DNA of 64,000 bases from the NCBI RefSeq assembly GCF_003337575.1, contig NZ_QPJM01000012.1, positions 1 to 64,000 on the forward strand, given 5' to 3'. How positions within the stretch are numbered: position 1 is the first letter of the stretch; every line of letters starts with the position of its first letter. Both the position numbers and the translations under genes were made by a program. The stretch is from Phyllobacterium bourgognense (GTDB taxonomy: Bacteria; Pseudomonadota; Alphaproteobacteria; Rhizobiales; Rhizobiaceae). Below are positions 1 through 64,000 of this stretch, piece after piece. Below the pieces are notes generated by a model, which saw only the letters and a list, made by a program, of their open reading frames with translations, was not told the DNA's origin and did not search any database.

Positions 1-168
1 CATCCGAATTATGTCGTCGTGATCGGAGAGATCGCCGTGCTGCCCTTGTGCTTTGGACTGGTATGGTATGCTCTCGCATTCTCCGCGCTGAATGCATTGG
101 TTCTGGCGGTAAGGATCCGGGAAGAGAATGCCGCGCTTTCGGAGTTGCGCCATGATGCAAGGCACTGA
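1..168 (+). CDS. ICMT-like isoprenylcysteine carboxyl methyltransferase family protein, C-terminal fragment
   Basis: The window opens inside a frame that reads to a TGA at 166-168, giving the last 55 residues of a protein. It starts HPNYVVVIGE and continues through hydrophobic segments to an arginine/glutamate-rich end (VRIREENAAL). The His-Pro-Asn-Tyr followed by a Gly-Glu and a final membrane segment is the conserved C-terminal signature of bacterial ICMT-family integral-membrane methyltransferases. The 5' end lies outside the window, so start and length are unknown. Its last 17 bases overlap the preferred start of the downstream efflux pump, suggesting cotranscription. In rhizobia such genes often sit beside type III polyketide synthases, but none is visible here. 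Confidence 0.72.
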   Translation, partial: HPNYVVVIGEIAVLPLCFGLVWYALAFSALNALVLAVRIREENAALSELRHDARH

Positions 169-1714
169 CCCAGGCCAAGCGCGGTTGCCAAGTCTTTCAA
201 CTTGGCTGGGCTTTTTCGCAATGTGCATCGGGATGTTCATGGCCATTCTCGACGTCCAGATCGTCGCCACATCGCTACCAACAATCCAGGGTGCTTTGGG
301 CATCAACCCAGATCAAATGAGCTGGATTCAGACCGCCTATTTGATCGCCGAAATCGTTGCGATCCCGCTGACGGGCTTCTTGACCCGCTTGCTCAGTATG
401 CGCGGGCTTTTTGTATGTGGCACTTTGCTGTTTACCGCTGCTTCCGTCGGGTGCGCACAAAGCGATAGTTTCAATGCCCTTCTGTGCTGGCGGGTCTTGC
501 AGGGGTTCTCAGGTGGAACCTTGATCCCGTTGGTTTTCTCTGCGGTTTTCCTCTTGTTTCCGCAGCGGCACCAAAGTATCGCCACAACCGTCGCTGGTGT
601 CGTTGCAGTCATGGCTCCGACCGTCGGACCAATCATCGGGGGATGGATAACGGAGACGTACTCATGGCACTGGCTCTTTTTAATCAATATCGGTCCTGGC
701 CTGGTTGCGGCGTCATTGGCAGCTTGGCTGCTTCCGCGCGCCCCAATGGAACTCAAGTACTTCCGATCGATTGATTTTCAATCGCTGGCAATGATGGCGA
801 TGGGTCTTGCCGCCCTGGAGATCGCGTTGAAAGAAGCGCCGCAACGTGGCTGGCTGGGCCCCGTCGTTCTGTCACTTTCTGCTTTCAGCGTGGTTATGCT
901 GGTCGCCTTTACCCGGCGAACCTGGACGTCGCCCACGCCTATAGTCGATTTGCGTAACTTCAAAGACCGAAATTTCACCATTGGCTGCATTTTGAGTTTT
1001 GTTCTGGGGTTCGGTCTATTTGGCTCGGTTTATCTCATGCCCGTTTTTCTCGCTTTTGCCAGAGGCCATAACGCGCTGCAAATAGGCGAAATAATGCTCG
1101 TGACCGGAATTGCACAACTGATGATTGCGCCGTTTGCCGTCCTACTGGAACAGCGGGTCGAAGCGCGACTGCTGTCAACGATTGGTTTTCTGTTGTTCGC
1201 AATCGGCCTCGGTTGCAGTGCTTTTCAAACACCGCAAACCGATGCTGCCGGGATGTTCTGGCCCCAAGTCATCCGGGGTCTGGCAATAATGTTTTGCCTG
1301 CTCCCGCCCACGCGTCTTGCTCTTGGTAATCTTCAAGATGATCAGGTACCGGATGCCAGTGGCCTGTTCAATCTGATGCGCAACCTTGGCGGCGCGATAG
1401 GCCTGGCTCTGATTGACACAGTCATTTACACGCGATCAACGACGCACGGCATCGCAATTGCCAACGGCTTGCTGGCGGGGGATCAGCGGACCGAAAGATT
1501 TATCGGAATGCCCGCTAACGAGATTGTTGCGCATGTGCCGGGGAAATTCGATGCGCTCGCTCAGAGCATTTTCAGCCCTATGGTTGCAAGGGCGGCGATG
1601 GTGGAATCCATCAATGACGCATGGGCCATGATAGCGCTGATAACTTTGATACCAATGCTGATCATCATGTTTGCCTACCAGCTCCCGCCGAAGCCCTCAT
1701 CCGTAATTCATTGA
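152..1714 (+). CDS. MFS transporter, DHA2 (EmrB-like) drug/H+ antiporter family
   Basis: This 520-residue protein is strongly hydrophobic along its length and fits the 14-helix DHA2 family that exports drugs or metabolites with proton exchange at the inner membrane. Early motifs include MAILDVQIVATSLP in the first helix, the usual DHA2 start, and GPIIGGWIT, a match to the antiporter motif C region. An ATG at 128 is possible, but the ATG at 152 has GGAG at 141-144 with 7 bases of spacing, so 152 is preferred. It overlaps the end of the ICMT-like gene, suggesting a two-gene unit that modifies and exports one compound. The substrate cannot be read from the sequence. Confidence 0.88.
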   Translation: MMQGTDPGQARLPSLSTWLGFFAMCIGMFMAILDVQIVATSLPTIQGALGINPDQMSWIQTAYLIAEIVAIPLTGFLTRLLSMRGLFVCGTLLFTAASVGCAQSDSFNALLCWRVLQGFSGGTLIPLVFSAVFLLFPQRHQSIATTVAGVVAVMAPTVGPIIGGWITETYSWHWLFLINIGPGLVAASLAAWLLPRAPMELKYFRSIDFQSLAMMAMGLAALEIALKEAPQRGWLGPVVLSLSAFSVVMLVAFTRRTWTSPTPIVDLRNFKDRNFTIGCILSFVLGFGLFGSVYLMPVFLAFARGHNALQIGEIMLVTGIAQLMIAPFAVLLEQRVEARLLSTIGFLLFAIGLGCSAFQTPQTDAAGMFWPQVIRGLAIMFCLLPPTRLALGNLQDDQVPDASGLFNLMRNLGGAIGLALIDTVIYTRSTTHGIAIANGLLAGDQRTERFIGMPANEIVAHVPGKFDALAQSIFSPMVARAAMVESINDAWAMIALITLIPMLIIMFAYQLPPKPSSVIH

Positions 1715-1738
1715 TTGCCACGCTCAGTGGACTCTTTT

Positions 1739-2389
1739 TCAGCCAGACGATGCGGCGGTGAAAACTGCCGACTGAGCCTTATAAGCGCGCTTGTATGCGG
1801 GCCGCGCTTCGCCACGGGCGACGTAGGCGGAAAGGTTCGGATAGTCGTTCAGTATGCCCGATCCGTCCAGCCTGCGGAGTACCAGTACCATTAGCAGATC
1901 TCCGGCGCTGAATGCGCCGTCAAGCCAGTCGGCATCGCCAAGCCAACTGGAAAGTTCACTCAGCCGCGTACGTATGCGTTCGTCGACGCCAGCGAGACGC
2001 TGCTCATACCAGCTCTCATTGCCCTCCAGGTATTCGGCAATTTCGCGATCAACGATCGGCGGCTCCATCGTGGAGAGTGCGGCAAACATCCATGTAATCG
2101 CGCGCGCCCGGGCCATCGCATCATCTGGCAGCAGGCCCGCATGGTGCTCCGCGATGTGGAACACGATCGCCCCCGACTCGAACAGGGCCAGACCACCTTC
2201 TTCATAGGTCGGAATTTGTCCGAAAGGATGAAGCGCGAGATGCGCGGGCTCCTTCATCGCGCTAAACGATAGAAGACGAACGTCGTAAGGCTGGCCCACT
2301 TCTTCAAGCGCCCAGCGAACCCGCATGTCACGCGCCAGGCCCTTCCCGCCATCGGGCGATTGTTCAAACGCGGTAATAGTAATGGTCAT
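1739..2389 (-). CDS. Glutathione S-transferase family protein
   Basis: A 216-residue protein with the two-part GST layout. The N-terminal thioredoxin-like half includes HPFGQIPTYEEGGLALFESGAI, shown here in two parts: HPFGQIPTYEE supplies the cis-proline and FESGAI the conserved Glu-Ser that binds the glutathione gamma-glutamyl group. The C-terminal helical half carries the FSAGDLLMV N-capping-box region. It probably conjugates glutathione to electrophiles in the cytosol. An ATG preceded by GGAGAA supports the start. It faces the MFS gene with a 24-base gap between their ends. Subfamily and substrate are not determinable. Confidence 0.9.
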   Translation of the reverse strand: MTITITAFEQSPDGGKGLARDMRVRWALEEVGQPYDVRLLSFSAMKEPAHLALHPFGQIPTYEEGGLALFESGAIVFHIAEHHAGLLPDDAMARARAITWMFAALSTMEPPIVDREIAEYLEGNESWYEQRLAGVDERIRTRLSELSSWLGDADWLDGAFSAGDLLMVLVLRRLDGSGILNDYPNLSAYVARGEARPAYKRAYKAQSAVFTAASSG

Positions 2390-2494
2390 CGCTGTTCTCC
2401 ATAGCTTGTCCGTCTTGAAGACGATTTGCTAAACGAGATACCGACACGTCGCGCTCGAGCTATTTCTAGCAGTCAGAACGCCACACCAGCGACT

Positions 2495-2926
2495 TCAGAT
2501 GATGCCGTGTTTCCTTAGCAGCGCTTCTTCATCGCCTGACACCCAGCCGAAAACTTTCGGCTCCCCGCCCAGCTCCTGGACAAAGTAGTGAACATCGAAA
2601 TCTATCGCTACATCCGAGTGATTCTTGCGGAGATAGGTTGCCGTCCAGGCAACATGGGCGACGCAATGATAGTCATCTATAGGCGAGAAACGGACGTTGC
2701 GTATCCGCATCTCCTTCGTCCCTATCGCCCGATAGTGCCTATAACCTTGCGCCATGACTTGCTTGAGTTGGTCGTCATTCTTTCCGGTCACGACCCCTCC
2801 AGGCGAGGCCGCTATGAAGTCGGAGGCATACAGCGATGCGATCTCGTCCATGTCCATGTCGCCGCTAAGAGATTGTCTGAAAAAGCGTTCGTATCGGTCG
2901 AAGAGCTTTCTTACGCTTGTCTCCAT
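2495..2926 (-). CDS. NTF2-like (SnoaL-type) fold protein of unknown function
   Basis: About 143 residues beginning METSVRKLFDRYERFF. The order of helical N-terminus, LYASDFIAASPGG and a beta-rich half with HCVAHVAWTA resembles NTF2-like/SnoaL proteins. These form a cone-shaped pocket used either enzymatically or for ligand binding. A longer reading from 2977 is open, but the ATG at 2926 has GGGAGGA six bases upstream and is the better start. It lies downstream of and on the same strand as nothing closely spaced, so it looks monocistronic. No catalytic residue can be assigned. Confidence 0.62.
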   Translation of the reverse strand: METSVRKLFDRYERFFRQSLSGDMDMDEIASLYASDFIAASPGGVVTGKNDDQLKQVMAQGYRHYRAIGTKEMRIRNVRFSPIDDYHCVAHVAWTATYLRKNHSDVAIDFDVHYFVQELGGEPKVFGWVSGDEEALLRKHGII

Positions 2927-3411
2927 GATTTCCTCCCTTGGCGCCGCTTTTTCAGTAGCGAACGGTTCATTGGCCAAAGGGTTGCAATAGAACCATTCGA
3001 AACGATAGCATTAACCCGTGCTCCACCGCGATTTTGCGAGTACGAACAGGCTTGAAATTGGCGGCGTAGCCAACGGCTGGTTGGCAATGCGCTGGTGCGA
3101 GCAAATGAGATAGCTCGTGGTAACCAGCCCAATACCAGTCACTTTCGATCCAGTGACGAGGAAGTGGTCTAAAACCACCAATGCGAAAGCGCTCCTTGGT
3201 TCACCTTCTTGCGCCCGGTCAAGGAATTTCCTCAGGAGTTTCCTCACACGAATGAAAGTTCATGCTCTGCATCTCCAAGCCGCAGCTCGAGTTGCGGCAA
3301 CCGGTATTCGTATCTATTTATGATTGACTGCGAGCTTCAAGCTCCGGAAGAAAACATCAATTGAGTTAGATTATTCCGCTTTGTTTTCTGCTACCTTCTT
3401 AAGGAATGATC
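2927..3411. other. Gene-poor interval between the NTF2-like gene and a small exported protein
   Basis: Several short overlapping frames exist on both strands, none with a convincing ribosome binding site or recognisable family. The interval must hold the divergent promoters of its two neighbours. Only a weak 6-base stem was seen (GCCAAC at 3069-3074 with GTTGGC at 3080-3085). I see no RNA gene or repeat. Confidence 0.4.
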
Positions 3412-3687
3412 ATGAACAGACCAACAACGGGTCTTCTTGCTTTGGTCCTGACTATCGGTTTGCATTCCCAATTTGCATTTGCCGTGGAGGACAGTACATC
3501 GCAACTCGCAACCATCAACAAGATCATAAGGGGTGAGGGAAAGCCGGGTGAAACCGCTACAGCCAAGAACGGGGAAGTCGTTTATACCGTTCTAGAAGAT
3601 GGCACCGTAGAAATCAGGAATTTACGCTACAACACGGTGCAACGGTTCGGTACAATAAAGTCGAACGATAACAGCAGGTCAAAATAG
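3412..3687 (+). CDS. Small exported protein of unknown function
   Basis: A 91-residue protein with a clear N-terminal signal peptide: MNRPTTG, then a leucine/valine-rich core and an AFA cleavage site near residue 24. The mature part is hydrophilic, with repeated turns such as KNGEVVYTVLEDGTVEIRNL suggesting a small beta structure. An ATG at 3406 is in frame, but AAGGA at 3401-3405 is spaced correctly for the ATG at 3412. I do not recognise a family. It is probably periplasmic or secreted and stands alone. Confidence 0.6.
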   Translation: MNRPTTGLLALVLTIGLHSQFAFAVEDSTSQLATINKIIRGEGKPGETATAKNGEVVYTVLEDGTVEIRNLRYNTVQRFGTIKSNDNSRSK

Positions 3688-3758
3688 CAAGAACTCCGAT
3701 TTCCTGACCGTTCCCATGCCCGCCAGCCGTCCTTGCTGCCGTAGCCGCTTTAGGCATA

Positions 3759-4058
3759 CTAGCCGCAGACGGCTCGTATAACGATACCATGACTGTCAAC
3801 TTCCATTGTCAGCCGGTCCTTTCGGAAATCCTGCGTAACCATATCTCCGGGCGATATTCGGCGTATGGTAACTGCTCCCGTGATTGACTTTGCCTCACTG
3901 TCCATTACGCCCGACCTTCCAACGAGTGTCTGCGCAGCAATCGGATTGCATTGATCTAGAGAGCGACCGCTATTGGTACTATCGTCGGCGGCACAGGCGA
4001 CAAGACCGAGGGAAAAAAAGACGGCAGTTGTAGCTATGGGAGGATGTTGCTTGGACAT
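3759..4058 (-). CDS. Peptidase inhibitor I78 family lipoprotein
   Basis: A 99-residue protein with a lipoprotein signal peptide ending in LVAC (lipobox). The mature region reads CNPIAAQTLVGR, then TIRRISPGDMVTQDFRKDRL and a final CG. The paired cysteines, the R-I-S-P-G core and the D-x-R-x-D-R-L segment are the signature of the I78 family of small serine-protease inhibitors. It would sit in the periplasm anchored to a membrane and guard against proteases. The start ATG lacks a strong ribosome binding site. Length fits the family. Confidence 0.8.
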   Translation of the reverse strand: MSKQHPPIATTAVFFSLGLVACAADDSTNSGRSLDQCNPIAAQTLVGRSGVMDSEAKSITGAVTIRRISPGDMVTQDFRKDRLTMEVDSHGIVIRAVCG

Positions 4059-4393
4059 TTGGCCATATTGGACCGAAAGACAGCCAGATCAAGCCCATGA
4101 CCGGAAAACTGACGCGGAGCCTCGGTACCACAGGCATGTCCCACGAAACAATTTTATAGGACTACTCTGTCGTCCACGCGTCGATCGCAAAGCAGTACGA
4201 AATCCTCGCTTCATAAAATTCGATCGCAGATGGCCGTCGTCATCCTGCGAACATCGCGGCGCGAATGTTTTCCGCTCCGCCGAAGTCGTGGAATAGAGGG
4301 AACCTTCGCGATTTCCAGACGACTTCCGGCTTCATATTGTCTGGGTGAGCCTCAGTCTTCGCAAAGATCAAGCGCGCTCTGTTTTCGCCCCTA
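4059..4393. other. Intergenic interval upstream of the I78 inhibitor gene
   Basis: The 335 bases separate two leftward genes. The right part follows the DUF2270 stop and the left part should hold the I78 promoter. Short frames here lack ribosome binding sites and family resemblance. I see no repeat, RNA gene or strong terminator. Confidence 0.4.
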
Positions 4394-5116
4394 TCAGACA
4401 TGGACCTCGCCGTGCTCCTTCTTGTCAGAGTCGCCGGCGAGCAGGGCTGCGTAGGCGAGCCAGCTGTAGAAGATAATGACCCCGAGCAATATGAGCCAAC
4501 CCGGTAACGGCCCGAACGCGGCGTTTGCGACGATCTCATGGAGTGATCGCGCAACATCGAGCGTGACCCCGTCATCCTGCAATTTAGGCGTCGAGATTTT
4601 CAATACCCAAGCCAGAAGCAGCACAAGGAACATCCATAAATAATTACGGCGCAGCCGCCGCGACATCGCCGCCCGGATGGAAATCAGGAATTGCGGCCTG
4701 CGCAAATCTTGGCCGAGTAAGCGCGCCCAGCCGCCATCCAACTCCGGCAGGGGCGCAAAGACCTGAGCGAAATAATGTTTCTCCAGCCGGCGCACTCGAC
4801 CACGATAGACGTCGAAGAATCGATAACGCCGCGCCTCGATGACCAGCAGAAGTTGCACCAGCACCATGGCGAACAAGAGCACGCCGTGATGCGACGTCGG
4901 CGACGATAACGATAGTGACAGCATCGCTGCAACGCCTGTGATGGCCCAGTTGGTTGTCCGGTCGATCCGGTCGCGCCAACCCGCCATGCGGCCCATCTCG
5001 GCGCGGTGATAATGCGCCAATACCGTAATGTACTCCGCCGTTGTGGCTGGAAACGGAGGGACTGACCATCTGGCCGCGGTGTCGTTGACCGGCAGTTGTT
5101 CCTGAGCTTCGTCCAT
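4394..5116 (-). CDS. DUF2270 integral membrane protein
   Basis: A 240-residue protein with the conserved opening block HYHRAEMGRMAGWRDRID, followed by two close membrane segments, an EARRYRFFDVYRGRVRRLE cytoplasmic stretch, and further hydrophobic helices near the C-terminus. This is the DUF2270 family of predicted bacterial membrane proteins, whose function is unknown. The start is well supported by GGAGG five bases upstream of the ATG. It is separated from the rightward SLC13 permease by a shared promoter interval, so the two could be divergently controlled. Confidence 0.85.
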   Translation of the reverse strand: MDEAQEQLPVNDTAARWSVPPFPATTAEYITVLAHYHRAEMGRMAGWRDRIDRTTNWAITGVAAMLSLSLSSPTSHHGVLLFAMVLVQLLLVIEARRYRFFDVYRGRVRRLEKHYFAQVFAPLPELDGGWARLLGQDLRRPQFLISIRAAMSRRLRRNYLWMFLVLLLAWVLKISTPKLQDDGVTLDVARSLHEIVANAAFGPLPGWLILLGVIIFYSWLAYAALLAGDSDKKEHGEVHV

Positions 5117-5444
5117 ATCTGCCTCCCAGCAGGCCCTCCATCGTGTTTATCTGCCTGAAGTCGCCAGCAATGGCTTCGAGTTCTAGTTTCGTTCCGGAGA
5201 TTGAAGAGAGTCAAGAAAACTTCTAGTGGGAAAATGCGTCATCGATACTTTGAAGGCGTCACTATTGTGGCGGATATTTTGGAAAGCACCGCGGTATCAA
5301 CTCGATGGGTGATAGAATCGGCATTAACTTTGCCTTATCCCGATTTTTCATTTGCTACCGCTTAGACATCTATATGAGCCATGAAACTCATTGAGCTGGG
5401 AACGATCCTGCCTTATCGGAATTTGGTGAGAAATGGGAGGCCCC
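5117..5444. other. Divergent promoter interval between DUF2270 and the SLC13 permease
   Basis: The 328 bases between divergent starts should contain both promoters. The centre is A+T richer (5320-5380). I found no convincing operator palindrome, RNA gene or repeat, and the short frames crossing it are not persuasive. Confidence 0.35.
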
Positions 5445-7217
5445 ATGACAACACAACAATTCCTGGCCTTCACGGTAATAGGCCTGATGATGGCCGCATT
5501 CGTTTGGGGCCGGGTTCGCTACGATATCGTGGCGATGTGTTCGCTCCTCGCAGCGGTCGCCCTTGGAGTCGTCCCCGTTAACGCGGCGTTCAGCGGCTTC
5601 AGCGACGAGATTGTCATCATCGTCGGCAGTGCACTCGTTGTCAGCGCCGGGGTAGCGCGTTCCGGGCTGATGGAGGCGGCGGTGCAGCGGTACGTGCCGC
5701 AGGTGTCGTCGGTAAGGGCGCAGCTAGCCATATTGGTGATCATCGTGACCGTGTTGTCGGCTTTTGTGAAAAATATAGGAGCGCTGGCGATCATGATCCC
5801 CATTGCCTACCAGTTCGCGCGGCGATCGAACGTGTCGGCTTCCGTGTTCCTAATGCCTATGGCATTTGGCGCCCTTATTGGTGGCCTGATGACGCAGATC
5901 GGAACCTCGCCGAACATCGTGGTCTCGCGCGTGCGCGCGGAAGTGGTTGGTCAGAGCTTCTCGATGTTCGATTTCACTCCTGTCGGAGGAACACTTGCCG
6001 CCGCCGGGATTATCTATCTGGTGTTGTTTTACCGGCTGGTTCCGGAGCGGACACGCGAAACGGTTTCTGTGGACGAGGCGATCGAAATTCGCAACTACGT
6101 TTCCGAAGCTGCTGTAGCGAAGGGATCGTCGGCGGTCGGCAAGACCGTGACGGATTTGGTAAAGCCGGCCGAGGGCGCGGCGATGGTAACGTCAATCGTG
6201 CGTGCCGATCACCGGGTCACACCGCTTCCCGATTCCGTACTGGTGGAAGGTGATGTGCTTGTGCTGGAGGGTAACCCGCATGCGCTCGACGCCATCGTGA
6301 CGGCCGGAAAGTTGAAACTGTCGCGTGACCGGTCACCGTTGGATAAGGAGCGGTCGGCGGAGGTCGAGGCCGTTGAAGCGGTGATCGGCCAACACTCACC
6401 GTTGATCGATAAATCAGCGCAGCGCCTTGCAATGTTCGATCGTTACAACGTCAATCTGCTTGCCGTCAGTCGCCATGGCGAAAGGATCAAGGAGCGTCTG
6501 GGTGAGATCACCTTCCGGTTCGGCGACGTCATCGTGCTGCAGGGGCAGAGCAGTGTACTGCCGACATTGCTGCGCGAGTTCGGCTGCCTGCCGCTGGCAA
6601 AAAGGACCATCATGCTGGGCAGTGTCAGGCGCGGGCTTATTCCTCTCGTCATTCTGTTTGCCGCGATGGGATCGACCGCGTTCGGGCTGTTGCCGGTGTC
6701 GATAGCCTTCTTTGCCGGTGCGGTCGCGATGGTCCTTTTCCGTGCTATTCCGCTCGGCGAAGTTTATACAGCAATCGATGGTCCGATACTGATAATGCTT
6801 GCAACGCTTATACCTGTCAGTGACGCCCTGAGGACGTCGGGTGGCACCGAACTGATCGCACATTGGCTAACCCAAATGGCACACCAACTGCCTCCGTTCG
6901 GGGCACTGACGCTTATCCTGGTGGCCGCGATGGCCGTCACCCCATTCCTGAACAATGCCGCAACGGTGCTTGTGATGGCGCCAATTGCAACCAGCTTTGC
7001 CGGCACCCTCGGCTTTAAACCGGAGGCCTTCTTGATGGCGGTTGCCATTGGCGCCGGTTGCGATTTCCTGACACCCATCGGCCACCAGTGCAACACGCTG
7101 GTTATGGGTCCGGGCGGCTACAGGTTCAGCGACTATCCTCGGCTAGGCTTGCCACTTTCGCTGATCATCGTGCTCACAGCGGTGCCCGCATTGCTGGTGT
7201 TCTGGCCGCTTGTTTGA
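5445..7217 (+). CDS. SLC13-family permease with two TrkA-C (RCK C) domains
   Basis: A 590-residue transporter with N-terminal and C-terminal hydrophobic halves flanking a soluble centre (about residues 195-385) that looks like two TrkA-C domains, e.g. SVLVEGDVLVLEG and FRFGDVIVLQG. The membrane halves carry GTSPNIVVS and TPIGHQCNTLVMGPGG, matching the duplicated signature loops of the DASS/SLC13 transporters for dicarboxylates, sulfate or related anions. The ATG at 5445 follows GGAGG by five bases and is preferred to the in-frame ATG at 5433. The substrate is unknown. TrkA-C domains usually confer ligand control. Confidence 0.87.
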   Translation: MTTQQFLAFTVIGLMMAAFVWGRVRYDIVAMCSLLAAVALGVVPVNAAFSGFSDEIVIIVGSALVVSAGVARSGLMEAAVQRYVPQVSSVRAQLAILVIIVTVLSAFVKNIGALAIMIPIAYQFARRSNVSASVFLMPMAFGALIGGLMTQIGTSPNIVVSRVRAEVVGQSFSMFDFTPVGGTLAAAGIIYLVLFYRLVPERTRETVSVDEAIEIRNYVSEAAVAKGSSAVGKTVTDLVKPAEGAAMVTSIVRADHRVTPLPDSVLVEGDVLVLEGNPHALDAIVTAGKLKLSRDRSPLDKERSAEVEAVEAVIGQHSPLIDKSAQRLAMFDRYNVNLLAVSRHGERIKERLGEITFRFGDVIVLQGQSSVLPTLLREFGCLPLAKRTIMLGSVRRGLIPLVILFAAMGSTAFGLLPVSIAFFAGAVAMVLFRAIPLGEVYTAIDGPILIMLATLIPVSDALRTSGGTELIAHWLTQMAHQLPPFGALTLILVAAMAVTPFLNNAATVLVMAPIATSFAGTLGFKPEAFLMAVAIGAGCDFLTPIGHQCNTLVMGPGGYRFSDYPRLGLPLSLIIVLTAVPALLVFWPLV

Positions 7218-7543
7218 AGGATAGCACAAGGCCGCATCCAACGAGCCAGCGTCCGCAAAAGTCTCATCATCAGCGCGAATAACGACGTCTTTATCCGGCT
7301 GGTCGAGGCAATCTGCGGACTTTATGCTTCCGGTGACAGGTGAACTGGATTGAGTTCAATCCAAAAGCTCGCTAAGCACTTTGATATTCTTAGCCTTGGC
7401 TGGACTGATCCGTCGAACGCCTCTAACGGATTGCGACAGCCCCCAATCTTCAAGGGACATTAACCTTGAAGTGCAATGCTAACGCGTCGGGGTTCACTCG
7501 TCGAACGACAGGAGAGACAAACTTCGGTTGTCAGGAGGAAGTA
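7218..7543. other. Intergenic interval upstream of the AraC/CuxR-type regulator
   Basis: The 326 bases contain two overlapping inverted repeats: GGATTG at 7347-7352 with CAATCC at 7357-7362, and TGAACT at 7341-7346 with AGTTCA at 7353-7358. These could be an operator for the downstream regulator. No gene is evident. Confidence 0.35.
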
Positions 7544-8722
7544 TTGCCGGACTCCAACAAAGGAAAACTGCGGCCACGTCTGGTTGCAAAATCTGACAAT
7601 CCTGACGGCAATGCCTTGCATGAGCAGGGCGAACGACGCCGTTGGCCGAGAGGACCTGCTGTCCTGGAGGACGCGTCCGCGCCTTCATCACCAGTATTGC
7701 GTCCGTTGCAATTTTCCACGCGAGATTTAGCACCAAGTGATCAATTCGTCGCCTGGCAGACTTATTTGGCACCACTTGTCGACGTCAAGTTGCCAGATGG
7801 CGTAACGCCAGAAAGCGGCTTCCCCGCCGACCATATTGCTTGGAATCTCGGCAGCATGCTTATTGTGGAGCAGGACGCTCCGCCTCACAGTTATCTGCGA
7901 TCCTCCACTAAGCTGCGATCAAACACAATTGATCATTGGCATGTCGTGGTACTGCGAACCGGGCGATCATGGACGGAAGTTGATGGGCAAGTTTGTGAAG
8001 GTGGGCCGGGGAGAGTTGAATTCAGATCCTTGGGGTATCCATTTCGCGGCCGTACGACGGCCTCACAAAGCCTTTCGGTTTATTTGCCTCGCGAATTATT
8101 CGCTGATACGCCGGTTGGCAACGACATCAAAAACAACACGACATTGTCCGGCAATTATCCCAAACTGTTGATCGAATACCTGGACGGCATCGAGGCAAAA
8201 CTTGCCAACCTGGCGGCAAAGGATCTCCCGCAGGTGGTGCAGACGACCCGGGACATGATCGTGACATGCATTTCATCTTCCGCAGAATCGTCTGGCTCTG
8301 CCACACAGAGCAACCTGGCTTTGATGGAGCGCGTGCGCCGCTTCGTGCAAGGCAATTTGAGTTCGTCCGATCTCACGCCAGACACTTTGTGCCGAGCACT
8401 GGGGATATCGCGGACGCGGCTGTATCAATTGTTTGAACCTAGCGGTGGCGTTCTCCATTACATACAGAAGCGGCGCCTGCTGTCGGCCCACGCCGCATTG
8501 AGCAACTCGGCCAACCGACAGCAAATCGTAGAAATTGCGGCCGCAGTAGGGTTCACGTCCGCTGCCCATTTCAGCCGGGCCTTCAGCAAGGAATTCGGCT
8601 ACAGCCCGCGCGAGGCCCGCAGCGTTGCGGTGCCGCCGTATTTTGCGCATGTGGTGGCGCCAGCAGAATTTGTGGACAGTGCGCATTCATTCGACGAGTG
8701 GCTTAGATCCCTCGGCCACTGA
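7544..8722 (+). CDS. cuxR: AraC-family transcriptional regulator, CuxR-like
   Basis: A 392-residue protein with a cupin-like N-terminal sensor domain and a C-terminal AraC double helix-turn-helix (ALGISRTRLYQLF and IAAAVGFTSAAHFSRAF). The start is TTG at 7544, chosen because AGGAGG lies five bases upstream; an earlier TTG at 7466 has none. In S. meliloti the AraC-like protein CuxR binds cyclic di-GMP in a PilZ-like way and activates the adjacent uxs1-uxe-aps genes. Here the same six-gene order follows immediately. RVEFR at residues 157-161 is a candidate RxxxR cyclic di-GMP motif. The CuxR assignment rests on gene order and domain layout, not on alignment. Confidence 0.75.
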   Translation: MPDSNKGKLRPRLVAKSDNPDGNALHEQGERRRWPRGPAVLEDASAPSSPVLRPLQFSTRDLAPSDQFVAWQTYLAPLVDVKLPDGVTPESGFPADHIAWNLGSMLIVEQDAPPHSYLRSSTKLRSNTIDHWHVVVLRTGRSWTEVDGQVCEGGPGRVEFRSLGYPFRGRTTASQSLSVYLPRELFADTPVGNDIKNNTTLSGNYPKLLIEYLDGIEAKLANLAAKDLPQVVQTTRDMIVTCISSSAESSGSATQSNLALMERVRRFVQGNLSSSDLTPDTLCRALGISRTRLYQLFEPSGGVLHYIQKRRLLSAHAALSNSANRQQIVEIAAAVGFTSAAHFSRAFSKEFGYSPREARSVAVPPYFAHVVAPAEFVDSAHSFDEWLRSLGH

Positions 8723-9024
8723 TGCCTTAATCGAACCTGAGCGATTCCAACGCTGCCAGTTCCGTCCCACCGGCAACGTGTACCGTCGCCACACCTTGCC
8801 GCGCCGTAAGCAGCGGCTCGCCTTTTTCTCTTACGATTTAGGCTTTCCATCGCAAATATGGACGGAGCGGCAAGTTCCCGGATGCGCGTCTAACGACAGG
8901 CTAGAGGCGAGAAAGTATACCAAAAACAAGAACGACGACGGCGTCAAAACTAATTCCAGGTTGGATTTAAGAAACAACAGGCGCCGCTGATCGATAAGAA
9001 AAACGAGTTTTTGGGGTCAGATCA
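8723..9024. promoter_or_regulatory. Promoter region of the uxs1-aps polysaccharide operon
   Basis: The 302 bases lie between the CuxR-like regulator and the first gene of the polysaccharide operon. By analogy with S. meliloti this is where the regulator would bind. No clear palindrome or consensus promoter is visible. The uxs1 start is preceded only by a weak GGGGTCAG, which suggests poor unassisted translation. Confidence 0.4.
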
Positions 9025-10074
9025 ATGAAAACAACACGCCCGCTACCTTCCCGTCCAAATGTCAATGCACTCTTCGGCGAAGTGCGTGTGGTCCGGTCAA
9101 AGCAACGGCCCCGCCACATTCTCGTCACCGGCGGCGCGGGTTTTCTCGGGTCGCATCTTTGCGAACGGCTCCTCAAGGCGGGACATACCGTCATCTGCGT
9201 CGATAATTTCTCGACGGGCCTCGAACGCAACATCCGCCATCTGCGCAATTTCGATCGCTTCAGTGTTTTGAAGCATGACGTCATCCATCCGATCGATATC
9301 GAGGTGGATGAAATCTACAATCTTGCCTGCCCGGCATCCCCTCCACATTACCAAGCGGATCCCGTCCACACCATGAAGACCTGCGTTCTTGGCGCTCTCA
9401 ATCTTCTGGAGTTGGCCGCACGCACCGGTGCCCGTATTTTCCAGGCATCAACCTCTGAGATTTACGGCGATCCACTGGTTCACCCGCAGGTTGAAGGTTA
9501 CTGGGGTAACGTCAACTCATTCGGCCCCCGATCCTGTTACGACGAAGGCAAGCGCAGCGCCGAAACCCTGTTCTTCGATTTTAACAAGAAGCACCACGTC
9601 GAGATCAAGGTCGCTCGGATATTCAACACGTACGGACCGCACATGCGTCCCGACGACGGTCGTGTCGTCTCAAACTTTATCGTGCAGGCGCTGAAGGGTC
9701 AGGACATAACCATTTATGGTGATGGCTCGCAGACGCGGTCCTTCTGTTTCGTCAACGATCTCATCGATGGGTTTCAGCAATTGATGGCAACCGAGCCATC
9801 ATTCACCGGACCCGTCAATCTTGGAAATCCCGTCGAATTTACCATTCTCGAGCTGGCAGAAATGGTAATTCAGATGACCGGTTCGCGTTCTAAGACCATT
9901 CGCAATCCCTTGCCGACAGATGATCCGCGCCAGCGCCGTCCCGATATTTCGCTCGCTCGGCGCGAGTTGGGATGGCAGCCCATGGTGCCACTTGCCACCG
10001 GTCTCGAGAAGACGATCCATTACTTCGATCGTCTCCTTGCGGAGGAAGCACATGAACTTGCGGAGATCGCATAA
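9025..10074 (+). CDS. uxs1: UDP-glucuronate decarboxylase (UDP-xylose synthase)
   Basis: A 349-residue extended short-chain dehydrogenase/reductase. [10 protein letters not shown] is the NAD-binding glycine motif, STSEIYGDP holds the catalytic Ser/Thr region, and [11 protein letters not shown] the YxxxK catalytic pair. [21 protein letters not shown] (in parts ARIFNTYGP and DDGRVVSNF) is typical of UXS enzymes, which convert UDP-glucuronate to UDP-xylose and CO2. It is the first gene of a tightly packed operon: its TAA overlaps the next ATG by one base. The product would feed the downstream 4-epimerase to make UDP-arabinose for the polysaccharide. Confidence 0.88.
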
Positions 10075-11060
10075 TGTCTCCGCGGAGAGTTCTTGTTGCG
10101 GGTGGCGCCGGTTATATCGGCAGTCATACCGCCAAGCTATTGCACTCGAACGGAGTCGAGCCGATTGTTTTCGACAATCTCGTTACCGGAAATCGCTCGT
10201 CGGTACGCTGGGGGCCTTTCGTGCACGGCGATATCCTGGATACGAGCAATCTGGCGCGGACTCTCGCGCAGTATAAACCGGATGCAGTTGTGCATTTTGC
10301 GGCATCTGCCTATGTCGGCGAGTCCGTCGAAGATCCTGCGAAATACTATCACAATAACGTCGCAGGGACATTGTCACTTCTAGATGCTTGCCGGCATGCG
10401 GAAATCGACAAGATTATCTTTTCATCGAGTTGCGCAACCTATGGCGTTCCCGACTCGCTTCCAATCACCGAGCAAACGCCGCAGCGGCCGATCAATCCGT
10501 ACGGCAGGACCAAGCTGATGGCGGAGCAAATTCTGCAAGATTACGCGGCGGCCTATGCGCTGAGATACGTGGCGCTGCGATATTTCAACGCCTGCGGTGC
10601 CGATCCTGAAGGCGAACTCGGCGAGTGGCATGAGCCCGAGACACATTTGATCCCGCGAGCACTGCTTGCTGCGGGAGGAGCTATTCCACACCTGAGCGTC
10701 TATGGTGACGACTACGCAACTGATGATGGCACCTGTGTTCGCGATTATATCCATGTGACCGACCTGGCGCGTGCACATGTGCAGGCGCTGGATCATCTGG
10801 TTGCTGGTGGCGAAAATCTTTCCGTCAATCTTGGAACAGGGCGCGGCGCGTCCATTGGAGAAATTATCGAGACCATCGACCGCGTTACCAAACGGAAAGT
10901 GCCGGTCGAAATGCATCCAAGACGCGCCGGAGATCCACCAGCACTTTATGCGGACCCGACGTTTGCGCGGAGCACACTTGGCTTCACACCTGAATATTCC
11001 GATCTGGAAACGATAGTCCGTACCGCGGCTCCTTTCTTTGGACTGGAGTCGCGGGCATGA
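10074..11060 (+). CDS. uxe: UDP-sugar 4-epimerase (UDP-xylose/UDP-glucose 4-epimerase)
   Basis: A 328-residue GalE-family epimerase. GGAGYIGSH is the NAD-binding motif, SSSCATYGVP carries the catalytic serine and NPYGRTKLMAE the YxxxK pair. RYFNACGADPEGELGE is a typical GalE segment. Placed between a UDP-xylose synthase and a glycosyltransferase, it most likely interconverts UDP-xylose and UDP-L-arabinose, as described for Uxe in S. meliloti, which is bifunctional and also acts on UDP-glucose/galactose. It shares single-base and 4-base overlaps with its neighbours, which points to translational coupling. Confidence 0.86.
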   Translation: MSPRRVLVAGGAGYIGSHTAKLLHSNGVEPIVFDNLVTGNRSSVRWGPFVHGDILDTSNLARTLAQYKPDAVVHFAASAYVGESVEDPAKYYHNNVAGTLSLLDACRHAEIDKIIFSSSCATYGVPDSLPITEQTPQRPINPYGRTKLMAEQILQDYAAAYALRYVALRYFNACGADPEGELGEWHEPETHLIPRALLAAGGAIPHLSVYGDDYATDDGTCVRDYIHVTDLARAHVQALDHLVAGGENLSVNLGTGRGASIGEIIETIDRVTKRKVPVEMHPRRAGDPPALYADPTFARSTLGFTPEYSDLETIVRTAAPFFGLESRA

Positions 11061-12928
11061 GCGAGGCGAACAAGATTAGCGGGGCGCGGGAGCCATTTCT
11101 GGTACCTGTCCTGACGGGATCCAGCAAAATGGAATACCTTGTCGGCGCGGCCATCTGGCTGGCATTGCTTGTCTATTTTTGGTCCTGGTGGCTACAGCCG
11201 GAGCATTATATCGACTTTTGGGGCTTCGTCTCTGTTACTGCCATTCTGGCGTGGGTAACACTGTTGCCTGCTTACTTCATGGCCATATTCTATCATGCCA
11301 GGAAGCCAAACGGTAAGCTTCGACTGCCGGCCGGCAGTCGGGTTGCCATGGTCGTGACGAAAGCGCCCTCCGAGCCCTTTTCCATAGTGGCGACGACTTT
11401 GAATGCCATGCTTGCTCAAGAGTTCCCCCATGATGTGTGGCTCGCGGATGAAGATCCATCATTGGAAACATTAAGGTGGTGCAAGCAGCACGGCGTTTTC
11501 GTTTCGACGCGGAAGAACCGGCCGGATTATCACCTGTCGACCTGGCCGCGCCGTACTAGGTGCAAGGAGGGCAATCTTGCCTTCTTCTACGATCACTACG
11601 GCTACGAGCGCTACGATTTTGTGGTCCAGCTTGACGCCGATCATGTGCCCGAGGCGGGTTACCTCGTCGAGATGTTGCGCCCGTTTGTCGATCCAGATGT
11701 TGGCTACGTATCGGCGCCGAGCATTTGCGATCAAAATGCGTCGGAGAGCTGGTCTGCTCGCGGAAGGCTTTATGCCGAAGCCAGTATGCATGGTGCGCTT
11801 CAGGCCGGTTACAATCACGGCCTTGCGCCACTCTGCATAGGATCGCACTACGCGGTGCGGACGTCCGCGCTTAAGGAAATTGGAGGTCTTGGACCGGAGC
11901 TAGCCGAAGATCACTCCACGACGTTGATTATGAATGCCCATGGCTGGCGCGGAGTGCATGCGCTCGACGCGATTGCACATGGCGATGGCCCCCGTACATT
12001 CGCGGACCTCGTCACGCAGGAATTCCAGTGGTCACGCAGCCTCGTCATGGTGCTCTTGCAATATTCGCCAATCTACGTTCCACGATTGCCGCTGAAGCTG
12101 AAATTCCAATTTCTGTTCGCTCAACTGTGGTATCCGCTGTTCGCGTTCTTCATGGCTCTGATGTTCTTCATGCCGATCCTGGCGTTGGTGCGTCAGCAGA
12201 ACTTTGTCGCTGTGACCTATCCGGACTTTCTCGCTCATTTCATGCCGCTTTCTGTCGCGCTGATGGTGCTGGCATATCGTTGGCGTTCGAGCGGTTCATT
12301 CCGGCCCTTCGATGCTAAAATCCTGAGCTGGGAGACTATGTTTTTTCTCTTCGCGCGCTGGCCTTGGGCGCTCGCTGGAACAGTTGCTGCCGTTCGCGAC
12401 CGGATCATGGGGTCTCATGTCGATTTCCGGATCACCCCTAAGGGAGCGTCTGAGGTGGATCCATTGCCTTCGCGGGTGCTTATGCCTTACGGAATTCTGT
12501 CGATCATTTCGACCTTGCCGGTTCTTCTGATGCAGAACGCGGGGGAAACGCGCGGGTTCTATATCTTCGCGATCATCAATGCCGTGCTCTATACGCTTCT
12601 GTTTCTGACCATTGTCGTTCAACACGCCCGGGAGAATATCGTCAGGGTGCGAACAAGAGCATATCGCCCCGCTATGGCCGCGAGCCTTCTTGCACTCATC
12701 GTCCTGCCAGGATTTGCAACTTTTGAGCATGGGAAGGAAGGACTGGAGGCTCTTGCGTGGGGTGCCGGCAGACTAAGACTCTATGAAACGAGGTACGCAG
12801 TGTCAGGTGCCGGGGTGGGAAGTGGAGAGCTCCGCACCTTGACGTTTAAGCCGCGTTGGCTGCCCGCAGCACCGCCGATTAACAACTTCTCAAAAGAAGA
12901 AGGGCTCAAGGAGAGCGGAACAAAATGA
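11057..12928 (+). CDS. apsS: Membrane glycosyltransferase family 2 (ApsS-like polysaccharide synthase)
   Basis: A 623-residue processive-type glycosyltransferase of the inner membrane. Two N-terminal helices precede a GT2 catalytic domain with LADEDPSLE, the DADH metal-binding motif (VVQLDADHVPEAG), an AEDHSTT acidic motif and QEFQWSRS as the Q-x-x-R-W-like motif. Several membrane helices follow. This is the cellulose/hyaluronan synthase-like plan in which polymerisation and export are coupled. By position it corresponds to ApsS of the arabinose-containing polysaccharide locus. It overlaps uxe by 4 bases and the next gene by 4 bases. No PilZ domain is visible. Confidence 0.83.
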   Translation: MSEANKISGAREPFLVPVLTGSSKMEYLVGAAIWLALLVYFWSWWLQPEHYIDFWGFVSVTAILAWVTLLPAYFMAIFYHARKPNGKLRLPAGSRVAMVVTKAPSEPFSIVATTLNAMLAQEFPHDVWLADEDPSLETLRWCKQHGVFVSTRKNRPDYHLSTWPRRTRCKEGNLAFFYDHYGYERYDFVVQLDADHVPEAGYLVEMLRPFVDPDVGYVSAPSICDQNASESWSARGRLYAEASMHGALQAGYNHGLAPLCIGSHYAVRTSALKEIGGLGPELAEDHSTTLIMNAHGWRGVHALDAIAHGDGPRTFADLVTQEFQWSRSLVMVLLQYSPIYVPRLPLKLKFQFLFAQLWYPLFAFFMALMFFMPILALVRQQNFVAVTYPDFLAHFMPLSVALMVLAYRWRSSGSFRPFDAKILSWETMFFLFARWPWALAGTVAAVRDRIMGSHVDFRITPKGASEVDPLPSRVLMPYGILSIISTLPVLLMQNAGETRGFYIFAIINAVLYTLLFLTIVVQHARENIVRVRTRAYRPAMAASLLALIVLPGFATFEHGKEGLEALAWGAGRLRLYETRYAVSGAGVGSGELRTLTFKPRWLPAAPPINNFSKEEGLKESGTK

Positions 12929-13572
12929 ATCTGAGAAAAACTCGAACGGGCCAATTTGAGCTCGGCAATTGGGAAGCGCCGACAAAGACGCAAATGCAGC
13001 GAAAGCTCGGCGCCGCAGGATACTTTCGCTGGTCCTTACTCGTGTCAGTCTGTGTGTCAGCTGTTGCATTCACGAATATTGCCCATGCGGGCGAGAGCGT
13101 CTCCCCCTCTGCAGATGCGCAGCCTATGACCGGTGTTGAACTCTATATGCTTTACCGTGACAAGTCCTGGGCTTGGACTGATGGTGCCGGTCGCTTTGAC
13201 GATGCGGAGCGTCGTTTCACGGCAAGTACTGGTGTCGGGGATAAAATTGCATGGGCACAAGGCCGTTGGATTGTGACTGACGATGGCCGTTTATGCCTTA
13301 ACGCCGAATGGCACACGATGTCAGGGGTTCATGCCAATACGAGCTGTTTCAGCCACAAGCGTGCCGGTGAAACTATTTACCAAAAGAAAGAACCGTCCGG
13401 GTCCTGGTACATCTTCCGGCATGCCGTGCCAACTGAGACCGACGAGTTCAAAAAGCTCGTCGCAGAAAATCTCGTGTCTGCGGACATAGGGACAATAAAA
13501 TCCGATCTTCAAAATCAAAAAAGACTAGCAGGCAATACGTTGACGAATGCTAGCAAGAGGAAAACACAATGA
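12925..13572 (+). CDS. apsH1: DUF995 exported protein, first paralogue (ApsH1-like)
   Basis: A 215-residue protein with an internal-looking signal sequence (about residues 34-55, ending IAHAG) and a mature DUF995 domain: LYMLYRDKSWAWTDGAGRF, then GRWIVTDDGRLCLNAEW and SCFSHKRAGETIYQKKEPSG. DUF995 is largely restricted to Rhizobiales and has no known activity. An in-frame ATG at 12994 would give a conventional short signal peptide, but the ATG at 12925 has AAGGAG upstream and overlaps the synthase stop (ATGA). It is a paralogue of the gene at 14554. The pair flanks the glycosidase gene. Confidence 0.82.
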   Translation: MNLRKTRTGQFELGNWEAPTKTQMQRKLGAAGYFRWSLLVSVCVSAVAFTNIAHAGESVSPSADAQPMTGVELYMLYRDKSWAWTDGAGRFDDAERRFTASTGVGDKIAWAQGRWIVTDDGRLCLNAEWHTMSGVHANTSCFSHKRAGETIYQKKEPSGSWYIFRHAVPTETDEFKKLVAENLVSADIGTIKSDLQNQKRLAGNTLTNASKRKTQ

Positions 13573-14531
13573 ACAATAACAAAACACGCACAGCCATTGC
13601 AGTTTCATTTGCAACTTTGCTGTTAACTGGAACGGTCCTTGCGGCAAGCGTGCCCCGAGGCATACCAGCCAATGTGAAGCCCAATACGGCTCATGCTTTC
13701 GATAAACGGCCGATCATCGGCCCCAACTCGGTTACCTTTGGCGCGTATGACCCGCATAGCGACTTTAGCGCGGATCCGAACTCGAAGATCGAGCACCTCT
13801 TCCTTCCATGGGAAGACGTCGATTTGTCATCGCTGTCAATCGCCGATGAATATGCGCAGAAACGCGGTCGAAAGCTTTTCATTACGGTCGAGCCGTGGTC
13901 TTGGGCACTTGACTGGAGATCGTCACCCGAACAACTGCTCAGCGGTATTCTGGCCGGCAGGTACGATGCTAATATGGCTGCAGTCTGCTCGACAGCGGCC
14001 GGGCTCAAGAGCGAAGTGACTATCCGCTGGGCGCAGGAAATGGACGCTACCGACAACCAGTTCACCTGGTCGCATTGGAAAGCAGCCGATTATGCCTCTG
14101 CCTATCGGCGCATGGTGACAGTATGCCGCCAGCACAACAAGTCGGCAAAGTATATGTGGTCGCCCAAGGGAGAGCCAGGACTCGCTGCTTTCTATCCCGG
14201 AAACGATGTCGTCGATATCATTGGCCTGTCGGTGTTTGGCCTGCAGCAGTACGACAAGGACAAGTTCGGAAAAGAAAGAACTTTCGCTGAAGCACTCGCG
14301 CCCGGCTATCGCTTGGTCGCAGGTTTTGGGAAACCCGTCGTTGTGGCTGAATTGGGATACGAAGGAGATTCTGGTTACGTACACAACTGGGCCGAAAATG
14401 CCGCCAAGCAATATCCAGAATTTCCGCAACTCACCGCCGTGGTCTATTTCAACGACAAGGAAGTATATCCTTGGCCCCGGCCCTACGGACTTCCCAACTG
14501 GCGGGTCGTCAGCGATGAAGTCGTGAACTAA
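13569..14531 (+). CDS. apsE: Exported glycoside hydrolase, GH26-like (ApsE-like endoglycanase)
   Basis: A 320-residue secreted protein with a signal peptide ending around residue 26 (TVLAAS). The mature part looks like a clan-A TIM-barrel glycosidase. TIRWAQEMDA puts Glu157 where GH26 enzymes carry the acid/base, and VVVAELGYEGD puts Glu261 at the nucleophile. FTVEPW-like and FTWSHWKAADY segments are also consistent. It probably trims or releases the polymer made by the upstream synthase. AGAGGAAA precedes the ATG, which overlaps the apsH1 stop by 4 bases. The exact glycoside specificity is unknown and the GH26 assignment is from motif reading only. Confidence 0.72.
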   Translation: MNNNKTRTAIAVSFATLLLTGTVLAASVPRGIPANVKPNTAHAFDKRPIIGPNSVTFGAYDPHSDFSADPNSKIEHLFLPWEDVDLSSLSIADEYAQKRGRKLFITVEPWSWALDWRSSPEQLLSGILAGRYDANMAAVCSTAAGLKSEVTIRWAQEMDATDNQFTWSHWKAADYASAYRRMVTVCRQHNKSAKYMWSPKGEPGLAAFYPGNDVVDIIGLSVFGLQQYDKDKFGKERTFAEALAPGYRLVAGFGKPVVVAELGYEGDSGYVHNWAENAAKQYPEFPQLTAVVYFNDKEVYPWPRPYGLPNWRVVSDEVVN

Positions 14532-14553
14532 ATCCCATACAGGAGAAAGAAAA

Positions 14554-15069
14554 ATGAGAAAATTTAGAAAACTACCGCTTCTGTGCACGATTATTGCAGC
14601 CATGGGCGCCAGCATTTTTAACGCTGACGCAGCGCAAAGCAAAATGGCAAAGCCCCCGGCAATGTCTGAGCCTCTGACCAGCAAGGATTTGGTCAAACTC
14701 TATGGCAATCATTCCTGGATCTGGAAGGATGGTGCCGGCTACTTCGCCGTGAAGCAACGCGAGTTCAAGGCCTGGACAGGGGAGGGGGCAGGTTCATACG
14801 GCACCGGGCACTGGTTTGTTACCGATCCGGGTAAACTCTGCTTCAAGGCTATGTGGTACGCGAAAACTGGCAAAGCAGATGCCTTGACATGTTTCAGCCA
14901 CCGCAAGAAGGGAAACACGATCTTCCAGAAGCGCGAACCGAACGGAGAATGGTATGCTTTCAAGACCAGTCCAGGAAGCGCAAGTGACGAATATCGTAAG
15001 GTCCAGGCTGGAGATTACGCCACGGCGCGATTCGATCGGATGCGAACGAAATTATCGCCAACGAGGTAA
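14554..15069 (+). CDS. apsH2: DUF995 exported protein, second paralogue (ApsH2-like)
   Basis: A 171-residue protein with a signal peptide (ends near NADAAQ, residue 25) and one DUF995 domain. LVKLYGNHSWIWKDGAGYF, GHWFVTDPGKLCFKAMWY and TCFSHRKKGNTIFQKREPNG parallel the first paralogue block by block, including the paired cysteines. AGGAGA lies upstream of the ATG. It is the last gene of the polysaccharide operon, 22 bases after the glycosidase and just before a strong terminator. Function unknown; the periplasmic location beside a glycosidase suggests a role in polymer handling. Confidence 0.83.
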   Translation: MRKFRKLPLLCTIIAAMGASIFNADAAQSKMAKPPAMSEPLTSKDLVKLYGNHSWIWKDGAGYFAVKQREFKAWTGEGAGSYGTGHWFVTDPGKLCFKAMWYAKTGKADALTCFSHRKKGNTIFQKREPNGEWYAFKTSPGSASDEYRKVQAGDYATARFDRMRTKLSPTR

Positions 15070-15086
15070 ATCGTTCCGGTTCGTCG

Positions 15087-15116
15087 AAAACCGGACAGAA
15101 TGCACTGTCCGGTTTT
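15087..15116 (+). terminator. Rho-independent terminator of the aps operon
   Basis: AAAACCGGACAG (15087-15098) pairs perfectly with CTGTCCGGTTTT (15105-15116) around a 6-base loop. The 12-bp stem ends in a T run, 17 bases after the apsH2 stop. Confidence 0.9.
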
Positions 15117-15170
15117 ACTGCCCGCGTCAGGCGGTATGAACAAATGGGCTTCGAACCCCATAAGGGCTGT

Positions 15171-15500
15171 TTATCGTGCGAAGCACCGCGACGTTCTGCC
15201 AAACCCACTTGGCGTGCAGATCCAGGGGGCGCTGCCAAGGTAAGAGGCCTTTATGATGACCGCAGAACCAGCCTTTTTGACTTTCGCAGATTTACCATTT
15301 TTTGTGGCCGTCTTCAGGCTTCCGGGGTATGCAATTTCAAGCGAAGATGATTGTGCTTGGGCGGTCTCTGTCAAGCCGAATATCCCCAACAAACCAATGG
15401 TAAGTACAATCCCCGTCAGCCTTGACGGGAATAAAGAAAACTGAACATTTTTGCGCGGTTGTATTGAAGAAAATTTGGAAGCTTCAGGTGCGTTTGCCAT
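15171..15500 (-). CDS. Small exported protein with conserved cysteine-containing C-terminus, function unknown
   Basis: A 109-residue protein with a basic N-terminus, one hydrophobic signal segment (about residues 28-49, ending AQAQ) and a short mature part rich in serine and lysine. The end reads PWICTPSGFGRTSRCFAR, with two cysteines that could form a disulfide. I recall similar C-terminal tails in small exported proteins of Rhizobiales, with no assigned function. GGAG lies about ten bases before the ATG. It faces the aps terminator. Confidence 0.6.
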   Translation of the reverse strand: MANAPEASKFSSIQPRKNVQFSLFPSRLTGIVLTIGLLGIFGLTETAQAQSSSLEIAYPGSLKTATKNGKSAKVKKAGSAVIIKASYLGSAPWICTPSGFGRTSRCFAR

Positions 15501-15712
15501 CGTAAGGGGTCTCCTAGTCTCGATGCAATGACGCTACAACAAGCAGATTTCTCGCTATTTAAGTAAATTAGTACAATTGGAAGCAATTCGAAATCTATTA
15601 ATTTGTAAAGCGACGAAAGTGATACAAGACTTATGCAAATTGGGATGGGGGGGATAAAGGTAGCTTGTGAAAGATGATGCAGACCAAGCTACTGATGCGT
15701 GAACGTTCAGAA

Positions 15713-15803
15713 TGGCGGAGAGAGCGGGATTCGAACCCGCGTTACGCTTTTGACGTAAACACACTTTCCAGGCGTGCGCCTTCAACCACTCGGCCACCTC
15801 TCC
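15713..15803 (-). tRNA. tRNA-Ser (anticodon GGA)
   Basis: On the minus strand the sequence begins GGAGAGGTGGCCGAGTGG and ends with an encoded CCA. The acceptor arm GGAGAGG pairs with the 3' end, the T arm has GGTTCGAATCCC, and there is a long variable arm as expected for serine. The anticodon loop reads CTGGAAAG, giving anticodon GGA, which reads UCC/UCU codons. The length of 91 bases with CCA is normal. Confidence 0.96.
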
Positions 15804-16173
15804 GTATACGGCCGGCATCTGGCCAGTCGGGTTGTTTTACTGCAGCCGGAAAAACCGGCTTCAAGAGCACCGTCAACCATCGGTCACTCAAATCTGGATA
15901 GACACGCGACACCCGTCGATGGTTAGCCGACAGCGACCCCGTGCGGCGCGCACTATAGTCAGAACAGGCACTTGATCAACACCTATTTCAACATAATCGT
16001 GCTTTGTATGGATTTGCCGGATTTCCTGCTGAAATTGCTGGGAATTTTTTCGAATAATTCATCCTGTCCCATCAAAATACCGGTAAAAGTGAATTCATCT
16101 GGCCTCGATCCGGCGCTACGATGTTATTCGACCGGTGAAAGACCTGTTGTATTGCCTTATCCTGGAGATCATT
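15804..16173. other. Intergenic interval upstream of tRNA-Ser
   Basis: The left end should hold the tRNA promoter on the minus strand. A short hairpin AGCCGG/CCGGCT lies at 15844-15860 without a T run. Frames crossing the rest lack ribosome binding sites and family resemblance. Confidence 0.4.
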
Positions 16174-16497
16174 GTGATCCGATTTTTGTTCAGGCTCCTC
16201 GCCTATGTCGCTTTAAGCTTGGCGATCATTGCCGCCGTTCTCGATGCGGCGCGTTCTGTCGGGGCATCGCAATTGATGATGACATCGCTGCAGGACAGCT
16301 GGCAGTCGCTCTCCGCTTCCTCGCTCGCCCTTGCTCAAACAAGCATCAAAACCCACATATCCCCAATACTGTGGGACCCTTTGATGCTGTGGATACTTGA
16401 GGCGCCAACATTCATCGTTTTCGCACTGCTCGCATTTCTGTTCTATGCGATGGGTTATAAACGCGAGAACAGGGCCGGTCGTTTCGGCGCCCGTTGA
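16174..16497 (+). CDS. Small two-helix membrane protein, conserved in Rhizobiales, function unknown
   Basis: A 107-residue protein with one membrane helix at the N-terminus (FLFRLLAYVALSLAIIAAVL region) and another at the C-terminus (IVFALLAFLFYAMGYK). Between them is a soluble loop with VGASQLMMTSLQDSW. The start is taken as GTG at 16174, which has GGAG six bases upstream; the ATG at 16135 is in frame but lacks one. I recall conserved hypothetical proteins of this layout in Rhizobiales. Nothing in its context suggests a function. Confidence 0.62.
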   Translation: MIRFLFRLLAYVALSLAIIAAVLDAARSVGASQLMMTSLQDSWQSLSASSLALAQTSIKTHISPILWDPLMLWILEAPTFIVFALLAFLFYAMGYKRENRAGRFGAR

Positions 16498-16597
16498 GTA
16501 TCCGATGCCTGTAGCCGGTATTCCGCGCCTCCGCTAGATGCGAGAACGTTCTAACAGACTGACACGACTGTATTTTTGGAGGATCTTTGACCAAGAG

Positions 16598-16620
16598 GCA
16601 AAATTCCGCGTGAATTTTGC
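16598..16620. promoter_or_regulatory. Perfect 9-bp inverted repeat upstream of the nucleoside-binding protein gene
   Basis: GCAAAATTC (16598-16606) pairs with GAATTTTGC (16612-16620) around five bases, 114 bases before the start of the binding-protein gene. It could be an operator or an RNA hairpin. A separate 10-base palindrome AGAACGTTCT lies at 16543-16552. No regulator gene is adjacent. Confidence 0.45.
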
Positions 16621-16733
16621 TTCCTGGCATGCAAGATTGCTTCCGGGGCGGCTGGGGAGTGACCATCCGCAACGATATTTAAGGCTCAACCGAAGTTGAA
16701 CCTGCTCAACAAAATCCAGAGGGTTGGTATCAA

Positions 16734-17729
16734 ATGAAGCGTATTGTTCTTGGTCTCCTGGCTGCCACAGCAATGTCCGTCTCGGCCTTTGCTGCGGATG
16801 ACAAGCCGGCCGTCATTTACGATCTTGGCGGAAAATTCGACAAATCCTTCAACGAAGCCGCATTCAATGGCGCCGAAAAATATACGGCCGACTCCGGCGT
16901 CAAATATCGCGAGTTCGAAATCCAGAACGAGGCGCAGCGCGAACAGGCTTTGCGCAAATTCGCATCGGATGGCAATTCCCCTATCGTTATCGCGGGTTTC
17001 TCCGCCGCTGCTGCGATCGAAAAGGTCGCTGCGGAATTTCCTGATACCAAATTTGTCATTATCGATGCGGAAGTCGACAAGCCGAACGTGCGTTCCGTTG
17101 TCTTCAATGACAATGAGGGTTCCTATCTTGTTGGCGTGATCGCGGCAAAATCGTCGAAAACCGGGACCGTCAGCTTCATCGGCGGTATGGACGTCCCGCT
17201 CATCCGCAATTTCGGTTGCGGCTATGTTGGCGGCGTCAAGGCCACGAACCCCGACGCCAAAATTATCCAGAACATGACCGGCGACACGCCGGCGGCATGG
17301 AACGATCCGGCCAAGGGCGGCGAAATTGCCAAGTCACAGATCGACCAGGGTTCCGACGTCATCTTCGCAGCAGCCGGTGGCACGGGCATTGGCGTTCTGC
17401 AAACGGCTGCCGACGCTGACAAATTGGCAATCGGCGTCGATTCCAATCAGAACGGCTTGCATCCGGGCAAGGTTTTGACCTCGATGCTCAAGCGTGTCGA
17501 CGTTGCAACCTATAATGCCTTCAAGGATGCTGCGGATGGCAAGTTCACACCAGGGGTCAATGTTCTTGGCGTCAAGGAAGGCGGCGTCGATTATGCAGTC
17601 GACGAAAACAACGCCAAGCTGATGACTGACGATGTCAAGAAGGCTGTCGAAGCTGCCAAGGCGGATATCATTTCCGGCAAGATCAAGGTTCACAGCTATT
17701 TCTCGGACAATGCCTGCCCGTACAAATAA
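16734..17729 (+). CDS. BMP-family ABC transporter substrate-binding protein (nucleoside type)
   Basis: A 331-residue periplasmic binding protein with a signal peptide cleaved near residue 21 (SAFAADD). YDLGGKFDKSFNEAAFNGAEKY is the family opening (YDLGGKFDKSF here), followed by GTVSFIGGMDVPL and GVDSNQNGL, typical of the PnrA/BMP lipoprotein-like family that binds purine nucleosides. It delivers substrate to the ABC transporter encoded from 18783. It is followed at once by a strong terminator, so it is expressed separately from the transporter, although both form one functional system. Confidence 0.9.
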   Translation: MKRIVLGLLAATAMSVSAFAADDKPAVIYDLGGKFDKSFNEAAFNGAEKYTADSGVKYREFEIQNEAQREQALRKFASDGNSPIVIAGFSAAAAIEKVAAEFPDTKFVIIDAEVDKPNVRSVVFNDNEGSYLVGVIAAKSSKTGTVSFIGGMDVPLIRNFGCGYVGGVKATNPDAKIIQNMTGDTPAAWNDPAKGGEIAKSQIDQGSDVIFAAAGGTGIGVLQTAADADKLAIGVDSNQNGLHPGKVLTSMLKRVDVATYNAFKDAADGKFTPGVNVLGVKEGGVDYAVDENNAKLMTDDVKKAVEAAKADIISGKIKVHSYFSDNACPYK

Positions 17730-17745
17730 GTGATACCAGCCATTG

Positions 17746-17774
17746 AAACCGCCGGTCATAGGATCGGCGGTTTT
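17746..17774 (+). terminator. Rho-independent terminator after the nucleoside-binding protein gene
   Basis: AAACCGCCG (17746-17754) pairs with CGGCGGTTT (17765-17773) around a 10-base loop and runs into T residues, 16 bases after the stop codon. Confidence 0.88.
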
Positions 17775-17806
17775 CGTTCGAAGATTGCATGAAAGGAGAA
17801 TGCCCC

Positions 17807-18448
17807 ATGACAGCAGTCGCCGTTCTTTTCAGCATCCTCGCCACGATTTTTATTGGCGCGATGAGCCCGGGCCCAAGCTTCGTGCTTGTCTCACGCGTTG
17901 CCATCGCATCGTCGCGAACGCATGGTCTCGCTTCGGCTTTGGGCATGGGGCTAGGCGGCGCCATATTTGCGGCGCTCGCCGTCCTCGGCCTCACGGCATT
18001 GTTGATGCAGTTCGAGTGGCTCTACCTTATTCTCAAGCTGCTTGGCGGAGCCTATCTGATCTACATCGGGATCCGCATCTGGCGCGGAGCGTCCGAACCA
18101 CTGACGACGTCAGGCGCTGGCGAAACCGCGAAGGCCATATCCGTTTCCCGCGCGTTTTTCCTCGGGCTGATCACGCAGCTTAGCAACCCCAAGACGTCGA
18201 TCGTCTATGCCAGCATCTTTGCCGCTCTCATGCCGCCTTCGCCGCCGCTATGGCTGCTTTTAGCGTTGCCGCCGACGCTGTTTTGCGTCGAAGCCGGCTG
18301 GTACGCCGTCGTTGCCTTCGCGTTTTCAGGTTCTCGCGCGCGGTCTGCCTATATCCGGCTGAAACAGTGGATCGATCGCGGCGCTGGTATGGTGATGGGA
18401 GCGCTGGGCATCAAACTTATGGTCGAGGCGCTGAAGGCCAAGCCGTAG
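17807..18448 (+). CDS. LysE/RhtB-family amino-acid exporter
   Basis: A 213-residue membrane protein with about six hydrophobic segments. GAMSPGPSFVLVSRVAIASSR contains the SPGP motif characteristic of LysE/RhtB exporters, shown here as MSPGPSFVLV, and GGAYLIYIGIRIWR is the usual third-helix segment. It exports an amino acid or related metabolite. AAAGGAG lies eight bases before the ATG at 17807, so this start is preferred to the ATG at 17789. It sits between the nucleoside-binding protein and its transporter with no obvious link to either. Confidence 0.87.
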   Translation: MTAVAVLFSILATIFIGAMSPGPSFVLVSRVAIASSRTHGLASALGMGLGGAIFAALAVLGLTALLMQFEWLYLILKLLGGAYLIYIGIRIWRGASEPLTTSGAGETAKAISVSRAFFLGLITQLSNPKTSIVYASIFAALMPPSPPLWLLLALPPTLFCVEAGWYAVVAFAFSGSRARSAYIRLKQWIDRGAGMVMGALGIKLMVEALKAKP

Positions 18449-18661
18449 TCAATAATGCGGCGGTTTGGTCACGGGAACATCGGGCGCCGTCTGCTCCTCC
18501 AGAACCAGAAATCGATCCGTCAGTGCGTCGAGCTTGCGGCGCATGGCTTCGATAACTTTCCATTGCTCCGCGATCTGGCCGGAAAGCTCCTCGACGGTTT
18601 TCTCATGCTCCGTCACAAGAATTTCGAGGCGGGTCAAGCGCTCCGGGTCGTCGGCTGTCAT
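18449..18661 (-). CDS. slyX: SlyX family protein
   Basis: A 70-residue acidic protein that is almost entirely a coiled coil: RLTRLEILVTEHEKTVEELS, then QIAEQWKVIEAMRRKLDALTDRF, ending PPHY. The Pro-Pro-His-Tyr end is the SlyX signature. The molecular function of the family is unknown. It lies tail to tail with the LysE gene (stops adjacent) and is divergent from the ABC ATPase gene. Confidence 0.9.
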   Translation of the reverse strand: MTADDPERLTRLEILVTEHEKTVEELSGQIAEQWKVIEAMRRKLDALTDRFLVLEEQTAPDVPVTKPPHY

Positions 18662-18782
18662 TGCTCGTCTCCATCTTTAATTAGCCTGTCTATTCTTGTG
18701 TTTCTTGACTGGAAAGAAAAAAATCCCGTGTTAGGGTCGAAACCTTGAAAAGACGAAAAGCTGAACAACAGCGGATGGGGAT

Positions 18783-20315
18783 ATGGCCGAACCGGCGATC
18801 GAACTAGTTGGAATCGACAAGCGCTTTGGCGCCGTCCATGCCAATCGCGATATTTATATGCGTGTCGAAAAGGGCACGATCCATGGCATTATCGGTGAGA
18901 ACGGCGCGGGAAAATCCACCTTGATGTCGATCCTTTACGGGTTTTATCAAGCTGATAGCGGCGAGATACGCATCAATGGACAAGCGACGAGGATCGCAGA
19001 TCCCAATGCTGCCATCGCGCTCGGCATCGGCATGGTGCATCAGCATTTCATGCTGGTTGAAAAGTTCACCGTGCTTGAAAATGTCATGCTCGGTGTCGAG
19101 GGCGCGCCATTGCTCAAGAACGGCATCTCCAAGGCTCGTGCCGAACTGAAGCGGCTCGAACGGGAATACCAACTCGATGTCGACCCCGATGCGCTGATCG
19201 AGGAGTTGCCAGTAGGGCTGCAGCAGCGCGTGGAAATCCTGAAAGCGCTCTATCGCGGCGCTGAAATCCTGGTGCTCGACGAGCCGACCGGCGTTTTGAC
19301 ACCGCCGGAGGCCGATCACCTTTTCCGTATTCTCGAGCAGTTGAAAAGTCAGGGCAAGACGATCGTGCTCATCACGCACAAGCTGCGCGAAATCATGGCC
19401 GTGACGGACAATGTTTCGGTCATGCGGCAGGGCGCGGTCGTTGCGACACGCAAAACCGAGGAAACCACAGTCGAAGAGCTTGCAGAATTGATGGTCGGTC
19501 GCCGCGTACTCCTGAGGGTGCAAAAGGGCGAGGCAAAGCCAGGCGATATCAAGCTCTCCGTCGAAAACCTGACAGTGCGCGACAGCCGCGGCGTGGTGAT
19601 GGTCGATGATGCCTCATTCACGGTGCGTGCAGGCGAAATTGTCGGTATTGCAGGTGTTGCCGGCAATGGCCAGTCACAACTTATAGAAACCATCGCCGGT
19701 ATCCGCGCTGCCGTTTCTGGCCGCGTGCTGCTCGACGGCCAGATCATCGACATAACCGGCGCTGCCGATCCAGGAGAATTGCGCGACCGGGGCCTCGCGC
19801 ATGTGCCGGAAGATCGCCACCATATGGGGCTGGTTCTCGCCTTCGAGGAATATGAAAACTCGATCCTCGGCTATCATGACGACCCGCTCTATCTGAATGG
19901 GCCGTTTCTTGATCTAGAGGCGATAAAGGCGGATGCGCGCAAGAAGATCGAGAAATACGATATTCGGCCGGGTGATCCGCGGTTGAAGACGGCCAATTTT
20001 TCCGGCGGCAATCAGCAGAAGATCGTGCTTGCGCGCGAAATGGAACGCGACCCGGGGGTTCTGATCATAGGCCAGCCGACCCGCGGCGTGGATGTCGGCG
20101 CGATCGAATTCATCCACAAGCGCATCATCGAGATGCGCGACGCCGGCAAGGCCGTGCTGCTCGTTTCGGTTGAGCTTGATGAGATTCGCTCGCTTTCTGA
20201 CCGTATCCTGGTGATGTTTGCCGGTCGCATCGTCGGCGAACGGGACTCCGACGCTGACGAGGGCGAACTTGGCTTGCTGATGGCCGGTGTCGAACATAAG
20301 GAGGCAGCGGAATGA
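18783..20315 (+). CDS. Nucleoside ABC transporter ATP-binding protein (double ATPase)
   Basis: A 510-residue protein with two ABC ATPase domains. The first has Walker A GENGAGKST (residues 38-46), a VGLQQRVEI signature region and Walker B ILVLDEPTG. The second has a degenerate Walker A (GVAGNGQSQ) but an intact FSGGNQQKIVLARE signature, the usual arrangement in the BMP/ribose-type class. It energises nucleoside import with the permeases at 20860 and 22002. Its stop overlaps the next start by 4 bases, as do most junctions in this operon. Confidence 0.92.
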   Translation: MAEPAIELVGIDKRFGAVHANRDIYMRVEKGTIHGIIGENGAGKSTLMSILYGFYQADSGEIRINGQATRIADPNAAIALGIGMVHQHFMLVEKFTVLENVMLGVEGAPLLKNGISKARAELKRLEREYQLDVDPDALIEELPVGLQQRVEILKALYRGAEILVLDEPTGVLTPPEADHLFRILEQLKSQGKTIVLITHKLREIMAVTDNVSVMRQGAVVATRKTEETTVEELAELMVGRRVLLRVQKGEAKPGDIKLSVENLTVRDSRGVVMVDDASFTVRAGEIVGIAGVAGNGQSQLIETIAGIRAAVSGRVLLDGQIIDITGAADPGELRDRGLAHVPEDRHHMGLVLAFEEYENSILGYHDDPLYLNGPFLDLEAIKADARKKIEKYDIRPGDPRLKTANFSGGNQQKIVLAREMERDPGVLIIGQPTRGVDVGAIEFIHKRIIEMRDAGKAVLLVSVELDEIRSLSDRILVMFAGRIVGERDSDADEGELGLLMAGVEHKEAAE

Positions 20316-20863
20316 CGACGCAGGCTCTTATTGTCGTCGATGTACAAAATGCCATTGATGATCCAAAATGGGGGAGGCGCGGCCAGCCGGACACCGAGGT
20401 CACGATTGCCAAACTGCTTGCCGCCTGGCGCGAGCGGCGACTGCCGGTCATTCACATCCGCCACGATTCCACCGATCCGGCATCGCCCTACAGGCCCGGC
20501 ACAGAGGGCAATGAATTCAAGCCGGAGGTCGCTCCACACGTCGGCGAACCCGTCGTCGACAAGCGGACCAACAATGCCTTTATCGGCACGGATCTGATGG
20601 ATGTTCTGGATGAACTGCAGGTTCACAGCCTTGTCGTCACGGGCGTTCTTCTGGAAAATTCGGTCGATGCGACTGTGCGCATGGCAGCCAATCTTGGATT
20701 TGAAGTGACTATCCCTGAAGATGCCGTTGCAAGCATCGATAGGAAAGATCGCCGCGGCAAGCTGTGGGCGGCTGAGGATGTACACGCACTGGCACTGTCC
20801 GTGCTGGACGGCGAGTATGCCCGCATCGCCACCTCCGACGAAATTATCGAGACCTTGCCATGA
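20312..20863 (+). CDS. Isochorismatase-like cysteine hydrolase family protein with Ser in place of the catalytic Cys
   Basis: A 183-residue isochorismatase-fold protein. VVDVQNA supplies the catalytic Asp10 and VVDKRTNNAF the Lys84. The nucleophile position, normally Cys in G-x-x-T-x-x-C-V, reads VLLENSVDAT, with Ser117 (codon TCG). The protein may therefore use a different chemistry, as isochorismatase proper does, or may bind ligand without hydrolysing it. It lies inside the nucleoside transporter operon with 4-base overlaps on both sides, so a role with nucleosides or bases (such as an amide of a base breakdown product) is plausible but unproven. Confidence 0.8.
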   Translation: MTTQALIVVDVQNAIDDPKWGRRGQPDTEVTIAKLLAAWRERRLPVIHIRHDSTDPASPYRPGTEGNEFKPEVAPHVGEPVVDKRTNNAFIGTDLMDVLDELQVHSLVVTGVLLENSVDATVRMAANLGFEVTIPEDAVASIDRKDRRGKLWAAEDVHALALSVLDGEYARIATSDEIIETLP

Positions 20864-22005
20864 GCCAACCTTTTGCCAAACTGCCTGCCTGGGCGGATTA
20901 TGGGCTTCTTCCGCTGATCAATCTGATTGTTGCGTTTTTGGTCGCTGGCCTCGTGGTGCTTCTGGTCGGTGAGAGCCCGATCGATGCGGCTGTGTTGATG
21001 GTCAAGGGAGCGTTCGGTTCAGGTGACGGTGTCGGCTACACGCTCTATTACGCGACGAACTTCATTTTCACCGGGCTCTGCGTTGCCGTTGCTTTCCATT
21101 GCGGACTGTTCAATATCGGCGGGGAGGGCCAAGCCTATATTGGTGGTCTTGGCGTTTCGCTGGTCGGGCTCTGGCTCGGCAATTTTCTGCCGTGGTGGCT
21201 GACTTTCCCTCTGGCGATCCTCGCCTCGGCGCTGGTCGGAGCACTGTGGGCGCTCATCCCCGCATGGCTTCAGGCCAAGCGCGGCTCACATGTCGTCATT
21301 ACGACGATCATGTTCAATTTCATCGCTGCAAGCATCATGGTTTACGTGCTGGTAGGGGTGCTGAAGCCGGCGGGCAGCCAGGCGCCGGAAACACGCGTCT
21401 TTGCCGAGGGCGGACAATTGCCGGGTCTTGGCTGGCTGCTCGAGCTCGTCGGGCTCTCCATGCGCTCGGCTCCCTTGAACGTCAGTTTCCTGCTGGCGCT
21501 GGTGGCGGCTTTTCTGGTCTGGGTGCTGATCTGGCGCACCAAGCTCGGCTATGAAATTCGTACTATGGGTTTTAGCCCGAAAGCGGCGCGCTATGCTGGT
21601 ATCAGTGAGCTGCGGATAATCATCATCACGATGATGATTTCGGGGGCGCTGGCGGGGATGATGGCGCTGAATCCGATCATGGGGGCGCAACATCGTATGC
21701 AGCTGGATTTCGTCGCTGGTGCAGGCTTCGTCGGTATTGCCGTCGCATTGATGGGCAGGTCGCATCCGGCCGGAATCGTCCTCGCGGCGATCCTCTTCGG
21801 CATGCTCTATCAGGGCGGCGCGGAAATCGCTTTCGATATGCCCAATATATCGCGCGATATGATCGTCATTATCCAGGGCTTGGTCATCCTCTTTGCAGGC
21901 GCCCTCGAACACATGTTCCGGCCCTCGCTGCAACGAATATTCTATCGTCTTGGACGTGCAAAAAATCGAACTGCCGCAGCCGTCATTGCCGGAGGAAACC
22001 AGTGA
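20860..22005 (+). CDS. Nucleoside ABC transporter permease (first)
   Basis: A 381-residue BPD_transp_2-family permease with about ten membrane helices. GLFNIGGEGQAYIGGLG is the family hallmark (here FNIGGEGQAY), with RTMGFSPKAARYAGIS as the coupling segment facing the ATPase. It pairs with the second permease to form the inner-membrane channel for nucleosides delivered by the BMP binding protein. It overlaps both neighbours by 4 bases. Confidence 0.9.
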   Translation: MSQPFAKLPAWADYGLLPLINLIVAFLVAGLVVLLVGESPIDAAVLMVKGAFGSGDGVGYTLYYATNFIFTGLCVAVAFHCGLFNIGGEGQAYIGGLGVSLVGLWLGNFLPWWLTFPLAILASALVGALWALIPAWLQAKRGSHVVITTIMFNFIAASIMVYVLVGVLKPAGSQAPETRVFAEGGQLPGLGWLLELVGLSMRSAPLNVSFLLALVAAFLVWVLIWRTKLGYEIRTMGFSPKAARYAGISELRIIIITMMISGALAGMMALNPIMGAQHRMQLDFVAGAGFVGIAVALMGRSHPAGIVLAAILFGMLYQGGAEIAFDMPNISRDMIVIIQGLVILFAGALEHMFRPSLQRIFYRLGRAKNRTAAAVIAGGNQ

Positions 22006-22976
22006 TGGATTCTTTCACAACAGTCCTGCAGCTTTTCGATTCGACCATCAGGCTTTCGGCACCTCTCCTGCTTGCCTGTCTTGCCGGGCTCTATTCCGAA
22101 CGCGCCGGCATTTTCGATATTGGCCTTGAGGGCAAGATGTTGGCCGGTGCCTTTGCCGCAGGCGCAGTCGCGACCTGGTTTGGTTCTGCTTATCTCGCTT
22201 TGCTCGCGGCAGTTCTGGTATCGGTCGCGCTCGGCCTCGTGCATGGTTTCGCGTCCATCACCCACCGCGGCAATCAGATTGTCTCTGGCGTTGCGATCAA
22301 TTTCATCGCCGCCGGCACGACCGTCATCCTCGGTCAGGCCTGGTTCAGCCAAGGCGGGCGTACGCCTTCCTTGCCCAATGCTGCGCGTTTCAATCCGATC
22401 AATCTTCCGGGTACAGAGGCCATGCGCGGTTTACCCATCGTCGGTCCGCTCTACTACGAACTGATCTCTGGTCATTCGGTCTTGGTCTATCTCGCGTTCT
22501 TGCTTGTGCCTTTTACGTGGTGGGTGCTCTATCGCACGCGCTTTGGCCTGCGCCTCCGCGCGGTTGGCGAAAATCCGGCGGCTGTGGATACGGCCGGCAT
22601 TTCGGTGCCATGGCTGCGCTACCGCGCGGTGATCTGCTGCGGCGTGCTTTGCGGTATCGCGGGCGCCTATCTGGCGACGGCGCAAGGGGCCGGTTTCGTC
22701 AAGGACATGACTGCCGGTAAGGGTTATATCGCGCTTGCGGCATTGATCTTTGCCAAATGGCGTCCGGTTCAGGCCATGTTCGCATGCCTGCTGTTTGGTT
22801 TTCTCGACGCCGTGGGAATCCGCATGCAGGGGCATCCGCTGCCACTTATCGGCGAGGTGCCGGTGCAATTCATGCAGGCTCTGCCCTATATATTGACCGT
22901 TGTGCTTCTGGCCGGTTTCATCGGCAAGGCGATCCCGCCAAAGGCCGGCGGTGTCGCTTATGTGAAAGAGAGATAA
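22002..22976 (+). CDS. Nucleoside ABC transporter permease (second)
   Basis: A 324-residue permease of the same family. FDIGLEGKMLAGAFAA matches the hallmark loop (FDIGLEGKML), and RAVGENPAAVDTAGIS is the ATPase-coupling segment. About nine hydrophobic helices are visible. It forms the transmembrane heterodimer with the preceding permease. Its TAA shares a base with the start of the cytidine deaminase gene, tying uptake to catabolism in one transcript. Confidence 0.9.
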   Translation: MMDSFTTVLQLFDSTIRLSAPLLLACLAGLYSERAGIFDIGLEGKMLAGAFAAGAVATWFGSAYLALLAAVLVSVALGLVHGFASITHRGNQIVSGVAINFIAAGTTVILGQAWFSQGGRTPSLPNAARFNPINLPGTEAMRGLPIVGPLYYELISGHSVLVYLAFLLVPFTWWVLYRTRFGLRLRAVGENPAAVDTAGISVPWLRYRAVICCGVLCGIAGAYLATAQGAGFVKDMTAGKGYIALAALIFAKWRPVQAMFACLLFGFLDAVGIRMQGHPLPLIGEVPVQFMQALPYILTVVLLAGFIGKAIPPKAGGVAYVKER

Positions 22977-23377
22977 TGAAAGACCTGTTCGATGCGGCGT
23001 TCGCCGCCATGCAGAAGACGCATTCGCCCTATTCGCAATTTCCGGTTGGAGCGGCCATTCGTACCAGTGACGGACGCATTTATTCCGGCTGCAATATCGA
23101 GGTCATCTCCTATCCTGAAGGCTGGTGTGCCGAAACGACGGCGCTAGGGCATTTCGTCATGGGTGGCGGCGGTACGATCACGGATATCGCGGTCGTCGCA
23201 GAAAAGAAGGCGAAATGCACGCCTTGCGGAGGTTGCCGTCAGCGTTTGGCGGAGTTCGCCGGGCCAGATGCCCGACTGCACCTTTGCGATAACAATGGCA
23301 TCGTTGAAACGCTGACCATGAAGGATATTTTCCCTTACGGCTTCGAGGCGGACGTTTTGGGCAAGGGTGCCGCATGA
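22976..23377 (+). CDS. cdd: Cytidine deaminase
   Basis: A 133-residue zinc enzyme that deaminates cytidine and deoxycytidine to uridine and deoxyuridine. PYSQFPVGAA is the substrate-binding segment. CNIEVISYPEGWCAETTA carries the C-A-E zinc/proton-shuttle motif (WCAETTA), and CTPCGGCRQ supplies the other two zinc cysteines. The start ATG overlaps the permease stop (TAATG). Length matches the small tetrameric form. Confidence 0.94.
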   Translation: MKDLFDAAFAAMQKTHSPYSQFPVGAAIRTSDGRIYSGCNIEVISYPEGWCAETTALGHFVMGGGGTITDIAVVAEKKAKCTPCGGCRQRLAEFAGPDARLHLCDNNGIVETLTMKDIFPYGFEADVLGKGAA

Positions 23378-24174
23378 TCGCGCCCGCGACCAGTGCGCTT
23401 ATTCAGAAGCTTAACGGTCTGGCACCGCGTGTTGCGCTTGTCCTCGGCTCCGGTCTCGGTTCGCTTGTCGATGCAGTGGAAGATGCGGTTCGCATTCCCT
23501 ATGCCGACCTGCAAGGCTTCCCGCATAGTGGCGTTTCCGGCCATGCGGGGGAGATCGTCGCCGGTTACCTCTCGGGTAAGCCCATTCTGATGCTGGCTGG
23601 TCGTGCTCATTATTACGAGCAGGGAAATGCCTCGGTCATGCGGCCGGTTATCGCGGCGCTGGCCGATCTCGGCGTCGAGATGCTGATCCTCACCAATGCG
23701 GCCGGCTCGGTGCGCCACGATCTTGCACCGGGTAGCCTGATGCTGATCGACGATCATATCAATTTCTCGGGCCTCAACCCTCTCATCGGAGAACCGTCCG
23801 ACCAGCGCTTCGTCGGAATGACGACAGCCTACGACAGACAACTGAAAGACGCGTTTCTCCTTGCTGCCGGCGAGGTCAACGAAAAGCTGGAGCAGGGCGT
23901 TTACATGTGGTTTTCAGGTCCGTCCTTCGAAACGCCGGCAGAAATTCGCATGGCACGCACTATGGGCGCGGACGCGGTCGGCATGTCCACTGTTCCCGAA
24001 GTCATCCTGGCGCGATTCTTCGGACTGCGTGTTGCCGCTTGCTCAGTAGTCACGAATTATGGGGCAGGCATGACCGGCGCGGAACTTTCGCATGAGGAAA
24101 CCAAGGATGTTGCGCCGAAGGGCGGCGCCCGTCTTCAAAAGATCATCCGCGTACTGATCCGGGAGATAGGCTGA
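23374..24174 (+). CDS. punA: Purine nucleoside phosphorylase
   Basis: A 266-residue enzyme of the trimeric PNP family, which splits inosine and guanosine with phosphate. LVLGSGLGSLVDAV binds phosphate, GRAHYYEQG is the conserved His-containing loop, LTNAAGSVRHDL and the SGPSFETPAEIRM segment bind base and ribose. VGMSTVPEVI is also typical. It overlaps cdd by 4 bases in the salvage operon. Confidence 0.93.
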   Translation: MIAPATSALIQKLNGLAPRVALVLGSGLGSLVDAVEDAVRIPYADLQGFPHSGVSGHAGEIVAGYLSGKPILMLAGRAHYYEQGNASVMRPVIAALADLGVEMLILTNAAGSVRHDLAPGSLMLIDDHINFSGLNPLIGEPSDQRFVGMTTAYDRQLKDAFLLAAGEVNEKLEQGVYMWFSGPSFETPAEIRMARTMGADAVGMSTVPEVILARFFGLRVAACSVVTNYGAGMTGAELSHEETKDVAPKGGARLQKIIRVLIREIG

Positions 24175-24177
24175 GCA

Positions 24178-25494
24178 ATGTTGTTGCCGCAAGAAATTAT
24201 CCGGCGAAAGCGCGACGGTCATACCCTCGACGCTGCCGATATCACGGCTTTCATCAATGCGATGAGTTCAGGGTCGATCACCGAGGGACAGGTTGCAGCC
24301 TTCGCCATGGCCATATTTTTCAATGGCATGAAGCGCGATGAAGCCGTGGCACTCACCTTGGCCATGCGCGATTCCGGCGATATTCTTGACTGGTCGGACT
24401 TGCCCGGACCCGCCGTCGACAAGCATTCGACTGGCGGCGTGGGGGACAATGTTTCGCTGATACTCGCACCCATCGTAGCCGCCTGCGGTGCTTACGTGCC
24501 GATGATCTCGGGACGTGGGCTGGGTCATACCGGCGGTACGCTCGACAAGATGGACTCGATCCCTGGCTATCGCAGCCAGCCCGACAATGCTTTGTTTCGC
24601 AAGGTCGTTCACGAGGTGGGCTGCGCAATTATCGGCCAGACCGCCAATCTCGCACCCGCCGACAAGCGGTTCTATTCGATCCGCGATGTGACGGCGACCG
24701 TCGAATCGATCCCGCTTATCACCGCTTCAATCCTGTCCAAGAAACTTTCCGCTGGCCTCAATGCGCTGGTTCTGGATGTGAAATCGGGCAATGGCGCCTT
24801 CATGACCAGAAACCGTGACGCCATGTCGTTGGCTGAAAGTATTGTGGCGGTCGCGGCTGGAGCTGGGCTGACAACGACGGCCGTTCTCACGGATATGAAC
24901 GAACCTCTGGCACTTGCCGCCGGCAATGCGGTTGAGGTCAGAAATGCCGTCGATTTCCTTACCGGAGACCGGCGTGATACGCGGCTCGAAGCGGTGACTT
25001 TGGCGCTTGCCGCAGAGATGCTGGTTTCGGCCAAGCTTGCCCCAAATCATAAAGCCGCAACCGACAAGGCAAGCGAAGCTTTAAGCAGTGGCAAGGCAGC
25101 GGAGATTTTCGGCCGGATGGTCGCAGGCCTCGGCGGGCCAACGGATTTCATCTCCCGGACGCGCCACCACCTGGCCGTTGCGCCCATCACGCACGAAGTC
25201 AAAGCCGCGCAAGCAGGTTATGTCGCGGCCGTTGATACGCGCGCTGTCGGGGTAGCTGTCGTTACACTCGGCGGTGGGCGCATTCGTCCGCAAGATCCCA
25301 TCGATCATGCGGTCGGCATCACGGCGCTACAGCCAATCGGGGCAAGAATGGAAGAGGGAGAACCGATTGCCTTGGTCCATGCGCGAACCGACGCGGACGC
25401 TGCAGCAGCGGTAAGGGTAATCCAGGCCGCCTATGGATTTTCCGAGCGCAAGCCCCGCACCGTCAACCCTGTGCTTCGCCGGGTAGGTGCCTGA
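24178..25494 (+). CDS. deoA: Thymidine phosphorylase
   Basis: A 438-residue pyrimidine nucleoside phosphorylase. VDKHSTGGVGDNVSL is the phosphate-binding glycine loop, SGRGLGHTGGTLDK the family signature, and the C-terminal region carries the alpha/beta domain seen in DeoA. It releases thymine from thymidine and uracil from deoxyuridine, matching the deaminase upstream. It starts 3 bases after punA and is the last rightward gene of the cluster; upp converges on it with adjacent stops. Confidence 0.93.
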   Translation: MLLPQEIIRRKRDGHTLDAADITAFINAMSSGSITEGQVAAFAMAIFFNGMKRDEAVALTLAMRDSGDILDWSDLPGPAVDKHSTGGVGDNVSLILAPIVAACGAYVPMISGRGLGHTGGTLDKMDSIPGYRSQPDNALFRKVVHEVGCAIIGQTANLAPADKRFYSIRDVTATVESIPLITASILSKKLSAGLNALVLDVKSGNGAFMTRNRDAMSLAESIVAVAAGAGLTTTAVLTDMNEPLALAAGNAVEVRNAVDFLTGDRRDTRLEAVTLALAAEMLVSAKLAPNHKAATDKASEALSSGKAAEIFGRMVAGLGGPTDFISRTRHHLAVAPITHEVKAAQAGYVAAVDTRAVGVAVVTLGGGRIRPQDPIDHAVGITALQPIGARMEEGEPIALVHARTDADAAAAVRVIQAAYGFSERKPRTVNPVLRRVGA

Positions 25495-26121
25495 TTATTT
25501 CGTCCCGTACATGCGATCGCCGGCATCACCGAGGCCGGGAACGATATAGCCCTTCTCATTCAGATGGCTGTCGATCGCCGCTGTGAAAACCTGCACATCC
25601 GGATGCGCATTGGTAAAGCGCTCGATGCCTTCCGGCGCGGCAAGTAGGCACAGGAAACGTATATTGCTTGCCCCGCGGTCTTTCAGCTTCTGGATAGCGG
25701 CGATAGCTGAGTTGGCTGTTGCAAGCATCGGGTCGACCACGATGATTAGCCGGTTGACGATATCTTCGGGTGCCTTGAAATAATATTCGACCGGCAGCAG
25801 CGTTTCATGATCGCGGTAAAGCCCGATATGTGCGACCCGTGCAGCCGGAACGAGGTCGAGCATACCTTCGAGCAGGCCATTGCCCGCGCGCAGGATCGAG
25901 GCGAAGACCAGTTTCTTGCCCTCGATTACCGGAGAATCCATTTCCGTCAGAGGAGTCTGGATGCGGATATTGGTCAATTGCAGGTCACGCGTCACCTCAT
26001 AGCAAAGGAGCAGCGATATTTCCTTGAGCAGTCGCCGGAAGCCCGCGGTGGAGGTATCCTTGTCGCGCATGATGGTAAGCTTGTGCTGGACAAGCGGGTG
26101 GGAAACAATCGTCACGCCCAT
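25495..26121 (-). CDS. upp: Uracil phosphoribosyltransferase
   Basis: A 208-residue enzyme that joins uracil and PRPP to make UMP. The PRPP loop reads [12 protein letters not shown], and the C-terminal [15 protein letters not shown] is the uracil-binding end of the family. It completes the salvage route by capturing uracil released by the phosphorylase and deaminase upstream. It is on the opposite strand from deoA, with the stops touching. A palindromic intergenic element lies between its start and the end of add. Confidence 0.95.
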
Positions 26122-26160
26122 AGGAAACCCCTTTTACTAGAAATTCCGCAGACTCTAGAG

Positions 26161-26296
26161 CCTGTTTTGAAAGTCGCTGCGGCGAGCCAGATGGAGTGGT
26201 CTTCGACAACCGGAGCGCAGCGTACATTAAGTACGTGAGCACCGGAAGCGCAGAAAACCACGTCAGATGACCGCGGCAGTAGAGTTTCAAGACGGG
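26161..26296. repeat. Long imperfect palindromic intergenic element (RIME-like)
   Basis: About 136 bases fold into one long imperfect palindrome centred near 26228 on GTACATTAAGTAC. The outer arms are CCTGTTTTGAAAGT (26161-26174) and the TTCAAGACGGG region (26286-26295); inner arms include GGAGCGCAG and GTGAGCACCGG. It resembles rhizobial intergenic palindromes that occur many times per genome. It lies between two co-directional salvage genes and could act as a mRNA hairpin or processing site. Confidence 0.75.
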
Positions 26297-26299
26297 TTC

Positions 26300-27319
26300 T
26301 TAGCTGCTTGAGACTGATCCTGCAAAGACCTCATCGGCAACGCGCACAGTTTTGTCCGGGTAGAGCCGCTCCAGCAATGCAGTTCGGGTGTCTTCATCGA
26401 CAAAAGCGGCCTTGAGCGCCGTCGCTGTAACTTCCGTCAACGTCACGTCGTCATAGCCGAAGTATGTGGCTGCGATCTCATATTCGCGTGCAAGGTCCGT
26501 ATGGAAATAAGGTGGATCGTCGGCATTGAGCGTCACCGGGACACCGGCCTCTGCAAGCGCTGCAAACGGATGCGATGGAAAATCCGGGTAGACGCCCAGC
26601 GAGATATTCGAGCCGGGACAGCACTCCAGAACGATCTGCTCCTCGGCGAGCCGCTTAACGAGGTCGGCATTTTCAATGGCGCGAACACCATGACCAATAC
26701 GCGCGGGTTTCAAAGTGTCTAGCGCGTTAGCCACGCTTTCCCACCCCACCAGCTCGCCCGCATGCACAGTTATGCCGAGCCCCGCACCGCGCGCAATATC
26801 GAAAGAAGCTGCAAAATCCCCGGGGTGATGCATACGCTCGTCGCCCGCCATGCCGAAACCGGTGATCAGAGGATGCGGATTAGCGGCAATGTATTGTGCG
26901 GCTGCCGTGACGGCTTCCGGTCCCTTATGGCGCAGGCCTGTCGCAATCATCCGGGTTTCGATACTAGTCGCGGCTTTGGCACGCTGAATACCTTCCGCCA
27001 GCCCGTCGATATAGTCCCGCGGGTCGAGCCCGGCGCTAATGGCGTGATCCGTCGATATGAAAAACTCCGAATAGATGGCGTCTTGCCGGCTCAACGACAG
27101 AAGATAGTCTTCAGCGAGATCCGCGTAATCCTCTGCCGTGCGGAAAAGCATCGAAGCTTGATCGAATGCGCGCAGGAACGAGGTGAAATCATGCCAGACG
27201 AATCTGCCATTCTGGATGAATGCAGAGACGTCGGCACCATATTTAGTGGCTTTCCGTTCGACCAGACGGGGTGAGGCGGCGCCTTCGATATGGCAATGCA
27301 ATTCGGCTTTCAGAACCAT
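26300..27319 (-). CDS. add: Adenosine deaminase
   Basis: A 339-residue amidohydrolase. ELHCHIEGAA carries the first two zinc histidines (H-x-H), TVHAGELVGWE a further His with the catalytic Glu-like segment, and LNADDPPYFHT the zinc Asp pair. It converts adenosine or deoxyadenosine to inosine, the substrate of the nearby purine nucleoside phosphorylase. The ATG at 27319 with GAGGG upstream is preferred to an upstream TTG at 27337. It belongs functionally to the salvage cluster though separated from upp by a palindromic repeat. Confidence 0.92.
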   Translation of the reverse strand: MVLKAELHCHIEGAASPRLVERKATKYGADVSAFIQNGRFVWHDFTSFLRAFDQASMLFRTAEDYADLAEDYLLSLSRQDAIYSEFFISTDHAISAGLDPRDYIDGLAEGIQRAKAATSIETRMIATGLRHKGPEAVTAAAQYIAANPHPLITGFGMAGDERMHHPGDFAASFDIARGAGLGITVHAGELVGWESVANALDTLKPARIGHGVRAIENADLVKRLAEEQIVLECCPGSNISLGVYPDFPSHPFAALAEAGVPVTLNADDPPYFHTDLAREYEIAATYFGYDDVTLTEVTATALKAAFVDEDTRTALLERLYPDKTVRVADEVFAGSVSSS

Positions 27320-27431
27320 CCCGGTCACCCTCGACAAAACAGATCAACGCGGCGCTTCATCGCGCAAGAGACAATAGCCTTATGCGTTTCAATCTTCTAT
27401 GGTTCTGGCGATTTGAAAAACAGGTAGCACA

Positions 27432-28208
27432 ATGAGCCAGCAACGCACCGGTGCCCACGGCGGCATGGAAACGTCCTTCGGGTTTCAGGATGTCAGCGAT
27501 GGGGAAAAGCAGACACGCGTCAATGACGTCTTCCACCGTGTCGCCAAACGCTATGACGTGATGAACGATTTGATGTCTGGAGGCCTGCATCGTGTCTGGA
27601 AGGATTCGATGATTGCCTGGCTGGCGCCTTCAAGAACGGCCAACTGGAAAGTGCTCGACGTGGCTGGTGGCACCGGCGACGTTGCTTTCCGCATTGTTGA
27701 GGCGTCAAACCGCAATGCCCATGCGACAGTCCTTGATATCAATGGTTCGATGCTTGGCGTCGGTCGCGATCGCGCGGAAAAGCTGGGGCTTGCGGGCAAT
27801 ACCGAGTTTGTAGAGGCCAACGCCGAAGAACTTCCTTTCGAGGAGGCACGTTTCGACGCTTATACGATCGCCTTCGGTATCCGCAACGTGCCGCACATCG
27901 ACCGGGCATTGGCTGAGGCGTTTCGTGTGCTGAAGCCCGGCGGACGCTTCCTTTGCCTTGAATTCTCCGAGGTCGAATTGCCGGTTCTCGACAAGATTTA
28001 TGATGCGTGGTCGTTCAATGCCATTCCAAAGATCGGCAAGGCCGTGACCGGCGATGCGGACAGCTATCAATATCTGGTGGAGTCCATCCGCAAGTTTCCG
28101 CGCCAGCCCGATTTTGCCGAGATGATCCGCAAGGCCGGCTTCGAACGGGTCAGCTGGCGCAATTTCACCGGTGGTATTGCCGCGCTGCATTCCGGCTGGA
28201 AGCTGTGA
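27432..28208 (+). CDS. ubiE: Ubiquinone/menaquinone biosynthesis C-methyltransferase
   Basis: A 258-residue SAM-dependent methyltransferase. [14 protein letters not shown] is the SAM-binding motif and the following [23 protein letters not shown] and [10 protein letters not shown] blocks are diagnostic of UbiE. It methylates carbon 2 of the benzoquinol ring in ubiquinone synthesis at the membrane face. It is followed 7 bases later by ubiB, the conserved alphaproteobacterial order. Confidence 0.95.
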
Positions 28209-28215
28209 CTGCTGC

Positions 28216-29793
28216 ATGAGTAGTCCTGCAGCAATATTTCGCCTGATGCGGGCCGGATGGATCATGACGCGTGAAGGCGTCATATCCGCTTTGCCAGCCG
28301 AAGGTCTGAGTGGCCTCCCCGCCTTCGGTCACCGAATGGCCGGCCTTTTGGCACGCCGCCGCGCCATGACGGCGCAGCGCTCCGAGCGCATGTCGCGCGC
28401 CATCAACAAGCTTGGACCATCCTACGTCAAGCTCGGGCAGTTCCTCGCAACGCGGCCCGATGTGGTCGGGACCGAAGTGGCCGACGATCTGGCGCTCTTG
28501 CAGGATCAGCTTGATTTTTTCCCTATGGACGCTTCGATCAAGGCTATCGAGGGTTCGCTCGGACGCTCTGTCTCCGACCTTTTTGTAAGTCTCGACGAAC
28601 CTATTGCCGCCGCATCGATAGCGCAGGTGCACCCGGCATTCGTTGCAAGCAATGGCGACATCAAGAAGGTTGCGGTCAAGGTAGTGCGCCCGGGTGTGCG
28701 CCAGCGTTTCAACAATGATCTTGAGAGCTTCTTTTTGGTGGCAAGATGGCAGGAGCGCTATGTACCTGCCACTCGCCGCCTGCGCCCGATCGAAGTTACG
28801 CGAACGCTGGCACAGACGACCCGTATCGAGATGGATTTGCGCCTTGAAGCCGCCGCGCTCTCGGAGATCGGCGAGAACACCAAGGATGATCCGGGCTTTC
28901 GTGTTCCGACTGTCGATTGGGAGCGTACAGGACGCGATGTCCTGACCCTCGAGTGGATCGATGGCGTCAAAATGTCGGACATCGAGGGCTTGCGCGCAGC
29001 CGGGCACAACCTCATCAAGCTCGCGGAAACGCTGATCCAGTCATTCCTGCGTCATACATTGCGTGACGGCTTCTTCCACGCGGACATGCATCCCGGCAAT
29101 CTGTTCGTCGACGACGAGGGCCATATCGTTGCGGTGGATTTCGGCATCACCGGCCGGCTTGGCAAGAAGGAGCGCCGTTTTCTCGCGGAAATCCTCTACG
29201 GCTTCATAACGCGCGATTATGTCCGTGTTGCCGAAGTGCATTTCGAGGCTGGATATGTGCCGCACCGGCATGATGTGGCGAGCTTTGCACAGGCCATTCG
29301 CGCCATCGGCGAGCCAATCCATGGCCAACCTGCCGAAACCATTTCCATGGCAAAGTTGCTCACGCTGCTCTTCGAGGTTACAGAACTCTTCGACATGGAA
29401 ACGCGGCCCGAACTTGTCATGCTGCAGAAGACCATGGTTGTGGTCGAGGGGGTATCGCGGACGCTGGATCCGCATTTCAATATGTGGAAGGCTTCGGAAC
29501 CGGTGGTCGGGAGCTGGATTCGCCGCAATCTCGGGCCGCAGGGCATTCTCGTCGATGCGCGTGAAGGAGCTCAGGCAGTTTTGCACCTGGCCCGTCAGGT
29601 GCCGGAATTGGTCGGGCGCGCTGATCGGCTGTCGAAGGAACTCGACAGGATGGCGGAACATGGTTTGCGGTTCGACGAACAGACGGCACACGCTATCGGC
29701 AAGGCAGAGGCCCGCCATACACGCTCGGGGCGTATCGCGCTCTGGGTGATTGCAATTTGTCTTGTCATCATCACGTACGAGCTTCTCAGCTAG
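28216..29793 (+). CDS. ubiB: UbiB (ABC1/ADCK-family) kinase-like protein for ubiquinone synthesis
   Basis: A 525-residue atypical kinase fold protein required for ubiquinone synthesis. INKLGPSYVKLGQFLATRPD contains the KxGQ signature (YVKLGQFLAT), ASIAQVHPA the modified nucleotide loop, and HADMHPGNLFVDDEG plus AVDFGITGRL the catalytic-loop and DFG-like motifs. Two hydrophobic helices close the C-terminus. The ATG at 28216, just after the ubiE stop, is chosen over an earlier one that would lie inside ubiE. Confidence 0.94.
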   Translation: MSSPAAIFRLMRAGWIMTREGVISALPAEGLSGLPAFGHRMAGLLARRRAMTAQRSERMSRAINKLGPSYVKLGQFLATRPDVVGTEVADDLALLQDQLDFFPMDASIKAIEGSLGRSVSDLFVSLDEPIAAASIAQVHPAFVASNGDIKKVAVKVVRPGVRQRFNNDLESFFLVARWQERYVPATRRLRPIEVTRTLAQTTRIEMDLRLEAAALSEIGENTKDDPGFRVPTVDWERTGRDVLTLEWIDGVKMSDIEGLRAAGHNLIKLAETLIQSFLRHTLRDGFFHADMHPGNLFVDDEGHIVAVDFGITGRLGKKERRFLAEILYGFITRDYVRVAEVHFEAGYVPHRHDVASFAQAIRAIGEPIHGQPAETISMAKLLTLLFEVTELFDMETRPELVMLQKTMVVVEGVSRTLDPHFNMWKASEPVVGSWIRRNLGPQGILVDAREGAQAVLHLARQVPELVGRADRLSKELDRMAEHGLRFDEQTAHAIGKAEARHTRSGRIALWVIAICLVIITYELLS

Positions 29794-29809
29794 GTATATA
29801 TCAGCTATT

Positions 29810-29861
29810 ATGATTGCAATGATTGCATTTTGGCGATCGTTATCCAAGTGGACGCAATCAT
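29810..29861 (+). promoter_or_regulatory. Candidate operator: three copies of ATGATTGC before coaBC
   Basis: ATGATTGCA occurs twice in tandem at 29810-29818 and 29819-29827. An inverted copy, GCAATCAT, lies at 29854-29861, touching the start codon of coaBC. The 68-base gap after ubiB thus carries three copies of one 8-mer. A binding site for the ribbon-helix-helix domain encoded immediately downstream is an attractive reading. Confidence 0.5.
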
Positions 29862-31250
29862 ATGGCCAGTATCACCATCCGCAATCTTGACGGTTCCATC
29901 AAGGAAAAGCTGCGTTTGCGGGCCGCTGCCCATGGGCGCTCGATGGAAGAAGAAGTGCGGCTTATCCTCGGGGAACTGGAGAACGCGATCCCGATAGCGA
30001 CCACCGGAGTATCGACGACGATACACGCCTCGGGCTCTTTGTCCGGGCGCCGCATCCTGCTGATCATCGGTGCGGGAATCGCAGCCTATAAATGCCTCGA
30101 TCTTATCCGGCGTCTGCGCGAGCGTGGCCTACAGGTGCGTCCGGTACTGACCAAAGCGGCAGAAGAATTCGTGACGCCATTGGCAGTGGGTGCGCTCGCA
30201 GCGGACAAGGTTTTCACGGAACTCTTCTCGCGCGAAGACGAGCATGATGTCGGCCATATCCGCCTGTCCCGTGAGGCTGATCTGATCGTCGTTGCGCCTG
30301 CAACAGCTGACCTGATGGCAAAGATGGCGACTGGTCTTGCCAATGATTTGGCCTCGGCGGTTCTCCTGGCGACCGATAAACCTGTGCTGATAGCGCCGGC
30401 GATGAACCCGAGAATGTGGGGCCATCCAGCAACGAAGCGAAATCGCGCCGTGCTTCAAAAGGACGGCATTCGTTTTGTCGGCCCCAACAAGGGCGAAATG
30501 GCGGAGAGTGGTGAAAGCGGCGATGGCCGCATGGCGGAACCGCTTGAGATTGTCGGTGCTATTGAAAAGCTGCTCGACCGCAGTCCGAAACCGCTGGCGG
30601 GTAAAACCATTGTCATGACCTCGGGGCCGACGCACGAGCCCATCGATCCGGTTCGCTATATAGCCAATCGCTCGTCCGGAAAGCAGGGCCACGCTATTGC
30701 CGCGGCGCTTGCCAGGCTCGGCGCAACGGTCCGTCTGGTCTCTGGTCCCGTCACGATCCCGGATCCGGAAGATGTGGCGGTGATCCACGTCTCAACGGCA
30801 CGCGAAATGCGCGATGCCGTGGAGCAGCTTTTGCCCGCCGATGCCGCCATCATGGTCGCTGCCGTTGCGGATTGGCGCACCGCGAACGAAGCGGACGAGA
30901 AGATCAAGAAGAAGCCGGGTGAAAAAGCTCCGGCGCTACAGATGATCGAGAATCCGGACATTCTTGCCGGGGTAGGACACAGCAAATCGCGGCCGCGTCT
31001 GGTCATCGGCTTTGCTGCCGAGACACAGGACCTCCTTGCCAATGCCCAGCGAAAGCTCGACAAGAAGGGGGCGGACTGGATCGTCGCCAATGATGTCAGC
31101 CACGCGACCGGCGTCATGGGCGGTGACCGCAATGCCGTGCGGATCGTCACCCGGTCAGGGGTCGAGGAATGGCCGGATATGAGCAAGGAAGAAGTCGCGG
31201 AACGCCTGGCAGCAAAAATAGCAGCTGCGTTGCAGACGGTGGAAGTTTAA
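29862..31250 (+). CDS. coaBC: CoaBC (phosphopantothenoylcysteine synthetase/decarboxylase) with N-terminal FitA-like ribbon-helix-helix domain
   Basis: A 462-residue fusion. Residues 1-40 (ITIRNLDGSIKEKLRLRAA, then HGRSMEEEVRLIL) match the FitA-type ribbon-helix-helix antitoxin domain. A linker of about 18 residues leads to CoaC from residue 60 (GIAAYKCLDLIRRLR, PAMNPRMW, the flavin-dependent decarboxylase) and then CoaB (SGPTHEPIDPVRYI, SSGKQGH, AAVADWR). Together they convert 4'-phosphopantothenate to 4'-phosphopantetheine for coenzyme A. The ATG at 29862 is the natural start of the RHH domain. The 4-gene neighbourhood ubiE-ubiB-coaBC is conserved. The DNA-binding head is unusual, and the flanking 8-mers suggest autoregulation. 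Confidence 0.92.
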   Translation: MASITIRNLDGSIKEKLRLRAAAHGRSMEEEVRLILGELENAIPIATTGVSTTIHASGSLSGRRILLIIGAGIAAYKCLDLIRRLRERGLQVRPVLTKAAEEFVTPLAVGALAADKVFTELFSREDEHDVGHIRLSREADLIVVAPATADLMAKMATGLANDLASAVLLATDKPVLIAPAMNPRMWGHPATKRNRAVLQKDGIRFVGPNKGEMAESGESGDGRMAEPLEIVGAIEKLLDRSPKPLAGKTIVMTSGPTHEPIDPVRYIANRSSGKQGHAIAAALARLGATVRLVSGPVTIPDPEDVAVIHVSTAREMRDAVEQLLPADAAIMVAAVADWRTANEADEKIKKKPGEKAPALQMIENPDILAGVGHSKSRPRLVIGFAAETQDLLANAQRKLDKKGADWIVANDVSHATGVMGGDRNAVRIVTRSGVEEWPDMSKEEVAERLAAKIAAALQTVEV

Positions 31251-31273
31251 TTGTGGATCAGGAGATTGAGATC

Positions 31274-31789
31274 GTGATTGAAACCGAACGCCTCGTCCTG
31301 CGTCCTCACAAACGAGAGGATTTTGAGGCGCTCCATGCAATGTGGGCGCATCCTTCGGTGTATAAATACATCTCGGGCAAGCCCTCCACGCGGGAGCAAT
31401 CCTGGGCGAGACTCCTGCGTTATGCCGGCATGTGGCAGCTTATTGGCTACGGTTTCTGGGCGATGCAAGAGAAGGCAAGCGGACGTTTCGTCGGAGAGCT
31501 CGGCTTTGGCAATTTCGAGCGCGATCTGGAACCGCGCATTGGCGATACGCCGGAGATGGGCTGGGTTCTCGCGCCGGAAATCCACGGCAAAGGCTTCGGA
31601 AGTGAAGCTCTCGCCAAGGTGGTCGCTTGGGGCGATGCCTTCTTCAAGCACGATCGGTCGCTCTGTATCATATCTCCGGAAAACGCTGCATCGCAGCGGA
31701 TCGCTGAAAAAAATGGTTTCCGCAAGATTGCCGAAACGACCTATACGGAGGAGCCGGTCTGGATGTTCGAGAGGCGATTTCGACTGTAG
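31274..31789 (+). CDS. GNAT-family N-acetyltransferase (RimJ/RimL-like)
   Basis: A 171-residue acetyltransferase opening with IETERLVLRPHKREDFEAL, the RimJ/RimL-like start (IETERLVLRP). MGWVLAPEIHGKGFGSEAL includes the acetyl-CoA-binding Q/R-x-x-G-x-G/A-type loop (HGKGFGSEA), and ISPENAASQRIAEKNGF is the usual C-terminal motif. The GTG at 31274 with AGGAG upstream is chosen over a GTG at 31253. It follows coaBC closely but has no clear link to CoA synthesis beyond using its product. Substrate unknown. Confidence 0.86.
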   Translation: MIETERLVLRPHKREDFEALHAMWAHPSVYKYISGKPSTREQSWARLLRYAGMWQLIGYGFWAMQEKASGRFVGELGFGNFERDLEPRIGDTPEMGWVLAPEIHGKGFGSEALAKVVAWGDAFFKHDRSLCIISPENAASQRIAEKNGFRKIAETTYTEEPVWMFERRFRL

Positions 31790-31794
31790 TTGAA

Positions 31795-31815
31795 GGCCGG
31801 CAGACGATGCCGGCC
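31795..31815. terminator. Hairpin between convergent genes, possible terminator
   Basis: GGCCGGCA (31795-31802) pairs with TGCCGGCC (31808-31815) around five bases, between the convergent GNAT and AHSA1 genes. There is no T run on either side, so termination is uncertain. Confidence 0.4.
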
Positions 31816-31846
31816 AACAATATTGTATAGGCGATATCTTCCGCAA

Positions 31847-32392
31847 TCAGCCTGCGATGATCTGCTTGTATTCCTTCTCGAGCCTGGTGAACTTGTTCCA
31901 GAATCCGCTGGTCGGTTCGCCACTGAGGTGATCGATGAGAACACCCAGATGTGTGTGCCAGCCGCTGGCAACGCTCACCATGGAGTCGTTGCTGCCAAGT
32001 CGTGTGTGCGTGACCCGGAGCAACGTATCCGATCCCGAGGCCGTAAGTTCGAATGTTACTTCGGAAGGTTCGCCTGTGGATTCCGGCCAGGTAAAGCTGA
32101 GGAATGACGGCGGTTCATAACGAGTGACCTTGCCCTTGTTCGTGTGACCCTCATATTTCTGGTAGTCGGCGGGCGTGGGCTCGTTTGACAACTGCGAGTG
32201 GTAAAAGGTCAGTTCAACATCGCCGCCGATATAATTGGCCATGGGCCCTTCGGCCAGCCATTTCTTGCGCTTGTCCGATTCAGTGAGATAGGTCCAGACC
32301 CGTTCGATCGGGCCGGGCAGGATGCGTTCGATGCGAATCGTACGAGGTGCTGTCACAACACCGAGACGATCATTTCCGACATGCTCGTTCAT
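31847..32392 (-). CDS. SRPBCC / AHSA1-domain protein
   Basis: A 181-residue START-like protein. TIRIERILPGPIERVWTYLTESD opens the AHSA1 fold (IERVWTYLTESDKRKKWL in part), and SGSDTLLRVTHTRL plus ASGWHTHLGVLIDHLSGEP are the family's C-terminal blocks. Such proteins bind hydrophobic ligands or act with stress regulators. It overlaps the upstream ArsR gene by 4 bases, the very common ArsR-AHSA1 pair. The ligand is unknown. Confidence 0.88.
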   Translation of the reverse strand: MNEHVGNDRLGVVTAPRTIRIERILPGPIERVWTYLTESDKRKKWLAEGPMANYIGGDVELTFYHSQLSNEPTPADYQKYEGHTNKGKVTRYEPPSFLSFTWPESTGEPSEVTFELTASGSDTLLRVTHTRLGSNDSMVSVASGWHTHLGVLIDHLSGEPTSGFWNKFTRLEKEYKQIIAG

Positions 32393-32793
32393 TTCGTGCT
32401 CCTTGACGTTTTATCAGATTTGGCAGTGCTCGACGGCGACTGTTGGCTTGATCGAGCCGACGCGCGATCTTCCTCGCGCAGGATTTCCTCGAGATTGTCG
32501 AGACGCGTTGTCCAGAACCGCTCATAGGTACGTAGCCATTCTTGCGCTTCCGCAAGGCGGGCCGCCTCAAGCTGGCAATAATGCGTGCGGCCTTGGACAT
32601 GGCGGCGCACCAATCCGGCTCCTTCCAGCACCTTGATATGTTTCGATGCGCCAGCGAGCGACATGTTGAAGGGTGTCGCAAGCTCGCTGACGGTACGTTC
32701 GCCCTCGGTCAGCCGGTACAGGATGGCTCTCCGTGTTGGGTCGGAGAGAGCATGGAAAACGGCGTCGAGGTGAGGTGTCTGAAATTCAACCAT
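32389..32793 (-). CDS. ArsR-family transcriptional regulator
   Basis: A 134-residue winged-helix regulator. ALSDPTRRAILYRLTEGERTV (in part ALSDPTRRAILYRL) and ELATPFNMSLAGASKHIKVLE are the ArsR helix-turn-helix. No cysteine-rich metal site is visible, as is typical of the AHSA1-linked class. The ATG at 32793 lies inside a palindrome that is probably the operator, leaving no Shine-Dalgarno sequence, so a leaderless message is possible. An in-frame ATG at 32808 also lacks one. It most likely represses itself and the AHSA1 gene. Confidence 0.88.
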   Translation of the reverse strand: MVEFQTPHLDAVFHALSDPTRRAILYRLTEGERTVSELATPFNMSLAGASKHIKVLEGAGLVRRHVQGRTHYCQLEAARLAEAQEWLRTYERFWTTRLDNLEEILREEDRASARSSQQSPSSTAKSDKTSRSTK

Positions 32794-32838
32794 ATGGTTT
32801 AATAACATCGAAATATTCGATGGTCAACCATTTGGTTT
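32785..32838. promoter_or_regulatory. Twin operators of the ArsR-AHSA1 operon
   Basis: AACCATATGGTT (32788-32799) is a perfect 12-base palindrome that contains the start codon. AACCATTTGGTT (32826-32837) is a second copy with a mismatched centre, 38 bases away. Both are flanked by TCA...TTAAT. A third inverted repeat, CATCGAA/TTCGATG (32806-32822), lies between them. This is the arrangement expected for ArsR autorepression. Confidence 0.72.
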
Positions 32839-32888
32839 AATATATTTTCGAGCGAGTTTGGGGCCTGTGAAAACGGAGCGAATTTGCT

Positions 32889-33893
32889 CTAGAGAACCAG
32901 AAACCCTTGGCCCAAAGGATCGTCGTCCTCGACGATAAACTCAGCCTTGCCGCTATAATAAGCGTGGCCGGAAACGCGTGCGGTAATGGCGTCGAAATCG
33001 CCCGCCTTGGTCGTTGAGGCAACGAAGCCCGCAAAGCGTGAGCCTACAATACTTTCGAATATCCGCGCATTTCCTTCGCGTATTTGACCTTTGGCGAACA
33101 TCGCAGCGAGACGTGCGGTCACGCCCGAACCCGTCGGTGAGCGGTCAAGCTGCGCGTCGGCGAAGATGCAGACATTCTTCGTCGGGCCTTCATTCCAGTC
33201 GTCTGCGCCATCTGTAAGGATCGATCCGTAGAGAAACGCCAGATCCTTATGGTCTGGATGGTCGAGCGACACCGCGTCCTTTACGGCCTCGGTCAGGATA
33301 GTTGCAGCGTCAACGAAATTCCGTGCCGGATCGCGGCCGAATTCGAGACCAAACTGATGACAGTCCGCCAAGGCATAGAAGGCTCCGCCATAGGCCACAT
33401 CGAAATTGATCTTGCCGAATCCCGGCAGCTCGATCATCTGGTCGCCAGCATAAAGAAAGGCAGGCACGCTCTCGAATGAGACACCGCCGGATTTGCCATC
33501 GCGTATTTCGACCGATGCCACGACCATGCCGCAGGGGCATTCGATATGGACTGTCGTCACGGGCTCGACCTTGGGCACAACACCATAGTCGACGGCGTAG
33601 CGGCCAAGCGCCATGATCGCGTGGCCGCACATGGTGGAATAGCCTTCATTATGCATGAACAGCACTGCCAGGTCGGCGCCCGGCAGGTTTGGCTCAACCA
33701 AAACGGCGCCATACATGTCGAAATGGCCGCGTGGCTCGAATATCAGTATCTTGCGGAGGTGATCCAGCCTGTCGCGCACATAGGCGCGCTTTTCGAGGAT
33801 CGTGCCCTTTGGCAGTTTGGGATAGCCGCCGGTGACGACGCGCAGGGGTTCACCGCCCGTGTGCATGTCGATAACGGTCAAGGGCTCGGCCAT
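32889..33893 (-). CDS. Proline racemase superfamily, probable trans-3-hydroxy-L-proline dehydratase
   Basis: A 334-residue proline-racemase-fold enzyme. The first active-site motif STMCGH is intact (Cys89), but the second reads DRSPTGSG, with Thr254 where racemases and 4-hydroxyproline epimerases have Cys. The Cys/Thr pair is the signature of trans-3-hydroxy-L-proline dehydratase. Its ATG overlaps the HAD gene stop by one base (TGATG), in a three-gene leftward operon with HAD and PEP-mutase-like enzymes. The substrate assignment is from the residue pair only. Confidence 0.82.
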   Translation of the reverse strand: MAEPLTVIDMHTGGEPLRVVTGGYPKLPKGTILEKRAYVRDRLDHLRKILIFEPRGHFDMYGAVLVEPNLPGADLAVLFMHNEGYSTMCGHAIMALGRYAVDYGVVPKVEPVTTVHIECPCGMVVASVEIRDGKSGGVSFESVPAFLYAGDQMIELPGFGKINFDVAYGGAFYALADCHQFGLEFGRDPARNFVDAATILTEAVKDAVSLDHPDHKDLAFLYGSILTDGADDWNEGPTKNVCIFADAQLDRSPTGSGVTARLAAMFAKGQIREGNARIFESIVGSRFAGFVASTTKAGDFDAITARVSGHAYYSGKAEFIVEDDDPLGQGFLVL

Positions 33894-34549
33894 CAGGCGA
33901 CTCCCAGCAGCGCGGGGAGTCGGCGCATATCATCGAAGAGAATGCCACCGGCAGCCGCCAGACCCTCATGGTCCGCATGCTTGTCGCCGCAGTAGGAAAA
34001 CACACGCATGCCAGCGGCCGTGCCCGCCTTCGTTCCGGCAACGCTGTCCTCGATGACGACAGACCGGGATGGCTCGCAACCCATTTCCTTCGCTGCATGC
34101 AGGAACAGGTCGGGGAACGGCTTGCCGCGGGCCACCATCGAGGCGCTGTAAAGCACATCCTGAAAATGCTTTATCAGACCGGTCTTGCCCAGTGTGATGT
34201 GCATCTTCTCGACATTGGCCGATGAAGCAACGCAGTAGGGAAGTTCCGCCTTTTTAACCGCGGCGATAACCTCTTCGATATGCGGGATGGCTTCGACGCC
34301 GTTTTCGAAGATGACCGGTATCGCCTGATACCAGCGATCGACGAAATCCTCGCCAAGCGAATAGCCTTCGGCCTCGATCTTTTCTTTCACCGCACGCATG
34401 GGCATGCCGCAGAAATCTTTGCGTACGGCCTCGAAAGTGGTTGCGTAGCCGGAAGCGTCGAGCATTTTGACGAGATGGTGGTTGCCGAGTGTCTCCGTAT
34501 CGACCAGAACTCCGTCACAGTCGAAGATCACCAGCTCGGGTTTTGTCAT
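33893..34549 (-). CDS. HAD-superfamily phosphatase (phosphoglycolate-phosphatase-like)
   Basis: A 218-residue HAD hydrolase. VIFDCDGVLVDTE is motif I with the nucleophile Asp, VASSAN is motif II, KPFPDLFLHAA carries the motif III Lys, and VIEDSVAGTKAGTAAGM is motif IV. The helical cap inserted after motif I marks subclass IA, acting on small phosphorylated metabolites. The ATG at 34549 lies 4 bases after the PEP-mutase gene; longer readings run into that gene and are rejected. Its substrate is unknown. Confidence 0.9.
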   Translation of the reverse strand: MTKPELVIFDCDGVLVDTETLGNHHLVKMLDASGYATTFEAVRKDFCGMPMRAVKEKIEAEGYSLGEDFVDRWYQAIPVIFENGVEAIPHIEEVIAAVKKAELPYCVASSANVEKMHITLGKTGLIKHFQDVLYSASMVARGKPFPDLFLHAAKEMGCEPSRSVVIEDSVAGTKAGTAAGMRVFSYCGDKHADHEGLAAAGGILFDDMRRLPALLGVA

Positions 34550-34553
34550 TATT

Positions 34554-35372
34554 TCAGATGTCCTTGTCTGCGCCCTGTGAAAAAAGTTGCTGCAATTCGC
34601 CGAAGGGCATCGCCTGTTGACTGAATTCAAAAGTGCCTTTGTCCAACATCTCACGCGCTGCATTCCGGACCGCCGCAAAGGCGAAGGTCGTCAGGTATGG
34701 ACCTAGCGATATACGCTTGACGCCTGCCTCCAAAAGCTGCGCAACCGTGAACGTGCGCCCCGCCATCACGTTAACCGGCTTGGAAACCGACGAACAGACT
34801 TGCCGGACAAGATTGATATCGCCGATACCTGGCGCATAAAGAACGTCGGCACCAGCAGCCTCGAACGCCTGCAGTCGCTTGATTGTGTCCTCGATATCGG
34901 GTCTGCCATGCAGGAAGTTTTCAGCGCGGGCGGTAAAGACAAAATCTCCCTTCAGCGCCTTGGCTGCCTCGCTCGCTGCTGCGACACGCTCGACGGCGAG
35001 CGAGAACTCATAAATGGAATTGTGGTCATCCCCGGAATAGTCTTCGATCGAACAGCCGGCGAGCCCTGCAGCTTCGGCCGCGAAAATCGTTTCGCCCGCG
35101 CTGTCTGGACTGTCACCCTTGCCCTTTTCGAGGTCGGCATTCATGGGAAGGCCCGTGGCAGAGATGAGATCCTTGCAATGCTGGATCATCATGTCAAACG
35201 GCACACCGCCGTCAGGAAGGCCACGCGAAAACGCAAAACCCGCGCTGCTTGTCGCAAGTGCCTTGAACCCGAGCGATGCCAAGAGCATCGTTGTGCCGGG
35301 ATCCCATGGGTTGGGCATGAGAAAAATCCCGGGGGCTTCATGCAGCTGACGAAAAACCCTGCCCTTGTCCAT
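34554..35372 (-). CDS. Isocitrate lyase/PEP mutase family protein
   Basis: A 272-residue TIM-barrel enzyme of the PEP mutase/isocitrate lyase superfamily. MPNPWDPGTTMLLASLGFKA opens the fold (NPWDPGTTML), DLEKGKGDSPDS and the GCSIEDYSGDD metal-binding loop are present, with FTARAENFL as a later motif. The catalytic-loop cysteine of isocitrate lyase (KKCGH) is absent, so it is more likely a carboxyphosphonoenolpyruvate- or oxaloacetate-type lyase. It is the first gene of the leftward operon with HAD and hydroxyproline dehydratase. Confidence 0.85.
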   Translation of the reverse strand: MDKGRVFRQLHEAPGIFLMPNPWDPGTTMLLASLGFKALATSSAGFAFSRGLPDGGVPFDMMIQHCKDLISATGLPMNADLEKGKGDSPDSAGETIFAAEAAGLAGCSIEDYSGDDHNSIYEFSLAVERVAAASEAAKALKGDFVFTARAENFLHGRPDIEDTIKRLQAFEAAGADVLYAPGIGDINLVRQVCSSVSKPVNVMAGRTFTVAQLLEAGVKRISLGPYLTTFAFAAVRNAAREMLDKGTFEFSQQAMPFGELQQLFSQGADKDI

Positions 35373-35401
35373 GACGACCTCCAGTGCGGACGTCCTTTAT
35401 G

Positions 35402-35887
35402 CTAGGACGTACCTGTTGAACCGAACCCTCCGGCGCCTCGAACCGTCTCGCTGGCATGCTGCCGTTCTTCGACATCAAGCTGGACGACCGGAGCGAGGAT
35501 GACCTGTGCAATACGCATGCCGCGCGTCACATAGAAATCGTCATCGCCGAGATTGATCAACAATACTTTTACCTCACCACGATAGTCGGAATCAATCGTT
35601 CCGGGGGTGTTGAGGCAGGTAATGCCATTTTTGAGTGCCAGTCCCGAACGTGGCCGGATCTGCGCTTCGAAACCCAGTGGTATTTCAAAGATCAAGCCGC
35701 TCGGCACAAGCGCTCTCCGCCCGGGCAAAAGCAGCAATGGCCGGTCTTCCGGCAAGGCGGCCCGAAGGTCCATGCCGGCGGAGCCCGACGTTTCGTAGGA
35801 GGGCAATTCAAGATCCAGCCCATGCGGCAACCGGATGATACCGAGAGCGGGATTCTTGTGACGAGCGGAATCGGATATTTTGGACAT
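35402..35887 (-). CDS. dut: dUTP diphosphatase
   Basis: A 161-residue trimeric dUTPase that hydrolyses dUTP to dUMP and pyrophosphate. All five family motifs are present in order: [28 protein letters not shown] with the catalytic Asp, [12 protein letters not shown] and [10 protein letters not shown]. It limits uracil entry into DNA and supplies dUMP. In many relatives dut follows coaBC directly; here about 4 kb of other genes lie between them. Confidence 0.96.
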
Positions 35888-36069
35888 GGAAAGACCTTTT
35901 TCACCAGACAGCGGCCACGGTCAACTCACAAGATACGAAGGGTGCGTTGTTTGCACATGATACACGCCGAACGCCATAGCGTGCATAGCGCCTCGCAATC
36001 AACCATCGACTGCGAAGCCTGCGGCTGATAGAAGGCGCACAACCGTTCCTTCACCGAGTTTGAGCTTCT

Positions 36070-37659
36070 ATGTCTTCTGCCGACCATCCCGTTTCCAAGC
36101 GCCGCACCTTTGCGATCATCGCACACCCTGACGCCGGTAAAACCACACTGACCGAAAAGCTGCTGCTGTTCGGCGGAGCGATCCAGCTCGCGGGGGAGGT
36201 CAAGGCCAAGAAGGACCGTATCCAGACACGCTCCGACTGGATGAATATCGAGCGTGATCGCGGTATTTCGGTGGTCACTTCGGTCATGACGTTCGAGTAT
36301 AGGGATTGCATCTTCAATCTGCTCGATACGCCCGGGCACGAAGACTTCGCCGATGATACCTATCGCACGCTGACAGCCGTCGATAGCGCGGTCATGGTTA
36401 TCGATGCCGCCAAGGGCATCGAAGCGCGTACGCTCAAGCTCTTCGAAGTCTGCCGCATGCGCGATATTCCAATCGTTACCTTCATCAACAAGATGGATCG
36501 TGAAAGCCGCGACCCTTACGAAATTCTCGACGAGATCGAGCAGAAACTTGCGCTGGACACCGCGCCTATCACCTGGCCCATTGGCCGCGCCAAGAGCTTT
36601 GCCGGAACCTACAATCTACAGAACAACACGGTGCGCCGGCGCGACGAGGAAGAGGTGCCGACACCGGTCAACGGGCCTGAATCTTCCGCCGCATCCGGTC
36701 TTTTGCCGGAAAATGAACGTCAAGCGTGGATTGACGAGGTAACGCTGGCGCGCGATGCCTGCAATCCGTTCGATCTGCAGGCTTTCCGTGAGGGTCATCT
36801 TACGCCTGTGTATTTCGGTTCGGCGCTGCGCAACTACGGCGTGCGTGATCTGATCGAAGCCCTCTGTGATTATGGCCCGAGCCCGCGTGCGCAGGATGCG
36901 GATACGCGCAAGGTCGAGGCAACCGAAGACAAGATGACCGGCTTCGTCTTCAAGATTCAGGCGAACATGGATCCCAACCATCGCGACCGCATCGCTTTTC
37001 TGCGCGTCTGTTCGGGAAAACTGGCGCGCGGCATGAAAGCCAAGCTGGTGCGTACAGGCAAACCGATGAGCCTGTCTGCGCCGCAGTTCTTCTTCGCGCG
37101 CAGCCGCCAGATCGCCGATGAGGCGTGGGCCGGCGATGTGGTGGGTATTCCCAATCATGGGACGCTGCGTATCGGTGACACGCTGACGGAGGGCGAGGAC
37201 CTTCTGTTCCGCGGCGTGCCCAACTTTGCGCCGGAAATCCTGCGTCGCGTGCGTCTCGATGATGCGATGAAGGCGAAGAAGCTGCGTGAAGCCCTGCAGC
37301 AGATGGCAGAGGAGGGCGTGGTCCAGCTCTTCCTGCCGGATGACGGCTCGCCCGCCATCGTCGGCGTTGTTGGCGCCCTGCAGATTGATGTTCTGACCGA
37401 GCGGTTGAAGGTCGAGTATACGCTTCCCGTTGGCTTCGAACCTGCCCGCTTTACTGTCGCGCGCTGGATTTCCGCGGACGATCCGGCAGAGTTGCAGCGT
37501 TTCATCAATTCACATCGCGCCGATATCGCACATGATCTCGACAATGATCCGGTGTTTCTCGCGCAGAATACGTTTTCGCTGTCTTATGAAGCGGAGCGCT
37601 GGAAGGCGATCCGCTTCGCCGCGATCAAGGATTATCAGGTCCGCGACAAGGCGGCGTAG
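36070..37659 (+). CDS. prfC: Peptide chain release factor 3
   Basis: A 529-residue translational GTPase that recycles RF1 and RF2 from the ribosome. AHPDAGKTTLTEKLL is the P-loop (G1), RGISVVTSV switch I, DTPGHEDF G3 and NKMDRE G4. The long C-terminal half and the ARWISADDP segment distinguish it from elongation factor G. It is divergent from dut and converges on the acyl-CoA ligase with a 7-base gap between stops. Confidence 0.95.
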   Translation: MSSADHPVSKRRTFAIIAHPDAGKTTLTEKLLLFGGAIQLAGEVKAKKDRIQTRSDWMNIERDRGISVVTSVMTFEYRDCIFNLLDTPGHEDFADDTYRTLTAVDSAVMVIDAAKGIEARTLKLFEVCRMRDIPIVTFINKMDRESRDPYEILDEIEQKLALDTAPITWPIGRAKSFAGTYNLQNNTVRRRDEEEVPTPVNGPESSAASGLLPENERQAWIDEVTLARDACNPFDLQAFREGHLTPVYFGSALRNYGVRDLIEALCDYGPSPRAQDADTRKVEATEDKMTGFVFKIQANMDPNHRDRIAFLRVCSGKLARGMKAKLVRTGKPMSLSAPQFFFARSRQIADEAWAGDVVGIPNHGTLRIGDTLTEGEDLLFRGVPNFAPEILRRVRLDDAMKAKKLREALQQMAEEGVVQLFLPDDGSPAIVGVVGALQIDVLTERLKVEYTLPVGFEPARFTVARWISADDPAELQRFINSHRADIAHDLDNDPVFLAQNTFSLSYEAERWKAIRFAAIKDYQVRDKAA

Positions 37660-37666
37660 CCCCCGA

Positions 37667-39793
37667 TCAATCCCGCAATTCGCGCCGCAATATCTTGCCG
37701 ACATTGCTCTTCGGCAACTCATCGCGAAACTCCACGATGCGCGGGCGCTTGTAGTTGGTCAGCCGTTCGGCACAGAAGGCTTTCACGGCCTCCTCGGTCA
37801 GCGCCGGATCCTTGCGGACGATAAAGAGTTTGACGATTTCGCCCGAATGCTCGTTCGGTACGCCGATCGCCGCCGCTTCGCGTATGCCAACGTGCTCCAT
37901 CGCCACTTCCTCGACCTCGTTCGGATAGACATTGAAGCCCGAGACCAGGATCATGTCCTTCTTGCGGTCAACGATCTTGGTATAGCCACGCTCATCCATG
38001 TAGCCCATATCGCCGGAACGGAAAAAGCCGTCCGATGTCATCGCCTTCTCGGTTTCGTCCGGGCGGTTCCAGTAGCCTGCCATGACCTGCGGACCGCGGA
38101 TGCAGATCTCGCCGACTTCCATCAATGGAAGCTCCTTGCCTTCATCGTCGCGGATGGAGAAATCCGTCGAGGGAAGCGGCAATCCGATCGTGCCGGAGAA
38201 TTCGGTTGCATCGAGCCGGTTTGCCGAAGCAACCGGAGATGTCTCCGACAGGCCATAGCCCTCCGTGATCAGGCAGCCCGTTACCTCCTTCCAGCGCTCT
38301 GCTACCGGCTTTTGCACCGCCATGCCGCCGCCAAGCGAGAGGATCAATTCCTTGAAGTCGAGCTTGCGGAATTCTTCATTGTTGAGAAGCCCGTTGAACA
38401 GCGTGTTTAGCCCGGGGAAAATGTGGAACTTGTACTTCTGCAGCTCTTTGACAAAGCCGGGAATATCGCGGGGATTTGGAATGAGCACATTCAGCGCACC
38501 TTGATCAATGCCCATCATCGCATTTACCGTCAGAGCGAAAATGTGATAAAGCGGCAGCGCGCAAATGTAGACGATGTCCTTCGGGCGTCCTTTCACGCGA
38601 AACCCGACATCGCACCACAGGCGCATTTGTGCGACATTGGAAACAATATTGCTGTGTGTAAGGATCGCGCCTTTGGAAATGCCTGTGGTGCCACCGGTAT
38701 ACTGCAGGAAGGCGATGTCAGCCCCCGTTACTTCGACGGGTTTCAACTTCTGAGCCGCACCTTGAGCGAGTGCTGTTTTGAATGGCGTATGGCCCGGCAA
38801 AGACCACGCGGGCACCATCTTCTTGACGCGCCGCACGACGAGATTCACGAGATGACCCTTCAGGCCCAGCATATCGCCCATCGCCGCTACGATCACGTGC
38901 TGAACAGGCGTTTTGGTGACAACTTTTGCCAGTGTTGAGGCAAAGTTTTCCAGGATAATAATTGCCTTGGCACCGCTGTCCTTCAACTGGTGTTCGAGCT
39001 CGCGCGGCGTATAAAGCGGATTGATATTGACGACTGTCAGGCCCGCCCGAAGGATCGCGGCGATCATGACTGGATATTGCAAAATATTGGGCATCATGAC
39101 AGCGACGCGATCGCCCTTGACCAGCCCGCGCGATTGCAGCCATGCCGCCATGGCGCGCGAGTGGCGATTGAGATCGGCATAGGTCATGCTCTTGCCCATG
39201 CAGCTGAATGCGGGTTGGTCGGCATATTGCTTGTAAGCCCTCGCAAGCAAATCGCCGACCGACTCATATTGCGATGCAGAGATCTCCGCCGGAACACCTT
39301 CCGGATAGGATTTCACCCACTCGCGCGGCGTAGGCTTGGCGCTTGCCACCTTGGCAGTCCCGGCTTTTGGCTTTGCCACCGATTTTGCCTTGGCAGGCGT
39401 TGCTTCCGGTTTTGCAGCGGCTTCCGCAACAACAGATTTTGTTGGGACAGCTGCTGCCTTGGACGCGCCGGCAGTTCTCGTTTTCGCTGGGACTTTTACC
39501 GGAGTGTCGGTAGCTGCCTTGACAGTCACCGCCTTTGCCTTTGCCGTTGGTTTGGCCTTGGCAGGCGTCGCTTTCGCGGGGACTTCAGCAAGCGCACCGG
39601 CTTTTGCTTGGGCAAGCGCCTTTGAAGCGCTTGCGGTTGGTCTCGCAGGCGCTTTTACCGATTTGTCCGTTGCGGCCTTCCTGACGTTACCGGTTTGCTT
39701 TTTCAAAGCTGGCGCGACGGTATTCACCACTTTATCAACTGGCGCTTTTGCCGCGTTCTTGGTTGTTCTTGCCGGTGTTGTCTCTTTCGCCAC
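37667..39793 (-). CDS. Long-chain fatty-acid--CoA ligase with a histone-H1-like Ala/Lys/Pro N-terminal extension
   Basis: A 708-residue protein. Residues 1 to about 156 are low-complexity Ala/Lys/Pro/Thr, with repeats such as PAKATPAKAKPTAKAKA, resembling histone H1 or AlgP tails. The rest (from REWVKSYPEG) is a complete FadD-type ligase: YTGGTTGISKGA is the AMP-binding loop (about 365-376), YGLSETSP the second motif, and the final K in NVGKILRR the adenylation lysine. It activates fatty acids to acyl-CoA. The GTG at 39793 has GGGAGG five bases upstream. The tail is not needed for the fold; it may bind DNA, RNA, polyphosphate or PHB granules. Confidence 0.9.
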   Translation of the reverse strand: MAKETTPARTTKNAAKAPVDKVVNTVAPALKKQTGNVRKAATDKSVKAPARPTASASKALAQAKAGALAEVPAKATPAKAKPTAKAKAVTVKAATDTPVKVPAKTRTAGASKAAAVPTKSVVAEAAAKPEATPAKAKSVAKPKAGTAKVASAKPTPREWVKSYPEGVPAEISASQYESVGDLLARAYKQYADQPAFSCMGKSMTYADLNRHSRAMAAWLQSRGLVKGDRVAVMMPNILQYPVMIAAILRAGLTVVNINPLYTPRELEHQLKDSGAKAIIILENFASTLAKVVTKTPVQHVIVAAMGDMLGLKGHLVNLVVRRVKKMVPAWSLPGHTPFKTALAQGAAQKLKPVEVTGADIAFLQYTGGTTGISKGAILTHSNIVSNVAQMRLWCDVGFRVKGRPKDIVYICALPLYHIFALTVNAMMGIDQGALNVLIPNPRDIPGFVKELQKYKFHIFPGLNTLFNGLLNNEEFRKLDFKELILSLGGGMAVQKPVAERWKEVTGCLITEGYGLSETSPVASANRLDATEFSGTIGLPLPSTDFSIRDDEGKELPLMEVGEICIRGPQVMAGYWNRPDETEKAMTSDGFFRSGDMGYMDERGYTKIVDRKKDMILVSGFNVYPNEVEEVAMEHVGIREAAAIGVPNEHSGEIVKLFIVRKDPALTEEAVKAFCAERLTNYKRPRIVEFRDELPKSNVGKILRRELRD

Positions 39794-40057
39794 ATTAACC
39801 TCCCAGTTGATTTTCTTTGAAGCCTGCGCGCAGTTCTCCAAACCCGCACGCATGCTACTTAACAACGCTATCTATTGCGAGAGGCAGCTTGCTTGCAAGT
39901 ATTTACATTGACGTAAACGTAAAATCATTGCCCGATCCTACGACGAAATCCTGCGATTCACCTCTTCGGCACTATCTGGGCACAAAGTCGCCAAGGTTCG
40001 GCTCGACAAAGCACCCGCACTTCCTCCATCCTGTTCCCGATAAAAACTGGATTCTCC

Positions 40058-41692
40058 GTGGAAACAATAACCATTGTCCTGCTGATGCTCCTGGCCGTGG
40101 TGGTCAGCGATTCCATCATCCGGGTCCTCCCCCTTCCAGTACCGCTGCCGCTGGTGCAGATCGGTCTCGGAGCGGCGATCGCTTCGGTCACGAATATTCG
40201 CGTCCAGCTTGATCCCGACATCTTCTTTCTGCTGTTCCTGCCGCCTCTGCTGTTCCTTGATGGCTGGCGCATCCCCAAGGAAGGTCTCTTCCGCGACAAG
40301 GGCATCATTCTCGAAATGGCGCTTGGGCTGGTTATTTTTACTGTCATCGGTGTGGGCTTCTTCGTCCATTGGATGATCCCGTCCGTGCCGTTGCCAGTCG
40401 CCTTTGCGCTTGCCGCAATCCTTTCGCCGACCGACCCGATCGCCGTTTCCGCCATTGCGGCACGCGTGCCAATTCCCTCACGCATGATGCATATTCTCGA
40501 AGGCGAATCGCTGCTGAACGATGCGTCGGGCCTCGTTTGCATGCGCTTTGCAGTTGCCGCCATGCTTACCGGTGCTTTTTCGTTGCAGGCAGCGTTCCTG
40601 ACATTCCTCTGGCTCGCTTTTGCCGGAATTGTAATCGGTGTCGGTGTCACCCTTGGCGTCACTAGGGGCAAGGCGTTCCTGACCCGGCATCTTGGTGAAG
40701 AAAGCGGCTCGCAAATCCTTATCAGCCTGCTCATCCCCTTCGGTGCCTATCTTCTGGCAGAGCATGTACATGCCTCCGGCATTCTTGCAGCCGTCGCCGC
40801 TGGCATCACAATGAGCTACGCCGAGAACACCGGCCAGTCTCTGGCTCTGACAAGGGTAAGACGCACCGCCGTCTGGGACACGGCACAATTTGCTGCCAAC
40901 GGCGCCATTTTCGTGCTTCTGGGCGAGCAGCTTCCGGGCATATTTTCAGGTGCGATCGACAACGTCCATCACGTGGGGAGGGCGAGTTACTGGTGGTTGC
41001 CGGTCTACGTGGTGATTATTTATGCGTCGCTGGTTGCGCTTCGCTTTGCATGGGTCTGGGTCTCGTGGCGCGTCGCCTTCCGGCAGTCTTCCAAAAGTGG
41101 ACAGCCCGGCGTGAGGCCAAGTTTGCAGCTCGTCGCTGCCATGTCCTTTGCCGGGGTTCGTGGTGCCATCACCTTGGCCGGTATCCTGACGCTACCGTTT
41201 TTCCTCAATGATGGGAGCTTGTTTCCCGCCCGTGATCTCGTGATATTCCTGGCGGCAGGCGTCATCATACTGTCCCTCATCATGGCAAGCATTTGTCTTC
41301 CGCGCGTGCTTAAGAATATCGACCTGCCGATAGAAGATTCCCACCAGCGGGAGGAGGACTACGCCCGTATTGCCGCCGCGGAAGCCGCGATCATGGCCAT
41401 CGAAAAGGCCCAACACGAACTCGCATCCGGCCGTGCCGACGCCGATGCTTTCACCGATGTGGCCACGCAGATCATGGAGCTTTATCGCAAGCGCATCGAC
41501 GGGCGCATGCACCTTGGTGAGGAACGCGAACAGGCAGCACGAAGCGAGGAAATCGGAAAACAGCTGCACATTACCGCGCTGAAGGCAGAGCGGCAGGAAA
41601 TCTATCGTCTGGTGCGGGCGCGGCGGCTGGAAAGCACCATCGCCAGTAAAATGGTGCGCGATATCGATCTGCTGGAAGCAAGATACAGCTGA
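40058..41692 (+). CDS. Na+/H+ antiporter, CPA1 (NhaP) family
   Basis: A 544-residue transporter with about twelve membrane helices followed by a hydrophilic tail from about residue 425 rich in Glu/Arg helices. LSPTDPIAVSAI holds the conserved ion-binding T-D-P motif, GESLLNDASGLV the second catalytic motif, and FAGVRGAITLAG the Arg-Gly segment of CPA1 exchangers. It swaps sodium (or potassium) for protons across the inner membrane. The start is a GTG at 40058 with only a weak upstream signal. Confidence 0.9.
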   Translation: METITIVLLMLLAVVVSDSIIRVLPLPVPLPLVQIGLGAAIASVTNIRVQLDPDIFFLLFLPPLLFLDGWRIPKEGLFRDKGIILEMALGLVIFTVIGVGFFVHWMIPSVPLPVAFALAAILSPTDPIAVSAIAARVPIPSRMMHILEGESLLNDASGLVCMRFAVAAMLTGAFSLQAAFLTFLWLAFAGIVIGVGVTLGVTRGKAFLTRHLGEESGSQILISLLIPFGAYLLAEHVHASGILAAVAAGITMSYAENTGQSLALTRVRRTAVWDTAQFAANGAIFVLLGEQLPGIFSGAIDNVHHVGRASYWWLPVYVVIIYASLVALRFAWVWVSWRVAFRQSSKSGQPGVRPSLQLVAAMSFAGVRGAITLAGILTLPFFLNDGSLFPARDLVIFLAAGVIILSLIMASICLPRVLKNIDLPIEDSHQREEDYARIAAAEAAIMAIEKAQHELASGRADADAFTDVATQIMELYRKRIDGRMHLGEEREQAARSEEIGKQLHITALKAERQEIYRLVRARRLESTIASKMVRDIDLLEARYS

Positions 41693-41701
41693 GCGCTTTT
41701 T

Positions 41702-41824
41702 GCCCTCCCCCTTGCGGGGAGGGGTCTTTCTTTTATTTTTTGATCACTCCTGCGTGCAATCGGTGTGTTGCAAAGAACCCCTCCCTGCTGCTGCGCAGCC
41801 TCCCTCCCCACAAGGGGGAGGGTA
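41702..41824. repeat. C+T/G+A-rich inverted repeat element between convergent genes
   Basis: Two hairpins flank a short spacer: CCCTCCCC-cttg-CGGGGAGGG at 41704-41723, and CCTCCCTCCCC-acaa-GGGGGAGGG at 41799-41822. The outer parts also pair with each other, as GGGGAGGGGTCTTTC and GAACCCCTCCC do inside. Such CCCTCCCC...GGGGAGGG elements recur between genes in many rhizobial genomes. Placed between the ends of the antiporter and GMC genes, it could terminate both transcripts. Confidence 0.7.
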
Positions 41825-41833
41825 AGGGCGGCA

Positions 41834-43447
41834 CTACTTCTGATCCTCCAGCACAAGTTCCGCTCCCTTGGCACCGACCATCATGGCGGCGGCGTTGGTA
41901 TTGCCGGAAATGATATTGGGAAATACCGAGCAGTCGATGATGCGTAGTCTCTCCACGCCGTGAACCCGCAAACGCGGATCGACCACCGATTGTGCTGGAT
42001 CCGGGCCCATGCGGCAGGTGGAAACGGGATGGTAGACCGTGCCGCTGCGCCGCCGGAAATCCGTGATCAATTCTTCATCACGCTGGCAGGCTGGACCCGG
42101 CAGCAATTCCTCCACGATCAGCTTGGACATTGTCGGCGTTGCGGCGATCTTGCGCAGGAATTTCACCGCGTCGAGCATCTCTGCCACGTCATGGTCAGTG
42201 GAAAACGCGTTCGGTACGATGCGCGGCTGCTCCATCGGGTTGCTTGAGCGAATGTGGATCGAACCGGTGCTTGTCGGACGACAGTTGGAAAGCCCGATGG
42301 AAAAGCCCGGCCATGGGTCGGGTGTAAGGATTGGTCGTTCGCCATTCTTGGGGACCAGCGTTGAAAAAGCCTGAAAGTAGAGCTGCATGTTGGCGCGCTT
42401 GCGTGACGGATCGCTGCGAAAAAAGCCGCCGCCCTGGTTCATGCTGATTGAAAGGGGCCCGCTCCGCAGCAGCAAATATTCCAGGCCCGCGAGCGCTTTT
42501 CCCCACCATGGCCGCAACACCTGGTTGAGCGAGGGAACATTGGCCCGGTACGTATAGTTGATGCCGAGATGGTCCGACAGGTTCTCGCCGACCTGGGGGT
42601 TGTCGTGCACCACCGGGATGCCAAGATCTCGCAGACGCGTGGCATCGCCGATACCTGACAGCTCCAGGAGCTGCGGTGTATTGATCGTGCCGCCGCAAAG
42701 TATGACTTCGCGGGCAGCCATTACAGTCTCGCTCTTGCCATTCCGGATGAATTCGACGCCAGAGGCGCGTTTTCCATCGAAAAGTATGCGCGTCACCATG
42801 GCTTGTGTGATGACGGTTACATTGGGCCGCTTCATCGCAGGTCGCAAGAAAGCCCGTGCCGCGGACATCCGTCTTCCGCCTTTCGTCGTCAATTGAAACG
42901 GCCCGACGCCTTCCTGGCGCGCGCCATTGAAATCGGGGTTATAGGCAAGTCCGGCTTCCTGCGCCGCCTTGATCAGCTGGTTGGCAAGCGGGTGAAACAG
43001 TCTTGAGCAATCGGTGACATGGAGCGGCCCGCCTCTGCCAAGGCTCTGTACTGTCCCGTCATGATCCTCAAGCGAGCGAAATACCGGAAGAACATCGGCG
43101 TAGCCCCAGCCCGGATTGCCGCTGTCGCGCCATTGGTCAAAGTCTTCGGGTGCGCCGCGAACATAGACCATGGCATTGATCGAACTCGATCCGCCGAGCA
43201 CTTTGCCGCGCGGCCAGTAGTCGGTATTGCCATCAAGGCCAGGATCAGGTTCCGCGCGGTACATCCAGTTGACGGATTTGTCGTAAAACGTCTTGCCATA
43301 ACCGAGCGGCATGGTCACGAAGAAGCGCCGATCCGAGCCGCCAGCTTCCAGCACCAGCACGGAATGTCGTCCGTTTGTTGAAAGTCGCTCCGCGACAACC
43401 GATCCGGCCGATCCTGATCCGACGATGATGAAATCAAAGGAGCACAT
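41834..43447 (-). CDS. GMC-family FAD-dependent oxidoreductase (choline dehydrogenase-like)
   Basis: A 537-residue flavoenzyme. IIVGSGSAGSVVAERL is the FAD-binding GxGxxG motif (residues 10-15), WPRGKVLGGSSSINAM and GGTINTPQLLELSGIG are the two GMC signatures, and YHPVSTCRMG with SGNTNAAAMMVG supply the catalytic His and Asn. It oxidises an alcohol to an aldehyde. The ATG at 43447 is preferred to a TTG at 43462. Absence of a betaine-aldehyde dehydrogenase nearby leaves the substrate open. Confidence 0.9.
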   Translation of the reverse strand: MCSFDFIIVGSGSAGSVVAERLSTNGRHSVLVLEAGGSDRRFFVTMPLGYGKTFYDKSVNWMYRAEPDPGLDGNTDYWPRGKVLGGSSSINAMVYVRGAPEDFDQWRDSGNPGWGYADVLPVFRSLEDHDGTVQSLGRGGPLHVTDCSRLFHPLANQLIKAAQEAGLAYNPDFNGARQEGVGPFQLTTKGGRRMSAARAFLRPAMKRPNVTVITQAMVTRILFDGKRASGVEFIRNGKSETVMAAREVILCGGTINTPQLLELSGIGDATRLRDLGIPVVHDNPQVGENLSDHLGINYTYRANVPSLNQVLRPWWGKALAGLEYLLLRSGPLSISMNQGGGFFRSDPSRKRANMQLYFQAFSTLVPKNGERPILTPDPWPGFSIGLSNCRPTSTGSIHIRSSNPMEQPRIVPNAFSTDHDVAEMLDAVKFLRKIAATPTMSKLIVEELLPGPACQRDEELITDFRRRSGTVYHPVSTCRMGPDPAQSVVDPRLRVHGVERLRIIDCSVFPNIISGNTNAAAMMVGAKGAELVLEDQK

Positions 43448-43559
43448 GCATGCCATTTCCAAATGCGTTATTGCACGCGTCAGGATATCCGGCTTCGACT
43501 CCGTAAACCCAAACGGCTTTCCGCCATGGCTTATGGAAATTGCGACAGATGATCCTTTC

Positions 43560-44003
43560 CTATGTCCCGCTCACCGCTGCGTTGAAGTTCTCGAAAAACT
43601 GCGTGGCAAGTTTTTTGGAAGTCGAGGCAATCAACCGGCTGCCGAGTTGGGCAATCTTGCCACCGACATCTGCGTTGACCACATAGGCCAGCACGGTTTC
43701 GGCGCCCTCGTCAGTCAAGGTCACATCGGCTCCGCCCTTGGCAAATCCGGCTACCCCGCCCTTGCCTTCGCCGGAGATCGTATAGGAAGACGGCGGGTTT
43801 AGATTGGTCAGCTCAACCTTGCCGCTGAAGCGCGCCTTCACTGGTCCCATCTTGACGCCGACGGTGGCTTCGAGCTCCGTATCCGAGATTTTTTCAAGGC
43901 TTTCGCATCCGGGTATGCACGCCCTTAATATTTCCGGATCGTTCAGTGCTTTCCAGACGGTATCGCGCGATGCGGCAATTCGTTCTTCTCCGGTCAAGTC
44001 CAT
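43560..44003 (-). CDS. CoxG-family SRPBCC protein
   Basis: A 147-residue protein of the carbon monoxide dehydrogenase subunit G family. GEERIAASRDTVWKALNDPE and RACIPGCESLEKIS open the domain, followed by KARFSGKVELTNLNPP and GGKIAQLGSRLI. CoxG proteins are membrane-associated factors that anchor or mature molybdenum hydroxylases, but no such enzyme is encoded in this window. It may act on a hydroxylase elsewhere. Confidence 0.88.
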   Translation of the reverse strand: MDLTGEERIAASRDTVWKALNDPEILRACIPGCESLEKISDTELEATVGVKMGPVKARFSGKVELTNLNPPSSYTISGEGKGGVAGFAKGGADVTLTDEGAETVLAYVVNADVGGKIAQLGSRLIASTSKKLATQFFENFNAAVSGT

Positions 44004-44201
44004 GCTCAGCCCTCCCTGCTGTCACGAAGCTAGAACAATATTCTGGCAAATAGAAGCGTTAGAAGCGCCGCAGTTCCGCCAGCATTTGCAGCACAGACTT
44101 GCCGTATTATGGAAAGGCCGAGATTCTTCTTCCGGTTGATTGAACTAAAACCATTCCGGTGGCAGTTTGCCCACCATCAAGCGTGATTTCAGGAGACAGA
44201 T

Positions 44202-45854
44202 ATGGCGTCAGAACAAGCGAACGGCCTCAAGCGGCAGGTGTTGGCATTGAAAGCACATTGGAAAAAGGGCGCGCCGAAAGATATGCGCGCAACCTTTGCC
44301 AGTGACCCGAAGCGCTTCTCCCGCTATTCGCTTCAGTTGGACGATTTGCTCCTCGACTGGTCGAAATGCCTTGTAGACGACGAAGCACTGTCGCTGCTTG
44401 GCGATCTGGCCAAGGTTGCCAAGGTCGAAGAACGCCGCGATGCAATGTTTGCCGGCAAACCAATCAACAATACGGAGGGCCGGGCAGTCTTGCACATAGC
44501 CCTGCGCAACCGCTCCGGCAAACCCATCAAGGTCGATGGCGAAGATGTCATGCCCGGCGTAAAGGAGGTGCTCGATCGCATGGCGGCCTTCGCCAACGGT
44601 CTGCGCTCCGGCGAAATCAAGGGCGCGAAGAACAAGCCGATCACTGACATTGTCAATATAGGCATCGGCGGTTCCGATCTCGGCCCGGCTATGGCCACAC
44701 TGGCCATGTCGCCGTACCATGATGGCCCTAAAGCGCATTTCGTCTCCAATATCGATGGCGCGCATATTGCCGATACGCTTGCCGGTCTCGATCCGGCGAC
44801 GACCCTGATCATCATCGCCTCGAAAACCTTCACCACCATCGAGACCATGACCAACGCCAAGGCAGCTCGCAAATGGATCGCCGACGCGCTGGGCGAGAAG
44901 GCCGTCGGCAAGCACTTCGCCGCTGTTTCCACTGCGCTCGACAAGGTCGACGCCTTTGGTATCCCTGCAGACCGTATTTTCGGTTTCTGGGATTGGGTTG
45001 GCGGCCGCTATTCCATCTGGTCGGCGATCGGTCTCCCGCTGATGATCGCCATCGGTCCGGAAAATTTCGGCCGCTTCCTCGATGGCGCCCATGCCATGGA
45101 CGAGCACTTCCGCAAAACCCCGCTGAAGAAAAACCTGCCGATGATGCTGGGCCTGATCGGCTACTGGCACCGCGCCATTTCGGGCTATACCAGCCGCGCC
45201 GTAATCCCTTACGATCAGCGGTTGGCTCGTTTGCCTGCATATTTGCAGCAACTCGACATGGAATCGAACGGCAAGGGCGTTACGATCGATGGCAAGCCGG
45301 TTACCGGGCCGACTGGACCCGTCGTCTGGGGTGAGCCCGGAACAAACGGCCAGCACGCGTTCTTCCAGCTTCTGCATCAGGGCACAGACACAATTCCTGT
45401 GGAGTTCATCGTTGCGGCCAAAGGTCATGAGCCGCATCTCGACAACCAGCACGAAATGCTGCTCGCAAATTGCCTCGCCCAATCCGAGGCGCTCATGCGC
45501 GGCCGCACACTGGACGAAGCCAAGGCGCAACTCGCGGCAAAGAACCTGCCCAAATCCGAGGTGAACCGCATTGCGCCGCACAGGGTTTTCACTGGCAACC
45601 GACCGTCGATCACCATCATCCATGACCTTCTTGACCCCTATACGCTCGGCCGTCTGATTGCCCTTTACGAGCACCGCGTGTTCGTCGAGGCACAGCTTTA
45701 CGGCATAAACGCCTTCGATCAGTGGGGCGTCGAGCTTGGGAAGGAACTCGCGACGGAACTCCTGCCGGTGGTCTCGGGTAAGGTAAAGCCCAAGGACAAG
45801 GACGCTTCCACGCAAGGGCTTGTCGCGCACCTGCGCAAGCGCCGGGACAAATAG
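44202..45854 (+). CDS. pgi: Glucose-6-phosphate isomerase
   Basis: A 550-residue enzyme converting glucose 6-phosphate to fructose 6-phosphate. [14 protein letters not shown] and [14 protein letters not shown] bind the phosphate, [13 protein letters not shown] and [14 protein letters not shown] are conserved, and [20 protein letters not shown] holds the catalytic Glu-His region ([18 protein letters not shown]). AGGAGA precedes the ATG. A 588-residue frame on the opposite strand is a shadow of this gene. Confidence 0.96.
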
Positions 45855-45885
45855 AGCTAAAGTCACACGAAATAATCGGAAAAGA

Positions 45886-46941
45886 ATGATGAAGACGGAA
45901 ATGATCAAAATGCCCGGCGATGTGCCGGGCAACAGCATTGAACTGCGCGTCCTGCGCTTTGAGGGCGGGAACAACGGAGCCGTCAGCGCCTATCTGCAGT
46001 CGTCGCTACATGGTTCGGAATTGCCGGGCCAGGCCGCATTGCATTTCCTCATTCCTATGCTTGAAAAGGCCGAGAGCGAAGGCCGCGTCGCTGGCAATAT
46101 CACCGTCGTTCCGCAGGCCAATCCGATCGGCTCGGCGCAATGGCAGGCGCATGAGCATCTTGGCCGTTTCGACTATTTTTCCGGCGTCAATTTCAACCGT
46201 TCTTTCCCTCTGCTCGCATCGTTCGACACCGCCGAGCTTCCGGCCGTCGATGCACCGAAGTCCCTGGCAGAACGGTTGAAGGCGCAGCTCCTGCGCTTGG
46301 CGTTACCGCATGAAATCGTGCTCGACCTGCACTGTGACGACGAGAGCGAAAGCTATCTCTATATCCATCAGGCTTTCCTGCCGGAAATGTACGATCTCGC
46401 TGCCGCGCTCGGCTCAACGGCCATTCTTTCATGGGATAGCACCGCCGATGCCGCCTTCGAGGAGGCGTGTGCGCATCCGGCCTTGCATCTGTCCGAGCAA
46501 GAGCGAAAGGCCCGCGCGGTCACCACTGTCGAGTTTCGCGGCCTGAACGATGTCGATATCGAAACCGGCAAACACGACGCCGATGGCCTGTACAGGTTCC
46601 TGGTCCATCGCGGGGTGATCATCGACGACAGCGTCAAGCTGAAGGTCGATTTCAATGGCCCGGTGACGCCACTCGAAAATGTCGAGATGATCCGTGCGCC
46701 GCAGGGCGGGATGATCCTGTTCCACGTCGATATCGGTGATGAGGTCGAAGCCGGCGCCAAGCTCGTGACGATCGTGACTGTCCCGGGTGATCCAAGCGGC
46801 AATATCACGCTGACCGCACCGCAGGCAGGACGGATACTCACGCGCCGCAGCCACCGCTATACCCGTCGCGGCGATAACCTATTGAAACTCCTCGGCGGCA
46901 AGCGTTCGGAAAGCGCCCGGCCAGGCTCGCTGGAGGCCTGA
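45886..46941 (+). CDS. Succinylglutamate desuccinylase/aspartoacylase family zinc deacylase
   Basis: A 351-residue AstE/AspA-like protein. SSLHGSELPGQAALH holds the zinc His and Glu of the carboxypeptidase-like fold, NFNRSFP a substrate-binding Arg, and DLHCDDESESYLY the second zinc His. The C-terminal part is a beta-rich biotinyl-like domain. It probably removes an N-acyl group from a small amide, but the substrate is unknown. The ATG at 45886 with GGAAAAG upstream is preferred to a GTG or ATG inside pgi. Its stop overlaps the next start by one base. Confidence 0.86.
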   Translation: MMKTEMIKMPGDVPGNSIELRVLRFEGGNNGAVSAYLQSSLHGSELPGQAALHFLIPMLEKAESEGRVAGNITVVPQANPIGSAQWQAHEHLGRFDYFSGVNFNRSFPLLASFDTAELPAVDAPKSLAERLKAQLLRLALPHEIVLDLHCDDESESYLYIHQAFLPEMYDLAAALGSTAILSWDSTADAAFEEACAHPALHLSEQERKARAVTTVEFRGLNDVDIETGKHDADGLYRFLVHRGVIIDDSVKLKVDFNGPVTPLENVEMIRAPQGGMILFHVDIGDEVEAGAKLVTIVTVPGDPSGNITLTAPQAGRILTRRSHRYTRRGDNLLKLLGGKRSESARPGSLEA

Positions 46942-47672
46942 TGCCAACGGCCCGTTCCACTGCCATACGGGGCATCCTCTTCGACAAGGATGGTACGCTC
47001 GTCGATTTCAACCGCACCTGGTTCGGAATCACCATGGAACTGGCGCACAAGGCAGCCGATGGTGATGCGGCACGGGCGCGGGCCCTTGTCGAAGCTGGCG
47101 GCTATGATTGGGAGATGGAAAAGTTTCGGGGCGGCTCGGTCATCGCCGCGGGAACGGTCAACGACATTGTCGATCTGTGGCATCCCGAATTGACAATAGA
47201 AGAAAAGCGTGAGCGCATCACGGCTTACAACGCCTATGCCGTGCAAGAAGGTTCGCGCCGTGCCATCGGCATCGAAGGGTTGCACGTGACGCTGGAAGCG
47301 CTGGTGGCACAAGGGTTTGTCCTTGGCATCGCGACCAACGACTCGGAAGCCGGCGCCCGAGCAACGGCGGAAGCGCTCGGCCTGACTGCATTGTTCAGCG
47401 TGATTATCGGTTATGATTCCGTGGCGCGCGCCAAGCCGCATGCGGACCAGCTGCATTTGTTTGCGGCCAAGACGGGCCTCGAGCCAAATTCTATCGCCAT
47501 GGTCGGCGACAACGCCCACGATCTGGAGATGGCCCATGCAGCCGGCGCCGGCCTTGCCATCGGCGTACTGTCTGGCAACAGCACGCTGGATGACCTCGCG
47601 CATCTCAGCGATGCCATCCTGGGTTCCATCGCCGAATTGCCGCGGTTTCTGGAAAAGCGTGCTCAATCTTAA
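46941..47672 (+). CDS. HAD-superfamily hydrolase (phosphoglycolate-phosphatase-like)
   Basis: A 243-residue HAD phosphatase. GILFDKDGTLVDFNRTW is motif I (FDKDGTLVDF), LGIATNDSE motif II, AKPHADQL with the motif III Lys, and MVGDNAHDLEMAHAAGAG motif IV. A helical cap follows motif I. It starts inside the stop codon of the desuccinylase-like gene (TGATG), so the two are translationally coupled. Substrate unknown. Confidence 0.9.
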   Translation: MPTARSTAIRGILFDKDGTLVDFNRTWFGITMELAHKAADGDAARARALVEAGGYDWEMEKFRGGSVIAAGTVNDIVDLWHPELTIEEKRERITAYNAYAVQEGSRRAIGIEGLHVTLEALVAQGFVLGIATNDSEAGARATAEALGLTALFSVIIGYDSVARAKPHADQLHLFAAKTGLEPNSIAMVGDNAHDLEMAHAAGAGLAIGVLSGNSTLDDLAHLSDAILGSIAELPRFLEKRAQS

Positions 47673-47780
47673 TCTAGAGCACCGCCACCTCCGATTGCTA
47701 TGATGACAATGATTTGAGTGCCTGTTACGGATCGCGGTGCTATCAATCCTTCGCATTGTAAGACCTAAAGCGAGGACAGC

Positions 47781-48770
47781 ATGGACAGTCAGGGTTTGGC
47801 GATTGATATAGGTGACGTCGAGGCCGCCGCAGCGAGGCTCAAGGGCCAGATCGTGTCGACGCGGCTTGTAGAATCCGAAGCCCTGAATGCGAAGTACAAG
47901 GCGCGTATCCTGTTCAAGCCCGAATGTCTGCAACGCACGGGCTCGTTCAAATTCCGCGGCGCTTATAACCGCATCAGCCAGTTCACCGACGACGAACACG
48001 GGCGCGGTATCATCGCCTATTCCTCGGGCAATCACGCTCAGGGCGTTGCCAGCTCAGCCAAGCTATTCGGCATTCATGCCACCATCATCATGCCGCTTGA
48101 CGCCCCGCAGACAAAGGTTGCAAACACGCGTTCCTATGGCGCGGAAGTCGTGTTTTACGATCGCTACAACCAAACGCGCGATGAAGTCGCCGCACCCTAT
48201 ATCGAGGAGCGTGGCATGATCCTTGTACCGCCCTATGACGATCCATCCATCATGGCGGGGCAGGGAACGATCGGTCTTGAACTTGTGGCCGAGGCCAATG
48301 AGCGGGGGCTCACACTCGACGAATTGTTCGTACCGACCGGCGGCGGCGGCCTTATCAGCGGCATTTCCGTGGCGGTGAAGGCTGGTTCTCCTGGAACGCG
48401 CATCTGGGGCGTCGAGCCGGAGAACTTCGATGATCTGCGCCGTTCGCTCATCGCGGGGCAGCCGGTTGCCAATGAACCCGGTCATCGTTCGATCTGCGAT
48501 GCGATCCTGACGCCGCAACCGGGCAATCTCACCTTCCCGGTCAACAAGCGCAATCTCGCCGGCGCCATTGCGGTCACCGATGACGCCGTGAAGGCGGCGA
48601 TGCGCGATGCAGCGAATTACCTGAAATTGATTGTCGAACCCGGCGGCTGCGTCGGGCTTGCGGCTTTGGCAAGCGGCGAAGTCGATATCGAGGGCAAGAC
48701 AGTTGCTGTCGTCCTATCCGGCGGCAATGTCGATCTCGACCTCTATGGCGAATTCATCGCGGCAGCTTAG
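47781..48770 (+). CDS. Threonine/serine dehydratase (PLP-dependent)
   Basis: A 329-residue fold-type II PLP enzyme. GSFKFRGAYNRIS carries the Schiff-base Lys (SFKFRGA), SSGNHAQGVA the substrate loop, GGGGLISG the phosphate-binding glycine loop, and VLSGGNVDL the C-terminal Ser/Gly segment. There is no ACT regulatory domain, so it is the short catabolic form, acting as threonine ammonia-lyase or serine dehydratase/racemase. These activities cannot be told apart here. Confidence 0.88.
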   Translation: MDSQGLAIDIGDVEAAAARLKGQIVSTRLVESEALNAKYKARILFKPECLQRTGSFKFRGAYNRISQFTDDEHGRGIIAYSSGNHAQGVASSAKLFGIHATIIMPLDAPQTKVANTRSYGAEVVFYDRYNQTRDEVAAPYIEERGMILVPPYDDPSIMAGQGTIGLELVAEANERGLTLDELFVPTGGGGLISGISVAVKAGSPGTRIWGVEPENFDDLRRSLIAGQPVANEPGHRSICDAILTPQPGNLTFPVNKRNLAGAIAVTDDAVKAAMRDAANYLKLIVEPGGCVGLAALASGEVDIEGKTVAVVLSGGNVDLDLYGEFIAAA

Positions 48771-48789
48771 AGGCGTGATATACGCGCGT

Positions 48790-48818
48790 CTGTCATCATA
48801 TTGTTACTCTGGCATCAT
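48790..48818 (+). promoter_or_regulatory. Candidate Pho box upstream of phoX
   Basis: CTGTCAT (48790-48796), then CATA, then TTGTTAC (48801-48807), then TCTG, then GCATCAT (48812-48818): three 7-mers at 11-base spacing. The PhoB consensus is direct repeats of CTGTCAT/C with 4-base gaps. The first half-site is perfect, the others degenerate. It lies 61 bases before the phoX start, consistent with phosphate-starvation control. Confidence 0.65.
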
Positions 48819-48878
48819 AGCGGGGAGATACGTTTAAGAGACGTTGAGGACCCAGCCAGATAGCCAGAGGTAAGCGCC

Positions 48879-50879
48879 ATGAACGACCAGTCTCAGCCAT
48901 TCCGCACCAGCCAGCTCGAGGAGAATGACGGTCCGGGCCACAACCCGACCGACAATGCCACTATGGGCGAACTCATTGCCGCGCGCTTCTCGCGGCGGGG
49001 TTTTCTCAAGGGCTCTCTCGCCGTATCCGCCATCGCCGCTACTGTCAGCCCCATGGCGCTGATGATGGCCGACGATGCACGCGCCGGCGAGAGCAAGTCG
49101 GCTTTCACTTTTGAGGAGGTCGAGGTCGGCATCGATGAGACGCACCATGTCGCCGCCGGGTATGACGCGGATGTCCTGTTGCGCTGGGGTGATGGCATTT
49201 TTGCAGATTCGCCCGAGTTCGATCCGCTGAACCAGACACCGGAAAGCCAGGCCAAGCAGTTCGGCTACAATAATGACTATGTCGGTTATATTCCGATCGA
49301 CGGTTCTTCCGAGCACGGCCTGCTCGTCGTCAATCACGAATATACCAATGAACATCTGATGTTCCCGGGTATCGTCAAAGTCGTCAAGGATGACAAAGGC
49401 GACGCCAAGATCGAGATCGCGCCGGCTGACCAGAAGCGTGTCGACATCGAAATGGCCGCCCATGGCGGCACTATTGTCGAAATCAAAAAGACCGATGGCA
49501 AGTGGCAGGTCGTCAAGGACGGCAAGCTCAACCGCCGCATCACTGCCAACACGGAAATGCAATTGTCCGGCCCGGTTGCCGGGCACGATCGTGTCAAGAC
49601 CAATGCCGATTCGTCCGGCAAAAAGGTGTTCGGCATGATCAATAATTGCTCGGGTGGTGTTACGCCCTGGGGCACCTATGTCTCGGGTGAAGAAAATATC
49701 CATGGCTATTTCACCGGAAAACTGCCGGAGGGCAGCAAGGAAGCCGCCAATTACAAGCGCATGGGCATTCCTGAAGGCGTCTACGACTGGGGCAACTTCC
49801 ATGATCGCTTCGATCTGTCGAAGGATCCGAACGAGGCTAACCGCTTTGGCTGGGTGGTCGAGATCGATGTGAACGATCCCAATTCCATTCCCAAGAAGCG
49901 CACTGCCATGGGCCGGTTCAAGCATGAGGGCGCCGATTCCATCGTCGCCAAGGACGGCCGTGTCGTATTCTATCTCGGCGATGATGAACGCTTCGATTAT
50001 GTCTATAAATTCGTCACCACCGGAAAATTCAATCCGGACGACCGCGCCGCCAATATGGATCTTCTGGATGATGGCACGCTTTACGTTGCCAAATTCGATG
50101 TCGACGGCACCATCAACTGGCTGCCGGTCGTCTTCGGCCAAGGGCCGCTGACAGAAGCCAATGGCTTTGCCAGCCAGGCAGACGTGTTGATCGAAACCCG
50201 CCGTGCCGGCGATCTGCTTGGAGCGACGAAGATGGATCGCCCCGAAGACATTGGCCCGAACGGGGTCAATGGCAAGGTCTATGTGATGCTGACCAACAAC
50301 ACCAAGCGCAAGGACGATCAGGTTGATGCCGTCAATCCGCGCGCCAAAAACGCCTTCGGCCATATAGTCGAGATTGCCGAGGAAGACGGCAATTTCGCCG
50401 CCGCCAAGGGCAAGTGGGAAATCCTCTTGAAATGCGGTGATCCATCGGTTGCCGATGTAGGCGCATCCTTCTCTACCGATACGACCAAGAATGGCTGGTT
50501 CGGCATGCCGGACAATTGCGCTGTCGATGCGGAAGGCCGCCTTTGGGTGTCAACCGATGGCAATTCACCGAAAGAAACCGGCCGCACCGATGGCATCTGG
50601 GCCGTGGATACGGACGGCCCCGCGCGCGGCACGTCGAAACTGTTCTTCCGCGTGCCGGTCGGTGCGGAAATGTGCGGCCCGCTCATGCTGCCGGATATGG
50701 CGACCTTCATGGTTGCCGTCCAGCATCCGGGCGATGGCGGCGAGGATTGGAAGCCCTTCGGCCGCCCATCCTATTATGAGGACCTGTCCACCCGCTGGCC
50801 GGACTTCAAGGACAATATGCCGGTTCGCCCCTCTGTCCTCGCCATCACCAAAAAGGGCGGTGGCAAGATCGGCGTTTGA
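48879..50879 (+). CDS. phoX: PhoX-family alkaline phosphatase
   Basis: A 666-residue exported phosphatase (DUF839/PhoX). A Tat signal is present: FSRRGFLKGSLAVSA, with the twin Arg at 39-40 and cleavage near residue 69 (ARAGES). SSEHGLLVVNHEYTNEH and NNCSGGVTPWGTYVSGEEN are hallmark metal-binding segments, and RPEDIGPN and MPDNCAVDAEGRLWVSTDG follow. PhoX releases phosphate from organic esters in the periplasm using calcium and iron. A candidate Pho box lies upstream. Confidence 0.93.
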   Translation: MNDQSQPFRTSQLEENDGPGHNPTDNATMGELIAARFSRRGFLKGSLAVSAIAATVSPMALMMADDARAGESKSAFTFEEVEVGIDETHHVAAGYDADVLLRWGDGIFADSPEFDPLNQTPESQAKQFGYNNDYVGYIPIDGSSEHGLLVVNHEYTNEHLMFPGIVKVVKDDKGDAKIEIAPADQKRVDIEMAAHGGTIVEIKKTDGKWQVVKDGKLNRRITANTEMQLSGPVAGHDRVKTNADSSGKKVFGMINNCSGGVTPWGTYVSGEENIHGYFTGKLPEGSKEAANYKRMGIPEGVYDWGNFHDRFDLSKDPNEANRFGWVVEIDVNDPNSIPKKRTAMGRFKHEGADSIVAKDGRVVFYLGDDERFDYVYKFVTTGKFNPDDRAANMDLLDDGTLYVAKFDVDGTINWLPVVFGQGPLTEANGFASQADVLIETRRAGDLLGATKMDRPEDIGPNGVNGKVYVMLTNNTKRKDDQVDAVNPRAKNAFGHIVEIAEEDGNFAAAKGKWEILLKCGDPSVADVGASFSTDTTKNGWFGMPDNCAVDAEGRLWVSTDGNSPKETGRTDGIWAVDTDGPARGTSKLFFRVPVGAEMCGPLMLPDMATFMVAVQHPGDGGEDWKPFGRPSYYEDLSTRWPDFKDNMPVRPSVLAITKKGGGKIGV

Positions 50880-50939
50880 GTACTGTTGGTTGCTCCCGGG
50901 GATGATCTATCATCCAGCCGGACCCTCATCCGCTCCACG

Positions 50940-50962
50940 ATCCTCGGGTCTAGCCCGAGGAT
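50940..50962. repeat. Short palindromic intergenic hairpin after phoX
   Basis: ATCCTCGGG (50940-50948) pairs with CCCGAGGAT (50954-50962) around TCTAG. This ATCCTCGGGtctaGCCCGAGGAT sequence is a common dispersed hairpin in Alphaproteobacteria. It may terminate phoX, though there is no long T run. Confidence 0.6.
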
Positions 50963-51041
50963 AACGGAGGGATGGCTTGATCATCGGAGAGAGACGCGCT
51001 CTCAGATAGTCTGAGCAGGCAGCCGTCGCACAAGTCCGGAA

Positions 51042-51203
51042 TCAGCGGCGCGACATCTCGCGCGCGATGCGGGCGAAATCCGCCTGCTTGATGCCGATAT
51101 CGGCGCGATCCCGCGCGCTCATGCCCTGCAGCATGGCAAGCGCCTCGCGGTAGGCACTGTCATTGGCGCGGCGGCGGATGGCGAAATCAATCAGAAAGCT
51201 CAT
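51042..51203 (-). CDS. DUF1127 small protein
   Basis: A 53-residue arginine-rich protein: MSFLIDFAIRRRANDSAYREAL, then LQGMSARDRADIGIKQADFA (shown here in part) and ending REMSRR. The S-x-R-x-L/A-x-D-I-G-I core is the DUF1127 signature; such proteins in related bacteria bind RNA or affect phosphate and stress metabolism. AGGAAA precedes the ATG at 51203; a longer reading from 51281 is not supported. Confidence 0.85.
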   Translation of the reverse strand: MSFLIDFAIRRRANDSAYREALAMLQGMSARDRADIGIKQADFARIAREMSRR

Positions 51204-51445
51204 GGCCTGTTTCCTGGTGGCGTTGTTTAACAGGCACAGAATAGGCGGAGAGGTGGTTATTGTGCAGTGCAATATCCGCATGGGAGGTATGTGATCGATT
51301 CGTAATTATAAAAATCGGACAAGCAATCGGAGTACTGGTTACAAAAGCGCCAAAATACAATTCATATACTGTGCATGAAATGAAACTCTTGGTTGTTATT
51401 TTTTGACCTTGGTTGAGAATTCACTTCGGTAAGGGGTGATTCATT

Positions 51446-52336
51446 ATGAATAATTGGGAAGATCAATTTAACACGTGGTCGCAGGCGCCGAGCCAAGCTG
51501 AACAGGACCGGTCCCAAAGAATTGTACGTGAAATATCCGATGCGATTAATGCATCCCCAAAACTTGCACACCGGAAGATCGAGGTATTTCCCCAAGGAAG
51601 CTACGCCAACCGTGTAAATGTTAAGCGAGACAGCGACGTCGACATTTGTTGCCTCTGTCGTGACACATTTCACTACAACTTACCGACAGCCCGAACCGCT
51701 ACCGATTATTCGTTCGAACCAGCCACTTACACCTACACGCAATATAAGAGCGAAGTTGAAGAAGCGCTTATCGATAGATTTGGTCGGTCGGCCGTTCAGA
51801 GAGGTAACAAAGCAATCGACGTGCATGATAAGACGAGATTGATTGACGCTGATGTCGTGGCGACATTCGAGTACAGGGACTATTCTGCTCCTCCTTTCGC
51901 GCGAGACTACTCAGAAGGAACGGTCCTTTTCTCTGACGATGGAAATTTAGTTACAAATTTTCCATCACAGCAGTATAGCAATGGTGTGGCAAAACATGAT
52001 CGAACAAACCGCCGGTTTAAACGTCAAGTTAGGATACAAAAATCTCTTCGTAATAAGATGGAGGCTGAAGGCCTAACAGTCGCAGAGCCGATAAAATCGT
52101 TTCTTATCGAAAGTCTTTGCTGGAATGCTCCAGATGACAATTATGGAAACACCACCTACGTCTCCGATTTCGAGAACGTCATGAATTGGTCCTATTCAAA
52201 AACAGGAACAGACGACGAGACCTTTGCACTGCTAGAGGTTAACGCGAGAAAGCGACTTTTTGCGGCACAAAATTCATGGACCCGTTTGCAGCTACGGCAA
52301 TATCTGGAAAGCGCGTGGGCGTACGCGCACCAATGA
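51446..52336 (+). CDS. CBASS CD-NTase (cyclic oligonucleotide synthase, SMODS-type nucleotidyltransferase)
   Basis: A 296-residue cGAS/DncV-like nucleotidyltransferase. FPQGSYANRVNVKRDSDVDI carries the polymerase-beta G-S motif (Gly51-Ser52) and the D-x-D metal pair (Asp64, Asp66); a third acidic residue lies in LIDADVVA (134 or 136). EPIKSFLIESLCWN is typical of the helical C-terminal half. Such enzymes make cyclic di- or trinucleotides on phage infection and switch on the neighbouring effector. AAGGGG precedes the ATG by about 9 bases. Its TGA overlaps the phospholipase start by 4 bases. The gene is A+T richer than its neighbours (45% GC in the line at 51961). The product nucleotide and clade cannot be told. 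Confidence 0.88.
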   Translation: MNNWEDQFNTWSQAPSQAEQDRSQRIVREISDAINASPKLAHRKIEVFPQGSYANRVNVKRDSDVDICCLCRDTFHYNLPTARTATDYSFEPATYTYTQYKSEVEEALIDRFGRSAVQRGNKAIDVHDKTRLIDADVVATFEYRDYSAPPFARDYSEGTVLFSDDGNLVTNFPSQQYSNGVAKHDRTNRRFKRQVRIQKSLRNKMEAEGLTVAEPIKSFLIESLCWNAPDDNYGNTTYVSDFENVMNWSYSKTGTDDETFALLEVNARKRLFAAQNSWTRLQLRQYLESAWAYAHQ

Positions 52337-53304
52337 CAGGGCAGCCCAAAGTGAAGCCGCACGGCAAGCCCTTTAGAATCCTGACTCTTGATGGTGGCGG
52401 GTCTAAAGGCATTTATACTGTGGGAGTATTAAATGAACTGGAAGCCCACCTCTCCAACGGGCCCTTGGCAAACTCTTTCGACTTAATTTACGGGACCAGC
52501 ACGGGAGCCATAATCGCTGCACTAGTCGCCTTAGGAGAGACTGCGGACGAGATAACTCGCTTGTATTTCGAAATCATCCCATGCGTTATGAGGAGTAATA
52601 CGGCGTCAGAGCGAACGCTTTCCCTACAAAAACATTCGGAACGTATATTTGGAGAGCGCAAATTTGACAGCTTCCGAACAAAAGTTGGCATCGTCTCAAC
52701 AAATTATCATTTTAGCCGGCCAACGATATTTAAGAGCCATGCCGCTCAAGCCTTTAGTATGCAGAAGTCGTTTAAGCCGGGTTTCGGATGCACAATTTCT
52801 GAGGCGGTACTAGCATCAACGGCGGCGCTTCCCTTTTTTCTCAAACGTGACGTTCTTCTTGAAAATCAAGGACCCACCGCTTTGATCGACGGGGGTTTCG
52901 TTGCCAATAATCCGACCCTATATGCAATTACGGATGCAGTTGGTGCATTGAAAGTTCCCGTTGAACATTTGCACATATTAAGTATTGGGGTTGGCCAGTA
53001 CGTTCAAGCCGACCCGAAAATGAGCTGGTTCGAACGGAAAAAACTCAATTTTCTAAAGAAGAATTTTCCAGTAGATATTTTGGAGAAGACTCTAGACGCG
53101 AGTGCAATGTCAACAGAGATTTTAGTGCGGTTTATTTTTGAGAATCTCAAATATGTTCGGATAAATGATTCTTATATTGACAATGGATTTGCGACAAATC
53201 TGTTGGAACATGACCGAGAAAAACTGCAGCGGATGTACCAATTGGGGCGAACTTCGTTCGGTCGACAGCAATCTGCGATTGAGATCTTGCTCGACGCTCA
53301 TTGA
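52333..53304 (+). CDS. capV: CapV-like patatin phospholipase, CBASS effector
   Basis: A 323-residue patatin-like phospholipase. LTLDGGGSKGIYTVGVL is the oxyanion-hole motif (DGGGSKG), YGTSTGAI holds the nucleophile Ser56 (GxSxG) and LIDGGFVANNP the catalytic Asp186. In type I CBASS the CD-NTase product activates CapV, which degrades the inner membrane and stops phage spread by killing the cell. The start ATG at 52333 overlaps the CD-NTase stop (ATGA); an in-frame ATG at 52276 would extend it by 19 residues into the upstream gene. No Cap2/Cap3 or HORMA/TRIP13 genes follow, so this is the two-gene form. Confidence 0.9.
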   Translation: MTGQPKVKPHGKPFRILTLDGGGSKGIYTVGVLNELEAHLSNGPLANSFDLIYGTSTGAIIAALVALGETADEITRLYFEIIPCVMRSNTASERTLSLQKHSERIFGERKFDSFRTKVGIVSTNYHFSRPTIFKSHAAQAFSMQKSFKPGFGCTISEAVLASTAALPFFLKRDVLLENQGPTALIDGGFVANNPTLYAITDAVGALKVPVEHLHILSIGVGQYVQADPKMSWFERKKLNFLKKNFPVDILEKTLDASAMSTEILVRFIFENLKYVRINDSYIDNGFATNLLEHDREKLQRMYQLGRTSFGRQQSAIEILLDAH

Positions 53305-53507
53305 TGGATGCTATCCCCGAACTGCTCTTCCTGCTCCACAGTCAGCGGTTTGATGCCGGGGTCAAGCGTTTCGGGCTGGTCGTCGCCTTGCGCGATGGGC
53401 GCGGGTACAGGCGGGGTGCGCGGCGCGGTCGTGCTGCAGCCGGCAAACGCCGCGCTGCACAGGATCAGAGCGAGAAGCGAGAGAGTGGCTGGGCGCATAG
53501 GGCTCAT
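53298..53507 (-). CDS. Small lipoprotein of unknown function
   Basis: A 69-residue lipoprotein with a hydrophobic signal (LSLLALILCSAA) and lipobox AFAGC, followed by a Pro-rich stretch and an acidic end. I do not recognise the family. Its 3' end overlaps the convergent phospholipase gene by 7 bases, so the final residues (GDSIHQ) may have been altered when the CBASS genes arrived. It lies downstream of lepA on the same strand. Confidence 0.6.
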   Translation of the reverse strand: MSPMRPATLSLLALILCSAAFAGCSTTAPRTPPVPAPIAQGDDQPETLDPGIKPLTVEQEEQFGDSIHQ

Positions 53508-53519
53508 CAAGACGGGGAA

Positions 53520-53539
53520 TTGAGGGCCGGAGCCCTCAA
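53520..53539 (-). terminator. Hairpin overlapping the lepA stop, possible terminator
   Basis: TTGAGGGC (53520-53527) pairs with GCCCTCAA (53532-53539) around CGGA. The stem covers the lepA stop codon and has no T run, so it may serve as a termination or mRNA-end signal only. Confidence 0.4.
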
Positions 53540-55344
53540 CTATCGCCCATCTTCAGCGCCTGGATGAACGCTTCCTGAGGGATTTCGACCTTGCCGAACT
53601 GCCGCATGCGCTTCTTGCCTTCCTTCTGCTTTTCCAGAAGCTTGCGCTTGCGCGAGACGTCGCCGCCATAGCACTTGGCCGTCACGTCCTTGCGCAGGGC
53701 GGAGATGGTTTCGCGCGCGATCACCGTGCCGCCGATTGCCGCCTGGATCGGGATCTTGAACATGTGCTTGGGGATCAGGTCCTTCAGCTTTTCGCAAAGG
53801 TCGCGGCCGCGCTTTTCGGCGGCGGCGCGGTGCACCATCATCGACAATGCGTCGACGGGTTCGCCATTCACCAGCACCGACATCTTGACGAGATTGCCTT
53901 CGCGATAATCCGACAGATGATAATCGAAAGAGGCATAGCCCTGGCTGATCGACTTCAGCCGGTCGTAGAAATCGAACACCACCTCGTTGAGCGGCAGGTC
54001 GTAGGTGACCATGGCGCGCTTGCCGACATAGTTGAGATCGATCTGGATGCCGCGGCGGTCCTGGCACAGCTTGAGGATCGAGCCGAGATAATCATCGGGA
54101 GTGAGGATCGTCGCGCGGATCCACGGTTCCTCGATGGAGGCGATCTTCATCACCTCCGGCATGTCGGCGGGATTGTGCAATTCGCGCTGCGTGCCGTCGG
54201 TCATGTTGAGCTTGTAGACGACGCTCGGCGCGGTGGCGATGAGATCGAGGTTGAACTCGCGCTCCAGCCGCTCCTGGATGATCTCGAGGTGCAGCAGCCC
54301 GAGGAAGCCGCAACGGAAGCCGAAACCGAGCGCGGCGGAGCTTTCCATCTCGAACGAGAACGACGCATCGTTGAGGCGCAGGCGGCCCATGGCGGCGCGC
54401 AAATCCTCGAAATCAGCCGCATCGACGGGGAAGAGGCCGCAGAAGACCACAGGTTGCGCCGGCTTGAAACCGGGCAGGATCGACGCGGTCGGGCGCTTGT
54501 CCTCGGTGATGGTATCGCCGACGCGGGTGTCGGCGACTTCCTTGATCGAGGCGGTGATGAAGCCGAACTCGCCGGGGCCAAGCTCATCGACGGCGAGCAT
54601 CTTCGGCGTGAACACGCCGGTGCGCTCGACCGGATATTTGGCGCCGGTGCCCATCATGCGAATGGTCTGGCCCTTTTTCAGGACGCCATCGATGATGCGC
54701 ACAAGCACGATGACGCCGAGATAGGCATCGTACCAGCTATCGACCAGCATGGCCTTCAGCGGCTTGGTGCTGTCACCCTCGCGCGGCGGCGGCAGCTGGT
54801 TGACGATGGCTTCCAGCACATCCGGAATACCGAGGCCGGTCTTGGCGGAGATGAGCACGGCCTGGCTCGCATCGATGCCGATGACCTCCTCGACCTGCTC
54901 GCGGATACGCTCGGGCTCGGCAGCGGGAAGATCGACCTTGTTCAAGACCACGACGATCTCGTGGTTGTTGTCGATGGCCTGATAGACATTGGCAAGCGTC
55001 TGCGCCTCGACGCCCTGCGAGGCATCGACGACGAGCAAGGAACCTTCGCAGGCGGACAGCGACCGCGATACCTCATAGGCGAAATCGACGTGGCCGGGCG
55101 TGTCGATCAGGTTGAGGACATAGGTCTCGCCATTGTTGGCCTTGTAGTTCAGCCGGACGGTCTGCGCCTTGATGGTAATGCCGCGCTCGCGCTCGATATC
55201 CATCGAGTCGAGCACCTGCTCCTTCATGTCGCGCAGCTCCAGCCCGCCCGTCGATTGGATCAGCCGGTCGGCAAGGGTGGATTTGCCATGGTCGATATGG
55301 GCGACGATGGAGAAATTACGAATGTGATCTAGTGGAGTGCTCAT
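53536..55344 (-). CDS. lepA: Elongation factor 4 (LepA)
   Basis: A 602-residue translational GTPase that back-translocates or remodels stalled ribosomes. [22 protein letters not shown] opens the protein ([14 protein letters not shown] is the P-loop), DTPGHVDF is G3 and NKVDLP G4. The LepA-specific C-terminal domain is present ([20 protein letters not shown] in part). The ATG at 55344 gives the usual family start. A 522-residue frame on the other strand is a shadow. Confidence 0.96.
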
Positions 55345-55417
55345 GCGCGCCACATAGAGCATTTCGGGCGGATTTGGAAGGGTAGCGTGCGGGCGGTGAC
55401 AGAATAGCGGAGAATAA

Positions 55418-55460
55418 TTTTACCCGGGTATATTGACGAGGGTGTTTTACCCGGGTAAAA
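55418..55460 (+). promoter_or_regulatory. Twin TACCCGGGTA operators before the DUF2239 gene
   Basis: TACCCGGGTA occurs at 55421-55430 and 55448-55457, centres 27 bases apart. The second is the core of a 16-base perfect palindrome, TTTTACCCGGGTAAAA (55445-55460). A likely -35 (TTGACG, 55433-55438) lies between them and a -10-like TAAAAG (55456-55461) overlaps the second, the classic layout for repression. The regulator is not encoded adjacent. Confidence 0.68.
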
Positions 55461-55488
55461 GCCTGCCATCCAACAGGTGAGCAGGATC

Positions 55489-56049
55489 ATGGAAACGACA
55501 GAACAGACATGCACGGCCTTTCAGGGCATGCGGAAGATCGCGAGCGGAACGCGGGTAGAGGTGGCGCTGGCGCTGAAGCGCGCGGGCGATACTGGCGAGG
55601 CGATCCTCGTTTTCGACGATGCCACTGGGAAACAGGTGGAATTCGACCTGCGCGGCAGCGATGCGGAGGTCGCCGCGCGGCTGGATACGAGCGAACCGCG
55701 CAAGCCGGGGCGGCCGAGGCTCGGCGTTACGGCACGTGAGGTAACGCTGCTGCCGCGGCAGTGGGACTGGCTGAGCAGCCAGCCGGGCGGCGCTTCCGTT
55801 ACGTTGCGCAAGCTGGTCGATGCGGCACGTAACGAAAATGGCGGGCGCGAAAGGAAGCGGCAGGCGCAAGCTGCTGCCGACAGCTTCATGATGGCGATGG
55901 CCGGCAACCAGCCGCACTACGAAGAAGCGGCGCGGGCGCTCTATGCGGGCAACGTTCAGCGCTTCACGGATTTGACTGAAGGCTGGCCCGAAGACGTGCG
56001 CGACCATGTGCGCGGTTTGAGCGAGCCGGCATTTGGCTGGGAGGACTGA
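55489..56049 (+). CDS. DUF2239 family protein
   Basis: A 186-residue protein with the DUF2239 blocks: KPGRPRLGVTAREVTLLPRQWDWL, shown here as VTAREVTLLPRQWDWL, followed by QPGGASVTLRKLVDAAR and EEAARALYAGNVQRF, ending WPEDVRDHVRGL. The VTLLPRHW-type segment suggests a helical fold of unknown activity. The gene is divergent from lepA and lies directly after a double palindromic operator, implying tight regulation. Function unknown. Confidence 0.85.
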   Translation: METTEQTCTAFQGMRKIASGTRVEVALALKRAGDTGEAILVFDDATGKQVEFDLRGSDAEVAARLDTSEPRKPGRPRLGVTAREVTLLPRQWDWLSSQPGGASVTLRKLVDAARNENGGRERKRQAQAAADSFMMAMAGNQPHYEEAARALYAGNVQRFTDLTEGWPEDVRDHVRGLSEPAFGWED

Positions 56050-56232
56050 CCCGAGCGCTCGGCAAGCCTCATACCTTCGTCTAGAACGTCAGAATCTGGC
56101 ACGCTTGTTGCATTCCAAGTTTTGTTAGCCGACGGGGCCGCGTCCATTTCAAGCGGCCCTGCCATCGATATTTTGTGTGTTTCAACGCGGATCATTCGCT
56201 GCGGCGGGCATCTGCCAGATCAGGAGTTTCCA

Positions 56233-57276
56233 ATGAACAAATGGAAGACGCGGGAATCGACCCGCGCGTGCCTGTTCAGTGCGCTGCTTGCGCTTTTGAT
56301 GGGCTGTAACAATGACAGTGGCGTGGCCCCAGCGACACCGCCCGTTGCCAATCAGAACACGCCCGAAGGAACATTTGTTGGTGAGACGGATTTGGATGAA
56401 GGCGATGTCGTCGACGACACCAAGGTGCCGAACGAGCCGGTGGTTGGCGTTGTCACGGCCGTTCCGGACACCGAGCCAAAACCGGTGATTTCTAACCCGT
56501 CCCCGTGGGAGCAAACCATAATCACACAAGGCGAGGTGAAGACATATGTGGAACCCGCTAAACGTTTCATCGAGGTAGCGCCGGATACTACTGGTGGCGC
56601 TATCTACCACTCATCGCCGCCCCTCGAATATGACCTCGGCAATCTCGTTACGATGAACACTGCTGATTCGATCGCCTTTACTGATGGCAGAGCCCTTGTT
56701 ACGCCCGTCAAAGGCAGGCTATTTTATCCTGAAAGTCCACTCAACGCTTCAACGGCCACCGAGCGTTTTCCGATCATCATTTTCTTGCATGGGATGCATA
56801 GTTGGAGCGATCCCAGCTACAAAGGCTACGACTATCTTGCCCGCGACCTTGCTGAGCACGGCTACGTCGTGGCCTCAATCGACGCGAACGTCATCAATTC
56901 CACTCGCTTTGATAATGCCTCCGGCCTATCCCGTGCGCAGCTGGTATTGGGAATGCTGGACCGTTTGCGCCAGATTGATGGATTTGGTCAGGTGGACCTC
57001 GGGGGCAATCGGGGAAAGCTCGATCCGTTAAGAGGTAGTCTTGATTTCGCTCGAATAGGACTCATGGGCCATTCGCGCGGCGGGCAGGGAATTGTGAACG
57101 CAATCCTTTTCAACGAAACCCGGCGTGGCGTTACGGAAGGCGAGCTGAAAGAACGCCTGAAGCATTTACCCACCCCGCTCGAAGCATTGCGCAAGATCTT
57201 TTCCAGCAGCTCAGACGCAACACTTCGATCACTCATTTCGGCGGCGCCGGAGTCGACGACGCCACTGCGAAAATAA
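56233..57276 (+). CDS. Lipoprotein alpha/beta-hydrolase, N-terminal part (frame broken at 57276)
   Basis: A 347-residue product with a lipoprotein signal (LLALLMGC, Cys25) and an acidic proline-rich linker. Residues from about 125 form an alpha/beta-hydrolase core: IIFLHGMHSW is the oxyanion-hole loop and LMGHSRGGQG holds the nucleophile Ser281. The frame ends at TAA 57274-57276 within a hydrolase domain that plainly continues in the next frame at 57288. It is therefore the front of one interrupted gene. The ATG is preceded by CAGGAG. Confidence 0.78.
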   Translation: MNKWKTRESTRACLFSALLALLMGCNNDSGVAPATPPVANQNTPEGTFVGETDLDEGDVVDDTKVPNEPVVGVVTAVPDTEPKPVISNPSPWEQTIITQGEVKTYVEPAKRFIEVAPDTTGGAIYHSSPPLEYDLGNLVTMNTADSIAFTDGRALVTPVKGRLFYPESPLNASTATERFPIIIFLHGMHSWSDPSYKGYDYLARDLAEHGYVVASIDANVINSTRFDNASGLSRAQLVLGMLDRLRQIDGFGQVDLGGNRGKLDPLRGSLDFARIGLMGHSRGGQGIVNAILFNETRRGVTEGELKERLKHLPTPLEALRKIFSSSSDATLRSLISAAPESTTPLRK

Positions 57277-57290
57277 TCGTCGAGACGGTG
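57229..57290 (+). other. Frameshift zone in the alpha/beta-hydrolase gene
   Basis: The frame moves by -1 (equal to a one-base loss or a two-base gain) somewhere here. The upstream frame ends CGA AAA TAA. The other frame, GCG AAA ATA ATC GTC, reads on as KIIVETVMDPSG. Slippage on AAAA before the stop, a base lost from an A run, or an earlier deletion near ATCACTCATTTC (reading SITHFGGAGVDDAT) would all fit. Confidence 0.7.
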
Positions 57291-58934
57291 ATGGATCCCT
57301 CCGGCCTGAAAATCCCCTATCCCGATCTCATCAATGCGATCATACCTGCTTCGGGAACCAAACCAATCGGTATTGACAATGCAACATTTCAGGCAGCCAT
57401 CAGCAAGTACAATATATTCTATGCTGCTGGCAGTGAGAATACCAACGGCAATGACGCTGCCTACTATACGTTCAAAGGAGCCTTCCTCGTGGGACCCACG
57501 GATTTTGGTGGCAATAGTGGTCTGAGTAATGTTCCCCTCGCCGTATTACTTCCATCCTGCGATGGTGATATGGCCAATCTTCAGGGCGCTTCCACCTACG
57601 ATCGCAACCGTTTCGGTCGCACGGGCGACGTAGCACCGCGATACCAGGTCATGGTGAATGGCGCAAACCACAATGACTATAACACGATTTGGACGAACGA
57701 GGACTTTACGTTCAACACTGAAGCGAAAACCTGGCGTGGACCCCAACACTGCAACCGTGACGTCAAACAGAAGGATAACATTCGTCTAAGTCGGGAGGAT
57801 CAACGACGCACCGGCCTCTTCGTCATAAACTCCTTCATGCGCTATCACGTCGGCGATGAGAAAAAATTCCAATCCTGGTGGAGCGGAGCGGCGCAATTGC
57901 CCAATGAGACCTGCCCATCCGGCAAGGGACCCTGCGACGAAAGAATAGTACTGACGGTACAGAGAGCGGCCAATGATCGACTTCGCATCCAAAACTTCGA
58001 GTGGGCTGACAGCTTGCGGCTCAATCTTATTGGCGGCGCAGTAAGTTTTTCCGGGTTCGATGAGAAGGCAAAATGTATTTTGCCCTCAGTTGCAGATGTT
58101 GGCGGCAATTGCACACTGAAGCGGCTCTCCGGCTTTGAGTATTCTGGCTGGGGAGGCAAAGGGCTCCTGTCTATTGCCGATCATGTTGAACTGGCCTGGT
58201 CAAAGCCAAAGGAAGAAGCTGGAAAGCAGCCTGTCCAAGCAGAGCGGGCAATCATTAGCGATTTGAAAGACCTTTCCGCCAAAGACTACGATTCACTCAC
58301 CTTCCGCATAGCGGTGGTGCGCCCGATGGGTCAGGAAGTATTGGTGACACTCACCGACACCGCCGGCAAATCGGCCACCGTGACGGCGAGCAATTTCACC
58401 AATGCACTCTATAATGCGCCGAGACGTAAGACCTATCCAGTCAAAACAGTACCGGTCGCCAATGCTTCAATTGGCCTGCCTGATCCCGCCAAAGCAAACT
58501 CGACTATGGTTGATCTGATTGGCCAACAAGCTCCTTTCGAAAGCCCGCCTGCGGTTACTTTGGTCGCCCCACCTGAACCTGATCCTGCCAGGGATATTCC
58601 GTTGCTGGATCATACGGCCGACGCGCCCTACGCCAACGGCGAAGTGAAAATGCTCTTGAACATGGTTGCTATTCCGCTGCAAGCCTTTGAGGGGATAGAT
58701 CTTGCCCACCTCGACAAACTGAAGCTCGCTTTCCCAAAGGAAAGCGGCAAGGTGGCGATCACCGATATCGAGTTGCAGAACTTCGGACGTGCGGAGCGGC
58801 TGGCGGAGATTGCACTGGAGCAGGCTGGCATAGTCAGCGGGTCGGGCGCCGGTATTGCGCTTAACGGAAATGGAGGGCCGCCCAAGTCCGCCTCTGGCAA
58901 GCCTGAGGACAAGCAACTGATTCTCAATCATTGA
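57288..58934 (+). CDS. Alpha/beta-hydrolase lipoprotein, C-terminal part (continuation of 56233 gene)
   Basis: A 548-residue frame that continues the interrupted hydrolase. VLLPSCDGDMANLQG holds the catalytic Asp region (LPSCDGDMANL), and NGANHNDYNTIW the catalytic His region, as in secreted polyester-hydrolase/chlorophyllase-like enzymes. A beta-rich C-terminal half of about 350 residues with repeated LxDTxGKSATVT elements follows. Starting from GTG 57288 it lacks a ribosome binding site and a nucleophile, so it is unlikely to work alone. Substrate unknown. Confidence 0.72.
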   Translation: MMDPSGLKIPYPDLINAIIPASGTKPIGIDNATFQAAISKYNIFYAAGSENTNGNDAAYYTFKGAFLVGPTDFGGNSGLSNVPLAVLLPSCDGDMANLQGASTYDRNRFGRTGDVAPRYQVMVNGANHNDYNTIWTNEDFTFNTEAKTWRGPQHCNRDVKQKDNIRLSREDQRRTGLFVINSFMRYHVGDEKKFQSWWSGAAQLPNETCPSGKGPCDERIVLTVQRAANDRLRIQNFEWADSLRLNLIGGAVSFSGFDEKAKCILPSVADVGGNCTLKRLSGFEYSGWGGKGLLSIADHVELAWSKPKEEAGKQPVQAERAIISDLKDLSAKDYDSLTFRIAVVRPMGQEVLVTLTDTAGKSATVTASNFTNALYNAPRRKTYPVKTVPVANASIGLPDPAKANSTMVDLIGQQAPFESPPAVTLVAPPEPDPARDIPLLDHTADAPYANGEVKMLLNMVAIPLQAFEGIDLAHLDKLKLAFPKESGKVAITDIELQNFGRAERLAEIALEQAGIVSGSGAGIALNGNGGPPKSASGKPEDKQLILNH

Positions 58935-59054
58935 AGTATCGCGCCACGCTGCTCACTCTTGGGCGACGTGCGTAAGCAGCGCCAGATCATGCAATACGCT
59001 ATACCTGTGCCGTATTGATCCGAAGCGTCGACCCGCGCCCGGGCGATGTTTACG

Positions 59055-59531
59055 CTACGCTCGCGTAAACTCCATCACCCAGTTGGTTTCCCAGGTTTCG
59101 CCGCCATCCCTGGAAAATGCCTGCGCCCAGAGCGGTGCTTCGGGCGCGGGGGTCCAAAGGAAGCGCACGCGCACCGGCACGCCGTTATCCGTATCCTCGC
59201 CGTAAAAAACCCCCTTGCCATTGTCGAAATGGCCGATCACCGGCGGAAACAGCACATTCGCGCGGCTATCGGCCCAATGCAGCGCCCATGATCCATCGCG
59301 CGGGTTGAACAGGCGCAGCGTCATCCCGGTAAAGCCCTGCGAGGGCATGTGCATCTCTTCGAAATTCCCCGTGCCTTCGAGAATCTTGCGCACGCTCGAC
59401 GTGGCGGGGAAGATCTCCCAATCATCGCAGCCGGCAAAACGTTCCTTTAGACGGAGATTGCGGATGTTCCAGTCGCCGATGAAAAAGTCAAAATCGGCCG
59501 CGCTGCCAAGGGTGTCGATCGCTCCGTCCAT
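59055..59531 (-). CDS. DUF1579-like protein of unknown function
   Basis: A 158-residue protein. FDFFIGDWNIRNLRLKERFAGCDDWEIF opens it (FDFFIGDWNIRN in part), followed by TLRLFNPRDGSWALHWADS and PVRVRFLWTP. The F-I-G-D-W opening and W-x-L-Y/H-W-A core resemble DUF1579 lipocalin-like beta barrels. No catalytic motif is evident. It stands alone between the hydrolase and a large inverted repeat. Confidence 0.7.
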   Translation of the reverse strand: MDGAIDTLGSAADFDFFIGDWNIRNLRLKERFAGCDDWEIFPATSSVRKILEGTGNFEEMHMPSQGFTGMTLRLFNPRDGSWALHWADSRANVLFPPVIGHFDNGKGVFYGEDTDNGVPVRVRFLWTPAPEAPLWAQAFSRDGGETWETNWVMEFTRA

Positions 59532-60115
59532 GATGCCGTCCTCCCGTTATTTCATCCCGTTTCGTGGATAGTGATAGCGCATGGCTCCTGACAACCTACT
59601 GTCAGGAGCATGTCAGGAAGTATAGGATTTTTGGGTGGGTTCATTTGCCGGATGGCATTGCTGCTGTGCGTGGTTCGACGAGCTCACCATGAGGGATGTG
59701 GGGTGGGCTGCTGGGAGCGAAATTCTGCAATGTCGGCGATTGTCGTGGCAACACTCTACTTCCCTCATGGTGAGCTTGTCGAACCACGCACAGCAGCAAT
59801 GCCATCCGACAAATCGGCAGCCACGAAGCAGCCTGCTGCTTGCCCTCGGACAAAGTGGGACAACGATTGTCGGCACCACAGGACATGTCATCGCAACACC
59901 TGCCAGAGGCACCGCTGCTGCAAGGAACGCGAGTCCGAATTGCGAAACTATCCCGGCAGCGCGTTTCCCCCTTGCGTTCCCGAGAAAGACTCCCGCATCT
60001 TCTTCATGGGGACATCCAGATCATGCGGCGGGTAAACCGGGGCAAGTCTGTCATCTGTCACCTATACCGACGACGGCAGCTTCCAATGCGATGGGAACGT
60101 GATATCTAAAAGGAC
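59532..60115. other. Gene-free interval with a large inverted repeat
   Basis: The 584 bases hold the inverted repeat at 59644-59813. The remainder to 60115 has short frames with no ribosome binding site or family resemblance and should contain the promoter for the SelT/W/H-like gene. Confidence 0.5.
59644..59813. repeat. Near-perfect 53-base inverted repeat element
   Basis: The arm at 59644-59696 and the arm at 59761-59813 are reverse complements at 51 of 53 positions, around a 64-base loop. Core words are GGCATTGCTGCTGTGCGTGG and GCTCACCATGAGGGA. The element resembles dispersed CCCTCATGGTGAGC-containing repeats found widely in Alphaproteobacteria. No transposase is encoded. Confidence 0.88.
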
Positions 60116-60463
60116 ATGACAACAAAACCGCGCATCACCATCACTTATTGCACCCAATGCAGCTGGATGCTGCGCGCCGCCTGGATGGGGCAGGAACTGC
60201 TGTCCACCTTTGGCGCCGATCTTGGCGAGGTGGCGCTTATCCCCGGCACCGGCGGCATCTTTGAGATCCATGTGAACGGCGATCTGATCTGGGAGCGCAA
60301 GCGCGATGGCGGCTTTCCCGAGGCGAAGGTCCTGAAGCAAAAGGTGCGCGATATCGTCTGGCCCGAACGCGATCTCGGCCACTCGGACGGGCATAAGGCC
60401 ACCGGGGTCCCCGCCAGCAACGAGCAAAGCGAGGCGCTTAAGGACGGGGCAAAGACTCCATGA
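60116..60463 (+). CDS. SelT/SelW/SelH-like (Rdx) redox protein
   Basis: A 115-residue thioredoxin-like protein. TITYCTQCSWMLRAAW holds the C-x-x-C redox pair (Cys12, Cys15), the cysteine homologue of the selenocysteine site in animal SelW/SelT. PGTGGIFEIHVNGDLIWERK and GGFPEAKVLKQKVRDI are the other Rdx blocks. It probably acts as a thiol-redox regulator. It overlaps the SorC regulator by 4 bases (ATGA), an odd but clear coupling. Confidence 0.88.
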   Translation: MTTKPRITITYCTQCSWMLRAAWMGQELLSTFGADLGEVALIPGTGGIFEIHVNGDLIWERKRDGGFPEAKVLKQKVRDIVWPERDLGHSDGHKATGVPASNEQSEALKDGAKTP

Positions 60464-61413
60464 GTAAGCCGGAGGTTACCACGACCAGGCTCGATGATGC
60501 GGCACGCGCTGGCTGGCTCTACTATGTGGCCGGCAACACGCAGGATGAGATTGCCGCCAAGCTTGGCATTTCGCGCCAGTCGGCGCAGCGCATGGTGTCG
60601 CTCGCCGTGTCGGAAGGGCTGGTCAAGGTGCGGCTCGACCACCCGATTGCCCGTTGCCTCGATCTTGCCGAGCAGTTGAAGCGGCGCTTCGGCCTGAAGA
60701 TGGCGGAAGTGGTGCCGACCGATCCGGGTTCGACCTCGACGACGCTCGGCGTTGCCGATGCGGCGGCGGCCGAGATGACGCGCTGGCTGAAATCGGAAAC
60801 GCCGATCGTTCTCGGCATCGGCACGGGCCGCACGCTGAAAGCGGCAATCGAGCTGCTGTCGCCGATCGAATGTCCGCAGCACAAGGTGGTGTCGCTGACC
60901 GGCAATATCGCGCCGGATGGTTCGGCGGCTTTCTACAACGTTATTTTCAATATCGCCGACAAGATCAAGGCGCGCAGTTTCCCGATGCCGCTGCCGGTCA
61001 TCGCCTCTTCGCCCGAGGAGCGCGAGCTCCTGCACAGCCAGGCAATGATCCGCCCGGTGCTGGAATTGTCGGCGCAGGCTACTGTGGCCTTTGTCGGCAT
61101 CGGGGACTTGTCGGAGGATGCGCCGCTCTTCATCGATGGCTTCATCTCGCGCGAGGAACTTCTGGCGCTCAGGCAGGCTGGCGGGGTCTGCGAAATCGTC
61201 GGTCGCGCCTTCGACCGCAACGGCGTGCCGCTCAAGGGCCTGACCAATGATCGCGTCGCCAGCGCGCAAATTCCTTCGCGCGACACCGCCATGGTCATCG
61301 CAATCGCCAAGGGGCCGAAAAAGCTGCCGGGCATCGAAGCGGCGCTGAAAGGCAGCCTTATCAACGGCTTGATCACCGACGAGGCGACGGCGGAAACCTT
61401 GCTCGCGGGCTAA
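60460..61413 (+). CDS. SorC/DeoR-type sugar-binding transcriptional regulator
   Basis: A 317-residue regulator. AARAGWLYYVAGNTQDEIAAKL and GISRQSAQRMVSLAVSEGLV give the N-terminal helix-turn-helix, shown here in parts. The C-terminal sugar-phosphate domain has GIGTGRTLKAAIELL, SLTGNIAPDG and FVGIGDLSEDAPL. It lies just upstream of a polyol-type ABC transporter and most likely controls it in response to a sugar or polyol phosphate, as SmoR-like proteins do. The regulated promoter should lie in 61414-61583. Confidence 0.88.
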   Translation: MSKPEVTTTRLDDAARAGWLYYVAGNTQDEIAAKLGISRQSAQRMVSLAVSEGLVKVRLDHPIARCLDLAEQLKRRFGLKMAEVVPTDPGSTSTTLGVADAAAAEMTRWLKSETPIVLGIGTGRTLKAAIELLSPIECPQHKVVSLTGNIAPDGSAAFYNVIFNIADKIKARSFPMPLPVIASSPEERELLHSQAMIRPVLELSAQATVAFVGIGDLSEDAPLFIDGFISREELLALRQAGGVCEIVGRAFDRNGVPLKGLTNDRVASAQIPSRDTAMVIAIAKGPKKLPGIEAALKGSLINGLITDEATAETLLAG

Positions 61414-61459
61414 AGCACTTCCAGGAAAAGTGGGAACCGTTTTTCCGTCCGGAATTGCG
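61414..61459. repeat. Short imperfect palindromic intergenic repeat
   Basis: AGCACTTCCAGGAAAA (61414-61429) pairs imperfectly with TTTTCCGTCCGGAATTGC. This resembles the AGCATTTCC...GGAATTGC repeat scattered through Rhizobiales genomes, usually between genes. It lies directly after the SorC stop and may end that transcript. Confidence 0.6.
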
Positions 61460-61583
61460 TTAATAGGCAAAAATCCTTCTCATTATTGCAGTGCAGCGAC
61501 GAATTGCTCTTGACTTGTTTTGCCGTTGTGTGAGTATTTGCCCATACCACAAGCAATTGCTCATAACATTCGGGAGGAATGAG

Positions 61584-62894
61584 ATGTTATCAAGAACGCT
61601 TCTGCTCGGCGCGGCGTCGGTACTCGCCATGTCGAGTTTCGCGCATGCGGAAACGCTGACCATCGCCACGGTCAACAATGGCGACATGGTCCGCATGCAG
61701 AAATTGACCGAAGATTTCACCAAGAAGAATCCGGACATCAAGCTCGAGTGGGTGACGCTCGAAGAAAACGTATTGCGTCAGCGCGTCACCACCGACATCG
61801 CCACCAAAGGCGGCCAGTACGACGTCATGACCATCGGCACTTACGAAGTGCCGATCTGGGCCAAGCAGGGCTGGCTCCTGCCGCTCGACGGTCTTGGCGC
61901 TGATTATGACAAGTCCGACCTTTTGCCGGCTATCGACGCGGCCGTCTCCCTTGACGGCAAGCTTTATGCCTCGCCGTTCTACGGCGAAAGCGCAATGGTC
62001 ATGTACCGCACGGACCTGGCCGAAAAGGCCGGTGTCAAGATTTCGGAAAAGCCGACCTGGGACGAGATCGCCGACGCGGCGAAGAAGATGACGGACAAGT
62101 CGACAGAGACTTACGGCATCTGCCTGCGTGGCAAAGCCGGCTGGGGCGAGAACATGGCGCTCCTGACCGCTATGTCGAATTCGTTTGGCGGACGCTGGTT
62201 CGATGAAAAGTGGACCCCGCAGTTCGACCAGCCTGAATGGAAGAAGGCGCTGACCTTCTACGTCGACCTGATGAAGGAAGCCGGCCCTCCCGGAGCCTCG
62301 TCCAACGGCTTCAATGAAAATCTCGCGCTGTTCCAGACCGGCAAATGCGGCATCTGGATCGATGCGACCGTGGCTGCGTCCTTCGTGACCAACCCGAAGG
62401 ACTCCAAGGTTGCCGACAAGGTGGGCTATGCGCTGTTCCCGACGGGCGGCGTCGAAAACCATGGTAACTGGCTGTGGGCTTGGAACCTCGGCATTCCTGC
62501 AGGCACAAAGAAGGCGGAAGCCGCACAGAAGTTCGTCTCCTGGGCGACCGACAAGGCCTATACGGAGCTTGTCGCAAGCAAGGAAGGCTGGGCCAACGTT
62601 CCTCCGGGCACGCGCAAGTCGCTTTACGCCAATCCTGAATATGAGAAGGCCGCTCCCTTCGCCAAGATCACACTCGATGCAATGAATGCCGCGAATACCA
62701 CCAAGCCGACTGTCAAGCCGGTGCCTTATACGGGTGGCCAGTTTGTCGCCATTCCCGAGTTCCAGGGTATCGGCACAGCTGTGGGTCAGCAGTTTTCGGC
62801 GGCGCTTGCCGGCTCCATGAAGGTTGATCAAGCCTTGCAGAGTGCGCAAGCGCTCACGACTCGCGAGATGACCAAGGGCGGCTACATCAAGTAG
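61584..62894 (+). CDS. Sugar/polyol ABC transporter substrate-binding protein (SmoE-like)
   Basis: A 436-residue periplasmic binding protein with a signal peptide ending SFAHAE (about residue 22). The mature protein follows the family-1 layout: LTIATVNNGDMVRMQKL, DVMTIGTYEVPIWAKQGWL, SPFYGESAMVMYRTDL and YGICLRGKAGWGEN. These fit the sorbitol/mannitol SmoE type. GGGAGG six bases before ATG 61584 fixes the start; upstream in-frame codons have none. Two permease genes follow. Confidence 0.9.
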   Translation: MLSRTLLLGAASVLAMSSFAHAETLTIATVNNGDMVRMQKLTEDFTKKNPDIKLEWVTLEENVLRQRVTTDIATKGGQYDVMTIGTYEVPIWAKQGWLLPLDGLGADYDKSDLLPAIDAAVSLDGKLYASPFYGESAMVMYRTDLAEKAGVKISEKPTWDEIADAAKKMTDKSTETYGICLRGKAGWGENMALLTAMSNSFGGRWFDEKWTPQFDQPEWKKALTFYVDLMKEAGPPGASSNGFNENLALFQTGKCGIWIDATVAASFVTNPKDSKVADKVGYALFPTGGVENHGNWLWAWNLGIPAGTKKAEAAQKFVSWATDKAYTELVASKEGWANVPPGTRKSLYANPEYEKAAPFAKITLDAMNAANTTKPTVKPVPYTGGQFVAIPEFQGIGTAVGQQFSAALAGSMKVDQALQSAQALTTREMTKGGYIK

Positions 62895-63000
62895 AATCCC
62901 CTTAGACATCCGGACGGCTTCATGACGCGAATGTCAGGGGCCGCCCGGGCCCTCTTGTTTGCATTCTCGCTTTTGATGATCGCTGTATTGGAACCTGACC

Positions 63001-63873
63001 ATGGCTACGCTTCAGACACGTGCAACCGCCCGTCTCATGATGTCGCCCGCCGTCATCCTCCTGTTTTTGTGGATGATCGTGCCGCTTGTCATGACGCTGT
63101 ATTTTTCGTTCCTGCGCTACAATTTGCTAATGCCGGGAACCGAGGAATTTATCGGCTTTCTCAATTATCAGTACTTTCTCACTGACCCGGCTTTCTTCAC
63201 TGCGCTCGGCAACACGCTCATGCTGGTCGGCGGCACCCTGCTGATCACGGTTATTGGCGGTATCTTGTTGGCGATCGTGCTGGACCAGCCATTCTGGGGT
63301 CAGGGTATCGTCCGGCTTCTGGTCATCGCGCCATTCTTCGTCATGCCGACTGTTTCGGCGCTCGTCTGGAAGAATATGCTGATGCATCCGGTCAACGGCC
63401 TGTTCGCGTGGATCGCCCGCTCGTTCGGGTTCCAGCCCATCGACTGGTTCGCCCAGCTCCCGCTGTTTTCGATCATTCTCATCGTCGCCTGGCAATGGCT
63501 GCCTTTCGCCACGCTGATCCTGCTGACCGCTTTGCAGTCGCTTGATGGCGAGCAGATCGAAGCCGCCGAGATGGACGGTGCAGGGGCGCTCTCGCGGTTT
63601 TTCTACCTGGTGCTGCCGCATATGTCGCGCGCCATCACCGTGGTTATCCTCATCCAGACCATCTTCCTGCTCAGCGTCTTTGCAGAGATTCTGGTGACGA
63701 CCAATGGCGGACCGGGCCTTCAAACGACGAATATCACCTATCTGATTTACGCGCAGGCGCTCCTGCAGTTCGACGTCGGCGGCGCTTCGGCTGGCGGTAT
63801 TGTCGCGGTGATCCTAGCCAATATCGTCGCCTTCTTCCTCATTCGCCTCATCGGCAAGAACCTCGAGAGGTAG
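63001..63873 (+). CDS. Sugar/polyol ABC transporter permease (SmoF-like)
   Basis: A 290-residue inner-membrane permease with about six helices. The cytoplasmic EAA loop reads EQIEAAEMDGAGALSRFFYLVLPHM, given here as EAAEMDGAGALSRF, which docks the ATPase. It pairs with the next permease to import the polyol. A G+C-rich hairpin-like stretch at 62936-62953 separates it from the binding-protein gene and may give the usual excess of binding protein. The ATG has a weak ribosome binding site. Confidence 0.9.
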   Translation: MATLQTRATARLMMSPAVILLFLWMIVPLVMTLYFSFLRYNLLMPGTEEFIGFLNYQYFLTDPAFFTALGNTLMLVGGTLLITVIGGILLAIVLDQPFWGQGIVRLLVIAPFFVMPTVSALVWKNMLMHPVNGLFAWIARSFGFQPIDWFAQLPLFSIILIVAWQWLPFATLILLTALQSLDGEQIEAAEMDGAGALSRFFYLVLPHMSRAITVVILIQTIFLLSVFAEILVTTNGGPGLQTTNITYLIYAQALLQFDVGGASAGGIVAVILANIVAFFLIRLIGKNLER

Positions 63874-63877
63874 AATC

Positions 63878-64000
63878 ATGGCCCGCTCAGTCACAACACA
63901 GCGGAAGCTGACATTCACCATCCTCGGTTGGGCTATCGGTCTGCTGATCTTCTTTCCGATCCTGTGGACGTTCCTGACCAGCTTCAAGACGGAAGGAACG
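63878..64000 (+). CDS. Sugar/polyol ABC transporter permease (SmoG-like), 5' fragment
   Basis: The first 41 residues of the second permease: a basic start followed by a hydrophobic helix (LGWAIGLLIFFPILWTFLTS) and FKTEGT, the usual first helix and loop of carbohydrate permeases. GAGAGG lies just upstream, and the start is 4 bases after the previous stop. The rest lies beyond the window. Confidence 0.85.
   Translation, partial: MARSVTTQRKLTFTILGWAIGLLIFFPILWTFLTSFKTEGT

What the first reader, a model, noticed from the sequence alone, without database searches (positions are those of the whole stretch)
51446..53304. Minimal two-gene type I CBASS anti-phage system
The sequence shows a CD-NTase with intact GS...DxD active site followed by a patatin-like lipase with intact GxSxG and DGG motifs, overlapping by ATGA. 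This pairing is the established CBASS synthase/CapV module. It is A+T richer than its surroundings and sits between housekeeping-type genes. The nucleotide made and the phage trigger are unknown, and the enzyme may belong to a less studied clade.
Basis: partly seen in the sequence, partly recalled or inferred. Interest (0 to 1): 0.82.

Follow-up and report, generated by a model that had tools for sequence, protein, structure and literature searches.

The report
Hybrid CdnE–CapE CBASS phage-defence pair
A two-gene bacterial anti-phage alarm system (an enzyme that makes a nucleotide signal and a membrane-cutting lipase that the signal should switch on) is really there, but the enzyme and the lipase come from branches that normally have other partners, so it is an unusual natural hybrid of a known kind of system.

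Summary
In detail: 51446-52336 encodes a full-length CD-NTase with intact active site, followed with an ATGA overlap by a full-length patatin lipase (52333-53304) with intact GxSxG and DGG. It is best read as a type I CBASS operon. (1) The lipase is CapE-like (cUMP-AMP-activated phospholipase, 1.8e-71), not CapV (4e-13). (2) The pairing is not the usual one. The cyclase is nearest to cUU-type CdnEs; 78 of 84 fetched relatives have a 2TM/Cap15-like effector downstream and two have CapE. CapE lipases normally lie upstream of another CdnE branch. So the pair is crossed and inverted, as in one sister locus (L101); L049 is probably a second event. The cyclase has a unique lid-3 residue (N276; Gln in 68 of 76 aligned 2TM-paired relatives) and the lipase departs from CapE at 17 of 91 conserved columns. 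I predict a retuned uridine-containing signal, probably cUA (inference; L049 and L101 do not share the change). The 2-kb insert occupies a variable spot beside lepA; five of 13 relatives read there carry other recognised defence proteins. No phage, product or toxicity test could be run.

The parts
51296..53314 (.). Inserted segment (about 2,019 bp, 45.5% GC) in a spot that holds other cargo or almost nothing in the genus-mates read
   Evidence: Homology with genus relatives stops at about 51295 and resumes at about 53315; GC lowest in window
51446..52336 (+). cdnE-like CD-NTase, 296 aa, catalytic GS/DVD/D136 intact; lid 1 N179, lid 2 H184, lid 3 N276-S-W278, donor-side E264
   Evidence: PADLOC PDLC00801 1.4e-104; PDB 7x4f cyclic dipyrimidine nucleotide synthase 8.4e-60 over residues 3-294; residue table; lid names from PMC10442399, positions mapped by alignment
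52333..53304 (+). capE-like patatin phospholipase, 323 aa, S56/D186 intact; ATGA overlap with cdnE
   Evidence: PADLOC PDLC00755 3e-110; PDB 9iom cUMP-AMP-activated phospholipase 1.8e-71; NCBIfam NF053870 400.7 bits against cut-off 400
51431..51436 (+). Shine-Dalgarno-like AAGGGG upstream of cdnE
   Evidence: Read directly in the sequence; not tested
51042..51281 (-). Left flank: small conserved gene (79-aa ORF; about 53 aa if started at the internal Met)
   Evidence: matched in several genus relatives
53298..53498 (-). Right flank: 66-aa lipoprotein-like gene whose last codons and stop overlap the end of capE
   Evidence: right-flank homology starts at about 53315
53536..55362 (-). lepA (elongation factor 4), core gene next to the spot
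   Evidence: family recognised by eye, no profile run; right-flank DNA present in 20 of 20 genus genomes, own included
48879..50881 (+). PhoX-family phosphatase, left neighbour
   Evidence: some plasmid relatives are annotated PhoX family phosphatase

Best explanation
It is a type I CBASS operon of hybrid make-up. A phage cue, possibly a structured phage RNA as shown for CdnE03 of Staphylococcus (inferred by kinship), switches on the CdnE-clade cyclase. The cyclase joins two nucleoside triphosphates into a cyclic dinucleotide that holds at least one uridine, because the uracil-reading Asn of lid 1 is kept. The CapE-like lipase binds it, hydrolyses membrane phospholipids and stops growth of the infected cell before phage release. 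The cyclase comes from the branch of the cyclic-dipyrimidine CdnEs, which normally drives a 2TM/Cap15-like effector; the lipase comes from the branch normally driven by cUMP-AMP and placed upstream of its cyclase. The unique N276-S-W278 at lid 3 (normally (R/Q)xW) and the divergence of the lipase suggest that one or both were retuned after the swap, most likely to cUA, less likely with the lipase shifted to cUU. Shown: gene content, intact motifs, branch membership, rarity of the pairing among fetched loci, insertion at a variable spot that holds defence genes in relatives. Inferred: phage trigger, product, lipase activation, cell death. The confidence is for the hybrid type I CBASS reading as a whole; the rivals about the signal are not exclusive of it.
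For: Profiles and motifs. Closest solved relatives: 7x4f, 7x4a, 7x4c (206, 187, 166 bits) ahead of 6e0m and 6e0k (122, 121 bits) for the cyclase; 9iom cUMP-AMP-activated phospholipase for the lipase. Partner census: 78 of 84 fetched relatives of the cyclase branch have a 2TM effector downstream, 2 have CapE, 4 none seen; 29 of 30 other-branch CdnEs have CapE upstream (19 of these 30 were fetched through the lipase). Sister L101 repeats the cyclase-then-lipase order and pairs with the window cyclase at SH-aLRT 96 and 99. Lid 3: Gln in 68 of 76 aligned 2TM-paired relatives, Asn only in the window among 111 rows; PMC10442399 (section 9 read) reports that changing R or W of (R/Q)xW to Ala lets EfCdnE make cUA and cUG. 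The lipase departs at 17 of 91 columns conserved in 28 canonical CapEs; L101 and L028 at 0, L049 at 4. The spot holds recognised defence proteins in 5 of 13 relatives read.
Against: No activity, product or phage test. L049 has a CapE lipase yet keeps QPW at lid 3, so a lid-3 change is not needed for the pairing. L101, the sister, has Arg at lid 1 and lost the lid-3 Trp, so it does not share the window's residues. Eight of 76 2TM-paired relatives also lack Gln at lid 3, and 13 of 76 lack its Trp. The window keeps W278 and E264, so a cUU product remains possible. Branches of the window lipase and of L101 are long, so the trees may mislead; one clade of all three CapE-paired cyclases fits worse but is not rejected (p-AU 0.059). 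Lipase divergence could be relaxed constraint rather than retuning. The Lp, Cl and EfCdnE sequences themselves were not in the tree; branch membership rests on the scores.
Confidence: 0.72

Rival explanations
1. Ordinary CdnE-CapE CBASS: same workings and signal (cUA) as the known pair, the residue differences being drift; nothing special beyond gene order.
For: Both proteins score high on CBASS models; lid-1 Asn and catalytic residues intact.
Against: The cyclase is on the other CdnE branch (PDLC00801 ahead of PDLC00788; tree) and lacks the Cys at the donor position found in 26 of 28 CapE-partner cyclases.
Confidence: 0.3
2. The cyclase kept its branch's product (cUU, perhaps 2'3'-linked) and the lipase was retuned to it, giving a cUU-gated phospholipase.
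For: E264 and W278 kept; lipase on a very long branch with 17 of 91 conserved CapE columns changed.
Against: Gln of (R/Q)xW, proposed to close the donor pocket, is replaced by the shorter Asn only here (PMC10442399).
Confidence: 0.28
3. Decaying or silent acquired operon: the partners no longer match and the divergence is loss of constraint.
For: Long branches; no cyclase relative in 19 genus-mates; no sigma-70-like site upstream in a scan that found no more sites than shuffles.
Against: Both frames open and full length, catalytic residues and the ATGA coupling kept.
Confidence: 0.12
4. CapV-type cGAMP module.
For: Patatin domain is shared.
Against: CapV-named chains score 3.8e-13 and 9.9e-13, a cGAMP-activated phospholipase 6.7e-16 and three chains named Patatin about 5e-17, against 1.8e-71 for 9iom; NCBIfam CBASS_lipase 146.3 bits, cut-off 200; no DncV-type chain among the cyclase's PDB matches.
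Confidence: 0.03

Closest known systems
Cyclic-dipyrimidine CdnE with Cap15 (LpCdnE, ClCdnE, EfCdnE; PMC10442399)
   Same: Best-scoring solved relatives over the full length, lid-1 Asn, donor-side Glu, lid-3 Trp; in the fetched relatives the cyclase comes first
   Different: Partner is a patatin lipase, not a 2TM/Cap15 protein; lid 3 is NSW instead of (R/Q)xW; lid 2 is His (as reported for Cl and Ef, not Lp)
CdnE-CapE CBASS (cUMP-AMP-activated phospholipase, PDB 9iom; plasmid examples L025-L027, L029, L031)
   Same: Lipase family and catalytic motifs (39-47% identity)
   Different: Cyclase from another CdnE branch (26-33% identity); gene order inverted; 17 of 91 conserved lipase columns differ
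DncV-CapV CBASS
   Same: Two-gene CD-NTase plus patatin logic
   Different: Lipase far nearer to CapE than to CapV; cyclase nearest to CdnEs
DS-2 (phospholipase + cGAS-like + diadenylate cyclase; DefensePredictor, PMC13092281, passages read)
   Same: Lipase just passes the DS2_1 model (400.7 bits, cut-off 400)
   Different: Cyclase is under the DS2_2 cut-off (181.4 bits, cut-off 350); no diadenylate cyclase gene beside the pair

Membership tests
CBASS | CD-NTase with GS...DxD and third acidic residue | tested here: met
   PADLOC 1.4e-104
CBASS | Cap effector encoded in the same operon | tested here: met
   ATGA overlap, PADLOC Effector/Phospholipase 3e-110; co-transcription not tested
CBASS | Cyclic oligonucleotide made and sensed by the effector | not testable with these tools
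   needs biochemistry
CBASS | Protection against phage | not testable with these tools
   needs plaque assays; location in a spot with other defence proteins is indirect support
Type I CBASS | No Cap2/Cap3 or HORMA/TRIP13 genes in the operon | tested here: met
   neighbours on both sides are conserved host genes, judged by position and homology, not by a profile search of each
CdnE, cyclic-dipyrimidine branch | Sequence nearest to Lp/Cl/EfCdnE | tested here: met
   phmmer ranking of solved structures, PADLOC ranking
CdnE, cyclic-dipyrimidine branch | lid-3 (R/Q)xW motif | tested here: not met
   N276-S-W278
CdnE, cyclic-dipyrimidine branch | Paired with 2TM/Cap15 effector | tested here: not met
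   CapE-like lipase instead
CapE lipase family | Closer to cUMP-AMP-activated phospholipase than to CapV | tested here: met
   1.8e-71 against 3.8e-13 for CapV; NF053870 passed
CapE lipase family | Activation by cUMP-AMP | not testable with these tools
   ligand pocket residues not mapped; conserved columns changed
CapV lipase family | NCBIfam CBASS_lipase cut-off | tested here: not met
   146.3 bits, cut-off 200
DS-2 | Third gene: diadenylate cyclase | tested here: not met
   flanks are a small conserved gene and a lipoprotein gene/lepA

The most novel reading that the evidence does not exclude
A natural effector swap with co-evolved rewiring: a cUU-branch CdnE captured a CapE lipase, and its donor pocket (Gln to Asn at lid 3) and the lipase's conserved core changed so that the pair now speaks a private signal, cUA or another uridine-containing dinucleotide, different from that of the cyclase's own branch.
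Probability: 0.3. Interest if true: 0.62.

Novelty: new variant of a known kind. Interest (0 to 1): 0.42.

Why it matters
CBASS cyclases and effectors must agree on one nucleotide. Rare hybrids such as this one, with its sister L101 and the probably separate L049, let one ask directly how signal specificity changes when partners are exchanged, and whether the lid-3 rule found by mutagenesis also operates in nature. The spot beside lepA is also a small, defined place to look for further defence genes in this genus.

Tried and rejected
CapV/cGAMP module: rejected on profile and PDB-sequence scores. DS-2: rejected, no third gene beside the pair and DS2_2 cut-off not reached. Phage-borne origin: no match to the cyclase in 50,697 phage records at E 1e-5; the two viral-contig relatives of the cyclase (L114, L115) carry the usual 2TM effector. 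Relatives in E. coli: none by blastn. Direct repeats: none in 50882-53560; five inverted pairs, none at the insert ends. The only tRNA in the window is far away (15713-15803). No Rfam match in 45000-58000. Promoter and terminator scan: no more sites than shuffles.

A 26-aa, 77% lipase match in G015 (L013) was dropped: the locus gave no ORF match to either lipase query. A frameshift as the cause of L101's odd lid 3 was tested by reading its end in three frames and not found. Literature: searches for CapE, CdnE specificity and Cap15, DS-2, the defence spot and partner exchange showed no description of this pairing in the titles and abstract starts listed (lists were capped). The library is partial; work on CapE and cUA from 2019-2020 is recalled, not read. 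Papers opened: PMC10442399 (abstract, sections 4, 9, 11, passages), PMC13092281 (passages), PMC10686824 (passages).

I did not try again, so no model was made and no fold search run.

Full report
Observation. The first matches PADLOC Cyclase PDLC00801 at 1.4e-104 and the second PADLOC Phospholipase PDLC00755 at 3e-110, both over nearly the whole length. Pfam finds Patatin (5.6e-27) but nothing above its cut-off in the cyclase. In the PDB the cyclase's best match is 7x4f, a cyclic dipyrimidine nucleotide synthase (8.4e-60, residues 3-294), then 7x4a (ClCdnE) and 7x4c (EfCdnE); 6e0m and 6e0k follow at 2.9e-34 and 8.4e-34. The lipase's best match is 9iom, a cUMP-AMP-activated phospholipase (1.8e-71). 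Chains named CapV give 3.8e-13 and 9.9e-13, a cGAMP-activated phospholipase 6.7e-16, and three chains named Patatin about 5e-17. Catalytic residues are intact (and direct reading).

Which branches. On plasmids, the nearest cyclases (42%, Vibrio) are followed by a 210-aa protein, of which one (L022) was scanned and matches PADLOC 2TM effectors at 5.8e-98. CapE-like lipases on plasmids (41-46% identity) lie upstream of a different CdnE in L025, L026, L027, L029 and L031; one such cyclase (L026) was scanned and matches PDLC00788 best. One CapE-like lipase (L028) lies beside a DncV-like cyclase and a ThiF-family gene, so these lipases have more than one kind of partner.

Partner census. A scan of genome contigs gave 67 relatives of the cyclase. 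Searches of 397 order, 297 family, 385 class and 398 phylum genomes, of 136 genomes of G256's family, and of viral contigs added more. Classified by script: of 84 fetched cyclases nearer to the window's than to the other branch's query, 78 have a 2TM effector downstream, one has CapE downstream (L101), one has CapE upstream (L049, Verrucomicrobia), and 4 show none (L040, L093, L094, L120). Of 30 cyclases of the other branch, 29 have CapE upstream (one of them, L110, with a 2TM gene as well); in the last (L030) an IS21 element splits the locus. Left out are cyclase matches under 75 bits (L095, L098) and loci without a CdnE match (such as L028, L171). Nineteen of the 30 were fetched through the lipase, which favours CapE there; the 84 were found through the cyclase. 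Some rows are near-copies (L043 and L044 are identical), so these are sequences, not events. A divergent 2TM protein could be missed by the single-sequence search. PADLOC confirms L049 and L101 as PDLC00801 + PDLC00755.

Trees. With 80 cyclases (quick IQ-TREE) the window and L101 are sisters (SH-aLRT 96; 99 in a 67-row rerun without some long or near-copy rows) inside the 2TM-paired branch, and L049 lies elsewhere. Holding all three together costs 35.7 log-likelihood units, p-AU 0.059: two separate swaps are favoured but one is not rejected. In the lipase tree (33 rows) the window has by far the longest branch (4.88), then L049 2.04, the canonical L109 1.43 and L101 1.22; placements are unsure. 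The window lipase departs from 17 of 91 columns conserved in 28 canonical CapEs, L049 from 4, L101 and L028 from 0. The columns were chosen on the canonical set, so only these four are fair comparisons.

Specificity residues. PMC10442399 names lid 1 (Asn, reads acceptor uracil), lid 2, and lid 3, the (R/Q)xW motif, whose R/Q pairs with a Glu to narrow the donor pocket; R or W to Ala in EfCdnE allows cUA and cUG. On an alignment of 111 cyclases the window has N179 (lid 1), H184 (lid 2), E264 and N276-S-W278. At 276, 68 of 76 2TM-paired relatives have Gln; the other 8 have P, D or E and also lack Trp (Trp in 63 of 76). Asn occurs only in the window. Lid-2 His is seen in the window, L049, 4 of 76 2TM-paired, and 26 of 28 CapE-partner cyclases of the other branch; L101 has Asn there. 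The donor Glu is kept in the aligned members of the window branch that cover it, while the other branch has Cys in 26 of 28, as the paper reports for the cUA maker RmCdnE; that the other branch is RmCdnE-like is inferred from this. Against a simple rule: L049 keeps QPW, and L101 has Arg at lid 1 and lost the lid-3 Trp; L101's end is not a frameshift. A cUA product is my first guess, cUU the second.

Trigger. Passages of PMC10686824 report that a structured phage RNA activates the Staphylococcus CdnE03 (partner Cap15, product 3',2'-cGAMP). Whether the window enzyme senses RNA is unknown.

Place in the genome. One copy was found in the genome, and none of 19 genus-mates has the cyclase. DNA shared with genus-mates ends at about 51295 and resumes at about 53315, at the 3' end of a 66-aa lipoprotein-like gene beside lepA. 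Fourteen of 19 genus-mates were fetched here and 13 inserts read (G017's left anchor was too weak). Ten proteins from eight of these were scanned. Five genomes carry proteins that PADLOC recognises: dCTP deaminase (G013, part of the profile only), ShosA/ShosT (G002), PDC-M11A/B (G008), Drt9 reverse transcriptase (G018, part of the profile), an AriA/OLD/GajA-like ATPase (G003). Proteins of G009, G006 and G012 match nothing in PADLOC or Pfam. G019 has, by eye, the same kind of gene as G008 (not scanned). Four stretches are short (157-769 bp: G007, G014, G015, G016; not scanned). The insert is the A+T-richest 2 kb of the window. No direct or terminal repeats were found, and no integrase-like gene was seen in the insert. 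The family is probably Rhizobiaceae-like (plasmid hits of the PhoX neighbour, and genome sizes of relatives; inference).

Verdict. What is unusual is the cross-pairing and inverted order, with a unique lid 3 and a divergent lipase. It is a new variant of a known kind; function is inferred from family.

Noticed in passing
window 51296-53314 and L144-L157: Strain-variable insertion spot beside lepA in this genus: recognised defence proteins in 5 of 13 genus-mates read (dCTP deaminase, ShosA/T, PDC-M11, Drt9, AriA/OLD-like) and short or near-empty stretches in four.
   Followed up: partly
L148:2199-3038, L156:2462-3277, L149:2781-4082: Proteins of 280, 272 and 434 aa at the same spot in G009, G012 and G006 with no PADLOC or Pfam match; candidates for undescribed defence genes.
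   Followed up: no
L028:2989-6894: A CapE-like lipase next to a DncV-like cyclase and a ThiF-family gene on an Ancylobacter plasmid: another kind of CapE partner.
   Followed up: no
L066, L067, L068, L070: Candidate-phyla genomes (Paceibacterota, Campbellbacteria, Parcubacteria, one unnamed bacterium) carry this CdnE branch with a 2TM effector, lid-2 His and Cys in place of the lid-3 Trp.
   Followed up: no
L110:2-2376: A 2TM-effector-like ORF lies just upstream of a CapE-CdnE pair, suggesting two effectors in one locus.
   Followed up: no
L030:4977-9330: Sphingobium plasmid with a CapE gene split from its CdnE by an IS21 element; a second lipase piece lies on the far side.
   Followed up: no
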